This document shows positions 1-64,000 of a stretch of 64,000 bases of DNA, piece by piece. The stretch covers positions 248,001 to 312,000 of the forward strand of contig JAGTXK010000134.1 of the NCBI GenBank assembly GCA_019096195.1, read 5' to 3'. The notes beneath the pieces were generated by a model. That model was not told where the DNA came from and made no database searches. It saw only the letters and a list, made by a program, of their open reading frames with translations. Numbering within the stretch: position 1 is the stretch's first letter; each line of letters opens with the position of its first letter. Made by a program: the position numbers and the translations under genes. Source of the stretch: Boletus sp. NGJ. Its lineage: Eukaryota; Basidiomycota; Agaricomycetes; Boletales; Boletaceae.

Positions 1-1980
1 GAAGCACTGCTTCTCGTGTATCCCAATCGCGATCAAGAAATGCACGTGGAAACTGATGCCTCAGACATTGCCACGGGAGCAGTGCTCTCCACTTTATGTA
101 ACGACGGTAATTGGTGACCAGTCACCTTTATCTCTCACTCTTTTGACAGCGCAGAGCGCAACTATCTGATTTACGATAAAGAACTGCTTGCAGTAATCCA
201 CACCCTAGAAGAATGGTGCCATTATCTAATTGGTCGAGAAAGGTTTGAAATCTGGACTGACCATAAAAACTTAGAATATTGAAAGAAGCCTCAAACACTT
301 AGTGGACGTCAAGCACGTTGGCACGCACTTCTTCAAGAGTTTAATTATTCTTTCATTTACAAACCCGGATCGTCTAATGGAAGAGCTGACACTCTATCCT
401 GACAACCAGATCACAGCGACGCAGTTACAGATCATAACCAAAATGTCACCGTCCTTCCTCCTTCCATTTTCATAAATCATGTTTCTCTCTCTTCAGATCT
501 CATGACAAAAATACAAAAAGAATCCAAAAAATATAATGTAGACACCATAAACAATTTTCCTTTCTATTCAGAACTTAATCTATTCAAAAATGAAAAAGAT
601 CAAATATACGTTCCTGAATCTTTACATACCGAAATCATTACTTTATGTCATGACTCGCCCATTGCAGGACACGGCGGTCATTCCAAAACTATTCACACTC
701 TTTCTCGATACTTTTCGTGGCCAGGAGTCACAAAAGACATAAAAACTTATGTAGATCACTGCCAAGTGTGCGCCCTCATGAAGGGTAAGCAAAATGCACC
801 GGCAGGAAAAGTTATCCCCTTACCCGCGGCAAAAGACCATGGGAAGATTTATCAGTAGATTTCATTATGGGTTTACCCCCATCACAATCTTTTACCGCCA
901 TTTGCGTTGTTGTGGACAGATTCTCTAAAGAAGTTATTTTCATACCTACTTACGATACCTGTTCTTCAAAAGATCTTGCTATTTTATTTAGAGACCATGT
1001 CTGGTCAACACATGGACTTCCCTCTACCCTCGTTTCAGACTGAGGACCACAGTTCGTTTCTGCTTTCACCCAGGAGCTTTGTAAGCTTCTCGGCATAAAA
1101 CAAAAAATCTCTACGGCATACCATCCGCAAATAGATGGACAAACTGAACGCGTCAATCGAGATTTAGAACAGTATCTCCGCGCATATGCCGGAAAGAAAC
1201 AAAACGACTAGATTGAATGGCTGAAGTTAGCCCAATTCTCTCACAATAACACCGTCACTACAGCTACTGGAGAGATTCCCTTTAAAGTAACAAGAAACTA
1301 CATACCACGTATGGGTTTTGAAGGGCATCTCACAGGTTTTGCAGACGAAATTGGGCGTAACCATAAAGAGATTGAAGAAGCGCTGGAAGCTACACATGAG
1401 AGGATGATCGTCTCTTCCGATAAAAAACGATCAACAGCACCAGAATATTCTATTGGTCAGCAAGTCTGGCTCTCGACAGATAAATTGAAACTTCCCTATA
1501 CAGCTAAAAAACTCACACAAAAATGGATTGGCCCCTACGTCATCACTCGGGTCCTTCCTAACGCCATAACGCTCAAACTTCCTAATTCTGTTCACATTCA
1601 TCCAACTGTGAACATTTCTCACATCAAACCATATAAAGAGACACTACCTGGACAGCCTAAGTCTTGACTGGACGCTATAGAAATTGATGAAGAAGGAGAA
1701 GAGCAATTTGAAGTTGATTTTATTGCCGCTTCCAGGATGAAGAAAGGCAAACTAGAGTATTTGGTCCATTGGAAAGGTTACGATGAAACTGATCATACCT
1801 GGGAATCTGAAGACATTCATGTCACTGCACCGGATGCAGTTAAGGATTTCCATCGTCTTAACCCTTCCGCACCATGCAAGCTTCGTGGTTTATCACTATC
1901 AGTGTTTGCTTCTTTATTCTCACCTTATGAAAACTTCACCAAAAACGAAAAAACAATGACTCGCCTGGAATTCGAGTCTT
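1..1980 (+). pseudogene. Ty3/gypsy pol 3' part (RNase H, integrase, chromodomain), decayed
   Basis: This is the 3' half of a chromodomain Ty3/gypsy polyprotein; its 5' half lies before the window. It matches, in order, the copy at 17009-19187: RNase H (about 1-420), the integrase zinc finger with an HGGHSKTIHTLSRYF-type His pair and DHCQVC Cys pair (about 665-775), the integrase core, and a C-terminal chromodomain (about 1735-1885, EYLVHWKGYDETDHTWE). The frame is broken by in-frame stops near 116, 282, 400, 1041, 1206 and 1666 and by a one-base loss near 835. Against the younger copy all six stops are C-to-T or G-to-A changes, mostly CGA to TGA or TGG to TGA/TAG. It is followed at once by a polypurine tract and an LTR, so the element is on the plus strand. 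It cannot encode a working integrase. Confidence 0.93.
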
Positions 1981-1993
1981 AAAGAGGGGGTAG
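1981..1993 (+). other. Polypurine tract of the Ty3/gypsy element
   Basis: The run AAAGAGGGGGTAG lies directly before the LTR, where the plus-strand primer of LTR retrotransposons sits. The same tract, reversed, lies beside the 3' LTR of the related element at 16946-16960. Confidence 0.9.
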
Positions 1994-2475
1994 TGTAATA
2001 ATATAGGAAATTTTCAAACTTTTCAAAACGCTTACTTACTTTTCATTTCTTCAACTCTTTTCTTCATAAGTCACGTGACTGTGCACATGACCATGGGAAC
2101 ACATCACATGATAGGTCTAGAACCTATGACGTCATATGACATCATACCTCATGTGATCCACGCCTCTTTAATTTCCACTCTTCTCACACAGCCCATTTAA
2201 TCTCCGTCTTACCATAATTAGTAGTTTATCACACGCACTGCTTGGTCCGTGCGCATTCTCTTCATGTATATAAACTAGCACTTTGACGACTGGTATCCCC
2301 AGTCTAATCCATTTGTCTCTTCCTCCAATAACCTATTAGCTTCGGCCATCGGTCGTCATAGGGTTAGGAATAGTCAGGCCTAAGACTCCCCATCTGATTC
2401 GCTCAGCCAGGACTCATGTAGCCTGTGAAGTAGTTCCAAGCCTTGTGGATTGTTTTCCGAAAGGGATTCATAACA
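1994..2475 (+). repeat. 3' LTR of the Ty3/gypsy element (family 1)
   Basis: The LTR is 482 bp and begins TGTAATAATAT and ends TTCATAACA (TG...CA). It is homologous to the LTRs at 16462-16945 and 22409-22889 and the solo LTR at 6398-6876. Its end adjoins CATAC inside a Tc1 element, so the retroelement inserted into that Tc1 copy; the other LTR and target-site copy are left of the window. Confidence 0.93.
2267..2311 (+). promoter_or_regulatory. LTR core promoter and self-primer sequence
   Basis: A TATATAAA box (about 2267-2274) lies 33 bp before CAGTCTAATCCA (2300-2311). That is where the RNA start is expected. The 12-mer is the exact complement of the primer-binding site next to the 5' LTR of the sister element (22395-22406), as expected for Tf1-type self-priming. 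Confidence 0.7.
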
Positions 2476-3719
2476 CATACTCCTTTTGGTGGTGTTGTAT
2501 AGCTATTGAGTTTTTTTTTTTTTGAGGATTTGCCAGAGATGTTCAATGGGATTAAGGTCTGGAGATCGTGCTGGCCAGTCAAGAAGCTGTGATCCCTTGA
2601 GATTCCAGCCACTCCTTGGCTCTTCTAGAGGTGTGCTTGGGGTCATTATCTTGTTGAAAGATAATGCTCTCTTCAGGAATTCCAGAATTTTCCATGGAAG
2701 GGAGCAGATTATCCTCCAAAATGGAGACATACTGCTCAGCATTCATCCTCCCTTCAACCTCTGCAAGAATCCTCCACTCCACTCCAACTCATGCATCCCC
2801 AAACCATCAAGGAACCTCCTCCAAACTTCACTGTTCCCTGAACTTCCTTGTCTTGCAAAGACTTTCCTGCCAATTTCCATACATACTTCCTTCCATCTGA
2901 CCCAATCCTGTTGATCTTGGTTTCATCTGACCATATAACCCTAGTCCAGTCCTCCACAGTCCAATGTTGGTGCTTGAGAGCAAAGGCTAGCCTATGTTGC
3001 CTATGCTTCACAGACAAGAGTGGCTTCTTTTTCTTGACTACAGCCTTGAGAGATGCAGACTTGAGAACATTCCTAACAGTTTGAGCAGAGACAGGAGAAG
3101 AGAGAGCAGAATTGATGAGATGGGTAGCCTGGACAGCATTTTCAACTTTGCCAGAGGTAATACCAGAGACAATTCTCCTTTTGTCAGTAGGAGAAAGTTT
3201 AGAAGGACATCCTAATTTGATGTTTTCCTTGCCTGGGTGGATCTCCTTGATAACCCTGGCCACAGTAGACTTCCCCGGACCAGTTTGGAATGATATTTGC
3301 CTAGTAGAAAGGCCAGATTCAGAGAGAAAAAGAATATTGGCTCTAGCAGAGGAGGGAGTGGATTTCATGATGAAGTAGGGTTGGCTGAATGGTATCTCTG
3401 CTCTTTATACCATTTGGAGTTATGTAAGTGACATAATCAGACAGGGTTGAAGCACAGCATCCATCAGAACCTTATGTTATTTACTAAATGATAGTTGATA
3501 ATATCAGGGTCAAATAAGTGTCCCAATGACATATCCTTTTAATATGGCTATAACTCAGTACCATGACAACCAACTCACATGACTAAGGGCTCATCTTCAG
3601 GGCAAGGATTAGGGCTATCAATGGCCCAGCAAGGGTTAGGGCTAATGCCTTTTGGTTCTTTTGCAAATGTCAAGTCTTTGCAAAATAGCCAAACATTGGG
3701 ACACTTTTTTGAGCCACTG
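2476..3719 (-). mobile_element. Tc1/mariner element copy A, left end cut by the gypsy insertion
   Basis: Nearly the same sequence occurs at 50594-54563 (copy B). The right end is preserved: the terminus reads, on the minus strand, CAGTGGCTCAAAAAAGTGTC and is followed by TA (3720-3721), the usual Tc1 target dinucleotide. The left end is missing because the LTR at 1994-2475 abuts internal Tc1 sequence. The terminus contains an outer and an inner inverted copy of the GTGTCCCAAT motif about 170-200 bp apart. The element is dead because its transposase is frameshifted. Confidence 0.92.
2480..3368 (-). pseudogene. Tc1-family DD34E transposase, frameshifted
   Basis: The reading frame starts at 3368 with an N-terminal helix-turn-helix region (GLSTRQISFQTG, then SKLSPTDKRRIV). 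It continues to the DDE core, with first Asp in VIWSDETKIN, second in FQQDNDPKHTS and the Glu in SPDLNPIEHLW. Compared with copy B there is one extra base near 2773, which shifts the frame after MVWGCMSWSGV, and a longer T run (2512-2524) that shifts it again near the C-terminus. The last residues are lost to the gypsy insertion. In life the enzyme would cut and paste the element at TA sites. Family assignment is firm; activity is excluded by the breaks. Confidence 0.92.
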
Positions 3720-3904
3720 TAGCATAGTCATTGTGTTTGGAAAGGCCTACCAAGTGCAATCCAGTGCTCCAGACTCTTTGCTGTTTCCTTCTTGGAGTTG
3801 GTCCAGGATGGATTGAAAGTCAACATGACTGTCAATGAAAATTGCTGATGACTTAGACTTGGATTTTTTTTTTCACATGATTCAGATGTTCAAAAAATAA
3901 GGAT

Positions 3905-4250
3905 CTTTTGTTCCTTGACACGATGCCTTATCTCTTATTTCCACTATGGGTTCTTGTGTCCCCCCCCTCAAAATTGATCTGGCGGATAATTGCAGGTTGC
4001 TATCTGCATCATTTGGTGTTGTTAGTCCATTGCTATATGTGTAGGTTTGCTAATCTTAATTTTGTTCTTGTTGATGTATTTAGCTTCTGTCTTGGATTGC
4101 ATGCATGCATGCTTCACAATTTTTGTTGCCCTTTGTTGTAGTACCTCCTTGTGAGTATTGACCTCTCATTTTTGTTGCCCATTGGTTTTTGATCCACGCT
4201 AGAACATAGATTCTGATGTTTGGTCCTCTGTTGGTGTGAGTATGTGGTCA
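3905..4250 (+). repeat. Decayed copy of a dispersed repeat also present near 28.9-29.2 kb
   Basis: The stretch around CCCCCCCTCAAAATTGATCT and ATAATTGCAGGTTGCTA aligns along about 300 bp with 28880-29190. Nearly all differences replace C or CpG in the other copy with T or A here, for example CGCGGGTAATTG versus GGCGGATAATTG. The origin of the repeat is unknown. Nothing recognisable lies between the Tc1 end and this repeat (3722-3904). Confidence 0.65.
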
Positions 4251-4261
4251 TTTTTTCAACA

Positions 4262-4592
4262 CAGGATGAGACATCCTGTGTCGGAAAAATGATCATGAAG
4301 CATCCAAATTTCGTGTCCATGGACATGGTCCCCGCTGATGATATCGCTTGTCAGCATGAAATGGTTGCTGGGCTGTCAAGTATTGGAGCACATGCCACTT
4401 GTTGTTCTGGTGACAATAATTCTGTTTTGTCTGTGGCCGAGGGAGCATTGCATGATGCTCTTCACTGCATTGCGAATAGGAGGTGTGTTTTCACGTTTGA
4501 TCTGGATGCTGTTTCCTTGCATGAGGCATGTATCTCCCATGGGGTTGACCCAAGTGTACGAGACAGGATGGACCATCCGACCAATGCACAGG
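4262..4592 (+). CDS. Unidentified protein exon (hypothetical)
   Basis: An open exon is bounded by an apparent acceptor (ACACAG, before 4264) and a donor (GTATGT at about 4593). It reads through residues such as KHPNFVSMDMVPADD, VAEGALHDALHCIANRR and HEACISHGVDPSVRDRMDHP. The composition is protein-like and free of stops, but I recognise no family. It begins just after the dispersed repeat at 3905-4250 and may belong to the same repeat. It could be a gene fragment carried by a transposon. Confidence 0.35.
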
Positions 4593-4599
4593 TATGTAT

Positions 4600-5256
4600 G
4601 AGTCTTTGGTTTATGCTGGTGTCACGTCTGGAATGTAGGTATCATCACGAATTGTACAATATGTCTTTCAATGTGTATTCTCTTGTGTCATTTTATTCAA
4701 CTGATATAATATTTTTTTGGTTGTGTGAATTTCTGACTTTTAGAGACCCACGTCTAAATCGCACTGATAATCACACTGCAGTCTAAGAGGATCACAGGTC
4801 TTTGGTACACCACTTGCATAGCTTTCAACCATGTTGATCCTGTTGTAATAAGAAATCTGCATGTTTGCTTATATACCTCGACATAGTGGGTACTGCCACA
4901 GATGTGGCCTTTCATCCGTTATTTCAATGAAATTATTATTGCGTATGGATTCAATGGTAACAGCCCAGCTTAGAAGTAACAACTGCATTGCTAATAGAAT
5001 GATAAAATCGACAAAAACAAGATAGGTGAAGTCTAAGTCTAAGGGCATTGTGAACTCAGAGCAGGATCAGATCTATCTGAAGAGAGATATGCCGACTCCT
5101 TCAGCCTTTAGTTCTTCTTCCCCCTTCCTGCTGCACATGTGATATGCCTTGGCTGTGGCGCTGGCCCGGCTGCAACTTCATTGGATGATCCAGACTAGAC
5201 AGCTTTTTGTGAAGGGTGTGCTGGTGCAGCTGCTGTAGCTCTTTGAGAGGAGGAGA
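4600..5256. other. No recognisable gene
   Basis: AT-rich sequence with no supported coding exon, terminal repeat or RNA gene. An open stretch continues to about 4786, but its composition after the donor at 4593 looks intronic. Confidence 0.4.
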
Positions 5257-5257
5257 C

Positions 5258-7330
5258 TCAGCGACTCTGGGGAACTGGTGTGGCCTGAGTTATTCTGGCA
5301 CCAGCATCACTTACACTCATATGAGTGACATCCATTTCAAGTTGTGCCATTGCTGATAGCCCCATGCTACTAGTGGCTGGACTGCATCTGGTGGACTGCG
5401 TAGACACCCTGGAGGTCACGTTGACGTCAAGAGAGGTAGCAATGATATGAGGGTCGGGTCCAGGGGACTGTCGTATTTGTACAGGCCTGGAGACAGGTGA
5501 TGAAGCAGGTGTTTTTGCAGCTGGCATTGCAGGTAGAGTCAGATCATCATTGTCCAAAGCATCCAGCATCTTGTCTTCCTGGTACAGGGTGTTGGAGCAG
5601 GGCCTTGAGTGTCAGCTGCAGAGACTGTGGCTACAGCACATGCCTTTCCAAAGACTCCACAATTGTAGAAGTCCATGGTATCAACCACCCATGGGGTGCA
5701 CTTGAGCAGCCTCTGGAGATAAAATTCATAGTCTTCAAGATACTTAATCTGAGTCTGTGTGCCAACTTGTGAGAGTTCGGAGTCATGGGATAATAGAAAG
5801 TGAGTCTAAGAATTTAGAGTTATGAGTTAAAACCTAGATGCCATCAACAAGATGCTAAAACTCACAATGATTGCTGCACTGGCTACCATACCCTCAGTGA
5901 CACTCAAGATGCCCATGTGCTCCCCTCTTGCTTTTGAATGTCCATGCTTCTGATCCGAAAGTGATGACTTCCCAAAGATGAGGATGTGGATGACTAGTAA
6001 CGAAATAAAATATAAATCAGTAGTGTACTTCTTGAATTGAGAGATGCTTGAGTTTGTTACCTTTATGAGAAGTGGACTCTTCAAGAAGTCCACTGCTGAC
6101 AACTGGTCAATATTTATGAACAAGATGGGAGCAAGAGGAGTGTAGTTTCCAATTCCATCTTTCTTCAGTAAGCATAGGTAGGCTGCGTTGTCCTTCTTGC
6201 GAGTAGCACTGCCAGAAAGCAGTGCAGTATCTAGTCCAAGTGGTGTGAAAAGTATGGCAGCCATGTCCTTGATACTCTTGAGAATGTTCAATCACTCTTG
6301 GTTGAGAGCGCTTGTAAACTAGTGAAAAGAGTCATTATTAATAAGGCAACACTCAGAAAGATTAGTTCAGATGATTATACGCACCACAGCCAAATTGTGT
6401 TATGAACCTTTCGGCACAAACCACAAGGCTCGAACTATTCGCAGGTTACACAGATCCTGGCTCAACGGATGAGGTGGGGAGTCTTAGTCCGTACTGTTCC
6501 CAACCCTACAATGACCAGAGTGGCCAAAGCTCACGAGTTGTTGGAGGAAAAATACAAGTGGATTAGACTGGGATTACCAGTCATCAAAGTGCTACCTTAT
6601 ATACATGAGAGAGATGTGCACGGACCAAGCAGTGCGTGTGATGATCTACTATATATAGTAAGATGGAGATTAAAGGGGCTGTGTGAGAAGAGCGGAAATT
6701 AAAGAGTCATGGATCACATGAGGTATGATGTCATATGATGTTATAGGTTCTAGACCTATCATGTGATATGTTTCCACAGTCACGTGCACAGTCACATGAC
6801 TCATGAAGAAAAAGGTTGATGAAAATGAAAAGTAAATGTTCGTATGAAAAGTTTGAAAATTTCATATATTATAACAAATTGCTTGTATGTCGCCATCATT
6901 TCATGCATGTCCTGAGGTATCATGGCATAAAGTTCTGCCAGGGCTCCATTGGCCCTCAACTTGTTTGATGCCCAGCATGCTGGACTGCAAGGATCCATGC
7001 TGGGCATCAGACCAGCAGGGAAGAGGCCATCAATTACCCAGAAGTGATACAGCATCACATACTTCTTTGCCTCCTTTGTGATTTTATTGTCGAGGGCGTC
7101 AGAATTATTGAGAATGTGACCACATTTCTTGGCAGGGATTGATGAGGAAAGTCGGGAAAATTCCTTCTTGACATGCTTCAACTCCTCACGCATCTCAAGA
7201 TACCCTTGCTGCACAAGTGCAAGTGCCTGAAATTGATATTTAAATTTAAATAAAATCAACGACGCTGTCGGAATACCATGGCCACACACCACTTACCTTG
7301 CATAGCTCATAGACCTCAGCATTTGGTCTA
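5258..7330 (-). pseudogene. Hypothetical multi-exon gene, split by a solo LTR
   Basis: Exons can be followed on the minus strand: a short start exon near 7340-7300 (MAISRPNAEVYELCK, then GTAAGT), a long exon about 7228-6877 (ALVQQGYLEMREELKHVKK ... MIPQDMHEMMATYKQF), its continuation after the LTR (6392-6378), an exon 6315-6065 (LKSIKDMAAILFTPLGLDTA ... PILFINIDQLSAVDF), an exon about 5960-5865, and a last part 5760-5258. Removing 6398-6881 restores the exon across the AATTG target site. There is a TGA in frame near 6290 (NQE stop LNILK) and a frameshift near 5570. The sequence resembles a hypothetical family repeated in Agaricomycete genomes; I know no function. Confidence 0.6.
6398..6876 (-). 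repeat. Solo LTR of Ty3/gypsy family 1
   Basis: The repeat begins TGTTATGAAC and ends TATTATAACA on the plus strand and is homologous to the LTRs at 1994-2475, 16462-16945 and 22409-22889. It is flanked by a perfect 5-bp duplication, AATTG (6393-6397 and 6877-6881). No internal element sequence remains, so it is a solo LTR left by recombination between two LTRs. The self-primer 12-mer TGGATTAGACTG is conserved inside. It sits within an exon of the gene at 5258-7330. Confidence 0.94.
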
Positions 7331-7577
7331 GAAATAGCCATAATTCTTTGAATCTAAACCCCAGACTCAGGCTCAAGGCCATCATTCTCCAATTTGGAGT
7401 CATGACCATCAATGCCATCGAGATCAAAGTTCTCACCTTCCAAGCTAAACCTATCATGTTGATGGGAGAGCATTGAGTGAAAGTGGCATTGAGGAATAAG
7501 AAAGATAATGGTGCACGACGACAAAAGGCAATGGACACCTGCCTGGGCTTTTTAAATCTTTCCATGCCCGACATCAA

Positions 7578-8160
7578 CAGAACCCTGGACCAGGCATGTA
7601 TTCCATTCAGAAATTGGATCTGTATAATATGCCCTGGACCATGCTGTCAATGACAACATAAATTAGAATGGCGATGACAACGACAAGTGTCATAAAGAGT
7701 CAGATTCAGATGGCCATACTTGTAAACTTCCTGATCACAGTGAGTAATAAGTGGTCTGACTGTCTGGTCTTGTAGCTAACCAAGCCTGCAGATTGTCAAT
7801 GTCATGAAAACTGTAGCAAATGCATCAGGAGGGTGGTTGACATATAGGAATGTATTGAATGCTATTATCTTAGACTTGAGGTGATGGAGGTATAATACAG
7901 CGGAGATTATACTGATCCAATTCAAAATGCTGCAACATCAATGAGATAATTATACATCCTAGACCTGCAGCCATATGCAAAGTCCCTATTCCAAATGGAA
8001 GACAAAGGCCATGTTCCAACATTTCTGACTCAGGCCCAGACCATTCTGAAATCGTTCTGAAGCCATTCCAACATCGTTCTGGTTCTGGATCCGAGTCAAT
8101 GTCAGTATTATGTAAATGAGAACACAAGGAAAGGAGCCTGAGAATGTGAGACATACCCTA
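7578..8160. other. No supported gene between two decayed genes
   Basis: Open stretches on the minus strand here look like leftover sequence between the hypothetical gene (5258-7330) and the C-terminal exon of the Plavaka transposase. No motif was recognised. Confidence 0.4.
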
Positions 8161-11100
8161 TCATGTCTGAATTGAGTTCATATAGAGATACATATCTCTA
8201 TCAAGGTGGTCAACGATGAGATACTCATCCGGGTGATCATTGTTGGGGGCTAGAACAGCACCATGAATGATAGAGCACAGAGGGATGAAAGTGCATTGGG
8301 AACAGGGAACCAGCTTCACACGTTTGAGTTTGAGATCACAGTCAATAGAACAGGGGTTGCCGGTCTTGGCCATGTAGGGGTGAATGAAGGCAAACTCCAT
8401 AGGTTGGGTGATGTGTGGAACCTTGCATGTGAAGATGAAGTGGAGACAAGCAAAGGCCGTTTCAGTCTCAGAATCTTGGAAAAGTATGGAATCATATCAT
8501 GGATGGCCAAAAAACAAGGGGTTGTAGCAGAGGTGGTCGGTTGATACTTTCCAGTCAACCTGTGATCCATAATGCACCTTAATATATCGATATTCAACTA
8601 CCTATCAATTCTAAGTCTCAGAGATAGGAAGTGGATACAATTCTGATAACAAACCTTGAAGTCGGCAGGAAGTGAGATGAAGGACTGAAGGTCAAAGCTG
8701 TATGTCGGAAGCGAGATATTGAGAAATTCACAGAACTTCTTGCAAAATCAGGTGGAGGAGCAATCAGATTGCTCCTTACTCTCCACATCTGCTAAACTCA
8801 TTGCCGGACATAGTGAACACAATTTGACACAAGTAGAATCACCTGGGCCAATGGTGACAGATTCCATGTGAAGGTCCTGGTCCAGGACCTCTGTGGCATC
8901 CAAATCGCCTAATTCCACTTCATCCCCCATGCCCAATTCTTTGATGTGGTTCATACACATGCAGATAAGTTTTGAAGCAAGCAGGTGATGGTCAATATGG
9001 AGAATCTTCATATTCGAATATGTTTAGTAGTTATTCGTAAGTACAGCAATCAGACACAACATACCTGGCCGGCGACATCCTTGCCATTGGACCAAAGCTG
9101 ATAGGCCACTTTCAATGGACTATGCATGCTCTCATTCAGGTGGGTGGTGTAGTTACATGCAGCACCTTTATTGTGGATATCCTGGACAGCATGCTTTGCA
9201 AGGTGGGCCTTGGGGAAGTCCCAGTTGACTTTGAGTCCTTCGATAGCGTGAGGTTTTCCGGCCTGTCGTACATATCCCTAGGAATTTATTAAGGCACTAT
9301 CAGTTTCAAGTCAGTCAGTGGTGGCATGACAATAGGAGAACATTAAGGTACTTTCAAGGCATTATCAAAAGTTGTCAGTTCTCCTTCAAATGCGCTGAGA
9401 GTGCCTTCTGTGTGGACGTCCAATCTGACTAGTGAATCAAGTCGGAGATAACTTGCTAGCACCTGTAAAAGGCTGTATCCCTCTATGGTAACGTTCTTTT
9501 TCAGAACATGGAGAGCAGCATAGAAAACTTGCTGAGAGTGAAAATTTAGTGACTCGACATAATACCATTGATGTAGCATTCATCAGAAGAGAACATACTA
9601 CAGAAAGGTCTTGCAACTTGTTGCTGTCTGTGAAGGAGAGAAGAATAACTTGTTGGAAATGACTGAGACCCCTCCAGCACAGAAACTCAGCAACACTAAA
9701 TCAGAATCAGTAGTGTTTAATAGTCCAAGGGCAGATATGGATTATTTAAATTGATACACACTATTTTTCTATCAAGGCTTGTTCACAGTGTCCAAGGAAA
9801 TTGAGGACCTTCTTAATCTCTGGCCATATGTGGCGACCCCATAGGCCACCATAAAAATAATGGAGGTGGTCAAAGCTCAAAGCTCGATGAAGACATGAAT
9901 AATGAACAAGCCAGAAGACGTTCTAGTACCAAGTCAAAACCGAGTAAACACTAACCACTTTTTATGTAGGAAGCCATCAGGTTAACTTATGGAAACTGGG
10001 CACAGCCCAAGCACTTTGAGATGTTCTTCACCTGCAGCCTGGTTTTGTGCATGAAGCCGCAGTGCATCCTCACCTTCATCATGTGACTGTAGTGGAAACA
10101 CCCCAGAAAGGTCATGGAGAGACTCCTTAGGAACCAAGCAGACCAGACAGGGGCATTTACCGCCACGACCATGAATAAGAGATATCATACACCTGTAGGG
10201 AAATGTGAGTAGGGAGCTGTTTATATTAAAGAACTTACCTTTCTTCATAGTCCACTAAAAGGATTAGTATTACAGGAAACAACCAGTGTGGGATGTTGTC
10301 ATAGGGCGAAATGTATGCATATCCAGTCTTTGAGTGTTGAATTACCTTGTCAAGCAATTTTATAAATGCCTCATGCCAGATGACACGCTTGAGATTCATA
10401 TAGCCAAGTTTTCCCTCTTCCTTGGGATCTTCCTTAACCTGTTTACAGATGCTCTGTTTGTTACGCGTTTGTGTTAGAGTGACAGAAGTGGACTCACAAT
10501 TAGCAACCATCCTACAACAGTACCACCACCTACCTGTTTGCTATTCCATATCTCAACTGGTAAGTTTGCACACCAAATGACCACAGGGTACCCCTTGACA
10601 GTTCTGAAACTGGATATTTTTGATTTGTCTGCATACAAGATCAGGCCAAGTGGCACCGTGTTCTTGACATCCGGTAAACTTGACTGATGATATTATAGCA
10701 AATTATTACAACAACATGAATTGATGAAGATTTTGACATTCATTATAGTACATACTTGGAGGTACCACCAACTATCTCCAGTCCAGGGTTTGTCGTAAAA
10801 ACGGTCAAAGTCTCCAGCACCATTGTGTTTGTAGAGATGCTGAGCATCCCACTCAAAGTGCGGCATGAGTAATGGATTCTGGAGAAGATCGAGGGCCCAC
10901 TGCCACACCAGGCGAGTATGAACCTCATATGACTTCATCTCCTTCTTGTATGGCACCATGACTTCATGTTTGGAGAACTGACTCAGATATTAAAGAAGAG
11001 AAAGTTAAAATAGAGGAAGGAAACAATAAATCAGAAATTCATACATACTGGGGTGAGTTCCTGGCCAGCTGAATCGCAGGTCTTACAGAGTTCTGCATCG

Positions 11101-12019
11101 TTCTTGAGTGTGACCTAAGCAGCACCCTGTGCAACATGCACAATAAGGTCGAGTAGCAACTCAACCTGTCTTCTATTTAGTGATGCATTGAGTGCAAGCT
11201 CTGCAAACTCGAAGTCGCCAGCAATATGAAATGGATGCCAGGGAGCTGGATCCTTGACATGGTAGGGAGTTCTTGATTATGCATGGAAGTCTTCATAGGA
11301 TTGGTAGAGAGGCACCCGTCGACTGTGAGGATGGAATTCAGTCTTGAACTTAGCTCAGTTATTGTTGGATTGTGATTGTGCCTGTGGCTGTGCTGACCTG
11401 TGGGTGCTAGGTTTGGCTGTGAATACAATCATCAGAATAACAAGCAGGCAAGGTAAGATAAGGATGCACCTTGTCCCTCCTCTTGTGACCCAGACTCCCT
11501 CAGGAGTGGCTCATCAGACAGACCAGGATCAGGATCAGAGTCAGCAGCTATTGTGATCATCAATGAACATTATCGGCATCTGTGACATCTTAAACTCACC
11601 ATCATTAGAGTGGAATGAATAAGAATGCCCTTGACCAGCTGTGCTGAACATTGAAGTGCTGGATGGACCTGGACAAGGAATCCCTGATGCTGCATGGCAT
11701 CTCATCACTGAACAAAAATTAGTAGTATTGCTAGTACTGTACTAATAGCTCTTGAGAAAAAAATGAAGATCTCACCTTTCTGAGACTCCTTGTAACGATG
11801 AGAAACTAATAAGCGCTCCTCATCGTCTTCTCTCCACTTCCTGCAACTCCTTTTATGAGACAAAAATCCCTGCACCTTGAACTTGTTACCAAAGTAAGAG
11901 CATTTCTTCTGGCCTATCATGGCCTCATCGACGGTACTGTGGGCTCTGAAGGATGGACGAGAGGGCCCCATGGTGTAAGGAAGCAACGAACGAAGAAAAT
12001 GTTTGAAAGAAGAAGCCAA
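8161..12019 (-). pseudogene. Plavaka-type DDE transposase, multi-exon and decayed
   Basis: The minus strand carries, in order, a C2H2-like finger (about 11955-11890; KCSYFGNKFKVQGFLSHKRSC, where one Cys is now Phe), a proline-rich linker, an exon with HFEWDAQHLYKHNGAGDF and FYDKPWTGDSWW (about 10930-10750), then PLGLILYADKSKISSFRTVK with CANLPVEIWNS (10656-10510), HWLFPVILILLVDYEE (about 10300-10240), KCPCLVCLVPKESLHDLS (about 10180-10090), and C-terminal exons ending about 8161 (KLVPCSQCTFIPLCSIIHGA). The YADK and VDYEE blocks correspond to the catalytic Asp region in the Plavaka family of Agaricomycetes. Frames are interrupted, so it is probably inactive. Exact splice sites were not resolved. 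Confidence 0.78.
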
Positions 12020-12650
12020 CTAAGGACACTGATATGAAGCATGCACAATCGTGTCATCAACATGACATTATTAGGCACATGCTGCTGCTTATCATGCTGG
12101 CAATGCCTGGTCAATTGAATCAAATCGTTATCATTCCATTTTCATGCCCATTCCAAGGGGCTTCTGATGTAATACTCTGGTGTTGTAAGCTGCTGGCATT
12201 ATAATGGCTTTTGGAAATTTGCGACAAAGTAGGAAGTTGGTTCAAACCTTATATCACTTGAACACTGGGCAAGTGCAAACAATATCAGTAAGCATTTCAA
12301 GTATGAAGCCATACAACCACTAATGGAGCCAAAGGCACATGAAGGTGTTCATTGTTTCCTTGTTGTTGCAGCATCCTCTAGCAATGAGATCGACATTAAA
12401 ATCAGCATTTGGAAAAAGTGCATACATTTGACTAGAGAAATCAACAATGAACTCAAAACTGGATTGGGCATCCTCAGAACACTTGTGCAGATCTTGATTC
12501 ACCTATTGGCAATCAGAATGATAATGCTTCTTGCATCCCAACCCTAGTGAGACATTTCATCTGAGCAATGGAATCATCTAATGTCATAAAGAATTATCAA
12601 CAATGGGGCTCATCTGTGCATAGTCTCTTCAAGATATGGAACAAGTATGA
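12020..12650. other. No recognisable gene
   Basis: AT-rich sequence with short open stretches on both strands (for example 12323-12547, plus) and no motif. It may include the 5' flank of the Plavaka element; no terminal repeat could be identified. Confidence 0.4.
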
Positions 12651-13654
12651 ATATTGTAACAGTGTCAAAGTTGACAATACATTCCAAGTGTTAAAGTGGA
12701 TGCAGCACAAGATAGGACAATAGGGGGTAAGTGAGAAACATTTCGGAACTCCTGTTCCTGAGGGCATTGAAGTTGACAACACCTTCCTTACATCTAAAAG
12801 TTAGTGGACAACACATGGAAACTCTCACTGATGAACACTCATCCAGTGACTATTTTGCTTTTTTCAGCTATTTCAGCTATTTCACTAACTAATTCAGTTA
12901 TTCCTTTTTTGTAATCAAAAACCATGTGGCTTGCCTGCCCGCTTGCCCGGCATGAGAAGCTGTGACCTATCCACTGCCCAGTAGCACAGCCACTGCCCAC
13001 TTGATTCCCTGCAATTGATTCCATGGCCATTTCGACTGTTTTGACTGATAACAACTGATCTCTGTCTTGCTCCTCCATCACTCTCTCTCTGCAATTTCTG
13101 CTCTTCTCTCATATCTTTGCTGCTTTCCCACGCGATCCACAGTGTTAAGTGGTGCCTTGGGTCATTATCTAAGATTTCATTTTCCTGTTCCCTCGCTGCC
13201 TTTAGAGGAGCCCCTTGAAAGGGCAGAATTACATTTCAATTGTTGTGATTTCGTAGTCCTCTCCCTTGAGGGTGATTAGTCCACACTGGGGTTGTGCCTG
13301 GTTTGCAAGGGACAACTGGGAGCAACTGTGGTCACACAGTCCCAGGCTGAGTCTACATAAAGTATATAACTACATAGTGTATATACATTCTTTGGCTAGG
13401 ATAAGGATAGTCCAGGTTGGCTATTGACTGGATATCCTTCTGGAAAAGTGTCAAGGGACCCTTTTCTGTAAGTTGTCACAATTATAAGGCTGGATTTGCC
13501 TGGTCAAAGTCTGATTCTAATATATAATACCAGATCCACTTTTACATTGTCTGTGTATCTCAAGAAAGAAGTTTGCTGACTGTTGTGATCAATGTAAGTG
13601 ATATGTGTAGTTTATATTCTGTATATAGTGTTATTAATGTTTCAATTCAATGTT

Positions 13655-14108
13655 AGGGCTTCACCTCCAACATCACCTCAGCATGCATGGAGTGCTGCTC
13701 GCCAGACTGAACGTGACCAACATCAAATTGGCTCTCCTTCCTCCCATCATCATCCACGTTCTCCTCCTCAAAATATGCCTCAGAACATCCATAATGCTTT
13801 AATGGTATGTTGTCATATGTTTATTGTGTGTATAATATGAATAGTATATTGATTGAGTTTTTCAGCATCATCCTCCTGTGCCTGTAGATCTATATCCAGG
13901 CATACCATGTCATTTAATTGAGTGTCATGATGTTCAAAGAATGCGCCATCTACATTCACCATCACCTCCATCTATGTTTTCTGCTGGTTCTTATTCTGTC
14001 CCAGCAATATCTTATTCCAATCAGCCAGCAGCACCACCTCCTATGTTTCCATCTGTTCTAGGATCTGATCCTTTTTTGGACTATCAACCTTTTGTGCCAC
14101 CACATTAG
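13655..14108 (+). CDS. Pro/Ser-rich cargo gene of Helitron A (hypothetical)
   Basis: Two exons are visible. The first reads ASPPTSPQHAWSAARQTERD ... SPPQNMPQNIHNAL and ends at GTATGT (13804). The second starts after TTTCAG (about 13866) with HHPPVPVDLYPGIPCHLIE and runs to a stop at 14106-14108. Helitron B has a homologous gene (ARQAEHDQRQLGSSPS, then HPPVPVQQYPGIPCHQI), so this is a family-wide cargo rather than a chance capture. Low complexity prevents functional assignment. Confidence 0.5.
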
Positions 14109-14467
14109 CCTGCCATTATTCCTCAAAGGGGTGTTTTGGACAATAGAGTTGATTACAATGCCAGATTAATAGAAAACTTCATCAAAATTGGTGCAATAGA
14201 CATTCAGATCATCATTCTGCTGCTCCTCAACCTGTGAATGCTCAGGCTGGCCCTGCATATCCTTCCTCCATTCAGGCTTATCAACATACCATTGACTTTC
14301 AACAACATGAAACTTGGAACTTTGATTCAATTGTACTATAGTTGTATGACATGTAACAGAGTATATTGTTTTGAAATGAAAGTACTAGAATGAATTCTTT
14401 ACTCCTTTGAAACTAAAAATTACAACTGCTGTATTCAAGATTCACATCCTCCAAAAAACACAAATAC

Positions 14468-14649
14468 CGAATCCAAGCGCAGTGCCAAAGGCACGAAGCG
14501 AGGATTCGCATTTACCCCCCAAAAAATAGCAATTACCGAATCCAAGCGCAAGTGCCGAAGGCACGAAAGCGAGGATTCGCATTTGCCCCCAAAAAATAGC
14601 GACTACCGAATCCAAGCGCAAGTGCCGAAGGCACGAAAGCGAGGATTCG
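14468..14649 (+). repeat. Three tandem hairpin units near the Helitron A 3' end
   Basis: Units at 14468-14508, 14537-14579 and 14607-14649 each fold as a stepped hairpin: outer CGAATCC/GGATTCG, middle GCGC/GCG, inner GTGCC-GAA-GGCAC (the first unit has an A for G in the loop). They precede the final terminator hairpin at 14665-14681. Confidence 0.85.
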
Positions 14650-14827
14650 CTGGTCCCCCCCCTATTGGGCCTTCGGCCCAACAGCAAGCCACCAGCTTGT
14701 TGAAATGGTTGCAGAAGACAGGGGGGCAGGAGACCAATGAGAAATGATTTGAAACTCCTAATTGCAAGGGCATTGAGGTTGACATATTCCAAGCATCAAA
14801 GTGGATGCAGCATCACCAGCCAGGAAG

Positions 14828-15477
14828 ATAAGAGATAAGCAAGAAACAGATTAAAGTTTCAGTCAAGCAGCACCCAGAGACAGTGCATGGAGTAGGTATG
14901 CCAACAAAAGAGATGGTGCATGAGAAGAACAATTGGGTGTCTGTGCCTCTGGATTCTGGCCATACAGAGGAGCTGAGTGATGGTTGGGCTGGAGCTGGTG
15001 AAATGGGATTAGGTAGTGTTACAAAGGATTGTACCCTACTGATCTGTAGCCAATGATTACAGACATTTTCTTGCATGACACAATATTGTACTTTCATCTA
15101 AAACTCTAATGATGAGCATGCTTTGTACCACCAGAGCAGAAGAAGTGTTTGTGAGAAATGTCCTGGTTGATATAGTGAACCAAATTTAGTACTCACATGA
15201 GTGGAAGTCCAAATTTGATATGTGATGAGTCACTCAATGGCTGGTGTATATTTACATAAATGAATACAATGGCCTACCCTTGGACTTGTGACTTACTTGT
15301 TATAGTATTCCTACTTCCCCTTTCATATATAGCTATGCCTCATAACTGTCTATGTCACACCTTGTAGCTGTCTCCAATCCAGTGTCTGTCCCACTTAGAA
15401 GCACTGCTCCAGCCAGATAGTATCTCAGTTCCAATTCCATTACTCACCCTCCATTATGAACTCCATTACTAATACTA
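14828..15477. other. No recognisable gene
   Basis: AT-rich sequence. No coding exon, repeat boundary or RNA gene can be supported. Confidence 0.4.
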
Positions 15478-16180
15478 TCATTCCAACTGTATATAAACTC
15501 TCAATACTATATTTGTAGACTTAGTTTGAATATTAACTGTGAACACCACTCCTGTCCTCCATTCAAGTCTCAATGACTCACTTCGACCTCTGCTCAACTT
15601 GGCATTTGACCACACTAAGTCTAAACCTCTGATCTTCCTATGTCCATCAAAATCCAGGACATCAGACTTGAGCAAGGATGCACCACATAAGGTGAAACCA
15701 AGTTCCAACACCCTCAAGTAACTCCGGTCCATCAGAGTTGCATTGGAGTTGTCCATTTCTAACAGTGGATTGGTGAATGCATATATTCTTTTAACTGGTT
15801 TTGAACCCTGTGGAGCAAATATATCAGTGTCCAATTCAGTACTGACATAGTGCCACCATACTATATTCTTGACTTGAAGTACACTTTCCACCTCATTTTC
15901 CACATCACTCTCTTCAGAACTCATCTCATGTTCACCTAGGGTCAAGACAAGATGCTGGAGCCATTCCCACACAGGAAGGTCGTCATTATTATCTATAGTC
16001 TTCAGGATAACAGTGTGATCAAGAATTGTCATTCTGCAGTGGAATTTCTAAGTATGATAATTAGTACCTGAATCTAATAATTCCAAATAACTTACATTTC
16101 GGCGATGAGTGGCTTGTTGACTTTCTTTTGCAATCTATAACTTCTGACCTAGTAGTCATGCCTCAACTTCAGTAGGTGAT
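15478..16180 (-). CDS. Hypothetical protein of a transposon-associated family (acidic SSEESDVENEVE motif)
   Basis: A stop-free exon (about 16047-15478) follows a short exon ending at 16093 (LQKKVNKPLIAEM, donor GTAAGT). Residues include VWEWLQHLVLTLGEHEMSSE, an acidic stretch, and DIFAPQGSKPVKRIYAFTNP. From memory, hypothetical proteins with a similar SSEESD...ADIFAPQGSKPVKR pattern are common in Agaricomycete genomes close to Plavaka-type transposons. It lies between a Helitron and a Ty3/gypsy element. It may be the tail of a longer, broken gene; its start was not found and the function is unknown. Confidence 0.5.
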
Positions 16181-16461
16181 TCCTAACTGCCTGAGGTCCC
16201 CAGTTTTGGCTGAGCATTCCTCCATAGTATATGGAGCTGCTTGTAATGGCCATACAAGACATCAAGGATATAATTGTCTGACTTCTTCACTGGCCAATTT
16301 TGCTCTTCATATTATGCTTGAAGCTCACAAAGTAGGATATTCAGAACTTTACCATTCCATAACAAAGAATAATTGTGGGTGAGATTGAAGGTAAGAGTGT
16401 TTGCATCAGTAGGCCCAGGGCCATCTTCTTGTTCATATACATGCACATCTGCTGCAGAAGC

Positions 16462-16945
16462 TGTTATGAGTCCCTTTCGGAAAACAAAACCACAAGGCTC
16501 GGAAATGCGTTGCAGGCTACACGAGTCCTGGCTGAACGAATCAGGAGGGGAGTCTTAGTCCTGGATATTCCCAACCCTACGACGGCCTGAAGACCGAAGC
16601 TAATGGATTGTTGGAGGAAGATACAAGTGGATTAGACTGGGGTACCAGTCGTCTAAGTGCTAGTTTATATACATGAGAGAAGTGCGCACGGACCATGCTG
16701 TGCGTGTGATAAATTACTACGTATGGTAAGACGGAGATTAAGAGGGCTGTGTGAGAAGAGCGGAAATTAAAAGGTCGTGGATCACATGAGGTATGATGTC
16801 ATATGACGTCATAGGTTCTAGACCTATCATGTGATGTGTTCCCACGGTCACGTGCACAGTCACGTGACTTATGAAGAAGAAGTTTGAAGAAAATGAAGAA
16901 GTAAGTGATCGTTTGAAAAGTTTGAAAATTTCCCATATTATTACA
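16462..16945 (-). repeat. 3' LTR of family 1 element
   Basis: TGTTATGAGT to ATTATTACA on the plus strand. It contains two CACGTG palindromes, a TGACGTCA palindrome and, on the minus strand, a TATATAAA box before the self-primer 12-mer. Confidence 0.95.
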
Positions 16946-16960
16946 CTACCCCCTCTTTAA
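16946..16960 (-). other. Polypurine tract
   Basis: On the minus strand this reads TTAAAGAGGGGGTAG, directly before the 3' LTR. Confidence 0.9.
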
Positions 16961-17008
16961 GACTCGAATTCCAGGCGAGTCGTTGTTTTTTCGTTTTCGG
17001 TGAAATTT

Positions 17009-17332
17009 TCATAAGGCGAGAATAAAGAAGCGAATGCTGATAACGATAAGACCACGAAGCTTGCGTGGTGCGGAAGGGTTAAGACGATGGAAATCTTGTA
17101 CTGCATCCGGTGCAGTTACGTGAATGTCTTCAGATTCCCAAGTTCGATCGGTTTCGTCGTAACCTTTCCAATGAACCAAATATTCTATTTTGCCTTTCTT
17201 CAACCTGGAAGCGGCGATATAATCAACTTCGAATTGCTCTTCTCCTTCTTCGTCAATTTCTATAGCGTCTGGTCGAGATTTAGGCTGTCCAGGCAGCGTA
17301 TCTCTATATGGTTTGACGCGAGAAATGTTCAC
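17009..17332 (-). pseudogene. Chromodomain tail of the gypsy integrase
   Basis: This frame continues the integrase after a one-base insertion near 17500, where the large frame to the right runs off into a stop at 17457. The chromodomain has the hallmark IEYLVHWKGYDETDRTWE and VTAPDAVQDFHRL segments. Such domains bind modified histones and steer chromovirus integration. It is identical in layout to the decayed copy at 1735-1885. With the indel removed the frame would be continuous; as written it is separate. Confidence 0.88.
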
Positions 17333-17456
17333 AGTTGGATGGATGTGAACAGAATTAGGTAGTTTGAGCGTTACGGCGTTAGGAAGTACCCGAGTGATAA
17401 CGTAAGGGCCAATCCATTTTTGTGTGAGTTTTTTCGCCGTATAAGGAAGTTTTAAT

Positions 17457-19187
17457 TTATCTGTTGAAAGCCAGACTTGCTGACCAATAGAATATTCGTG
17501 GTGCTGTAGATCGTTTTTTATCGGAAGAGGTGATCATCCTCTCTCGTGTAGCTTCCAGCGCTTCTTCAATCTCCTTATGATTTCGCCCAATTTCGTCTGC
17601 AAAACCCGTGAGATTCCCTTCGAAACCCATACGCGGTATGTAGTTTCGTGTTACTTTAAAGGGAATTTCTCCAGTGGCTGTAGTGACGGTGTTGTTGTGA
17701 GAGAATTGGGCTAATTTCAACCATTCGACCCATTCGTTTTGTTTCTTTCCGGCATACGCGCGGAGATACTGCTCGAGATCTCGGTTAACGCGTTCGGTTT
17801 GTCCGTCTGTTTGCGGATGATATGCCGTAGAGATTTTTTGTTTTATACCAAGAAGCTTACAAAGCTCTTGGGTGAAAGCAGAAACGAATTGTGGTCCTCG
17901 ATCTGATACGAGGGTAGAGGGAAGTCCATGTGTTGACCAGACATGGTCTCTAAATAGGATAGCTAGATCTTTCGAAGAACAAGTATCGTATGTTGGTATA
18001 AAAATAACTTCTTTTGAAAATCTGTCCACAACAACGCAAATAGCCGTAAAAGATTGTGATGGCGGTAAGCCTGTGATGAAATCTACTGATAAATCTTCCC
18101 ATGGTCTTTTTGCCGCGGGAAGAGGAATAACTTTTCCTGCCGGTGCATTTTGCTTACCCTTCGTGAGGGCGCACACTTGGCAGTGATCTACGTAAGTTTT
18201 TACGTCCTTTGTGACTCCTGGCCACGAGAAATATCGAGAGAGAGTATGTATAGTTTTTGAATGACCGCCGTGTCCTGCAATAGGCGAGTCATGGCATAAT
18301 GTAATGATTTCTGTACGTAAAGATTCAGGTACGTAGATTTGATCTTTTTCGTTTTTGAATAGATTAAGTTCTGAGTAGAAAAGGAAATTGTTTATAGCAT
18401 CGACGTTATGTTTTTTAGATTCTTTTTGTATTTTTGTCATAAGATCAGAAGAAAGAGAAACGTGGTTTATAAATATAGAAGGAGGAAGAACGGTGACGTT
18501 TTGATTGTGATCTACAACTGCGTCACCGTGATCTGGTCGTCGAGATAAAGCATCGGCTCTTCCATTGGACGATCCAGGTTTGTAAACGAAAGAATAATTA
18601 AATTCTTGAAGAAGTGCGTGCCAACGTGCTTGACGTCCGCTAAGCGTTTGAGGCTTCTTCCAATATTCTAGATTCTTGTGGTCGGTCCAGATTTCAAATC
18701 CTTCGCGACCTATTAAATAATGACGCCATTCTTCTAATGCGCGTATAACTGCAAGCAGTTCTTTATCGTAGATTGGGTAATTGCGCTCTGCGCTGTCAAA
18801 AGAGTGAGAGATAAAGGCGACTGGTCGCCAGTTACCATCGTTGCATAATGTGGAGAGCACTGCTCCCGTGGCGATGTCTGAAGCATCGGTTTCCACACGC
18901 ATTTCTTGATCGCGATTAGGATACGCGAGAAGTGGTGCTTCCGTGAATTTTCTTTTTAGGTTGATGAATGCTTCTTGTTGATCTGGACCCCATTTGAATG
19001 GAACGTCTTTCTTGGTAAGATCGTTCAAGGGTCGTGCGATTTGCGCGAAGCCTTCTATGAATCGTCTATAATAATTACAGAGTCCGAGAAAGCCTTGAAG
19101 TTGCTTCAAGCGAGTAGGAATTGGCCAATCCATGACCCCAGCTACTTTCTTCGACTGCATTTCTACCCCCTCTTTAGATACCACCAT
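17457..19187 (-). pseudogene. Gypsy pol: RT thumb, RNase H and integrase
   Basis: A 576-codon open frame holds the RT connection (QLQGFLGLCNYYRRFIEGFA), RNase H (VETDASDIATGAVLS, then HSFDSAERNYPIYDKELLAV, then WTDHKNLEYW), the integrase zinc finger (HGGHSKTIHTLSRYF, DHCQVC) and the integrase catalytic core ([40 protein letters not shown]). All catalytic residues look present. A one-base shift near 19185 separates it from the RT palm, and one near 17500 separates it from the chromodomain. Confidence 0.93.
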
Positions 19188-19878
19188 TCCTAGGAAATCT
19201 ACTTTTGTCTGCCGAGAAGGTACACTTTTCTGGTTTTACGTAAAGGTCGTTTTCGCGGAGACGGCGTAAAACTTCCTTTACAACTTCTTCGTGTTGTTCT
19301 TTTGTCTTTTTTGAGGTAAATATCATGACGTCGTCGATGTAGATGACGACTACCGCATACATGTCGTTAAATATATCGTTCATCATAGTTTGGAATGTAG
19401 GAGGGGAGTTCGTGAGACCGAAATACATAACGGTAGGTTCGTATGCTCCAATAGGGGTAACGAATGCTGCTTTCCATTCGTCGCCTTCTTTGATGCGGAC
19501 ATTGTTATAGCCCCATCGGAGATCCATAGCCGTAAATAGATCCGCATTTTTGAGTCGATCAATTAATTGCGGAATAAGAGGGAGTGGATAGGAATTCTTG
19601 ATTGTTCCTTCGTTTAAATAGCGGTAGTCCATAACCATTCGTTTTTTGCCGTCTTTTTTAGGAATGAAGAAGACGGGAGATGTCTGTGGAGATTTGGAGG
19701 GTTTGACGTAACCCTTTTTGACTTCCTTTTCGATAAACGTTCTGACTTCTTCCATCTCGATGTCCGAAAGGGGAATAACACGTCCTTTCTTGGGGATGAA
19801 GTCTTCTTTGAGATCGATTGCGTGATCCCAATGTTTTCGTAAAGGCATCCTTTGAGATTCTTTCTCCGAGAAAGACAT
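19174..19878 (-). pseudogene. Gypsy pol: reverse transcriptase palm and fingers
   Basis: The RT domain shows PVFFIPKKDGKKRMVMDYR, AMDLRWGYNNVRIKEGDE, YFGLTNSPPTFQTMMND and the catalytic VVIYIDDVMIF box. It overlaps the protease frame at its start and the RNase H frame at its end through one-base shifts. Sequence quality within the domain is otherwise intact. Confidence 0.93.
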
Positions 19879-19879
19879 C

Positions 19880-20641
19880 TAGAAATTCGTGATAAGTTAA
19901 TGGAACTTTTTCTTTTAGTCCTTCTTCTATTGTACGTAGTTGAGCCGGCTCGTAAGAAGAAGTGGGTCCTAGGCCCATAATTTTACAGTATGAGGTACAT
20001 CGAGGAAACGTAATTGTCTGTTTTACCCAATCGATGTCAGGGTTATGACGATATAGCCAGTCATACCCGATGATCATTCGATGAGTGCCTAATTTAGATA
20101 TATAAGCGTCTATTACTTCGTAGTGTCCTTCGATTTCCACCATCAGGGTTACCGCATGACGGATCGGTCCGATTGCTCCTTCCGAACCGTCAGCGTTATG
20201 TATCTTAATGGGGTTGTCGATGGTATAAAAAGGTATTCCGTGTCTTTTTACATAGTCCTGATCGATAAACGTATGCGACGCTCCCGAATCCAGGAGGGAC
20301 TGGAAACGGTAACGCGACCACTGGCCGTTAACGTTGCACGATACTATGGTTTCAAGAGAGAACTCTCCACCATAGGAAAGCGTAGATGCTTGGTTTAACG
20401 TGACCTTTGTGGGTTTATATATATTCGATATTTTTTGTTGTTTTACGAGGGAATTAAGTACACTTAATTCTGGTGCCACGCTCAATTGAGACGCCCTCGC
20501 AGATTTCATAGATAATTTACGTAGTACAGCGGAGAGATCAGAGATAGGGAAATCGGTATGTGTACATGTCGTAAGAGAAGATGAAAGAGAGAAGAAAGTT
20601 CTTGCCGCTGAGTTCCCTCTGTACTCATTGGCGCTGTCCAT
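19880..20641 (-). pseudogene. Gypsy protease domain
   Basis: The aspartic protease signature LLDSGASHTFIDQDYVKRHG is present, followed by GYDWLYRHNPDIDW, the usual second half-site (flap and DWL region) of Ty3/gypsy proteases. The frame starts with MDSANEY at 20641, shortly after the gag frame ends, and goes out of frame with RT near 19870. Confidence 0.9.
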
Positions 20642-20682
20642 TTAAAGCCTGTGCAGCTCGGGCTTTTGCTTCTACCTCGAAT

Positions 20683-21794
20683 TTATCTCTGATAGTACGC
20701 TTCCGCCTCATCGGAAACGTAAGTCCTTGCTGCTACGCTTGGTGCCGCCGTAGCTACGGGAGGTTGCGGGAGAGGTCGTTGCGCATATGCGCGAGATTGG
20801 GATTCGTTAAAAAAATGGGGATACTCGTTTTCTCCCTGATTTTGCTCGACGTACGAGCCTTGATTCCAGTCCCAAATCTGGCGTTGCATGGGCGGACGAC
20901 CTGTCCTTTTGAAAGGGTTCGTCGGGCAGTTAGGTTTTATGTGGCCGGGTTTGCCACAATGGAAACAGGTGCGAGTTTCCTTGGAGGGTCCAGCCTGCTG
21001 GACACCTATCTCCATGGGCGCGCCGCGACCCGGTTGAGTTCCTACTGCCGTGTAGGTTGGACGATAAGAATTTTGTGGGGGTTGCCCACGGGGAGGAGGG
21101 AAGGATGATGCGGGGGTTGAGATCTGTGAGGAGGACCACGCTCGTTTACGATCTGTTCGAATGCCCGCCCTATGTACTCTGTAGTTTATGACTAGAGTCT
21201 TCGTAGTCAAAATTGCGGGCGGGGCTGTTCAAGACGAGAACGTTCGTAAATTTTGTAGTCTACCGCCTTTTTCAGTAGAACTGCAGCGTGGTGGTCGTCG
21301 ATGTACGACTCTTTCCTTAAGATCTCGAATCGTTGGAGGAACAGGTCAATAGGATGACCATTTTGTTTTAAGGTCTCGAGTTTCCTTAATGACTCGTGGG
21401 CCAGAGTGTCGATGCAGAAATGGGTTTTTATCTGCTCCTGCAACCTGTTCCAAGTGGGCCATGCAGTCGGCTCCTTTTGCCGGCTAGCAAGACCCCGTTT
21501 GCGTCCGTCTCGATGGTAGCTTCCTCATCGAGGTAGTGCTCCATGATTAATTGTGCGAAGGCTTCTGCTTTTCCTTCGAGACGGGAGAGGACAGCGATGT
21601 CCATGATCTTGTTGTTTTTCCATGTTCTGGGCGTCAACCCAGAGACGGAGCTTTATCCACCAGGGGCGGAATGATGACCTTGTGCCGTCCCATTTCCCAG
21701 GATCGGCGATCTTCTTTGTGATGTTTTCCTTGTCGCGTTCCTGAGTAAGGTCGGCGAGTTTCTTGACCAGCTCGTCAATGTCGACTCTAGACAT
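20683..21794 (-). pseudogene. Gypsy gag with zinc knuckle, frameshifted
   Basis: Three overlapping frames make up gag: MSRVDIDELVKKLADLTQER at 21794, a capsid-like middle part (21637-21428, then 21443-21207, with LAHESLRKLETLKQNGHPID), and a C-terminal part (21210-20683) with the CX2CX4HX4C knuckle CFHCGKPGHIKPNCP at about 20920. The shifts are single-base and lie near 21640, 21440 and 21205. The capsid binds and packages the element RNA. Confidence 0.88.
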
Positions 21795-22035
21795 ATCGTG
21801 GGTTGGGCCTTAGGAGTGATGTGGGGCGGAGGTAAGAGCGGAAGTATTGGATGCGGTAAAGGGCGAATGCGGAGGATGGGCGGAGAGGTCTGACTTTGTC
21901 GGGGTTTCTTGTATAGTTTTCCTTTTCCTTCGTCGGTCTTCTTTCAGAACCTTACTACCAGATATCTTGCAATCCGGTTCTGGGGTTCCTACGCCTTCGT
22001 AGGAGTCGAAGTATAGATCGTTAAAAATGGTGGGC

Positions 22036-22301
22036 GACGGTGGTAGGGGGACCGGAGTATAACTGCTTTTACTACAAGCAGGTGTAGCACAGGAGAAAGG
22101 CGAGATAAATCCCCCTAACGCTACTTCGTGACGTCACAGGTGATCACGAGAACCTGGGTTCACTATCGTAGAACCAGCGTACGCTTAGGTCGGCAACCAC
22201 CTAAGAAGTGGGGCTAGTGCACTATGCCCGGCAGCAACGTTATCCTTATTTATGACGCCGGACGAGCGTATATTCAAGCGTTTCGGCGAGTGCTTTTCTC
22301 G
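22036..22301 (-). ncRNA. Conserved structured leader RNA of gypsy family 1
   Basis: Between the primer-binding site and gag this untranslated block aligns with 56584-56847 of the unrelated-LTR element. Stem-loops (plus coordinates): 22287-22301 (CGAG/CTCG), 22211-22229 (GGGC/GCCC stem with palindromic GTGCAC loop), 22184-22205 (CTTAGGT/ACCTAAG), 22154-22177 (CTGGTTC/GAACCCAG around loop TACGATAGT) and 22063-22081 (CTGCTT/AAGCAG with loop GTAGTAA). Several stems differ from the other element by compensatory changes with loops kept. A role in RNA dimerisation, packaging or translation start is inferred only. Confidence 0.7.
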
Positions 22302-22394
22302 TCACCGTCAAGTGGTGAATACTATGCAGATGTCCCTTAAAACGCTGGGCCCGCGTATATCTCCTTAGCTCTGGAGTCCGAGCGTTGTGTATCG

Positions 22395-22406
22395 CAGTCT
22401 AATCCA
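22395..22406 (-). other. Primer-binding site, self-complementary to the element RNA 5' end
   Basis: On the minus strand it reads TGGATTAGACTG, 2 nt after the 5' LTR. It is the exact reverse complement of CAGTCTAATCCA in the LTR (22584-22573 on the minus strand), which lies about 32 bp after the TATATAAA box. No tRNA needs to be invoked. Confidence 0.72.
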
Positions 22407-22408
22407 AG

Positions 22409-22889
22409 TGTTATGAGTCCCTTTCGGAAAACAAACCACAAGGCTCGGAATGCGTTGCAGGCTACACGAGTCCTGGCTGAACGAATCAGGAGGGGAGTCT
22501 TAGTCCTGGATATTCCCAACCCTACGACGGCCTGAAGACCGAAGCTAATGGATTGTTGGAGGAAGATACAAGTGGATTAGACTGGGGTACCAGTCGTCAA
22601 AGTGCTAGTTTATATACATGAGAGAAGTGCGCACGGACCATGCTGTGCGTGTGATAAATTACTACGTATGGTAAGACGGAGATTAATAGGGCTGTGTGAG
22701 AAGAGCGGAAATTAAAAGGTCGTGGATCACATGAGGTATGATGTCATATGACGTCATAGGTTCTAGACCTATCATGTGATGTGTTCCCACGGTCACGTGC
22801 ACAGTCACGTGACTTATGAAGAAGAAGTTTGAAGAAAATGAAAAGTAAGTGATCGTTTGAAAAGTTTGAAAATTTCCCATATTATTACA
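22409..22889 (-). repeat. 5' LTR of family 1 element
   Basis: 481 bp, about 99% identical to 16462-16945. It holds the promoter: the minus-strand TATATAAA is at 22616-22609 and the predicted RNA start is near 22584. Confidence 0.95.
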
Positions 22890-23129
22890 GAAGCTCGCTT
22901 GTGGTTGATAAAATCAATGTCCTATGTAATGTCAAACTTCTCCTTCAAGAGACTATGAACTACACCCTAGAGTCATTGTCAATTATTATTGGGTTTGTAA
23001 TGAGAGTTGTATTTATCAATATAAAATCATGATGCTCTCTCAGTTCCATTTATTTCTCATTCTGTAGTTCTTCATTTTCAACCTTCCTCTGCTGTGGGGT
23101 ATACTTGGAACTGGGGCTAGTGGATGATC

Positions 23130-24010
23130 TTGTGTTGACTATTGCAGCAGATAGCTGCTTCTATTCCTTTGGTAACAGCTTCCACCATGGTGGAGACAGA
23201 TGGTGTCATATTGGCCCTCTCTTGTTCCTTGTTGAAAAAACCTTCTGGTACTGATGGCATTCTGTGATGTAGTGCTTTATTGTCCTAAGCAATGATTGGG
23301 TTTTATAGCACTGAAAGTCCTTCAACCACTTACATCTGTCCTTATCCCAATCAGGCATGTTCACCTTGATACCCTGTGGCCTTTTTTGATCTGTCTAATA
23401 GCATCTAGAGTTGGTGTTGGTGTTGGTGTTGCCATATTTGGCAGATGATTGACCGGAGACCCTATAGATGCTTGGGTTGAAGATGTGTTAGACTATGGTG
23501 AGAGAGGTGTGGCTTGGGTCAAGCAGTTGCTCACAGAAAGTCATCCAGCAGCCTGTTTAGTGCCAGTAAGATGAACATCTCTCAGCATAATTTACCATGA
23601 CCAACCTTCTGTCCAGAGCATGCATAGTGTTGCTCTATACCTGCAAGCTCAGTTTCTTTTTTGACCTTACATTGTTGTCAGCTTAATGCCATAAACTGCT
23701 GCATTCATAAGTACACACCATCATCCTTGGCTTTATATTATCCACTTCCATTTGTGTCTCAATGATTTTATCTCACATTTGTTGTTTATATTGGTCATGA
23801 ATGGTTGTAAGGTTGACCTTCAATTTCTCAGCCAATTTAGACTGCATGTTGATCTGGATGGGAGTTAAGGATGGTTGATTGATTAACTTACCAAACCACT
23901 TACTTCAAGTTGCTTTTGGAACCCATCAAACTCCAATCTTTGCTTCTGAAGAACTAGCTCCTGAGTATTGTGCATTTGCCATTGGGTAGCTTGTATGGCT
24001 ATTTCATATT
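23130..24010 (-). pseudogene. Coiled-coil hypothetical protein remnant
   Basis: On the minus strand an exon (about 24010-23905) reads TQYEIAIQATQWQMHNTQEL then LQKQRLEFDGFQKQLE and ends in GTAAGT. The next exon (about 23860-23720) reads INMQSKLAEKLKVNLTTIHD then KQQM, a TGA stop, and DKIIETQMEVDNIK. A further stretch (about 23160-23040) reads NTRSSTSPSSKYTPQQRKVE. The heptad-like Gln/Leu pattern suggests a coiled coil. The TGA is one transition from CGA. No family is recognised. Confidence 0.45.
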
Positions 24011-24189
24011 GGGTGTGAGATTTATATTGAAATTTCATGTACACCTAAGTGAAAATTTAGATCTGCCAGTCAAGGAACATGTGTGCATTCAACATAACAC
24101 TCCTTGCTCTCATAGCTTTAATCTCAAATGGGTCACTATCTGCTCTGTCTCCTTTCTAACACCATATAATTCCTTTCTGAGATTATGAG

Positions 24190-25840
24190 AATAATTCACT
24201 TCCTCATAGTGGCATTTCACTGATCAGTCATTGACCTAACGAAGGTTCAACATTGCTTTTATCAGAAAAGAAACAAACTTATGGTACAGTCACAGTGTTC
24301 ATCAACACTATTGCAATGTTTGCCATTTTCAATATGCTTGACCACAAGGTTCTGGTCAATACCATCCAGACCCAAGAGTTGGCAATCCACTTCTGCAGTG
24401 TCTGGCCAAAGTGTTATCTAATGATCATGGTTAGCATCTAAGACCATACCTGCATTGTCATCCACAAATAGAATATCTTCAGAAATGCAAATGCTCTATA
24501 CATTTTCAGAAATAAAATGTGTAGACAATCCATCAGGCATTGCATGATTGGGGTCTAGCTGAAGTGTTATCTTGTGATCACAGTTAGCATCTAATATTGT
24601 ACCTGCATTGTCATCTGCAAATAGAATATCTTCAGAAATGGTCTGCACATTTTTAGAATTAGAAAGTGTAGACAATGCGCCAGGCATCATTGCATGATTA
24701 GGGTTGGGATGAAGATGGAACAACATCATTATACATTGTCAATGATTCTGCAGGTGTGCAGTAATACACATTCAGCATAGCACCCAATAGCACCCACTTC
24801 AGATAAACAAAAAAACAAGCTGAAATAAAAAATGAAATAACACCAAAAAAAAGACACTTCTATACATACCCACTAATTGTCTCAGCACAAAGTCTCTCAG
24901 CATATCTGACAATAGCAACAGCATAATTTAGTAATTGCATAATGAGAGTACAAGGAAGAACTAAAAGACAATGCACCTTAGGCAAGGTGGATAGTGCAGT
25001 ACACAATATCAATGAGTTTGTGTTCACCATTTAACTATATAGCATGAGTATTTAGATTTACAGTACAACCAGTATAGCCAACCACTATGGTAAAAGTTAA
25101 TTGCAGTAGAAGAGCAGAAAAAGAAAAAAAGGAACCATGAGAAATTGACAGGTTGATATAGTAAACTGAGTTTGGGCACTCATGTGAGTGGCTAGCTTCT
25201 TCTGGGTGACAATGTGGACCTCATGTGGACTCATGTGAGCTGGCTTCTCCCAACTGAGTTTGATTCACTATATCTATCTGCTCACCACTTTTTTGTACCC
25301 TTTTTCACTCCCCACATTATTTCACTCACTCCTGCTAGTGTCTTCACAAAGTAAGTCTTCACTTCTTATGGTATATGTTGACCACTGTCACTGATGGCAT
25401 ATTTGTCCACTCAGTCATTTTCTCAATAAGTGTGGAACTGATCAGTGATGTTGGGTTTATCCACAGTAAGTTCGATTCATGATATCAACTTACTCAAAGC
25501 TACTCATCCTGCATTCACTACATAGCAACCTGTTAGGGAATACACTTTGTGTTTTGAAAATACATTACATCCATCACTATAGTAGCTGTAGCAGTAGTCT
25601 ATCATGCACAAGAGTGCTGTCTCCCAAAATGTAGACAGATGAGATGCTGTGGTACACTATGGCAATAATATACTCAATTGTTTGCATCTTCACAATTTGT
25701 GGAATGTACACTTTGCTGTTCACATGCTAAGTTCTGTTCTTGATGATAGTCCTTCCATGACCACCATCCACTGACTTCAAAGCACTACCCATCTCTGCCA
25801 TAATGTATCAGCCAAATATCTCTTAGCTCATGATTACCTC
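24190..25840. other. AT-rich sequence without a recognisable gene
   Basis: Contains a diverged local duplication: two roughly 100-bp segments near 24400-24540 and 24560-24700 share TCATCTGCAAATAGAATATC-like text. Otherwise there are only short open stretches and no motif. Confidence 0.45.
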
Positions 25841-25847
25841 CACAATG

Positions 25848-26520
25848 TCTGTTCCAGCTGTGCTAGCTGCTGTAGAGAACTTTGCTAACAAAAAATACAT
25901 CTCTACCACTGTCCTTGCAACAATCCAGTAGAAGGTAGCTTGCACCAGCCAAGAATTTGTTGCAAGCCACTGGAAGAATGTGATCGAATTTATCACTTTC
26001 ATAGGAACAGCAGGCTTCAAGGAATTCAAGCAGTGTTTGAATACTGAGTTCCTAGCTGCTGGTAAGTATCATGTTAATCTTTATTTCCAACCCTATCTGA
26101 TTAACATCCTGGTGCACCTTTCATAATATTTCTAGGTTTCTCATCATAGTATCAGGATTCATCAGCCAGTTGCCCAGTTTGCTCATTGTCACCCATTGTG
26201 CCATCTGGTCAAGGTATGATTCCAAGGTAATATCATTGTAACAGTAAATTGACATATTTCTAGCCTCTGGAACATCTCTGCTCATGGATATTACTGTGTG
26301 AGAGTTGCTCCGAGATTGAGCAAAAGGTCACTTCAAGTTTGTTGAGTTAACCCAACAAATGGAGGCTTTCAGTGTGTATTATGTTTACAAGGAATGGTGG
26401 GCCACATATGACACTATATTTAATGCATCCTCTCCAGAGGATAACACCATCAACCTGTCAGCAGTAGACAATGGGGTGCCCAAGCCTCTCAAGGCCTTGA
26501 AAGATGCCATGTATCAGTAA
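25848..26520 (+). pseudogene. Hypothetical two- to three-exon gene remnant
   Basis: An exon from 25848 (MSVPAVLAAVENFANKKYIS) contains one TAG stop (ATIQ stop KVACTSQEFVASHWK), continues ITFIGTAGFKEFKQCLNTEF and ends at GTAAGT (26061). A terminal exon (about 26335-26520) reads FVELTQQMEAFSVYYVYKEW then KPLKALKDAMYQ and stops. That stop codon lies inside the left terminal repeat of the element at 26515. The TAG is one transition from CAG. Function unknown. Confidence 0.4.
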
Positions 26521-27508
26521 AAACAGGACTAACTGTCCAGTGCTGGACAGTACTGGATAGTAACATACATAGTGCTCATAGTGAGGGTCCAACTGGATAG
26601 TGGTTTGATAGTACTATGACAGTGTTTCATAGCCTGTTTATAGTGTGGCCATAGTCTGTCATAGTATTCTCATAGTACTTCCATAGTGGTCATAGTGATG
26701 CCATAGTATACACAGTGCTTCCATAGTGGCTTAGCAATCCTAATCCTAATCCTAATCCTAATCCAATTTCAAGCCAATTCTAATTTCAAATTCAATCAAA
26801 TATTAATTCTATTAATCCTAACCCTAATCCTAATCCTTATAATTTGCAAAGTAAAGTGTTGACTTCATATAATGAGTAGAAAAGGATAAAATTGAGAAAC
26901 AAGAGAGTGTGGGAAAGTTTTTGAAGTCTGGCTTATTTATATTAGAATGGTGGCACAAACATTAGCAAATAATGTCCACTTTTTGAACACTGAGTGTGGG
27001 AAAATGGACTTATATATATTTTTTTGAGTGTATGTCTACACTTTTGGTACACATTATGACTACACTTTTACTACACTTTGGTGTGCATTTTTGATACACT
27101 TTTGGTACACTTTGTTTGCTACACTTTTGGCTACATTTGGTGCACATTTTTGCTATACTGTACTACACTCTTTCCTACACTTTTTGTACAACATATTTAC
27201 TACACATTTTGACTACACATTTTGTATACTTTTGATTTAGAATTAGGATTAGGATTGAGATTGGGATTGGGCTTAGCTTAAAATTACTACTATGACTATG
27301 ACTACTATGAATGTACTATGAATGCTATGAAATGCTATGATACTATGATACTGTGATACTATGAACACTATGAATATATTATGGATACTATGAATACACT
27401 TTTAATACTATGACACTATGAACACTATGAGTTATCTATGGAACTACTATGACTACTATGAAACTACTATGGCACTATGAGCACTATGATGAAATCCTGT
27501 ATTTACTG
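26515..27508. mobile_element. Inverted-repeat element made of satellite-like arms (MITE-like, unclassified)
   Basis: The ends are CAGTAAAAACAGGA (26515-26528) and its imperfect inverse TCCTGTATTTACTG (27495-27508). Inside the left arm are degenerate CATAGT repeats (about 26560-26720) then CCTAATCC repeats (26737-26762, and again near 26815-26840). The right arm mirrors them: GGATTAGGATT (about 27240-27270) and ACTATG repeats (27280-27490). The centre has about 200 bp of degenerate TACACTTTTGG repeats (27020-27235). No coding sequence. Flanks share only AT beside each end, so the superfamily is undecided. Confidence 0.6.
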
Positions 27509-27679
27509 ATGAAACTTACTGATGAGCAGCTAAGGCTACTACTACCACCTCTGAGTCCCGGCAAGCTCAGACCAGATTCTGTCAAGTTGCATTCCTAGGA
27601 AATCCACAAACATCACAGCCTATTGGAATAAAGGATCATTACTTGCTGGTTCCCCCCACAAAACAAGACCATTGTCTCA

Positions 27680-28642
27680 TCACCCCGACCTCCCGATATA
27701 ATCAATAATGAGGAGAATGCCCTCCGTCGAAGTGGTCGTGAGTATATGATCGCTGGTGTCTACAATGTTGGTGAACGTAGCATCACGTGGGGTGACGTTC
27801 GAGATAATGCCATTGCCAATGGTGAAATCGATCTTGGCGGTATTACCGTAAAGGAATATCACCCTACCAAAGTTCGCGAACGGAACATATCTATGGGTGT
27901 CTGGATCCACATAGTCATAGACAATCCACTCAGCAGCGGATCTGCAAAGAGGATTCTCCGGGAGAGCGGTGAGTCCTTGTAAAGCGATCCAGTCTTGACG
28001 GCCATTGCTCAGGGCAATATTCTCAACCATCGCTACACCGCTAAAATCACTGAGAGCATGGGCGCTGAGCTTGATTTCGTCACCAGGCATGATGCTGCCG
28101 GGGTCATAAGGATATCTGACAGTCTTGTCAAGTTGCAACCCGTACACAGCTGTTCGATGCATGATGAAAGCCAACTCGAACTGAAAGTTCGACATCACTC
28201 ACCCTGGTAAGAGGCCATTCTGTTCTCAAATTTGATCTCTATACCAGACAGGATGACACTCCTGCAGGCTGTATTTGTATTGCCAAGAACAACTGCAACA
28301 CCGAAACCACTGACATCCGCACTCTGCCTGTCAGGGTTCAAAAGAGGGACGATGAAGCTACCAAATATATAATTGAAGCTTTCCTGTCGGCGAAGAAATG
28401 AGATCAAACAGAATCGTGGATCATGGGATGATGCGAACCGCATCCGAAACAGTATTGCCTTGAGCACCAGCCCAGGCGGTGTTAAACGGCTCGACGGGCT
28501 CAGGGGAAACAGACGCCACAGAACGGTCGGAGGGATGTGACTGGATGTCCTCACCACGAGGAGCGCCCAGCTGAGACGGAGGAGCAGCTAGAGCCACAAA
28601 GGCGAGAAAAAGGTTGCTGAGGAGGGCGAACTTGGAGATCAT
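27680..28642 (-). CDS. Secreted G1 (eqolisin)-like protein A
   Basis: Joined exons 28642-28439, 28383-28203 and 28149-27680 give 284 residues in frame, all with GT-AG introns. It has an N-terminal signal peptide (MISKFALLSNLFLAFVALAA), a WAGAQ motif like the start of mature glutamic peptidases, beta-rich FNYIFGSFIVPLL and GVAVVLGNTNTACRSVILSG segments, and CRSAAEWIVYDYVD followed by VPFANFGRVIF. These match the scytalidoglutamic peptidase (G1) fold. The Glu of the AEW motif, which I take to be the catalytic Glu, is kept. The Gln usually found in the ILQTG segment is not visible (VILSG). So it may be secreted without peptidase activity. TATA-like CATATAACG at 28729-28721. Paralogs lie at 30151-31108 and 32764-33629. 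Confidence 0.82.
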
Positions 28643-28730
28643 GGGTGTGAATGACGGAGCTGTGAATCGTCGATACGAGAACTTGAGGTCCAGAGAGAGC
28701 ATTCTGCAGCCGTTATATGCTCGGTACAAG

Positions 28731-30150
28731 TTGTCATAAAAAAGTTGACAGCTATGTTCTCCCTTGGGGATCAGGTTGTTACCTATGTACTAACCCGTTC
28801 TGCTCCGTGCCCAGTGCGCCTGATAAAACGTGTTCGAGATGTCCGCCACATGCCTTCATCGAGTCATTTCCGTTTTGGGTTAACATTCTGGTCTTATTCC
28901 CGCTACGTTAGTAGTGGGTGCTTCCGTCCCCCCTCAAACTCGATCTCGCGGGTAATTGCAGGTTGCTACCCGCGCTATTTGGTGTCCTTTGTCCGTTGCT
29001 ATGTACGTTTGTTTGTTGACCTTGTTCTTTTCGCTACTTTTTACCCCTGTCTCAGATTGCGCCTTTGCATCGCAATCGTTGTTTGTTGTGGTACACCTTC
29101 GTGAGTGTCGTCCTCTCCTTTTTCGTGCCCGGTGGTTTTCTGACCCACACTAGCACGCGGCCGTTTCGTCCTCTGTTCGTGCGAGTGGTATTGATTCTGG
29201 ATGGGACCGGACTCCGATGGGTCATGCGGGTGGGTTATCTGGGCAGTTTCAATGGCTAGTAACTGGTGTAGCGGCACTTGGAGACGTTTCAGAGCATACT
29301 TTTGGGCCGCACCCGGCGGTGCCACTATCGTCACAGAATGTGATGCGGCGTTGTTCCACACATTCGAAAAAACAAGCGCACTTGTGGACTGGATGTATTA
29401 CAGTAACTTTAACACCAAAGACTCCTTCACCACCGCGACATTACTTGTATCCGCGTTCTTCAAACTCTATCCACTATGCTGTCTCCACCAAAACGAAAAC
29501 TTCCTCAAACCATCCTTGAATCTCGCGATTAATCCGTGTTCGTGCTATTAGTCAATTCTTCTTACCTTCCGGTTTCTCTTTACGTTGTCATTCATAACGC
29601 CATGTTCTTTTCATACACTCTTCGTTCACACACGATTGTACTTTTACCGTTCAAACCTCTGTTTCTTTTTTCTCGCGCTTATTTCGGGTGGGTGGGCAGG
29701 CACGTCTTATTCCTTACCTCTCGATAATCTGTCACTACACAGAAAATTTAACAAAATCCACACTTACGCGTGCAAGCAAGGTCTGGGCCGACTCTCAGTC
29801 GGCACTTCCCGAGTTATAAACTCTACATTTTCCATAACCTTAACAATTATTATTGGCAGAAAGTTAACCATGGATGATAATCATGATAGTTACTTTTACT
29901 TCCCTCAGTGCCACTGCTGAAACTCGCAGTGGACAGCAGGTCGTCGTCTTGTATATCCATGCAGCATGTCTTCATTATCATAGATTCTGCAAATTAATAC
30001 ATATGATAACTACTGCGAACTCCTGCAAGCTTCTGTCACTACAGCCTGTTCTGTCGAGATACATTCCTAGGAATAACACCCAGGCTATTTGTTGGAATAA
30101 ATGATCACAACTTGCTGGTTTTCCCCAAAAACGCGACCATCGTCCTGTCG
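28731..30150. other. Intergenic sequence with repeat remnants
   Basis: Holds the less-decayed copy (28880-29190) of the repeat at 3905-4250. It also holds a segment (29205-29300) that recurs inverted at 32385-32485 with near identity over about 70 bp, around GGGTTATCTGGGCAGTTTCA. Open stretches here have no recognisable motif. Confidence 0.6.
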
Positions 30151-31108
30151 TTACCCATCGCTGCCAGTGACCCAGGTGACAACGAGGGTAGTTCCCTCGA
30201 GCATAGTCTCTGTTAAAACTACATCATCGCCCCGTATAATGTCGGTGCGCGTAGCATCAACCAGACCGCAGTTGGAGGGACGCTCAGTGATGTAATCCTC
30301 CTTGTGGGCAACACCGTCGGTAAAGATCACCTTGTTAAAGTTCGCTAACGGAACATATGCGGCCCCATCCTTATAACCCTGGACAATCCACTGAGCAGCG
30401 GAATTGCAAGGAGGATTCCACCGAGGAGCGCTGACCTCCACACGTACCACCCACACTCTGCGGCCATCACCTGGCGCCACATTCTCCATTACCACTATAC
30501 CCTGTCCAACCACAATCTCACTACTATAGGCAACGAGCTTGATTACGTCACCAGGCTCGATGCTGCCGACCCCAGGGAAATACTGGAAGTCGTTAAGGTT
30601 CGTCCCCCACATGGCTGTTCAACGCACGAATAATGAAAGCCAGTTTGAACTGGAAGTTCGACATCACTCACCCTGATAAGAGGCCACTCCATTCTCGTCG
30701 AATGTGATCCGTACACCACTCAGGAAGACACTGCTGCAGGCAATATCGCCCAGAACAACTGCAATACGGAGACCACTGAAACCCTCAAGCTGCTGGTTAG
30801 GATCCATGGCGGGGACGATGAAGGTTCCATAGATATAATTGAACTTTTCCTGTCGGTAAAGAAATGAGATCAAACATGATTGTAGACCATGGGATGATGC
30901 GCACTGAAAACGAAGCAATCACGCATTGAGCACCAGCCCAGTCGGCATTGTACTCCCCGACGGACTCAGGGGAAACAGACACCGGAGAACGGTCGGAGGG
31001 ATGTGACTGGATGCCCCCGCCACGAGGAGCGCCCAGCTGAGACGGAAGAACAGCCAGAGCCACGAAGGCGAAAAAAAAGTTGCTGAGGAGGGCGAGCTTG
31101 GAGACCAT
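30151..31108 (-). CDS. Secreted G1 (eqolisin)-like protein B
   Basis: Exons 31108-30905, 30849-30672 and 30614-30151 join to 281 residues with phases identical to protein A. A signal peptide (MVSKLALLSNFFFAFVALAV) precedes ADWAGAQ. Then come FNYIYGTFIVPAMDP, LRIAVVLGDIACSSVFLSGV and CNSAAQWIVQGYKDG followed by VPLANFNKVIF. The motif that is AEW in active G1 enzymes is AQW here, and the Gln position is Ser, so catalysis is unlikely. Promoter TATA (CATATAAAG) is at 31188-31180. Promoter, leader and signal peptide are nearly identical to gene C on the opposite strand, while the mature parts are far apart. Its 3' region resembles that of gene A, including a CCTAGGAA motif. Confidence 0.82.
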
Positions 31109-31354
31109 GGGTATGAATGACGGAGCTGTGAATCGTCGATACAACGAGAACTTGAGGTCCAGAAAGAGCATTCTGCAGCCTTTATATGCTCGGCACATGT
31201 TGATGTTCTCATGAAAAGATTTTGACAGGTATGTTCTCCCTTGGGTATCAGGTTTCCTGGGAACCAACCCGTTCTGCTCCGTGCTCAGTGCACCTGATAA
31301 AACGTGTTTGAGATGTCCACCACGGGCCCTCATCGACTCATCTTCATTTTAGAT
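31018..31354 (-). repeat. Left arm of a 337-bp inverted duplication
   Basis: Covers the promoter, 5' leader and signal-peptide codons of gene B. Its reverse complement matches 32517-32854 with one visible mismatch (GAGCAC versus GAGTAC) and ends within the codons after LGAPR. Confidence 0.92.
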
Positions 31355-32516
31355 TGCTTTATGGCCCTATTAAAAGCTGAAAGTACTGATCCTGGGCCGG
31401 GTCATGCGGTTAACCATCTGGGCAGCTCCATGGTTACCAGAAAAGCACTGTAAACAGGATCGGGTCAGTGGATGTAGCCGTGCCCCAGATTGCCACAGAT
31501 GCGGCGCTGTTCAACATGCTAATGGAGTTTCACCTACCACTTCCCACAGACCCAACGGGTCTCTTTGACCCGACCGCCGAGAGGTCTGAAAATGGCGTTC
31601 GCTTTGGGCCTCGTTTGGGCTCACCGGCCTCACCTCGCGTCCTGCTGGACCCCACTCGTCGCTCGTTCAAACATCCCCAGCAGTCGCCTGAGCATGTATG
31701 ATCTGTCCCTTTATACTGCATCCGCCGTGCACCTTCTACAACCCCTTCTTCGCACTACAATCATCACTGCTCCATGTGTTCCAAGGCAGGCACCGAAGCG
31801 CTCAAACGCAACAAAGGGGCTCGGTCAGCACCTCGAAAGTCCGAAAGTCCCAGGGACAAAAGGAATCCATCCTGGGTTTCCTCACTCTTGATAACATGTT
31901 GTGCATCGCCCAGGGGGGACTGGAGGACTATCTTACAGCGGGATCAGTGTTGAGGGGTGAACACATTGGGACGCTTCTAGGAGGGACACTGCGGGGTTCC
32001 AAGCTCAGCTCAAATGACTGGTCAAATGTAATATTAGTACAGACCGAATGCTACAAAAGCACCCTTACCACAAATCCGTCAAGGTCATATTCATATGTCA
32101 ACGCGGGTGGTTGAAGTCGGACACCATAGGGCACGACAACAGCGTCTAAATCACCACACGATCGCAGGCGGGAGTAGACATGAGGTATCTCTTATTGAGG
32201 GGAGAGTGGTAAGCATCTGTTAGCTGCTTCGTTTGTATTTCAGATCTATGAGCGGGTGGTTCAGGCTTGTGTTCATTACAGCTGTTTTCAAAAGTCGTAG
32301 GTGCAAAGTCGTAAGTTGGAAAACCAGGAACAGCTTAGCGTGGCCAGGACCCCAGATGTACCTGCGGGCCGCACTCAAAGCTTAGTATACTATGAAACGT
32401 CTCCGAGTGCTGCTACACCAGTTACTAGCCATTGAAACTGCCCAGATAACCCACCCGCATGACCCATTGGACCCATCCCAGATCGATACTACAGCTGTCA
32501 ATAAGACCAGAATGTC
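31355..32516. other. Spacer between the divergent G1-like genes B and C
   Basis: About 1.16 kb with no supported gene. An open stretch on plus 31468-31701 is rich in Pro/Arg and has no motif. 32385-32485 is the inverted relative of 29205-29300. Upstream control of both genes probably lies here and in the duplicated arms. Confidence 0.5.
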
Positions 32517-32854
32517 AATCTAAAATGAAGATGAGTCGATGAGGGCCCGTGGTGGACATCTCAAACACGTTTTATCAGGTGCACTGAGTACGGAGCAGAA
32601 CGGGTTGGTTCCCAGGAAACCTGATACCCAAGGGAGAACATACCTGTCAAAATCTTTTCATGAGAACATCAACATGTGCCGAGCATATAAAGGCTGCAGA
32701 ATGCTCTTTCTGGACCTCAAGTTCTCGTTGTATCGACGATTCACAGCTCCGTCATTCATACCCATGGTCTCCAAGCTCGCCCTCCTCAGCAACTTTTTTT
32801 TCGCCTTCGTGGCTCTGGCTGTTCTTCCGTCTCAGCTGGGCGCTCCTCGTGACG
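32517..32854 (+). repeat. Right arm of the 337-bp inverted duplication
   Basis: Same sequence as the complement of 31018-31354, carrying the TATA box CATATAAAG (32684-32692) and the signal peptide start of gene C at 32764. Identity stops sharply at GCTCCTCGTG. Confidence 0.92.
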
Positions 32855-33629
32855 GGCGCAGCGAGTTATATCGACCCAACCCCGACTGGGCTGGTGTTAG
32901 GTGTACTCCTTCGCAATCAGTTCGTATCATCCCAGGGTCCATGGTCATGTTTGATCTCATTTCTTTGCCAACAGACTCCTTACAATTACGTCACTGCTGA
33001 CTTCGTCCTTCCCAACGTCTGGCCTGAACCGCCTGACGCATTTGACGGTGGTGTCCGTTTGGGGGTTGTTCTCGGCGATCTCGACTGCAACAAGGCCATC
33101 CTGTCTACTGTACAGCTCACTATCTTGAATGGAGAGGCCTATTATTTTGGTGAGAGATGTTAATCTTCCAGTCCGAATTGGTTTTTCATCATTCGTGCAT
33201 TGAACAGGTGTGTACGGGTCGCAACTCAACACTGTCCACAATTCGACTTCCAAAGCCACAAAAGTTGGTGACCATATGAGGGTCGTCGCCTATGTTAGCA
33301 CTTTGGTTGGACTTGCGATCGTTGAGAATCAAACCGCTGGCTGGATAGCGTCCGGGGTAGTCTCTCTTGATACGAACTCCTTTTGCGGCGGACCTGCTCA
33401 CTGGATCCTCCAAGACTATAAGGAAAAGGATAGATATGTTTCCCTCGCGGCTTTCAATTATGTGGAATTCTATCACTGTTTGACCTCTTCCCCCGCGGCC
33501 GATCCCGACGCTTGCATCCCGCAGAAAGCTGATGAACTCAGCTTGATAGAGCGGGATGACGGCCCCCCTCTCACGTATGTGGTGCCCTGGGATAGTAGCC
33601 TCAAATTCGGCTTTCAATGGTCCGGTTGA
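32764..33629 (+). CDS. Secreted G1 (eqolisin)-like protein C
   Basis: Exons 32764-32919, 32975-33149 and 33208-33629 give 250 residues in frame. The signal peptide equals that of protein B, but the following pro-region is about 16 codons shorter (APRDGRSELYRPNPDWAGV). Then YNYVTADFVLPN, LGVVLGDLDCNKAILSTVQL and CGGPAHWILQDYKEK then VSLAAFNYVEF follow. AEW is AHW here, and the Gln of the ILQTG segment is Ser (AILST), so both presumed catalytic residues are replaced. Intron positions match A and B. An upstream in-frame start (32539) exists, but it lies before the TATA box and is unlikely to be used. The 3' flank has CCTAGGAA (about 33710), shared with A and B. Confidence 0.8.
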
Positions 33630-34063
33630 CGACAGGACGGCGGTCACTTTTTCTAGGAAAAACAAGCGAGAGTTGGATCATTTACTCCAATAGTGTTATG
33701 TGTGGATTTCCTAGGAATGTATCTTGACAGAATGACATACATATCACCCAGTGTGACACAAGCTTGCTAATTACTATCACTTAATTAACTACTGGATGTC
33801 GAGTCTCGAGCTGACACACCAGGAATTCCAAAATTTCAAGTGGGGGTTAGGCAACTGATCCTGATCATACAAGTCCAAGTAAATAGCTCGTGCAATCCAC
33901 AACAGCTACCAAAAGAGGTGATAAGCTACTTAAGTGTCTATCTAGCCCCCGTCCTCGTCGCTCAACTCCAGTGGAGTAGAATGTGAGACTTCATAATACA
34001 ACTTCAAGTAACCACACAGCGACATTCCTTGTAGGTGATACATCAACTTGATATCGTGGACGA
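33630..34063. other. Intergenic
   Basis: 3' flank of gene C and 3' end of the convergent PP28-like gene. No further feature seen. Confidence 0.5.
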
Positions 34064-35047
34064 CTACACACGCTTCCCGCTCATGGCCGCCTGCTTCTTC
34101 GCCTCTATTTCTGTTGCTTTGGCTGTATGAAACAATACCCTGTCAAATTTCGGATACATGATTGGAGGGCGGGGGACAGACCATCCGCCTCGGCCTTGCG
34201 CTTGGCCTGTGCAGCCTCGCGTTCTTCTCTGATTCTCTTCAGACGAGCGAGATCTGACTTGGCTTCGTCTGTCTTGCCAGCAACATGCAGCTGAACGATC
34301 GGATGAGATTCCTTCATTCAAGTCGTCGAGTTAGCGCGCTTACCTTCCAATAACGATCCTTGGCTTCCTGCTTCTCCTTTGCCTCCCTAAAGCACACGGT
34401 CACGGTCAATGCAATCGAAACACACACAACGACCAGAACAAGAGCTCGATCGGAACATCAGGCCTACCTTTCCTTCCGCGTCAAATCGCTCGAGCCCAGG
34501 TCTGATATATTGAGTTTCCTCTCGACGTGATTGGGATTGATGAGATCCGCGTCCTCGTCATTTTCGTCAATCCCCTGTTTTTGGGCTTGCTTCTCAGCGG
34601 TTTGTTTCTTCTTCAGCTCACGTCGTTCGACGCGCGTCAGCTCTGGCTGTGCGGTGGCGCTCGTTCCAGCCGCGTCCACCACCACCTCAACTTCCTCATC
34701 CTCTTCGTCCTCCTCTTCATCCTCTTCGTCCTCCTCTTCGTCCTCTTCGTCCACCGCTTCGTCTCCGTCATCGTCGTCATCACCATCGTCACCGTCATCC
34801 TGCGAGGCGTTCTTGAGACGGGACCTAAAACACAAACATGATAATAAAGCCAACGTGACGAAAAGCACACTCACGATTTCGATTCAGCTATCCCATCATA
34901 GTCGAGTACCAGATCCCGACTAAAGGCGCCATCCACACCGTCAGCACATCCGTTCCCATTTATTTCGTGATCATCAACCAAGCACGCTCACCTAAAGTTC
35001 CTACCACCACCACGCTTGGTCTTGTACTTTCCTGGTCCTCTAACCAT
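34064..35047 (-). CDS. PP28/PDAP1-like acidic phosphoprotein
   Basis: Six exons (35047-34992, 34919-34875, 34824-34468, 34386-34344, 34290-34182, 34122-34064) join to 222 residues without a stop. The start is MVRGPGKYKTKRGGGRNF. A long Asp/Glu run occupies about residues 45-80, a Lys/Glu coiled region follows, then NPNHVERKLNISDLG, then KDRYWKLHVAGKTDEAKSDL and RLKRIREEREAAQ, ending AAMSGKRV. This order is that of the casein kinase substrate PP28 family (PF10252; PDAP1 in animals). Its molecular role is poorly known. It is convergent with gene C and divergent from the NDUFA6-like gene. Confidence 0.9.
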
Positions 35048-35221
35048 GTTCGACAAAGGGGATGTGTTGGAGAATAACCAGGACGAGCGCGGTTGCAGTG
35101 GTGGTAGATAAGAGCGGAAACGGCCCTAGTCATTCCCCAAATTAGGAAATCACGACTCGTTTGCTTATGTCAGCGACATTGTCGAGTCCATCCGAGTCAC
35201 GCACTGACCTTGTATTGAACG

Positions 35222-35743
35222 ATGACGACCATACCGTCCCGTCTCGCGCAGGTATCGCGCACGTCGAGTAATCCTGAAGAGGCTCGTAGGCGTGTCATTG
35301 ATCTCTACAGAGGCTGGGTTCGCGCCGTGAGTTCGTCTCTGGGGACTTTTTGTGCGAGCGGTCCTTCTGACCACACAGGAAATGCACGGCAGGCACCCGA
35401 AATCGTCTCGTTGTACGCCATCCCCGTCACACCTGCCTACGTCCGACACTGCATCCGCCAAAAATTCGAAGCAAACCGACATGTCACCGATCCGCGCGCA
35501 ATCGAGGTCCTCATACACAAGAATCGCCAGGACCTCCAGGAGACCCTCAACTGTTGGAAACAGACGGATCATGTGATGGGGACTCTCCTCAAGGTGGAGG
35601 AGAGGCCGCAGCGCACGTTCTTGCAAAAGTTTCTCGAGGGTGCGTGTTGCTATTGCCGAGTTTATGCGTGGATGGGATATTGACTGATTGTGATAGGCAG
35701 GGACGAGGATGCTGTTCGGCCAGCTGCTTCTGGTGTCATATAA
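35222..35743 (+). CDS. Complex I LYR accessory subunit (NDUFA6/B14-like)
   Basis: Exons 35222-35326, 35393-35639 and 35697-35743 give 132 residues. The LYR motif (RRVIDLYRGWVRA) is followed by APEIVSLYAIPVTPAYVRHC, IRQKFEANRHVTDPRAIEVL, and LQETLNCWKQTDHVMGTLL, as in NDUFA6 (LYRM6, NUO-14.8 in fungi). The protein binds the mitochondrial acyl-carrier protein and sits at the matrix arm of NADH:ubiquinone oxidoreductase. The start is the first ATG after a short divergent promoter shared with the PP28-like gene. Length fits the family. Confidence 0.92.
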
Positions 35744-36090
35744 CATGCCAGATTGTTCATGTTGCGTGGACTTTAGAAAGTCCAATATCTGATCGTCTCT
35801 GCGGAATCCATATCATTGACCGTCTCATACTCAATGGCCATTTACAGGTCTCGAAAAGTTCTCTCATTCGGGTGTTTGTCTAATCTTCTACAGAATCCTG
35901 CTCTACGTACTTTACCAGAGGAACAAATTTGCAACCACCAACCAAAACCTAATGCTGACCAGGTGGCTGCCTCTCGAACCTGCGAGTGCTCCTCAGTCCT
36001 CCAAAAATCCATTGCCCAAGACTCTGCTCACACGAAGCATACAAAACACCCTTTCCAGCACCCAATCTTGTATTTCCAACACACCGACTG
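35744..36090. other. Intergenic
   Basis: 3' flanks of two convergent genes. No feature seen. Confidence 0.5.
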
Positions 36091-36760
36091 CTAACAGGTT
36101 AAACAACCGAATCGCGGAGGAGGGAAGAGCGAGAGGGTGAAGTGCTCCGAAAAGACGTCTTGCGGAACGAGCATGGATCGCAGCCGTTGCGTGATCCGCT
36201 CGATGCATCCTCGTCGCTCTTCGCTGCGTCTCCGCCCCGGCTCAAAGTCACGCATATATTTGTCTTCGTCGGATATGCTGAATAGGGGGCACTGGCCGTC
36301 TTCCTTGGACTTGCACCCTGCAAGTAAGAACAGGTGTGCAGAAGGGTAAGACGAGCATGAACACACGTGAGGAAGTGTAAGTTATGACATCGTCAGTGTC
36401 GACGGCCCGGACAGGTCGTTGGCATTCCTTCGGGTACCACCCTGCTCGGCTGTAAAACGACACATGCACCTCACCAAAGGTATCGTGCACCTGAGCAGGT
36501 GCATCTCGGCACCGGGGAAGAGCAAAACAACGTTAGAGTATTTATCTCAAGAACGACTACAGACACCTCGCCCGAGGGTCGGTAGTAATAGTAGACCGTG
36601 AGGGGATGAATGCATGGATAGCGGGCACCGTCATCATCCATACGTCGCTTATCTTGGACGGTGCGTCGATCACACCACTGTCCAACAACACACGGTCGAG
36701 TTTCGCGCGGATAGAAATGGGAGGCGTACACTTTTTATCTGCCTGGGCGAGTAATCCATC
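36091..36760 (-). CDS. Unidentified multi-exon host gene
   Basis: Minus-strand exons can be traced but not joined with certainty. They are one near 36760-36650 (SIRAKLDRVLLDSGVIDAPS), one near 36580-36500 (SGEVSVVVLEINTLTLFCSS), one near 36490-36390 (HDTFGEVHVSFYSRAGWYPK then RAVDTDDV), and a last exon from about 36320 (GCKSKEDGQCPLFSISDEDK ... IERITQRLRSMLVPQD) to the stop at 36091. It ends in CLTC, which could be a CaaX-like prenylation box, though this is weak. I do not recognise the family. Its 5' end overlaps or abuts the plus-strand gene that follows, suggesting a shared promoter. Confidence 0.5.
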
Positions 36761-37075
36761 GCGCTTAGGCCCAACAACGGTCCCTTGTGTCGACCCGAAG
36801 CGAAACAAGTAGCGCGCATTCACATCCAAAGGAGATGGACAAGTCCACGCCCGAGGGTGTCGAGGGAGACGAGGAAAGCGAGGGTACGTGAATGCGTGTT
36901 TACAGTGTATGGTGAGGAACGGGCGTGGGTGACCCTGTTGGTGAGGATGTGTAGATGGTGGGAGTTGCGTCACACTGAGACCTCACGTGCACTGTCACAT
37001 GACCGAATAAAACTATCACGTGACATTAGGCGTCTGTATTTCTAGATTCTGAACTCTGGTCAGAACGACGCGGCG

Positions 37076-38872
37076 ATGCTCCCGACCGCCATTGCCGAAC
37101 AACAAGCCAAGCTCGGCGTCTCTGCAGGGGACAGCAAAGCTCAGCGTCTGAAACGACTACAAGCCCGCTTTCGTGATCGCGGCGGGTTGGTGCCCCTTTC
37201 TTTTATTCGCCGTGCCCCGCATTGACGTGCAGCCTGACTTGGCAGGGCGTTCGTACCGTCCAACTTGAACCCACTTGTTGATATCCTTCTTGCGCGCGCT
37301 GTCTCTGGTGAATCGCCCTCCAAAGCGCGTCCAAAGAATGTCGCCGGAAGGCGTCTTTCGTCTTCCAAGGTTCGCCAGGCATCACCAACGCACAAAACGG
37401 GCGCGACCACCATCACCGAGGAAAGTCAGGCTGTAGCTGGTTCGTTAACGTATTTCATATCCGAGTTCATGGTTCGAGAATGCATACAGGGAGTTCCAAG
37501 TCTAAGCCGCCAGCGTCCCGGAAACGGAAGGCGAAAGCTGTAGAACCAGAAGGTCAGATCTGGCTTTCTTCGTGCTTAATTTTGTGTGTATAGACACGGT
37601 TGCAATGCTTTCAGCCGATACGGCTACAAAGCCTGCTCCGAACCGCCGTAGCAAGCCAGCGAAAGGCAAAAAGAATGCACCGGGTATGACCCCCTTTCCA
37701 CGCATTTGCCCCGTCCTGAGATTTCTTTATTGTGGACCCAGGCTCTGACACGGAGCAAACCCCTCCTGACACCACCATTAAGTCTAAGTCCACGTCGAAA
37801 GGAAAAGGCAGGCCACGCCACGCTGCTCCATCTACCTCGGACGGAAATCAAAAAATGAAAACGAAACCACAAGCCAAAGCGAAATCAAATCGCGCAAGGG
37901 ATGTGGTGGAGGTACTCGTTTCGGGTATGTATTTGATCCTTGATACGACCTTTCGCGCACTATTATGCACGCATACAGACGACGACCAAACGCTCGTCGA
38001 CGTCCCTCACAAAGCCAAATCCAATCCAAAGAGGAACACACGATACGAGGATGATGACGAAACTGACGACGATGTACCAATTGTCAGAAAACGGGCTATA
38101 CTCCGTGTGGACGGTTTGAAAGCGTCCAATTCAAAGACTGCCACACGCGTCAATACAGAAAGGATTGCAAGCACAGAGAGTTCGCGGAAGAGGACATTGG
38201 AGGATGGAGAGGAAAAGTCGCAGGGTGATAAGCACCCAAAAACCGAAGCGAGGAAACGGTTGGTACTACATGACGAGGGCGAGGACGACAACGATGTAAC
38301 ATCACCCCCCGCTAAGAAAGGAAAGGTTGCGAGCTCGACATCTGCGAAACCCCAAAATGCCGCCGAGCCCACACCGCATACGATTAAGGAGGAAAAGCCC
38401 AAAGTCACGGGTAAAAGGAAAGGAAAGGGCGGAGCCGAGCACCAGGACATCGTCAAACCTGTGAACAAAGACGACGACGAGCGACCTCCCGAGCGCGCTT
38501 CCAAACCGAAGAAACGGAAAAAGGAGGATAACTACGACGACCGGCCTCGGAAAGTTGTCAAATTTTCCGACACAGGGCACGTCTTTCAGCATGCCACACG
38601 ATGACGATTCGCGCTGACAAACCTGTAGTCCTCATTCGTCGTCCCAAAAATTGAAGGAGAACCATTCCGACAAGAAACACAAAAGTGAAGCCAAGTCAAG
38701 CGTCAAGGACGAACCCAATGGACCGCGTCTAAAGCTAGCCATAGAAGCACCTTCTCGCACGAAGACATCGAAAGGACCTCCGCGTGAGGTGCTCGAGCGG
38801 ATCAAGGCGAGCGCGGTACGACATTTGCGATGTGCAGACAGCGAACCGGACGAATTGGATTGTCTCTCGTGA
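37076..38872 (+). CDS. Lysine-rich, disordered, probably nuclear protein
   Basis: The best start is ATG 37076 (MLPTAIAEQQAKLGVSAGDS then KRLQARFRDRGG). A small upstream exon with ATG 36835 (MDKSTPEGVEGDEESEG, donor GTACGT) is an alternative beginning. Short exons follow (about 37246-37440, 37497-37550, 37595-37684), then large ones (37742-37925 and about 37981-38580) and a last exon about 38640-38872. The chain is rich in Lys, Asp, Ser and Pro, with several basic clusters (KRKGKGG, KPKKRKKEDNY, RPRKVVKFSD) typical of nuclear localisation. No folded domain is recognised. Splice joins near 38580-38640 are uncertain. Confidence 0.6.
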
Positions 38873-39361
38873 GTACGACTGCAGGGTGGACGTGGACAAG
38901 GTGGACCCAATGCTTCAAGTCACGTCTTGGATGTGCGGCTGGTTTGCGAGGGGACATGCACGCGGCGCTTTTAGCGTTGCGCATCCCATCTGGCCGGTCA
39001 TTTCCGACTGTCTTTACCACATCCCACTACAGTGCTTACAACGCTGCTTTTGGACATTATTCTCCAACACCACGGTCGACATGGGACCGGGAATGACATC
39101 TAGCCCCACCAGAGATTTCTGTATGTATAATATTGCTGCAAATTTTGCATTTTGCTGTTTTGTACTTTAGCCAGGTTGTCGGTGACTTGGCGTTGCGGAG
39201 GAGTAATGGATCGGATAACGGCCTCCAGTCTGCTCCTCGCAATGAAGCTAGTATTGCAATCTACAGAGCAAAGCAAAGGGGGACTATAATACGTACGCAG
39301 TGATAGCCTTACAATAAATGGCAATACGAGGAAGCCCCCTCCCAAACGTCCACGTCGACAC
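38873..39361. other. Intergenic between convergent genes
   Basis: 3' flanks of the lysine-rich gene and of SET2. The open stretches on both strands have no motif. Confidence 0.5.
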
Positions 39362-42300
39362 TCAAACATGCACCTCACCCAGTCCATTCGCCATCCTGAT
39401 CGCATCTGGATCCCACCCCGACTCCTCACTCCGGTGCTTCAATCTCGGGTCGAGTGTCTGCTGTTGTCGAGGCGGCGTGATGGGCGTCACGCTCACCGAC
39501 GCGGGTGGATGGACGTGCGAAGACACGCCTTCCATCGGCGACGGATCATGGTCCACTTCGTCCGACGAATGCTGCAGGTCCATGTCCGCATCGCCGTCTG
39601 GCCTGCGGTCGTGGTCGTGGTCGTGGTCGTGATTGCCATCTTCACTATCGGAACCGAGATCCATGGCTTGCTCGACAGACATAACCATCTCGACGTCTTC
39701 CCCGTCCCCATCTCCGTCTTCATCTCCGTCCTCACCGTCTCGGTGTGCGTCCGGCGACGGCACGGACCCCGAAGGCTCATGCACATGTCCGCCTCTGCCT
39801 CGATCTCGGTCTTTGTGGTGTGATGACGAGGGTTTGGACGTGCTCTGTTTGGACTTGGATTTTCCGAGTTTACGAACGACCTTGGCGATGTATTCCTTGG
39901 CAAACTTTTTGATCTTGGTGACTTTCTCGTCCGAGAGAGCATCCAGGCGACCTTCTTTATAAGAGGTCGATTTCTTCTCCTTTTCGGCGATGAGATGGGT
40001 AAGCTGTGCAACGGATCGAGTGAGTCACAGAATTACACGTAAGCAAGGGCGACGCGAAGATACGAAGAAGCAACGCACCTCTTTAGCATACTTCTTGAAC
40101 ACGTCGTTATCCATCTTGCCCGAATACTTGCTCATACACTTTACCACCACGGCACCCACAAGCTTCAGCAACCTCTTCTCCTTATTCGCCTCCCTCTCCT
40201 CCTTTGACTGTGGCTTTTTCGTCGCCTTTGGCTTCTTCCTCACCACTTCAAGAAGAGGTTCCACTGCGGCGGCGGCAGCAGCAGCCAGTCGCGCAGCCTC
40301 GGCCTCAGCTGCAGCATTCGCAGCGGCGATGATATCCGCAATCTCTCTTTTCTTAGCCTGGCGGTCGGCGAAGGGTTCCGACTGAAACATGGGTCCCTGT
40401 GGTGCCTGCGGCGATGGTATGGGGATCCCGATTTGCGAAGTAGGCCGCACTGCAAGTTTGAATTGGATATCATCGCCTTCCCGACGCGTTTTCTTCAGAG
40501 GTCGATTGTCATCACGCGACTCGATGACGATGATAGATGGTGACTCTAGCGTCTCTTCTTCGCCATTCTGGGAACGACATGCATACAACACATGCAACGA
40601 TTAAGCGATTGAGTGTAGAAGCAAGGGGACACCACGTACTGCCTTGAGACGCTTTGGTATACGGTAAGCAACCTCGAGGGAATCCCAATATTCAAGAAGC
40701 TGTAGAGTCTGATGTCAGCATACACGAATTCCCCACAGACGACATGAGCGGACCTTCAGCGCCAACGATTTCATGCCCTCGTTCTCCGACTCTGCGCAGG
40801 CTTGCACTGGAACTCTGACCTTGGAGTCGTCGACTTTGTTCCGCTGAATAAGAGGCCACTTGACCATGGCTTCAAGTGCCTTTGAGAAATGAGCCCCGAA
40901 TGAGTCAGACGAAGCCTAGAAAGGATAGGGAAACGCACGAGAATGGTGACCTCTACATCCTTGACGTGATCTTGGAGTATGTTCGTCATGAGACTAAACC
41001 CACGCAGTCGCATGATTTGACGCAGGGCTGCCTCATTCTCCGTAATCTTTGCTTACCCAAGTCAATTGATCCACAGACGTTGAACTGGCACAGCGCACCT
41101 TTATTCGAGTGAGGAGCTTGGAAAGCACCTTCTTGCTCTGCGTCTGTCGGACTGCCTGTACAACCTTGGGGATATCCTTCTCAACCAAAGGCTTGAGTTC
41201 AGGCTGTGAGAAAGTGTCGATGATCAGACACAGGTTAAGAAGCAAGGCATGGGAAAGTACCATATAATCCTCATCAAGCTTCTTACCCTTTCTCTTCTTA
41301 TTGCCCTTGAGCCCCAGTTTCTCCACCTCATCGGTAATTCCCAGAGCTGCCGAGCAAAGGTATGGTTTGGATTGCAGAGATCTGGGAAGAGGGCCACGTA
41401 CCTTCAAGGTAGAGATCGTCCATGCCACCAATGTCTGTTTGAGTCTTGCCGCCAAGGAAGCCCACACAATTCGGCTCTCCACAATAACAAGGTTGTGCAT
41501 CGTGTCTGGTATTTAATGTCACTCAACCTTTGACAAACTCTGAAGTAGATGTGTGGACGTACCCGTATCGGTCTACGTTGTAGTTGAACGTCAATTCCTC
41601 ATCCTTCTTGATGGACCGATTCGCAAAAATGCCCATCCGGACACGCTCGCCTACCTGCCACTTGGCGACGTAACAGTTTGGGTTACAGCTGTGGTTCGCG
41701 AACCGGCCAATGCCGCCTCTTTTGGTCGCATCAATGTACTAGGCCACGGAGAAGCATAGGGGTCGGTGGGATGCAAAGAGAGGAAAGGGGAGTACTCACC
41801 TCATCTTTTTGCAGCATCATGAAGTAGAAGTGCTTGACACCTTCTTCGGCATACACCCGCATTCGTTTCATAAAGGATGGATGGGAGATCACTTCACCGG
41901 TGTACTCATAGATAAATGCATCCCTGTCATATCCCATACGAATCGTAAATCGCTTCTGGATGATATGAGTATAACACAGACATACTTTGATATATCAGAG
42001 ATAGCCCGTAACCCATACCCTTTCTTTTCCGTCGATACGATCTCGATGCTGGCGTACTCCTTTCGTTGAAACCTGGACCATAGTGTAAAGAGGTTGAGAT
42101 GAGCAACTTCCCAACCGAGGTGTGTGGACAAGAGGCACAGAAGATTTACCCACCTTTGGTTCTGGCAATGGGCCCGACACCGACAATCATCGGGCAGACA
42201 TTCCACCTGCGTGAGCCGATTGATACAATCCGAGCCCTGTCCACACGCATCCGACGGGTCATCCACGCCTGCAACGGCGAAAAGGCGCCCGACCACATAC

Positions 42301-42761
42301 CCACCACCAGAAAGCAATCGGTTACTACTTATTCAAGACTACTGCTAAGAAAGATGGTAAAACTGACCATGCTCGTACACGCAATCGCATGTCATGCTTT
42401 CCAGAGCCTCTCGTGACCGCCCAAGTGTGTTGTATTGGTAGTGATTTTCGGGGAGCTCAATAAAGGCCGTTCGGGCTTCCTGCTCCGCACGAGGGAGGCC
42501 ACCTATAAGCTGAGGACCTGCACGTCTAGGCCTCCCGTTTGCGGGTGCCGGCGTGCTCGATTCTGACTTTTCTCGCTTGAGTGAAGGGGGAGGAGAGGGC
42601 TCTGTCTTGACGGATGGCGTCTCAGGTGGAGGCTTGACATCGTCGAGGTCTTCAAGTTTTGGCGGCCGGCATACTGCTGCTTGTTCGTCTTCTCGCTTGA
42701 TATCATGGGTCAGTACTGGAGGAATAGATGGACCCTGACGTTGAGAGAGAGGTTCGGACAT
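39362..42761 (-). CDS. SET2: Histone H3 lysine 36 methyltransferase Set2
   Basis: Twelve exons (42761-42368, 42268-42154, 42072-41986, 41923-41800, 41738-41563, 41505-41402, 41346-41099, 41037-40939, 40879-40754, 40699-40640, 40567-40079, 40003-39362) join to 887 codons with no stop. Order: a proline-rich N-terminus; the AWS zinc cluster (about residues 125-170, [20 protein letters not shown]); SET (about 175-300) with [36 protein letters not shown] and [12 protein letters not shown]; post-SET ([14 protein letters not shown]); a helical TFIIS/LEDGF-N-like region; an Ala coiled coil; and a C-terminal SRI domain ([20 protein letters not shown]) that binds phosphorylated Pol II CTD. An acidic, His-rich tail follows. 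I did not find the WW motif often present before SRI. Divergent from RPA49. Confidence 0.94.
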
Positions 42762-43026
42762 GGTGGCAGAGGAATGAATGCACCACGCTGGTCAGTGACA
42801 GTGGGAGCGTTGGGTCAACGACAAAATGAGTAACGATACGGCAGCTGGCACAACGTCGAGCACGACAAGATACTGGTGACGGTGTAAGCACCAGATACTA
42901 CATAGAAGTGCAGTGATGAAGACACTGACCTTGTCCTTCTGTGAAGTGGCTCCTCGTAGGGAGGGACCGCCCGCCCGAGTCCGAGCGCGTGCAAAAGCCT
43001 GGCGAAAACGTCAACCAAACCGCCAA

Positions 43027-44644
43027 ATGGCGCCCGCGTCGACTTCAAAAAAGCGAAAGCGCGACGACAACGAGGCCAAGATTTCGTTTGCGCTGTCTAA
43101 CCAGCCAAAATCGCAGCTGGGCCCTGTCCTTGGTGAGTAACCCGAACGCTTGCCTGTGGTCGTGCACGTTAAGGTGTTCGTCGCCACCACAGCCAATTTT
43201 CCTGCTATCAAACCACACAAGTCCACCCCATTCGACTGTTATCAGGCAGATAAGGCTGTTGTCAACGAGGCCACCCAGTTTGCAGAGCTGTCCACATTGA
43301 TTGCCGGAGAGACCGATGCAGTCGACTTTTTCTCTTCCTCAGAAAGTCGACAAGCGTCCGTTGGATCTCGGTGCGTCTCTGAGTGATACTGCTCTATTTT
43401 CATCTCACCCAACCGTGCGTGCTCGCCTCCAGGTATTTTGTTGCAGTGCATAACAATCGCACCAAGGCGACGACGATTCGCGAGGCACCCCTCCACATCC
43501 TAACACACCAAGTCAAGGCTCTCAAGTCACTCAAGCCCGCAGAAGTTTCTAACTTGCAACGACTTGAAGCACGCGCTGCTCTGGGCGACTCCTTCGGTAC
43601 CAAAAAGGCCAAACAGGCCATCAAAGCCCAAGAACGAAACAAGGTGGATGTATCTGCGATGGAGACAGTCGCAGATCACTTGCAGGATAGTATTCAGCGG
43701 AATACACAAGCTTTGCCTTCCAAGGGTAGGTCCCCAACTATTGCATTGCAGGAATCAGGGTGATTGAAACACATCCGACAGAGGAAGCGCAGGCAACGGC
43801 CGACAGTGCGCGTTTAGTGCCTCCATACAACCCAAATGCCGAGACTCCGTCCGAAATCTACCCTTTGCACAACGTCATTCCAGAAGCGGAATGGAAAACC
43901 CTATCGCCCTCGGCGATCATCCAAGCTAGCTCGAACAAGGAGCGAAAAGCCTTCCTTACATATCAACGATCAAACTGGGTCAATCAACACTTAAATCTCG
44001 TTTGTTCTTCCCCTTCCCCGAGCAAGACGCACATGTAAGTTATCGTCCTCGGCTTTTGCCCATGATTTGTGGTCTGATATACTTCGTGTTACGATAGTAA
44101 GATCCTGATGTACATCTCCATCATGATGTCCTTCCGAAGCTTGACCATTCGTAAATTCAACGAGACAACTATCTATGACAAACTTTCCGCTGTCCCTTCC
44201 ATCCTAATCGACGGCCTTATGTCTAGATTCACAGAAACGCCGAGAAGCTCAACTGAGTTAGGAGTCTTAATTCGAGACTGGGTTTGTACTGACGCTCGCC
44301 GTCCAGACCGCAATCGACATCTCAAACCGAGACACTATTGCTCACACACATGTTTGCACTATGCCTCCGCATCGACGACTATGCGACGGACACAACGCTT
44401 ATTGCGAGTGACCTAAGTCAAAAAGTTGCCACGTGCGTCACCATTTCTGCACGGAGATTTACTCATGCAAATTCCCACCGTTAGGATCAATACGCTATTC
44501 AAATCATTAGGTTGTAAAATCAACAAGCTAACCATGCACGATCTTAAGCGACTCGGTCTTCCTGACAGTGCCGGAGAGACGAAGAGAGCCGTACTCAACA
44601 CGCCATTAGAGTTCCCGAAGCCACGAGTCAAAAGACGCGTGTGA
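43027..44644 (+). CDS. RPA49: RNA polymerase I subunit A49
   Basis: Seven exons (43027-43132, 43193-43370, 43433-43725, 43782-44034, 44098-44256, 44307-44432, 44485-44644) join to 424 residues in frame. The N-terminal half forms the dimerisation domain that pairs with A34.5 (FALSNQPKSQLGPVLANFPA; YFVAVHNNRTKATTIREAPL). A linker follows, then the C-terminal tandem winged helix (MFALCLRIDDYATDTTLIAS; INTLFKSLGCKINKLTMHDL), ending basic (PKPRVKRRV). A49 promotes Pol I elongation and initiation at rDNA in the nucleolus (PF06870 family). The start at 43027 gives the usual short basic N-terminus (MAPASTSKKRKRDD). An in-frame upstream ATG at 42913 would add a poorly conserved stretch. Divergent from SET2 with about 265 bp between. 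Confidence 0.92.
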
Positions 44645-46112
44645 TGGTGGGAGGCAACGAGTTGCGTAGTGTGTCCGCTCGCTAATACGGTATCTTCTCC
44701 AGGACTCGGGAGTAGGTGGTTGGCTCTTTACGCATACGTTCACATTGCTAGATTAACAAGAAAAGTACGGATACGTCTTTTTCATTGGTTCTCTACCTCT
44801 ACATCTTCTGCATGCCCGAGCCCTCGTGGCCCCTCGATGGTTGACAACGGATTCCAAAGTAGATGAAACTGGGACGTCATCGCATGTACCGCACATGGCG
44901 TGGCTTCCGAACGCGATCCCATGCTGGCATGGATCCTGTTCAATGAACTTCCCAACATGAAAATGCTGATCTGACTGATTATCGATCAATACGAGGCTAT
45001 ACACACCATACGTTGACCGCTAGGGCATCTCACTTGACTACCGAACCACTCCATGTCTGGCAACCATCGGACAACCCAACATATTGGAGAGGCGGTTTGT
45101 TCGGGGAGTACTTGACTGCCGTCAGTCAAGTTCTCATCCAAACAAATTGATTCTGCCGATGCTCCTTCAAGCTCAAGGGACGTTACCCCGGGCCAAATCC
45201 ATGAACTGATTGCTATCGAGGCAAAAAAAAAAGTTGTCCTGCTTTGAGACGTAGAGCGCTCCCCTCGGCAGAGTGCCGTCCCCCTTTCAAATGTGCCCAA
45301 TGTTACAAGTGCGCAAATCATCAGACAAGCTCGATATCCTCCAGCTTACTGCATAAGTTTCAATTGTGCGGGCTAGAAACCGAGAATAGGCGACGTCGTT
45401 CGACACAAATGGCTGTTCAACCCCAGGATGAAACGTCCCCCGCGGGCTGCCACGTCCTCACCACCTGCCCTGTCACTGTGATCCTATGCACGTAACCCCC
45501 ATCGCCCGTCCTCCCTGCACCTGGAGGCGGGTCAATTGACATCCTTAGCATAGTGTTTTCAAGGCTTTAAACTTGAAGTAATTCGCCAAACGAACGGACC
45601 ACAAATAAAAGTATGCAGTAAAGGAAAATCATATTGTGACAATATTTCTAACAAGTGAGAAAGTCGGGGCACGCTATACATAGGAATGGGTGACAGAATG
45701 GTATGATCCAGACTGAGTATCGTGAGGGCATGATCGCATGGAGATCAAAAAGTGGTGTACAATTACTTGTACATTGTGCCTGTGTGAAGTCTCTGACGTT
45801 CCTTTCGTTCTGACCTGTAGCATGGCATTAGCCACGCTGCTCCCCAAGCTGCTTGATCTCCTGGCGGATGTGCCGGACAACGGTTTCCATGGTCAGTCTC
45901 TTCTCCGGTTCTGGAGACCAGCACCAACGCTAGTGTTCCGGGAATTTGGAATTAGGTCAAATTCACCTGTGCTAATTCACCATGACCAGCAGTCCGGTCA
46001 TATTCACCCTCGTAGATCAACGCTAATTTACTGTATTCAATTCTACGCTAATTAACTGAGTGAATATGGGCAATTTCACCAAAATCCACTGTCAGTCTGA
46101 GTGAACCTCGTC
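44645..46112. other. No supported gene
   Basis: About 1.5 kb between RPA49 and the hAT remnant. Minus-strand open stretches (45321-44986, 45004-44753) lack any motif. The last 180 bp (45930-46110) have repeated CTAATT/AATTCAC words and could be the terminal region of the hAT element. Confidence 0.45.
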
Positions 46113-48165
46113 CTACTCCCAAGAATCCCAGTCTGTACTGGCTGGTGGCGGCTTTGTAGCACTACTAGAACCACTTGCCAGTGTAGGATTATCTCTGGAT
46201 GTGCTGGCAGTTTCCGCATGGGTCTGCAATATATCAGTGTCACTAAGAATGTCGCGCAGGTAAGATGAGCTCAAGTCAATGTCATCGCGACCGCCCAGTG
46301 TGAATGTGTGACGCTCTACATCAACAGCGGCAGGATCAAGCTGGCGTGGCTCATCCAACCAGTCGTTCCCATCATCAATCTCGGCATCTGCCACACGCCA
46401 TGGTGCAGCTTTGCTTGCGGACGCTCCACTACCCAGCTCACTGTCTAAGTGCTCCAAACGAGGTCTTGGGGCAGCACGGCCAGCAGGAGGCAGGGACTTG
46501 TCAATGAGTTGAGAGTTGGCTCGTTTTCCTAACGTCGACTCAACTTCCCGCCACTTCAACATTGGCTTGTGCTTGATATTTTCGTCCTATCATGGTAGCA
46601 TTATTGTACTATTAGTGACGATAAGTACGATGTTACTTACCTTTGCACCGGGTCCTGCACGATGCCATTGTCTAATCTTGACATGATCTTGTAGTGTTTC
46701 GATATCCTGTCTATTCCGTCGTGCACTATTGAGCCATGTTATCGTCGACATCGTTCGTTCGTTCGTCATCGAAATAGGGACTGCGGCAAAAATCTTCATG
46801 CCCAACACCTGCAACAACGTCAGAAAGTTGAACAGGACTGGCGGGGAGTTGAGCTCACACCGAGAACATTCCCAAACTCGTCCTTTTGTACCTGCTCCCA
46901 CTACGAATACAAGCTTTCATTGGATCGAAAGCGCCGGTTAAATGGTTCGGCACCCTTTTCATATGCCTTGAGTTGCCCCCTGAGTAACTTGAGTGCGTCA
47001 GTTGGATGGATATTTGCTAGTAGGGGGTTATGGCGTGCCATAACTGTTTGCGCGTTGTCCTTTGTTGCCGGATTTTCATATGTGTCGCCATATTCGTTAC
47101 GCAGCATTTGTTGCAAGCTGAGGCCGACCCGTTTGATAATATCCTCGGGAGGCTTGAACGAACTCGTCGTAACACCATCCTTCTGTCTGATATGGAGAGG
47201 CGGAATTGCAAGAGGATTGGATTTTTTGTAGATTGGTACATCACGATACTCTGTGGGACATTCTGTGTGAGCGGAAACTGTTGGTACTTTTCTAACATGC
47301 CACCACGCACCTGGGTTGAGGAAAAAGGCTGTGATATAAATGTCGTTAGGTGCATCAGTAATCATTTCATCAAAGCGGCTGTTTGTGATGGCGCGAATAT
47401 CATCGATCGTCTTGGCCTTCAACTCGTACTCATTCCTCTGAAAGAGACTGTCCAGCTGCGAGGTTATACCTAACCAATAGTAATATACTTGATCTGCAGT
47501 TACGTGCCCTCCCTCCAAGCATTGAATTGCCTTGGCATAAGGTCCGATCACGACCAAGAGTCTTGCTAAGTCCAACTCGAACTTCATCCTAACTCCGCCT
47601 GGAATGAAGAGATCATTCAACGACTGTGTAGTAAGCGACATAAGTTGGGGTCATTCACAATGGGATGTGGCTGAACTTACTGCAATGCCAATTCCCAGAG
47701 CCTTGTTTTCCACGATAGCTTGGAATGCTGGCAAGTCACGCTGGACAGACTTCCCGGCCCAATAGATTGTCCCAAACCGAGTGTCGCCAATTGCCTCAAG
47801 ACCACGAGTAATGCCAATTTTCAACCGTTCGTGATTGTAGTGTTCAGTGGCATATCCTGATCGGGACATGAAAAAAAGGATGCGCCGGAGTCGATTGATA
47901 GTTTCTTCGAATTGTGGAAGTAAACAGATCCCCTTGATAGCGAGATTCAATAGGTGGCAGGCATCTTGCATGTTCAGGATGTGAGGGAAGCGCTCGCACA
48001 GAAGCTTTTGTGCCTTCCGGGTGTTTCCTGTATTGTCTGAGGATGTCGCTCCAAAGTTCCATGGCCCAATTTTGCTGATGACCTGGGGCCCTATAAGTTG
48101 TATGTTTCATAGGAATTGTTCAAGGGCTTACCCGCTCAAGTGCTTCAAGGATATAGTTGGTATCC
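46113..48165 (-). pseudogene. hAT-type (DUF659) transposase, 5'-truncated with one stop
   Basis: Minus-strand exons run from DTNYILEALERV (about 48165) through ISKIGPWNFGATSSDNTGNT and HILNMQDACHLLNLAIKGIC (48090-47870), then FGTIYWAGKSVQRDLPAFQA (about 47780-47690), then a 247-codon stretch (47641-46901), then the dimerisation region (MKIFAAVPISMTNERTMSTI then WLNSARRNRQD, about 46805-46640), then a C-terminal tail to 46113 (donor and acceptor at 46636 and 46582). This is the hAT/DUF659 layout common in basidiomycetes. A TAG after SNESLYS (46903-46901) breaks an otherwise continuous frame, and the N-terminal BED finger is missing. Probably inactive. Confidence 0.8.
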
Positions 48166-48343
48166 TACGTAAGCGGAGGCACGAAGCAGCGTACGGATGA
48201 GGTCTGCGCGAGAGCTAAGCGGAGTGGCGTGCTTTCTTCTTCCTGCCACCTCTGTGACTAGCTCGAGCAGAACTGTGCTTGCGCTGTCTTTTCTTTTTGT
48301 CGTCATCTCGTCTGTCGACAATCACCTCCTCCGAGCGCAGCAC

Positions 48344-49214
48344 ATGACAGACCCCACTCAAGAATGCTGCCCAGACTATGCGTTACCAAATTTTGAGGAT
48401 GAAAGACTCATCTTCATGGTAGACGGTAAAACGAATGATGAAGCCATAGAAATGCTTAGAGCACTATGGACCATTAACCATGCCAGAGACATTGAGAACT
48501 GGGAGCTTCAGCTAGAAACCAGCGCAGCCGAGGAAAGACAGAGATGCTTACAGACTGAGCAAGAGGCAGAGTGACAGCACACACTCCAGCTCCAAGAAGA
48601 AGAAAAAGTGCGAAAGGAAGAAAAGAAGAAATACAAAAACAAATTTGTGCTAATACCAGACAGGCCACTCCTGGCCATGGTGCTCCTCCTCCCTCCTCAG
48701 CATGTGCTTACTAAGCTATGGAAAGGAGACTACGTCCCCCTTTACTACTTTACAAACAGAGGCATTCACAAGGCAGAAGAAGAAGGCTCCAGGGATGAGG
48801 ACCTGCTCACGCTTGTTCAAATGGACAAAGGTCCCACTTTCCAAACCAGCACTTCTGTCAAAGCGAAGAAGCACATAGTCAAAGATGAGTCACTCTCCTG
48901 GGAGGAATTCGGCCAAGCAAACTACAGAATGCTCAATGCCATGAGACAACAAGATTGGCCAGTAGAGCGGCTCAACATGATTAGACATTTCTGGCTAGCT
49001 ATAGAAGGCCATGACTGGAGACATGACCCGAGCAAATACTGCAAATGCACGCTACTTCTCTATCAGGGTAAAATACACAGAGACTGGCACAAGACACTTG
49101 GAACACCAGACGCCTTCCACCTACTCCCCCTACAAGCAGGACGCCTCAATGACTACCACCAGGAACTACTTGACAATGTGTATGCTGCCAAAATTGAAGC
49201 AGTAAAAATGGTCT

Positions 49215-49253
<39 letters not shown>

Positions 49254-50362
49254 CTCGTACACTCGCAACAACATCAGCTAACTTCAACTGCACTTGCACT
49301 CCTCTCTTCCCCTTCTCTCCTCTCCCACACGTTGCTACCCATCCCATCCCGATACCGCATGTGGGCGCTATTCCCATGTGGACTACTATCAGAACATGGG
49401 CCCACTTATATTCCATCCTGATGCTGCATGTGGGTGCTATTCCCATGCAGACCACCATTGGGATGTGAACCCTCTTCATAAACGGGCACCCCCATGGCCT
49501 AACAACATACTACATCGCTATACGCACATTCACGCATCGCTCCCAACTATATATTGGGACATGATGACTGCTCCATCTTGACGCATCATAACCCCATCCA
49601 TGCATACATCAATGACTGCAGGTGCACAATCTCAGGTCAACGACCGCTATTCATCATTATCGAGCCAGGCCTACATGCCCAGCACCCCTGCTATGCCCAT
49701 GCATTCATGATCAGCCAGCACATTCAAACGGCCCTTATCCCCTCCATCCAGAGAATATACAAACACTGGGCTATCCAAACGCCCTCGATCCTTTTGTGCA
49801 GACTCCCAATTATCCAGCTCCCTCTTAAGCCACTCTATGCGTGAAGCCCCATCCCTCCCAAACAACATCCTCCCCATCTGCACAGTCTGTCTCGGGAGGC
49901 ACAAACACTCTGTGCTGGTCATCTTCTGTGCAGCCAAGCAAACATGGAATGACCAATTCGACACCTTCATCAAACGCTCCAATAAAGCCCTGCGAGTCAA
50001 AGAATCAGGAGCTATCCTATGTAGCATGTGGCAACGTGAAAGCAGGTGTCATGAAAAACATAATAGCATGCATGCCTGCTCAGGATGCGGCACATTCACA
50101 CATGGAGCTAGCGCATGCCCTTGAGCACAGAAGGCACCAGCTGCGAACCTCTTATAGGGTGATTGCCTGGGAGACCACACTACAACAGACGGGACTAATT
50201 AATCGCTTCCCGTCCACCCCGTCGGGTTTGTGCAAAGGTTTCATCATAGGATACCCCTTGCTTTCTTGTGTACAAACCCCTCTGAATAGTACCTCCCTTG
50301 CTGTTTACGAACCCAAGTTCAATGACGTTGTGAAAAAAGAATTAACTAAAGGTCGCTACATA
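48344..50362 (+). pseudogene. Retroelement: gag-like protein and start of reverse transcriptase (left part)
   Basis: From ATG 48344 (MTDPTQECCPDYALPNFEDE) the frame reads an acidic coiled-coil part, a TGA stop at about 48572 (EAE stop QHTLQ, one transition from CGA), then PDRPLLAMVLLLPPQHVLTK and LWKGDYVPLYYFTNRG to KIEAVKM. A 38-T run follows (49216-49253). Coding resumes with a Cys/His cluster (ICTVCLGRHKHSV ... MHACSGCGTFTHGASACP, about 49870-50124) and an RT-like lead-in (KFNDVVKKELTKGRYI) that stops at the Tc1 junction. The rest is at 54566-54760. The layout is that of an Agaricomycete RT element; I recall it as DIRS-like, but the recombinase end is not present to prove this. Confidence 0.72.
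49216..49253 (+). repeat. Homopolymer of 38 T
   Basis: Begins right after GTCTG at the end of the gag-like frame. It may mark a retroposed insertion with its poly(A) on the minus strand, or be part of a degenerate intron. Confidence 0.9.
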
Positions 50363-51959
50363 CAGTGGCTCAAAAAAGTGTCCCAATATTTGGCTATTTT
50401 GCAAAGACTTGACATTTGCAAAAGAACCAAAAGGTATTAGCCCTAACCTTTGCTAGGCCATTGATTGCCCTAATCCTTGCCCTGAAGATGAGCCCTTAGT
50501 CATATAATTTGGTTGTCATGGCACTGAGTTATAGCCATATTAAAGTGACATGTCATTGGGACACTTTTTTGAGCAACATTTCTATTCTTCAATTTAGTAC
50601 TTTGTATGCCCTCCCTTTGCTTTTATCACTGCCTCTAGTCTTCTAGGCATACTCTCTATCAATCCTTGACACTCCTCAACCTCTATCTTCCCCCACTCCA
50701 CTTCAATTCTCTCCCAAAGCTCCCATACTCCTTTTGGTGGTGTTGTATAGCTATTGAGTTTTTTTTTGAGGATTTGCCAGAGATGTTCAATGGGATTAAG
50801 GTCTGGAGATTGTGCTGGCCAGTCAAGAAGCTTGATCCCTTGAGATTCCAGCCACTCTCTTGGCTCTTTTAGAGGTGTGCTTGGGGTCATTATCTTGTTG
50901 AAAGATAATGCTCTCTTCAGGAATTCCAGAATCTAAAAGTTAGTGGACGACGCATGTGAACCTCTTTGTGATGACACTTATCCGATGCTTTTCTCGCATA
51001 TTTTGGCTATTTCACATATTTTGGGTGTTTCATCTATGGTGGCTGTCCCACGTGTATTTCCTTTTTTGTGCATCAAAAACCATGTGGCTTGCTTGCAGTG
51101 AATCTGTTGTCTGTTCAGTACTAGGGTGGTAGCACAGCCGCTTTCCATATGTGGAATGCCTGACCGTGTTGGAGTTGCTCAACTGCGTGACGACCCGACT
51201 ACTACTGCAATTCCTCACATTCTACACTGTGTCTACACAATTGACACAATTCATCCACACCTTTGCTACACCTGCCCATATCTGAAGTCTCTAAGTGTTC
51301 TTTGTAAGTTTAATACCATCTGATTGATGTTCTGGCTGTCATCTGATAACAGATCTAACAGTTGATAAGGACTTTTCAAGAGTGAAAGTGTAAGTTTTTG
51401 GATTAGGCACTTGATCTCTGCTTCACTATAGTGTGCCAAGTGTGAAAACCAGTTGGTTAGGAAGAAGTGTGATCAAGTCTCTACTACCTGGCTTCACAGA
51501 TTCAACTCTGTGTGTTTGCTGGTTGTCCTGAGACCTCTGATAGCACTACAGAGCAGAGACTTGATTGGAGGCTGCCAAGGAGACTGACTGGTCTTTGATC
51601 TGTCTTTTCTTTCTTGCTGTTACCTTTCACTTTGTCTTAGGCATTTTGCCTTTATCTCTGTCATACTCCTGTCCTGGTTGCCTTTTAGTGAACTCTTGGC
51701 ACTGCTGTGTAAAACAGAGTGATTGGTGTGCATTCTTGACTACCTTTCTGAAGACTGGCCATACCTGGACCCTTTCTCTTGGACCTGGATCTTTTCCCTT
51801 GGACCTGGACTTGGACTTGGACCTACCTTCTGGACTTGGATCTCCTTTCTGGAACTGGATTTTTCTTTCTTGGATTTTGGAGTTGAAGTATTTGTTTTAG
51901 AATGTATGTATTTTCAGATTCTTTGTTGATATTTCATATGAAATTCATATTAGGTCTTC

Positions 51960-53170
51960 TCCTTCCACCTCTCTCCAATGTGCCCAACGTGCTGCTCGCC
52001 AGGCTGAACATGATCAACGTCAGCTTGGTTCTTCTCCATCCTGTCATCAACCTCATGCTGTCATACCATCAATTCCTACTGCTTTGGTGGTGAGTTTCTT
52101 TTCATCTATTATAAATATTCAAAGGCCAAATATGATTTCTAGATTCATCCTCCTGTTCCTGTTCAGCAATATCCTGGAATACCCTGTCATCAGATTGCAC
52201 ATCATAATATGCAATGTATGTACTGCAACTGGACATCACCACCACCACCACCACCACCACCACAACAACAACAACAACATCAATTTCCTCTTTCAATGCT
52301 CTATCCCTTTGCTCAATCATCCATGCTACCAAATTAGCAACTACTCTATCAAGCATTTATACCATCCCCTCAATAGCCTCAAAACTTTCCTCAAATGGAT
52401 GCTTGGGTGGATTACAGTGCTCACCTTTTGGATGAGTTCAATCATACTCATGACAGGCGATGCAACAGAAGACAAAATCGTTCTTCTGGAATTTATTCTC
52501 ATCCTAATCCTGGGATTCCTACTTCTAATCAGCCATTTCCACAAATTCCACAAATTCACCAGCATGTTATCAATTTTCAACATGAGGCTGAAAATCAGAG
52601 ATATTTGCGAGCTCAACAGGAACAGGAACAAGAACATTTTATGAGATTGCAACAACTGCAGCAGTAGCAGCAACAACATCACCAAATGCAGTTGCAGCAT
52701 GAGTAGTCCCTTAGACAAGAAGTAGAGTGTCAACAGCTTTTAGAGCATCAAAGAGAGGAATTGAAACAACAAATGCTATATCGGCAAAGAGTTGCTGAGG
52801 AGCAGCAAGAGGCAGTGCAACAACAAGAACTAGATCATTGGAGAGTTGCTGAAGAGCAGCAACAAGCAATACTAAGACAGGAACTACATCATCAAAGAGT
52901 TGTTGAGGAGCAACAGGCATTGCTAAGACAGGAGCTTCATCATCAAAGAGTGGCCAAGAAGCAGCAACATGCATTGTTAAGATAGGAGCTTCAATATCAA
53001 AGAGTGGCTGAGGCATAGCAACAAGCATCACAAAGACAAGAGCTTCATCATCAGAGACTTCTTCAGAAGCAGCAACAAGAAGAGCAACGTGAGGATTAAG
53101 AGCACTAAGCAGTTCAGCAGATGCAACAGCTTTCTCAAGCCTTGCTTGCACAGGCTTTAAGAGAATATAG
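51960..53170 (+). pseudogene. Gln-rich cargo gene of Helitron B
   Basis: The start resembles Helitron A cargo (AARQAEHDQRQLGSSPS; IHPPVPVQQYPGIPCHQI). It then has a run of Pro codons from CAC/CCA repeats (52238-52262), a segment with MDAWVDYSAHLLDEFNHTHD, and long Gln-rich coiled-coil repeats (RVAEEQQEAVQQQELDHWRV and relatives, about 52740-53100). Stops interrupt it near 52337, 52667, 52705, 52983 and 53019. No domain is recognised. It is about twice as long as the copy A cargo. Confidence 0.5.
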
Positions 53171-53332
53171 CCAGCACTCAGCAGAGCAGTATGAACAAGG
53201 AGTGAAGTATTTAGAAACTTGGAAATATGATTTGTACTATACTTTGTAACAACTTTGCTGTTTAACTTGAAGAAGGAAACATATACTTTGAGATTTCAAT
53301 AAAATTAAAGAACTTTTAACAAACTTGCAAGA

Positions 53333-53511
53333 TTGTGCTGAAGGTACAATAGAATGAATGAACTCTATCCAACAAAACTTATATAATTGTTCTGAAGGCA
53401 CAACAGTATGAATAAACTCTATTTAATAAAAATCATATGATTGTGCCGAAGGCACAACAGCATGAATAAACTCTATTCAATAAAAATCGCATGATTGTGC
53501 CGAAGGCACAA
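53333..53511 (+). repeat. Four tandem terminator hairpins (54-bp period) of Helitron B
   Basis: Hairpins of the form TTGTGCC-GAA-GGCACAA start at 53333, 53387, 53441 and 53495. The two outer (5') ones carry mismatches and the last two are perfect. Spacer sequence AATAAACTCTATTCAATAAA repeats between them. Confidence 0.92.
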
Positions 53512-54565
53512 CAGCCCAGGTGAAAGTGCTAGTTTTCCATGGAATGAAGCAGATTATCCTCCAAAATGGAGACATACTGCTCAGCATTCATCCTCCCTTC
53601 AACCTCTGCAAGAATCCCCACTCCACTCCAACTCATGCATCCCCAAACTATCAAGAAACCTCCTTCAAACTTTACTGTTCCCTGAACTTCCTTGTCTTGC
53701 AAAGACTTTCCTGCCAATTTCCATACATACTTCCTTCCATCTGACCCAATCCTGTTGATCTTGGTTTCATCTGACCATATAACCCTAGTCCAGTCCTCCA
53801 TAGTCCAATATTGATGCTTGAGAGCAAAGGCTAGCCTATGTTGCCTATGCTTCACAGACAAGAGTGGCTTCTTTTTCTTGACTACAGCCTTGAGAAATGC
53901 AGACTTGAGAACATTCCTAACAGTTTGAGCAGAGACAGGAGAAGAGAGAGCAGAATTGATGAGATGGGTAGCCTGGACAGCATTTTCAACTTTGCCAGAG
54001 GTAATACTAGAGACAATTCTCCTTTTATCAGTAGGAGAAAGTTTAGAAGGACATCCTAATTTGATGTTTTCCTTGCCTGGGTGGATCTCCTTAATAACCC
54101 TGGCCACAGTAGACTTCCCCAGACCAGTTTGGAATGATATTTGCCTAGTAGAAAGGCCAGATTCAGAGAGAAAAAGAATATTGGCTCTAGTAGAGGAGGG
54201 AGTGGATTTCATAATGAAGTAGGGTTGGCTGAATGGTATCTCTGCTCTTTATACCATTTGGAGTTATGTAAGTGACATAATCAGACAGGGTTGAAGCACA
54301 GCATCCATCAGAACCTTATGTTATTTACTAAATGATAGTTTATAATATCAGGGTCAAATAAGTGTCCCAATGACATATCCTTTTAATATGGCTATAACTC
54401 AGTACCATGACAACCAACTCACATGACTAAGGGCTCATCTTCAGGGCAAGGATTAGGGCTATCAATGGCCCAGCAAGGGTTAGGGCTAATACCTTTTGGT
54501 TCTTTTGCAAACATCAAGTCTTTGCAAAATAGTCAAACATTGGGACACTTTTTTGAGCCACTGTA

Positions 54566-54760
54566 GGACCTCTATCCTTCTCAGTGATAGAAGCTGCTAT
54601 AGGCCCATTCCAATCCTCCCTGCTATCACTAATACCCAAACCCGGTAAACCGGGCAAATACTGTTTAGTACAGAACTTCTCATTCCCCATCAAGACATCC
54701 TCCTGATTCTCCAGCGCATCCATCCACGATGCCATTGCAACAGAACTCTCCGATCATATC
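54566..54760 (+). pseudogene. Reverse transcriptase fragment, continuation after the Tc1
   Basis: Removing the Tc1 with one TA copy joins KKELTKGRYI to GPLSFSVIEAAIGPFQSSLL, SLIPKPGKPGKYCLVQNFSF and PIKTSS, followed by a TGA stop. This is the finger region of an RT in the RT elements of Agaricomycetes (KGRYIGP...GPFQSSxLSLIPKPGKPGKYxLVQN). The match ends near 54750, where the sequence passes into the next gene, so the RT element is truncated. Confidence 0.82.
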
Positions 54761-55353
54761 CCGTATAGGCCATCCGCCTTCATACTGCTTGAAAATGTCG
54801 TTTTCGACTTGTGCGTACAATAATTCAAGTTGAACTGGTGCATATATGCACCAAAAATTGATCCCTGCACCTTCCGAATGATCTTTTCAACAAGTAATTT
54901 ATTCTTTTGCTGAGACAGGGAGCGACTGGTGTCGAGATACTTCATGGTAAGTTTACGAACAATATCCTAATTATTTTGTTAGCTTATGGGTTAGTCCATC
55001 ACTGTCAGAGACGATCATGTACACATAACGCATTGTACAATGGGCGCTGTTCAGTAAGGCCCATGCCTTTGATGAGGGCATAGCCATCCGATCGGCCAGA
55101 GCGTCCCTTGGGTTTGGGAATCAACTTGTCTTCGTGGGATTCTCTCCTGTGTTTGTGCATAGCTTGATGGCTGTGGTGATTCTTTCGCAGATGTTCTTTG
55201 GCACATTGCTTGCCTGCAAAATACTTTTTTGAATCATATATGTATTGTGTAATCACTTACGACGATGCTCTTGCATCTCACTGTATAGGTCTGTAAGAGA
55301 TTTGCTGAGTTTATCAAGTCTTGAAGTCTTCAAGGTGCTAGACCTGGCCATGG
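54754..55353 (-). CDS. Hypothetical protein near the Tnp2 element
   Basis: Start ATG at 55353 (MARSSTLKTSRLDKLSKSLT then SEMQEHR). The donor GTAAGT is at about 55257, and a second exon starts about 55213 (KQCAKEHLRKNHHSHQAMHK, KGRSGRSDGYALIKGMGLTE) and ends near 55020. A third runs about 54970-54754 (MKYLDTSRSLSQQKNKLLVE; GSIFGAYMHQFNLNYCTHKS). It is basic and His-rich. It is divergent from the Tnp2 transposase gene (137 bp apart), so it may be a second gene of that transposon. Function unknown; the C-terminus may be cut by the RT element junction. Confidence 0.45.
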
Positions 55354-55490
55354 TAAACCTTGATGATGATCGCGAGTGAGGATGAGATGGTGAGTGTTGC
55401 GTACAATCAAGAGAGCCAAATACATCAAAACTATTACATAATCATAGACATGCTCAGACCCGACATATCCTGAACTTAGTGATTATTTTC

Positions 55491-55854
55491 ATGGCTCGCC
55501 ATACGGTATCCCCAAAGGTACACAAGAAATGCTGCCATTGTAGGTCAACCTGTGGCAAGATCCTTAGCCATCATCAGCATAAGCGACATTATGCCACTGC
55601 CACCAAGCAGGGAGTTGCAACTCTTATGCAACGCTCAGAAACCATATCTGAATCCTCTGATGCTGACACCAACTTGACAAGTCAGTCCAACGCTCCTGAA
55701 GACATTGATATAGAAGACTTGGAAGTATCAATCAGTGTGGATGATGATGTGTCAGAGTCAGGCTCTGATATATCAAGCCTATGGAATTGGCGAGAAAGCG
55801 AGGAAAGGAACGATTTTCTAGATGAGCTTATGCTGGAAGAACTTACAGAGGAGG
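55491..55854 (+). CDS. Tnp2-type transposase, exon 1 left part (split by retrotransposon)
   Basis: ATG 55491 (MARHTVSPKVHKKCCHCRST) begins a small Cys/His finger (CCHCRSTCGKILSHHQHKRH). An acidic linker follows (DIDIEDLEVSISVDDDVSES). The frame is cut at the GGAGG target site by the Ty3/gypsy element 55855-63106 and resumes at 63112 in phase. An upstream in-frame ATG at 55479 adds four residues. Without the insertion the gene would be open, so this is a recent disruption. Confidence 0.8.
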
Positions 55855-56215
55855 TGAAACGAACTCGGATATTTTCCCTTTATTTACGTAGTTAGCTACA
55901 CTTAGACGATCCCACGAACGACATTACGTAGTTACCATTATACCTAGACCTTACGTCCTAGACCATACGTCACTCACTAGTCAGCCTACGTCACACCCCT
56001 ATACCCATAGAACAGGCTAGACCCCACTACGTCACCGTACGTCATACGGAACATTCTAGTAGGTTCCATGACCGGCCCTAAGCTGGTCCGTGCTCACAGT
56101 AGTTAGTATATAAGTAGCGCTACAACACCTGTATTAGCTAATCTTGGAATTCCTTTTCTCTCTCTCGAATATCGCGCTTGCGACTCTTGAGATATTAAGG
56201 TCTTCTTTCCTTTCA
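55855..56215 (+). repeat. 5' LTR of family 2 element
   Basis: 361 bp. Contains at least five ACGTCA words, a TATATAAG box (56107-56114) and the self-primer TAATCTTGGAATT (56139-56151) about 31 bp after it. Confidence 0.94.
56107..56151 (+). promoter_or_regulatory. LTR TATA box and predicted RNA start with self-primer
   Basis: TATATAAG at 56107-56114; RNA start expected near 56138, giving a 5' end whose first residues are complementary to the primer-binding site at 56216-56228. Confidence 0.7.
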
Positions 56216-56228
56216 AATTCCAAGATTA
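56216..56228 (+). other. Primer-binding site complementary to the element RNA 5' end
   Basis: AATTCCAAGATTA directly follows the 5' LTR and is the exact reverse complement of 56139-56151. Confidence 0.72.
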
Positions 56229-56583
56229 TCCCTCGTCCCCGGGCTCTTCGCCTCTGGACATTTCCTCCCCTCTACCCCTACTGTTTTTGCCTAGTCGAGC
56301 AAACTTTTTGCTCGCTAGTACCGCTCTCGCCCTTCGATCCAACACTCCCCGTATCTGACCCTCAGAGGAACCGAGGGATCCCCGTTAGCGATAGACGTAA
56401 ATACCGGACCTATACGGCGGTTGTCAGCGCAGGGATCTCCTCGACTGCAGGGAACGAATAAGGAGTTCGGGTCTCGCTTCTCCCTCCTCCCCCATCCACT
56501 TCCGAACGCGTGGGCTCGTCGCCGCCGTTCACCCATACACCGGACCTCAGGTTTAGAGGGACCCGCTCGTACACGTGACGTAC

Positions 56584-56847
56584 GCGAGTAAAGCACTCGG
56601 CGAAACGCTTTGTCATACGCTCGTCCGGCGTTTACAAATAAGGATAACGTTGCTACCGGGCATAGTGCACTAGCCCCGCTTCTTGGGTGGTTGTCGACCC
56701 AAGCGTACGCTGGTCCTACGATAGTGGACCCGGGTTCGCGTGATCACCCGTGACGTCACGTAGGTGCGATAACTCGATTTATCTCGACTTTCGAGCGTGC
56801 ACCACCTTCCTGTAGTAAGGAAGTCATCCTCCGGTCCCCTATCACCG
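56584..56847 (+). ncRNA. Conserved structured leader RNA of gypsy family 2
   Basis: Counterpart of 22036-22301. Stem-loops: 56585-56599 (CGAG/CTCG), 56658-56676 (GGGC/GCCC with palindromic GTGCAC loop), 56682-56703 (CTTGGGT/ACCCAAG), 56710-56733 (CTGGTCC/GGACCCGG around TACGATAGT) and 56806-56823 (CTTCCT/AGGAAG around GTAGTA). Relative to family 1, paired positions change together while loops stay constant. It lies before gag and contains no conserved reading frame. Confidence 0.7.
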
Positions 56848-57072
56848 CCCGACTCTCCCCCCTCCTGACGGTGCGCGGTCTTTCCCGCCGTTATTCTTTA
56901 CAGCCCTGTCTTCAGACGGCCCCCGCACCTACAACGTATTCAGACGCCGCTACGTCTGGGTACACCCCGACTATTCTTTCGTCATCCACACGGTCCTGAC
57001 GACCTACTCCACGCACGACCACCGCCACCGCACCATCACCCGCCTAGCTCAGTCTCGCCGGCTTAAGACGCG

Positions 57073-58543
57073 ATGAGCCACGTACCCCCGCAGCAGCCAT
57101 ACTCACGCCCCCCGTCCGTCGCAGCCGCCCCGGGTTCCTTCAGGGACCTGGCCAACCGGGCCGCCGCCCAAGGGCCTCCCCACCCTCCAACTTGTCCAGC
57201 CGACCCCGCAGACGATCCCGGCGCCGCTACCGCAGGCCCCTCCGTCCCCCACGCGCCAGCAGGACATCGAGCAGTACCTGCTGCACCAGTCCGTCCTCCG
57301 GTACAACGTGTGGCGCCAAGCGTTCGCGGCAGACCCGTAGCGGCTGGACCGCCCCCACCAATCGCGCTCCCCGGGTGGACCCTCCCGCTCCCGCTCCCTC
57401 TCCCGGAGCCCACTCCCCGAGCTCACGGTATCCGAGTCCACATCCCTTCTCCCGGGAGGACACCCCGACTGGTCCCACCGCAGGGCCCAGCTCCCTCGCG
57501 CCCGCTCCCCACGCCCCCGCAGCCGAGCTCCCCATCCCACTCGAATTCACCTGGGATCCCTCGGCCCGCCGCACGTGGCTTCCCCCCGACTTCCCCGAGG
57601 ATCGGGAAGAGCCTGGCCGCTAAGCCAGAGCATTACGACGGAAACAAGGAGAAGTTCGTTCAGTGGTGGAGAACCGTCACTCTCTACCTCAACGGCTTCG
57701 AAAGCACGCCGACCGATCGGCAAAAAATACTAATCACGCTGTCGTACATGCGAGGCGATAACGCCGCCGGGCGATTCTCAGACCTCCTGGTCGAAGGAGA
57801 CGCATACGCCGCCGTCAACTTTGAGTTTTTCGTGGAGAAACTCAAGAAGACGTTCCAACCCGCCGGCCTCGTGCGCCTGGCGGAACAGAAACTGTTCTCC
57901 CTTCGCCAAGGGAAGGACAGCGTCGAAGACTACTTCACGCGCCTGTTCCAGCTGGCCATCGAGGCCAAATTCGACGTCAGGATAAACGGGAGGACGATCG
58001 TCAACCAGATCCGGCACCAGGCCCGGAACGAACTGGTTGAGTACGTCGAAAGGTACAAGCCGGACCTCATCGACTCCACCGACGTCCGCGAGTGGGAGAC
58101 CGCCCTGGTACGGGCAGAGGAGGTCCTCGGCGCCATCGCAGAGCGCAAGAAGGCCTCCAACGTCTTCGCCACCGGTCCCCACCTACAACCCGCGTTTCAT
58201 CCCGCGTCCCCGCTCGTACGCACCTCCCGCTGCACCCCCGCCTACCCGCCCGCCCCCCTCGGCGCCCGTCGCGCGCCCGCACCCTCAGACCACCGGGGTC
58301 TTCCCCGGACAAGGCGCTCCCATGGAGCTCGACAAGGCACGCGCAGCTGGACTGTGCCGAAAATGCAGGAAGCCCTGGCCCTGCGCCGATCACCCGCCCC
58401 GCCCTCGCCCGCAAGCGAGGAGCATCACGGTAAACGGTCAGGAAGTTTCCCCGGACATGTTTGCTACGATACGAGCCATGATGGACTCAGCGGAGAGCCC
58501 CGCATGTAGAACCTGTAGTTTACGCCCCCGATGTACAAAGTGA
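57073..58543 (+). pseudogene. Gag of family 2, frameshifted
   Basis: Start ATG 57073 (MSHVPPQQPYSRPPSVAAAP). A Pro-rich N-terminal part is followed by a capsid region (AKPEHYDGNKEKFVQWWRTV; FFVEKLKKTFQPAGLVRLAE; LFSLRQGKDSVEDYFTRLFQ). A one-base shift near 58170 moves the frame to a C-terminal part with GAPMELDKARAAGLCRKCRK and PWPCADH, a shortened Cys/His knuckle, ending at 58541-58543. Confidence 0.85.
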
Positions 58544-58667
58544 CTCGGGTTTTCAGCCTGTACAGTAGACACCAGTCGACCTGCTGTACAACATAAGTCA
58601 TTGCTGAATGTAACATGTTTTCCGTCCTAAGCATTGACGAGACTGAAGACGAGGATACGAACAACGC

Positions 58668-59455
58668 GTGAACCTCCCGGGCACTCCGCCCGTTAAGAAA
58701 ATGACCATCATGCCGCGAAAGGTGAAGTTCGCGCCGTCCGTAAAGCGAGACGACGGCCCGAACGACGCCGACACCATCCCGCGCAAACACCCAAAGGAAG
58801 CACGAAAGGGAGAGACGTCCTCTCGTTCCTGGCTGAACACGTTGGACCCCTGGTCCATACGTTGGATGAAGGCCCAAGTGGAGAACACGGATGTTGACCG
58901 CAGCATCCACCACCTGAAGTCCTTCGTTCACGACAGCCGGACGATCGAAGTGTCTCGGGACCTCGTGCAGGACCTCCGAAGACTTTCCGACGAAGACGCG
59001 TACTGGGTCCTCCATGACCTACAGCACGCCCCGAAATTCCGGAAAGCATCCCCTCGATCCACGAAGCGAAACTCGCTGGAGATCCCGGTGACGCTAACCC
59101 TCCCGAACCGACAGACCGCCAACGTCAAGGCACTGATCGATTCAGGCTGCACCGGATCGTCCATCCACGAGAAGTTCGTGGCTGAAAAGGGGGTAAAGAC
59201 GCACTCCCTCCCCCGCCCCCTCACCGTCTACAACGCCGATGGCACGCCGAACGCCGGAGGCAAAGTAGAGAAATTCGTGATCCTCGAAGCTCCAGGTGAA
59301 CGACCACAGGGAACAGTTGGCCCTCGCAGTAACCAACCTCGGGCCCAACACCGTGTTCCTCGGACACGACTGGCTGAAGATGCACAACCCAGCCATCAAC
59401 TGGAAAACCGGGAGAATTTCCTTTCAGATGCAAGAGGGGATCACGCCGTGGGCAG
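58668..59455 (+). pseudogene. Family 2 protease domain
   Basis: The frame from ATG 58668 leads to the aspartic protease motif VKALIDSGCTGSSIHEKFVA. After a one-base shift near 59295 it continues with NTVFLGHDWLKMHNPAINW, the DWL region, to a stop at about 59458. Gag and protease are in separate frames with a gap of about 120 bp, which could reflect indels. Confidence 0.82.
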
Positions 59456-59589
59456 TGTAGACGAGGAGGAAGACGAGATGGACGTAGACTACAGGCCGTC
59501 CCAAGGCGACAGACTATTCGAACTCGATGTAGTAGAGTACATGCGAAATCGAAACGTCGCCACGGAGGTGGCCATCAAGGACTACGTCC

Positions 59590-60480
59590 CAGAAAAAGAA
59601 GAGAGACCTTCGAGGAAGCCGCCCCGAAGTACGTCCACGAATATAAAGACGTCTTCGACAAAGAAAGCTTCGATGCGCTACCCCCGAGACGCCCTTGGGA
59701 TCACGCCATCGAGCTCCTCCCCGGGAATCATGAGGTAGACTGCAAGGTCTACCCGCTCAACCCCGGCGAGCAAAAAGAACTCGACTCCTTCCTCGAGGAG
59801 AACCTCAAATCCGGGAGGATACGACCCTCCAAATCACCCTTCGCGTCGGCCTTCTTCTTCATCAAGAAGAAAGATGGACGCCTCCGCCCTGTACAAGATT
59901 ACCACAAGCTAAACGCGGTAACAAAACGAAACCGCTACCCGCTCCCGCTCATAAGCGAACTGGTCGACAAACTCAAGTCGGCCAAATACTACACAAAGTT
60001 CGACGTGAGATGGGGGTACAACAATGTACGAATGGCAGAAGGAGACGAATGGAAGGCCGCCTTCCGAACAAACCGCGGGCTATTCGAGCCCCTCGTGATG
60101 TTCTTCGGACTCACCAACTCCCCAGCGACGTTCCAAACGATGATGAACGCGCTGTTTAGACAGCTGGTGGACCGAGGCGTAGTGGTCGTCTACATAGACG
60201 ATATCATGATATTCACGAAGACGCTCGAAGAACACCGCAAGGTAGTACGAGAAGTGCTACAAATCCTCCGGGACGCCCACCTCTACCTGCGCCACGACAA
60301 ATGCGACTTCGAAGTCCAAGAAACCGAATTCCTCGGGCTCATCGTCGCACAAGACAAGGTGAAGATGGACGAGAAGAAAGGTGGAAGCCATCAAGAGCTG
60401 GCCACGTCCCCACCTCGAAGAAAACACTCAGAGGTTTCCTCGGATTCCTCAACTTCTACCGACGGTTCGTCAAGAACTTC
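59590..60480 (+). pseudogene. Family 2 reverse transcriptase
   Basis: Domain order is YKDVFDKESFDALPPRRPWD, then AFFFIKKKDGRLRPVQDYHK, KFDVRWGYNNVRMAEGDEWK, FFGLTNSPATFQTMMNALFR and the catalytic VVVYIDDIMIFTKTLEEH. The frame is open from about 59640 to 60380, then a one-base shift (GEDGREERWKP region) passes to the RNase H frame. Confidence 0.92.
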
Positions 60481-61010
60481 GCAATGATAGCGCGCCCCCT
60501 CAACGCGCTCACGTCGGTGAAGAAAGACTTCGAGTGGACGACGGCCTGCCAAGAGGCCTTCCAAACCCTCAAGGACACCATCTCCTCCGCCCCGGCGCTC
60601 GCCATGCCCACCGACACCGACCCCTACCGCATCGAAACCGACGGCTCGGGCATCGGCATCGGCGCCATCCTCTCCCAAAGACACGACGGCATATGGCACC
60701 CCGTCGCATTCATCTCCCGTTCCCTCAACGACGCCGAGAGGAACTACCACGCCGCCGACCTCGAGATGCTAGCCATCATGTTCGCCCTCAACGAAGTGGC
60801 GACAATACCTCCTCGAGGCAGCCCACCCAATCGAGATCTGGACGGATCACAAGAACCTCGAGTTCTTCCGCAAACCCCAGGATCTCACCCGCCGCCAGGC
60901 CAGGTGGCAACAAGTCCTACAAGAATACCATGTAGTAATCAGCCACCGACCTGGCAAAACCAACCCCGCGGATCCTCTGTCCCGGAGGCCAGACTTTGAA
61001 AAGGGGGTGA
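60380..61010 (+). pseudogene. Family 2 RT thumb and RNase H
   Basis: Reads TLRGFLGFLNFYRRFVKNFA, then RIETDGSGIGIGAILSQRHD, then RSLNDAERNYHAADLEMLAI. After a shift near 60800 it continues with EIWTDHKNLEFFRKPQDLTR and PADPLSRRPDF. Catalytic acidic residues are present. Confidence 0.88.
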
Positions 61011-61179
61011 CATCCGACAACACCGCACAGACACTTACTCCCCGACGCCCTTTTTTCGCCCCCACCATCACCCACCTCCACGACAGTCTCACTCAAAGCC
61101 GTCGCACCAGCGAGCACGCTCTCAAGAATCACGAAACTGCAATACAAACTTGAGCAGTTCGCCAAAGAAGGCCTAGAGA

Positions 61180-62210
61180 AAGAAGAGACTCCCCCTGGAC
61201 CCGCAAGGACGGACTCGTCCACTGGAAATCGCTCGTTTACGTGCCAAACGACGCGAAACTCCGAGAGGACATCCTCATCGCCAACCATGATCATCCGATC
61301 GCCGGCCACCCCGGCATCCGGCGCACTCGCGATCTGATCATGAGCGAATACTACTGGCCCTCGCTTCGACGCGACGTGGAGTCATACGTCAAAGGGTGTG
61401 ACACATGCCAAAAGGTTAAAGCCAAAACCTCGGCAATCAACACACCACTCCACCCGAATGAGATCCCATCATCCCCCTGGGAAATCATCTCCGTCGACCT
61501 GATCGGCCCCCTCCCCAATCAGATGGCAAGAACGCCATTCTGGTTATCGTCGACTCGTTTCTCGAAAATGATCCACCTAGCCCCGGTGATGGACACCATC
61601 ACGTCACAAGGAGTCGCGACAATCTTCCGCGACCAAGTCTTCAAACTCCACGGTGTCCCCCGCAAAGGTGATCTCCGATCGAGGAACGCAATTCGTGTCG
61701 TCGTTCATGCGCGACCTCTACTCGCTTCTCAACATCGAAGCCAACCCGTCTACCGCTTACCACCCCCAGACCGACGGCCAGACGGAACGCGTCAACCGAG
61801 AAGTCGAGAAGTACCTGCGCATCTACGTAAACCATCGCCAAACCGACTGGGCCGAATGGCTACCCCTAGCCGAGTTCGCCCACAACTCGCAAACCACCAG
61901 CGCAACCGGCGTCTCACCCTTCCTGCTCAACTACGGGCAACAACCGCTCATACCCAACAAACGAGTGGAAGTAAGGAACGAGTCCGCCGCCGCCTTCGCC
62001 GAAACAATGAAAACCCACCACAACTCGGCCAAGGACGCGCTAGAGAAAGCGGCAGAGGCGATGAAGAAGGCGCACGACAAGCGCGCATCCCCCGCCGTCG
62101 AATACACCGTCGGACAACAGGTTCTACTCGAAGGAACCCACATCCGAACCGACCGACCCGACCAAGAAATTCGACGACAAACGACACGGCCCGTTCAAGG
62201 TGAAGCGTAA
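61180..62210 (+). pseudogene. Family 2 integrase
   Basis: Zinc finger (HPGIRRTRDLIMSEYYWPSL ... CDTCQKVK), then the catalytic core ([51 protein letters not shown]). A one-base shift near 61660 separates the first Asp part from the rest, and another near 62135 separates the core from the tail. The order and motifs are those of Ty3/gypsy integrases. Confidence 0.9.
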
Positions 62211-62369
62211 GGTAGGCGAGGCCTCCTACGAAGCTAGACCTCCCGCGAACGTGGAAAGGGATCCACCCCGTCTTCCACGAAGTCGCTCCTTACGCCCTAC
62301 CACCCGGGCACCTCCCCCTCCCAGACGAAACCGAAACCACCACCCCCGGTTATCGTCCAACAACAAGAA

Positions 62370-62731
62370 GAGTACGAAGTGGAGCACGTCGCCGACTCAC
62401 GTAAGCGACGCGGCAAAACCGAGTACCTCGTACAGTGGAAAGGGTACCCCCGCGAAGAACGCACTTGGGAACCAAAACGGAACGTCTCAAACGCCCCACA
62501 GGCGATCGAGAAGTTCCACCGCAGAGAACCCCACCGCCATCCGCACGCTCGCCGACAACGAGTGCGACTGCCCAACGTGCGCCTTCCCCGGAACCCCCCT
62601 ATTCGACGACCCATCCTTCCGCTCGTACGCGGCCTCCTCAACCGCCTCCCCGACCACCTCTTCGAGATCCCCGACCCCACAGCGACGTCAAGCTCACCGG
62701 TATCATCATCGACCGGGAGTTCGATGGCTAA
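62370..62731 (+). pseudogene. Family 2 integrase chromodomain
   Basis: EVEHVADSRKRRGKTEYLVQ, then WKGYPREERTWEPKRNVSNA, then PQAIEKFHRREP form a typical chromodomain at the integrase C-terminus. The terminal tail (DREFDG) ends just before the polypurine tract. Confidence 0.9.
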
Positions 62732-62742
62732 AAAGGGGGTAA
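62730..62742 (+). other. Polypurine tract of family 2
   Basis: AAAAAGGGGGTAA directly before the 3' LTR. Confidence 0.88.
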
Positions 62743-63106
62743 TGAAACGAACTCGGACGTTTTTCTCCTTTATTTACGTAGTTAGCTAACACTTAGACGA
62801 TCCCACGAACGCCTTACGTAGTTACCATTATACCTAGACCTTACGTCTAGACCTACGTCACTACATTAGTCAGCCTACGTCACAACCCTATACCCATAGA
62901 ACAGGCTAGACCCCACTACGTCACTCTACGTCATAGAGAACATTCTAGTAGGTTCCACGACCGGCCCTAAGCTGGTCCATGCTCGACAGTAGTTAGTATA
63001 TAAGGTAGCGCTACAACGCCTGTATTCGCTAATCTTGGAATTCCTCTTCTCTCTCTCGGACTACGCTCTTCGCGTCCCTTGAGATATTGAGGTTTGTTTC
63101 CTTTCA
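62743..63106 (+). repeat. 3' LTR of family 2 element
   Basis: 364 bp, the same family as 55855-56215, with several substitutions and small indels between the two. Confidence 0.95.
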
Positions 63107-63111
63107 GGAGG

Positions 63112-64000
63112 ATCATGCACGAAAGGAAACAGACCTCTTTATATTCCGTGAGTTCAAAGCTGTCGTATTGCTACTTCGATACTAAGGCCTGATAGGAAAC
63201 AACATATTGTCAGACAGTGACTGTGATAACGTCCAGGCATTCAATTTTCTTGTGACAAGTGGAATTTCTTACGACTCCTTCAATCACCTACGATATATCT
63301 TCTGCAACAAAATCCATGTTGGCTCCCAATTTGTCTTATTCCGTTGCATGGGAATGCTATCAGGAGTGACGGCTACCATGTATGACTGCTGCCCGAATTC
63401 CTGTATCACCTACAATGATCAGTACCTTCATCACCAATCTTGCCCATTCTGTGGAGAGTCTTGTTTTAAACCGAATGGAACACCTCGCCGCCAATATGCA
63501 TACTTCCCACTCATTCCCCATCTGCAAGGATTTTTCCAATGCACAGATCTCATCAATAAAATGTCCTTCCGTGCATTATATCAGTTGAAAGATGGGAGAA
63601 TAGGAGACGTCTTTGATGGGCAGCATTACCAACGACTCAAGCGCCATCATGTAGTCATTGATGGCACCAAACTCAATCACAGATACTTCTCCGATCCCCG
63701 TGATATTGCATTTGCTCTTTGCACAGATGCATATCTGCTGTACAAGCAACATCGCCATGGTCCATCTGCAACACCAATCCTCTTACAAAACTATAACCTG
63801 CCCCCAACTATACGAATGCATCTCAAACATCTCATTTGTGTCACTATCATTCCTGGGCCTTGTCAACCAAAAGACTTGAGGTCATTTTTAGCTCCGCTTG
63901 ACAATGAATGTGCTGAGCTTGCATATGGTGTCAGTACTTTCGATGCGAGAACCCAGGCATCATTTCAACTACGTGCTTATATCATCCTAAAACTTGGAGA
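63112..64000 (+). CDS. Tnp2-type (CACTA/EnSpm-like) transposase, right part, runs off the window
   Basis: Continues the frame of 55491-55854. After 36 bases an intron (63148-63195, GTGAGT...GATAG) precedes a frame that stays open to the window end. Residues include LRYIFCNKIHVGS, MYDCCPNSCITYNDQYLHHQ, CPFCGESCF (zinc-binding Cys pairs), YFPLIPHLQGFFQ, YFSDPRDIAFALCTDAYLLY, NYNLPPTIRMHLKHLICVTI and IPGPCQPKDLRSF. These blocks match the Tnp2 (PF02992) transposase family. No stop or shift is seen in the visible part, so only the gypsy insertion breaks it. Confidence 0.92.

Follow-up and report, generated by a model that had tools for sequence, protein, structure and literature searches.

For LTR retrotransposons the signals that direct packaging are ill-defined, and the locus described here raises the question of why two very different families in one genome carry a common folded RNA of about 260 bases ahead of their first gene. 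Since the RNA is alike while Gag diverges, it becomes testable whether such leaders are read by a protein of the element or by a host factor. In the window (the whole stretch of 64,000 nucleotides that was analysed), the families are represented by the elements E1 (clan 1) and E2 (clan 2), and their features are collected in Table 1.

Table 1. Coordinates in the window of the two elements, their leader blocks and the helices of the proposed fold (fractions, pairs changed on both sides among the pairs of the helix)
Feature	Position	Strand	Position in E2	Remarks
Element E1	16462-22889	-		LTR pair 99% alike; target duplication GAAGC, 5 bp, by eye
Element E2	55855-63106	+		LTR pair 90% alike; target duplication GGAGG, 5 bp, by eye
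Structured leader block of E1 (clan 1)	22023-22321	-
Structured leader block of E2 (clan 2)	56565-56862	+
Predicted RNA 5' end / self-primer, E1	22573-22584	-		about 30 nt past TATA box at 22616
Primer binding site (PBS), E1	22395-22406	-		complementary to 22573-22584
Predicted RNA 5' end / self-primer, E2	56139-56151	+		about 30 nt past TATA box at 56107
Primer binding site (PBS), E2	56216-56228	+		complementary to 56139-56151
First AUG past predicted 5' end, E1	21792-21794	-		taken as gag start
First AUG past predicted 5' end, E2	57073-57075	+		taken as gag start
H1	22302-22318	-	56568-56584	loop ACTTGAC; 5/5; top-ranked covariation
H2	22276-22295	-	56591-56610	2/4
H3	22256-22268	-	56618-56630	weakest, 88.9% paired; 2/4
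H4	22211-22229	-	56658-56676	GGGC-A-UAGUGCACUA-GCCC, palindromic apex; 0/7
H5	22184-22205	-	56682-56703	4/6
Possible 3-bp pseudoknot, H5 loop and adjoining upstream sequence	22196-22209	-	56678-56691	2/3
H6	22157-22175	-	56712-56730	loop TACGATAGT, identical in 47/54; 3/5
H7	22137-22156	-	56731-56750	2/5
H8	22084-22124	-	56763-56803	encloses H9; 98.9% paired; 3/5
H9	22092-22114	-	56773-56795	5/5
H10	22063-22081	-	56806-56823	loop GTAGTA; 4/6

Both elements are Ty3/gypsy chromodomain elements (chromovirus) by their domain order, chromodomain, paired LTRs and target duplications. Pfam matches in E1 were, in order, retroviral-type protease, RVT_1, RT_RNaseH, Integrase_H2C2, rve and Chromo; those in E2 were RVT_1, RT_RNaseH, Integrase_H2C2 (zinc-binding) and Chromo, with a gag also present and with no Pfam match to protease or rve in the pieces examined. 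Reading frames were broken in both elements. The best matches of the E2 reverse transcriptase (RT) piece among solved structures were 4ol8 and 7q5b (named Ty3-G Gag-Pol), the former presumably being the Ty3 RT. At the nucleotide level E1 and E2 gave three matches only at E≤1e-3, namely the leader (83% over 278 nt) and two pol segments (70% over 209 nt and 71% over 141 nt), and amino-acid identity was 37-52% for pol pieces, 28% for the protease piece and about 52% for RT. The LTRs had been described as unrelated and the gag proteins as barely alignable, and indeed no blastn match between the LTRs was obtained at 1e-3, nor any gag match at 1e-3 among open-frame pieces of at least 60 aa. A canonical zinc knuckle was present in E1 and absent from the E2 gag pieces tested.

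Other repeats were observed in the window. At positions 1-2321 a third element of clan 1 is represented by its LTR and 3' part, in the opposite orientation to E1; a leader core at G000:C133:244801, 3.2 kb ahead of the start of the window, and an RT match at C133:247278 lie upstream of it. A further LTR akin to that of E1 (78-88% over ungapped stretches) is located at 6441-6874, a unit of about 54 nt occurs in six tandem copies at 52750-53077 (66-82% alike to the reference copy), and 2515-3073, 50759-50932 and 53533-53917 are copies of one other repeat (97-99% alike), which we take to resemble a DDE transposase gene. No tRNA gene was found in the window with bacterial search settings.

The leader of E1 (22301-22038, minus strand) was aligned with that of E2 (56585-56847) at 83.8% identity (E=7e-76), so the match lies where the original prediction had placed it; it could be extended to the 278 nt given above, and the fold starts slightly beyond the interval first proposed, with helix H1. 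The three stem exchanges that had been quoted as paired changes were all found: CTTAGG/CCTAAG for CTTGGG/CCCAAG, GGTTC/GAACC for GGTCC/GGACC around the loop TACGATAGT, and CTGCTT/AAGCAG for CTTCCT/AGGAAG around the loop GTAGTA. The block is not coding: stops interrupted every frame in 52 of 54 copies and two of the three frames in each of the remaining two, which together with the position upstream of the gag start rules out a coding block.

A 20-nt core was matched, with up to 3 mismatches, at 228 places in the 32.8-Mb genome and at 3 places for the reversed control, and these counts, together with the alignment E value, exclude chance as the source of the E1/E2 likeness. A gapped two-motif pattern gave 125 genome matches and its control 1; blast scored 40 of 208 and 40 of 217 candidates, so that the blast counts are lower bounds. 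The block loci analysed were 72 distinct long places, from 90 loci of which 18 were repeats, plus 20 that are short and distant. In 68 of these long places the block is flanked by the LTR and the gag of one and the same clan (LTR1 with gag1, or LTR2 with gag2), and the other four are truncated or at contig ends. The leader is thus shared by two element families, as had been proposed, but these are two large clans with subfamilies rather than isolated elements.

RT domains were compared with a list of 177 block positions (a few approximate or doubled, and fewer than the 228 core matches). A listed block was located 1.5-6 kb upstream on the same strand for 90 of the 150 domains scored (of 471 candidates), with distance peaks at 2.6 and 3.2 kb, against 11 in a strand-flipped control. 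The other 60 had no block upstream in this incomplete list, so the block may not be required by all such elements. Eight RT matches with near-equal scores and open frames of 1,229-1,264 aa, none with a listed upstream block (G000: C21:489257, C22:1712229, C44:198075, C71:35485, C74:83293, C81:4477, C81:38391 and C89:143645), are possibly a young family without the leader RNA.

Outside this genome, the exact 20-nt core gave 0 matches in viral contigs and prokaryote genome contigs, and RT queries found no confirmed relatives in viral contigs; RT relatives in the protein collection numbered 7,645 at E≤0.001, with 59-69% identity among the 120 matches listed. A known RNA family was rejected as an explanation of the block, as Rfam 15 gave no match in the window at the gathering score and relaxed searches gave 1 and 2 matches with E>1, far under threshold. 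No report of this leader RNA was found in open-licence PMC text.

For the fold, 54 of 57 non-redundant block sequences (<97% identity) were aligned; L091 and L100, whose 3' half differs, and L066, which is truncated on the 5' side, were left out. Ten helices with 52 pairs were obtained, in which 95.8% of cells were paired. The original prediction that paired bases change together was borne out, and its statement that loops stay fixed holds for most apical-loop positions; some do vary (e.g., one each in H1, H2 and H5). H4 is nearly invariant, and covariation is therefore uninformative for it; its apical palindrome is intact in 38 copies and broken in 16, and a non-palindromic GAGCAC form of the apex was found at 46 genome places. 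The innermost pair of H10 is unpaired in 26 of the 54 copies. The possible pseudoknot of H5 was paired in 99.4% of cells but, with its best pair at rank 63 (E about 43), did not reach significance under the tree null. As a general feature, a long-range contact between the H1 loop and a downstream TCACGT was rejected, since only 79.9% of cells were paired and three of its six pairs were unpaired in 16-26 of the 54 rows. L091 and L100 retain the 5' two thirds of the fold; in their different 3' part GTAGTA is still flanked, by eye, by short complementary stretches, and a clan-1 LTR and self-primer lie upstream of L091.

Pairing counts, which are biased towards the helices because these were partly derived from the same alignment, were compared with shuffled and slid alignments. 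Pairs changed on both sides numbered 30 of 52 (25.0 in shuffles, with 0 of 500 as high; at most 12 in slid versions), doubly changed cells 476 (160 in shuffles, at most 82 in slid versions), and the percentage of paired cells stood against a shuffled mean of 80.2; further pair types, one of the five measures, showed no excess (78 against 76.6, with 189 of 500 shuffles as high). A more independent assessment of covariation was made by a G-test with average-product correction, using 60 alignments simulated on the tree as the null. Of 41,616 column pairs, seven reached E<0.05 and three more E=0.05; the ten highest-ranked all fell in helices, as did 18 of the first 20. The wider alignment called for by the original prediction, run with an R-scape-like script (not R-scape) on the copies of one genome, therefore gave significant covariation under a tree-aware null, above the shuffled and slid controls, as expected of an RNA structure under selection.

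In a comparison with control segments, the block in 35 copies gave 5 pairs at E<0.05, while LTR pieces of clan 1 and of clan 2 gave 1 each and the clan 2 PBS-to-block segment and two gag pieces gave 0. Within a single clan 3 pairs (clan 2) and 0 pairs (clan 1) were obtained, which indicates that the power of the test comes from depth. The mean minor-allele fraction was 0.21 in stems and 0.08 in apical loops, stems being about 2.6 times more variable, and the matched stem changes on mostly fixed loops argue that the fold itself is selected. G-U cells (146) outnumbered A-C cells (84) in helices, as fits a sense-strand RNA. Single-sequence folding energies were unremarkable (z of -1.25 for E1, -1.26 for E2 and, on the complementary strand of E1, -0.46), so the structural evidence is comparative; covariation over 54 copies backs the fold without probing and singles out the loops.

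The likeness of the leaders could overstate their conservation if template switching had led to an exchange of the leader between clans once their polymerases had diverged, a history compatible with any of the functions below and possible, if on the unlikely side. Block divergence between E1 and E2 is about 19% against about 47-48% in RT amino acids, similarity drops near the limits of the fold, and within clan 2 E2 and L062 differ by 16.7% in the block and by about 10.5% in RT nucleotides, all of which would suit such an exchange. A plateau of distances (about 0.19-0.25 between clans against up to 0.22 within clan 2) is, however, likewise produced by variable stem sites beside invariant loops (gamma shape 0.51), and both saturated stems on fixed loops and an old exchange fit these values. 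Spacer and gag of the clans are unmixed in all 72 long places, and the blocks of the clans form separate groups (100/100), a separation that counts as independent only where the flanks of a copy are known, as the clan labels of 18 short copies (L092-L099 and L101-L110) rest on the block itself. Compensatory changes would in any case require selection even on an exchanged leader.

The surroundings of the block were then considered, with RNA 5' ends predicted from the TATA box. E1 and E2 appear to be self-primed, as the PBS of each is complementary to the predicted 5' end of its own RNA, a mark of self-priming described for Tf1 and Tj1 in the available text of PMC4600332. A sequence of 11-13 nt, 30-33 nt past a TATA motif and exactly complementary to the LTR-end sequence, was present in 65 of the 72 distinct long places; it was not found in 6 by the TATA-anchored search, and 1 was too short. 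This self-primer/PBS sequence differs between clans and co-changes within clan 2. The distance from PBS to block is about 85 nt in one clan and about 350 nt in the other, that from the predicted 5' end to the block 263 nt in E1 and 426 nt in E2, and that from block to gag 228 and 210 nt, respectively.

No AUG occurs between the predicted 5' end and gag in E1 (790 nt) or E2 (934 nt), where dinucleotide shuffles would give 6.5 and 4.7 and were AUG-free in 0 and about 0.3% of 300 cases. Among 14 copies examined (E1 and E2 included), 13 had no AUG before the block and 11 none within it, and 6 had 1-3 AUGs between the block and the first longer frame; over the 54 aligned blocks, 13 had none and the others 1-9, with 4.0 expected on average.

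With moderate confidence, we read the block, about 260-300 nt long and non-coding, as a structured RNA domain that acts in cis in packaging and dimerisation, Psi-like or TIPIRT-like. This reading is favoured because packaging and dimerisation signals lie at the 5' end of the genomic RNA in Ty1, Ty3 and HIV-1, according to the available text of PMC11381356, PMC4974528 and PMC5454406. In self-primed Ty3/gypsy chromodomain elements it would lie on the genomic RNA with the PBS on one side and gag on the other, folded into some ten short hairpins. Compensatory changes let the stems of these hairpins drift, whereas most positions of the apical loops do not change; the loops, being held fixed, are its likely contact surface. 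It would most likely tag full-length RNA for encapsidation and dimerisation and may also aid the start of reverse transcription from the self-primer. Because the PBS-to-block distance varies widely between clans, nothing requires the block to extend the primer complex rigidly. Dimerisation through a simple palindrome is disfavoured by the copies in which the H4 apex is not palindromic. The E1 and E2 Gag pieces are unalignable and the zinc knuckle was found in E1 and not in the E2 pieces tested, which is hard to reconcile with recognition of similar loops by the Gag of each clan itself.

In the strongest rival, the fixed loops would be read by a putative host factor instead of Gag, and the domain would serve translation or nuclear export (IRES-like, shunt-like or constitutive-transport-like) in both families, since one host is common to them. 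Largely alike loops in clans with unalignable Gag pieces would then be expected, and the block-to-gag distance is alike in the two elements whereas the distance from the 5' end is unlike. The leaders of E1 and E2, AUG-free also ahead of the block, nevertheless fit cap-dependent scanning, which would make internal ribosome entry unnecessary, and we regard the host-factor reading as unlikely. A broader form of it, in which the block would be a modular 'passport' RNA, a host-read leader that retroelement families retain or exchange although their LTRs and Gag are unrelated, is put forward tentatively, as unlikely; if true, a constant host factor rather than the Gag of the element would recognise the fixed loops.

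Improbable, too, is a scaffold for the initiation of reverse transcription or for primer cleavage in self-primed elements, comparable to the 5' structure of Tf1. Both clans have 11-13 nt of self-primer/PBS complementarity, whose two sides change in step, and titles cited in PMC4600332 state that Tf1 self-priming requires a complex RNA structure; yet the PBS-to-block spacing differs about fourfold between clans, and loops common to both clans cannot pair with LTR/PBS sequences that are unrelated between them, which makes direct pairing to the primer unlikely. A DNA-level repeat or mutation artefact, with C-to-T decay on both strands of inverted repeats mimicking covariation and no RNA function, is extremely improbable and largely refuted: C>T and G>A were the commonest changes in most of six copy pairs compared, but a purine/pyrimidine coding blind to such decay still yielded four pairs at E<0.05 (three of them helix pairs, of H1, H9 and H5, the fourth displaced from an H9 pair by a single position), and the signal was lost in the slid controls.

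Among known systems, Ty1 is a copia-type element. The TIPIRT domain of Ty1 (Saccharomyces), as far as the available text describes it, consists of the 53-nt 5' UTR and 327 nt of GAG, whereas the block described here is wholly untranslated; Ty1 is tRNA-primed, unlike the self-primed Ty3/gypsy elements studied here, and the TIPIRT core is conserved mostly by identity among Ty1/Ty2, in contrast to the extensive compensatory change of this block. Retroviral Psi/DIS regions likewise lie between PBS and gag with a GUGCAC-palindrome hairpin, GUGCAC being the DIS sequence of some HIV-1 subtypes; the palindrome is not universal here, no Rfam match was obtained and no homology is claimed. Ty3 is also Ty3/gypsy, and a 5'-proximal palindrome in a short hairpin drives its dimerisation in vitro, a likeness to the palindromic H4 apex (38/54), but it is tRNA-primed and its PAL6 appears inside GAG; these features are taken from the available text of PMC11381356, a 2024 paper that calls the Ty3 packaging sequences not precisely defined. 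In the Tf1/sushi elements Tf1 and Tj1 the PBS is complementary to the RNA 5' end, as here, and a conserved leader domain like this block was not found described for them in the available text of PMC4600332. What the block has in common with Psi and TIPIRT is its structured nature and its place by the PBS and gag, towards the 5' end of genomic RNA.
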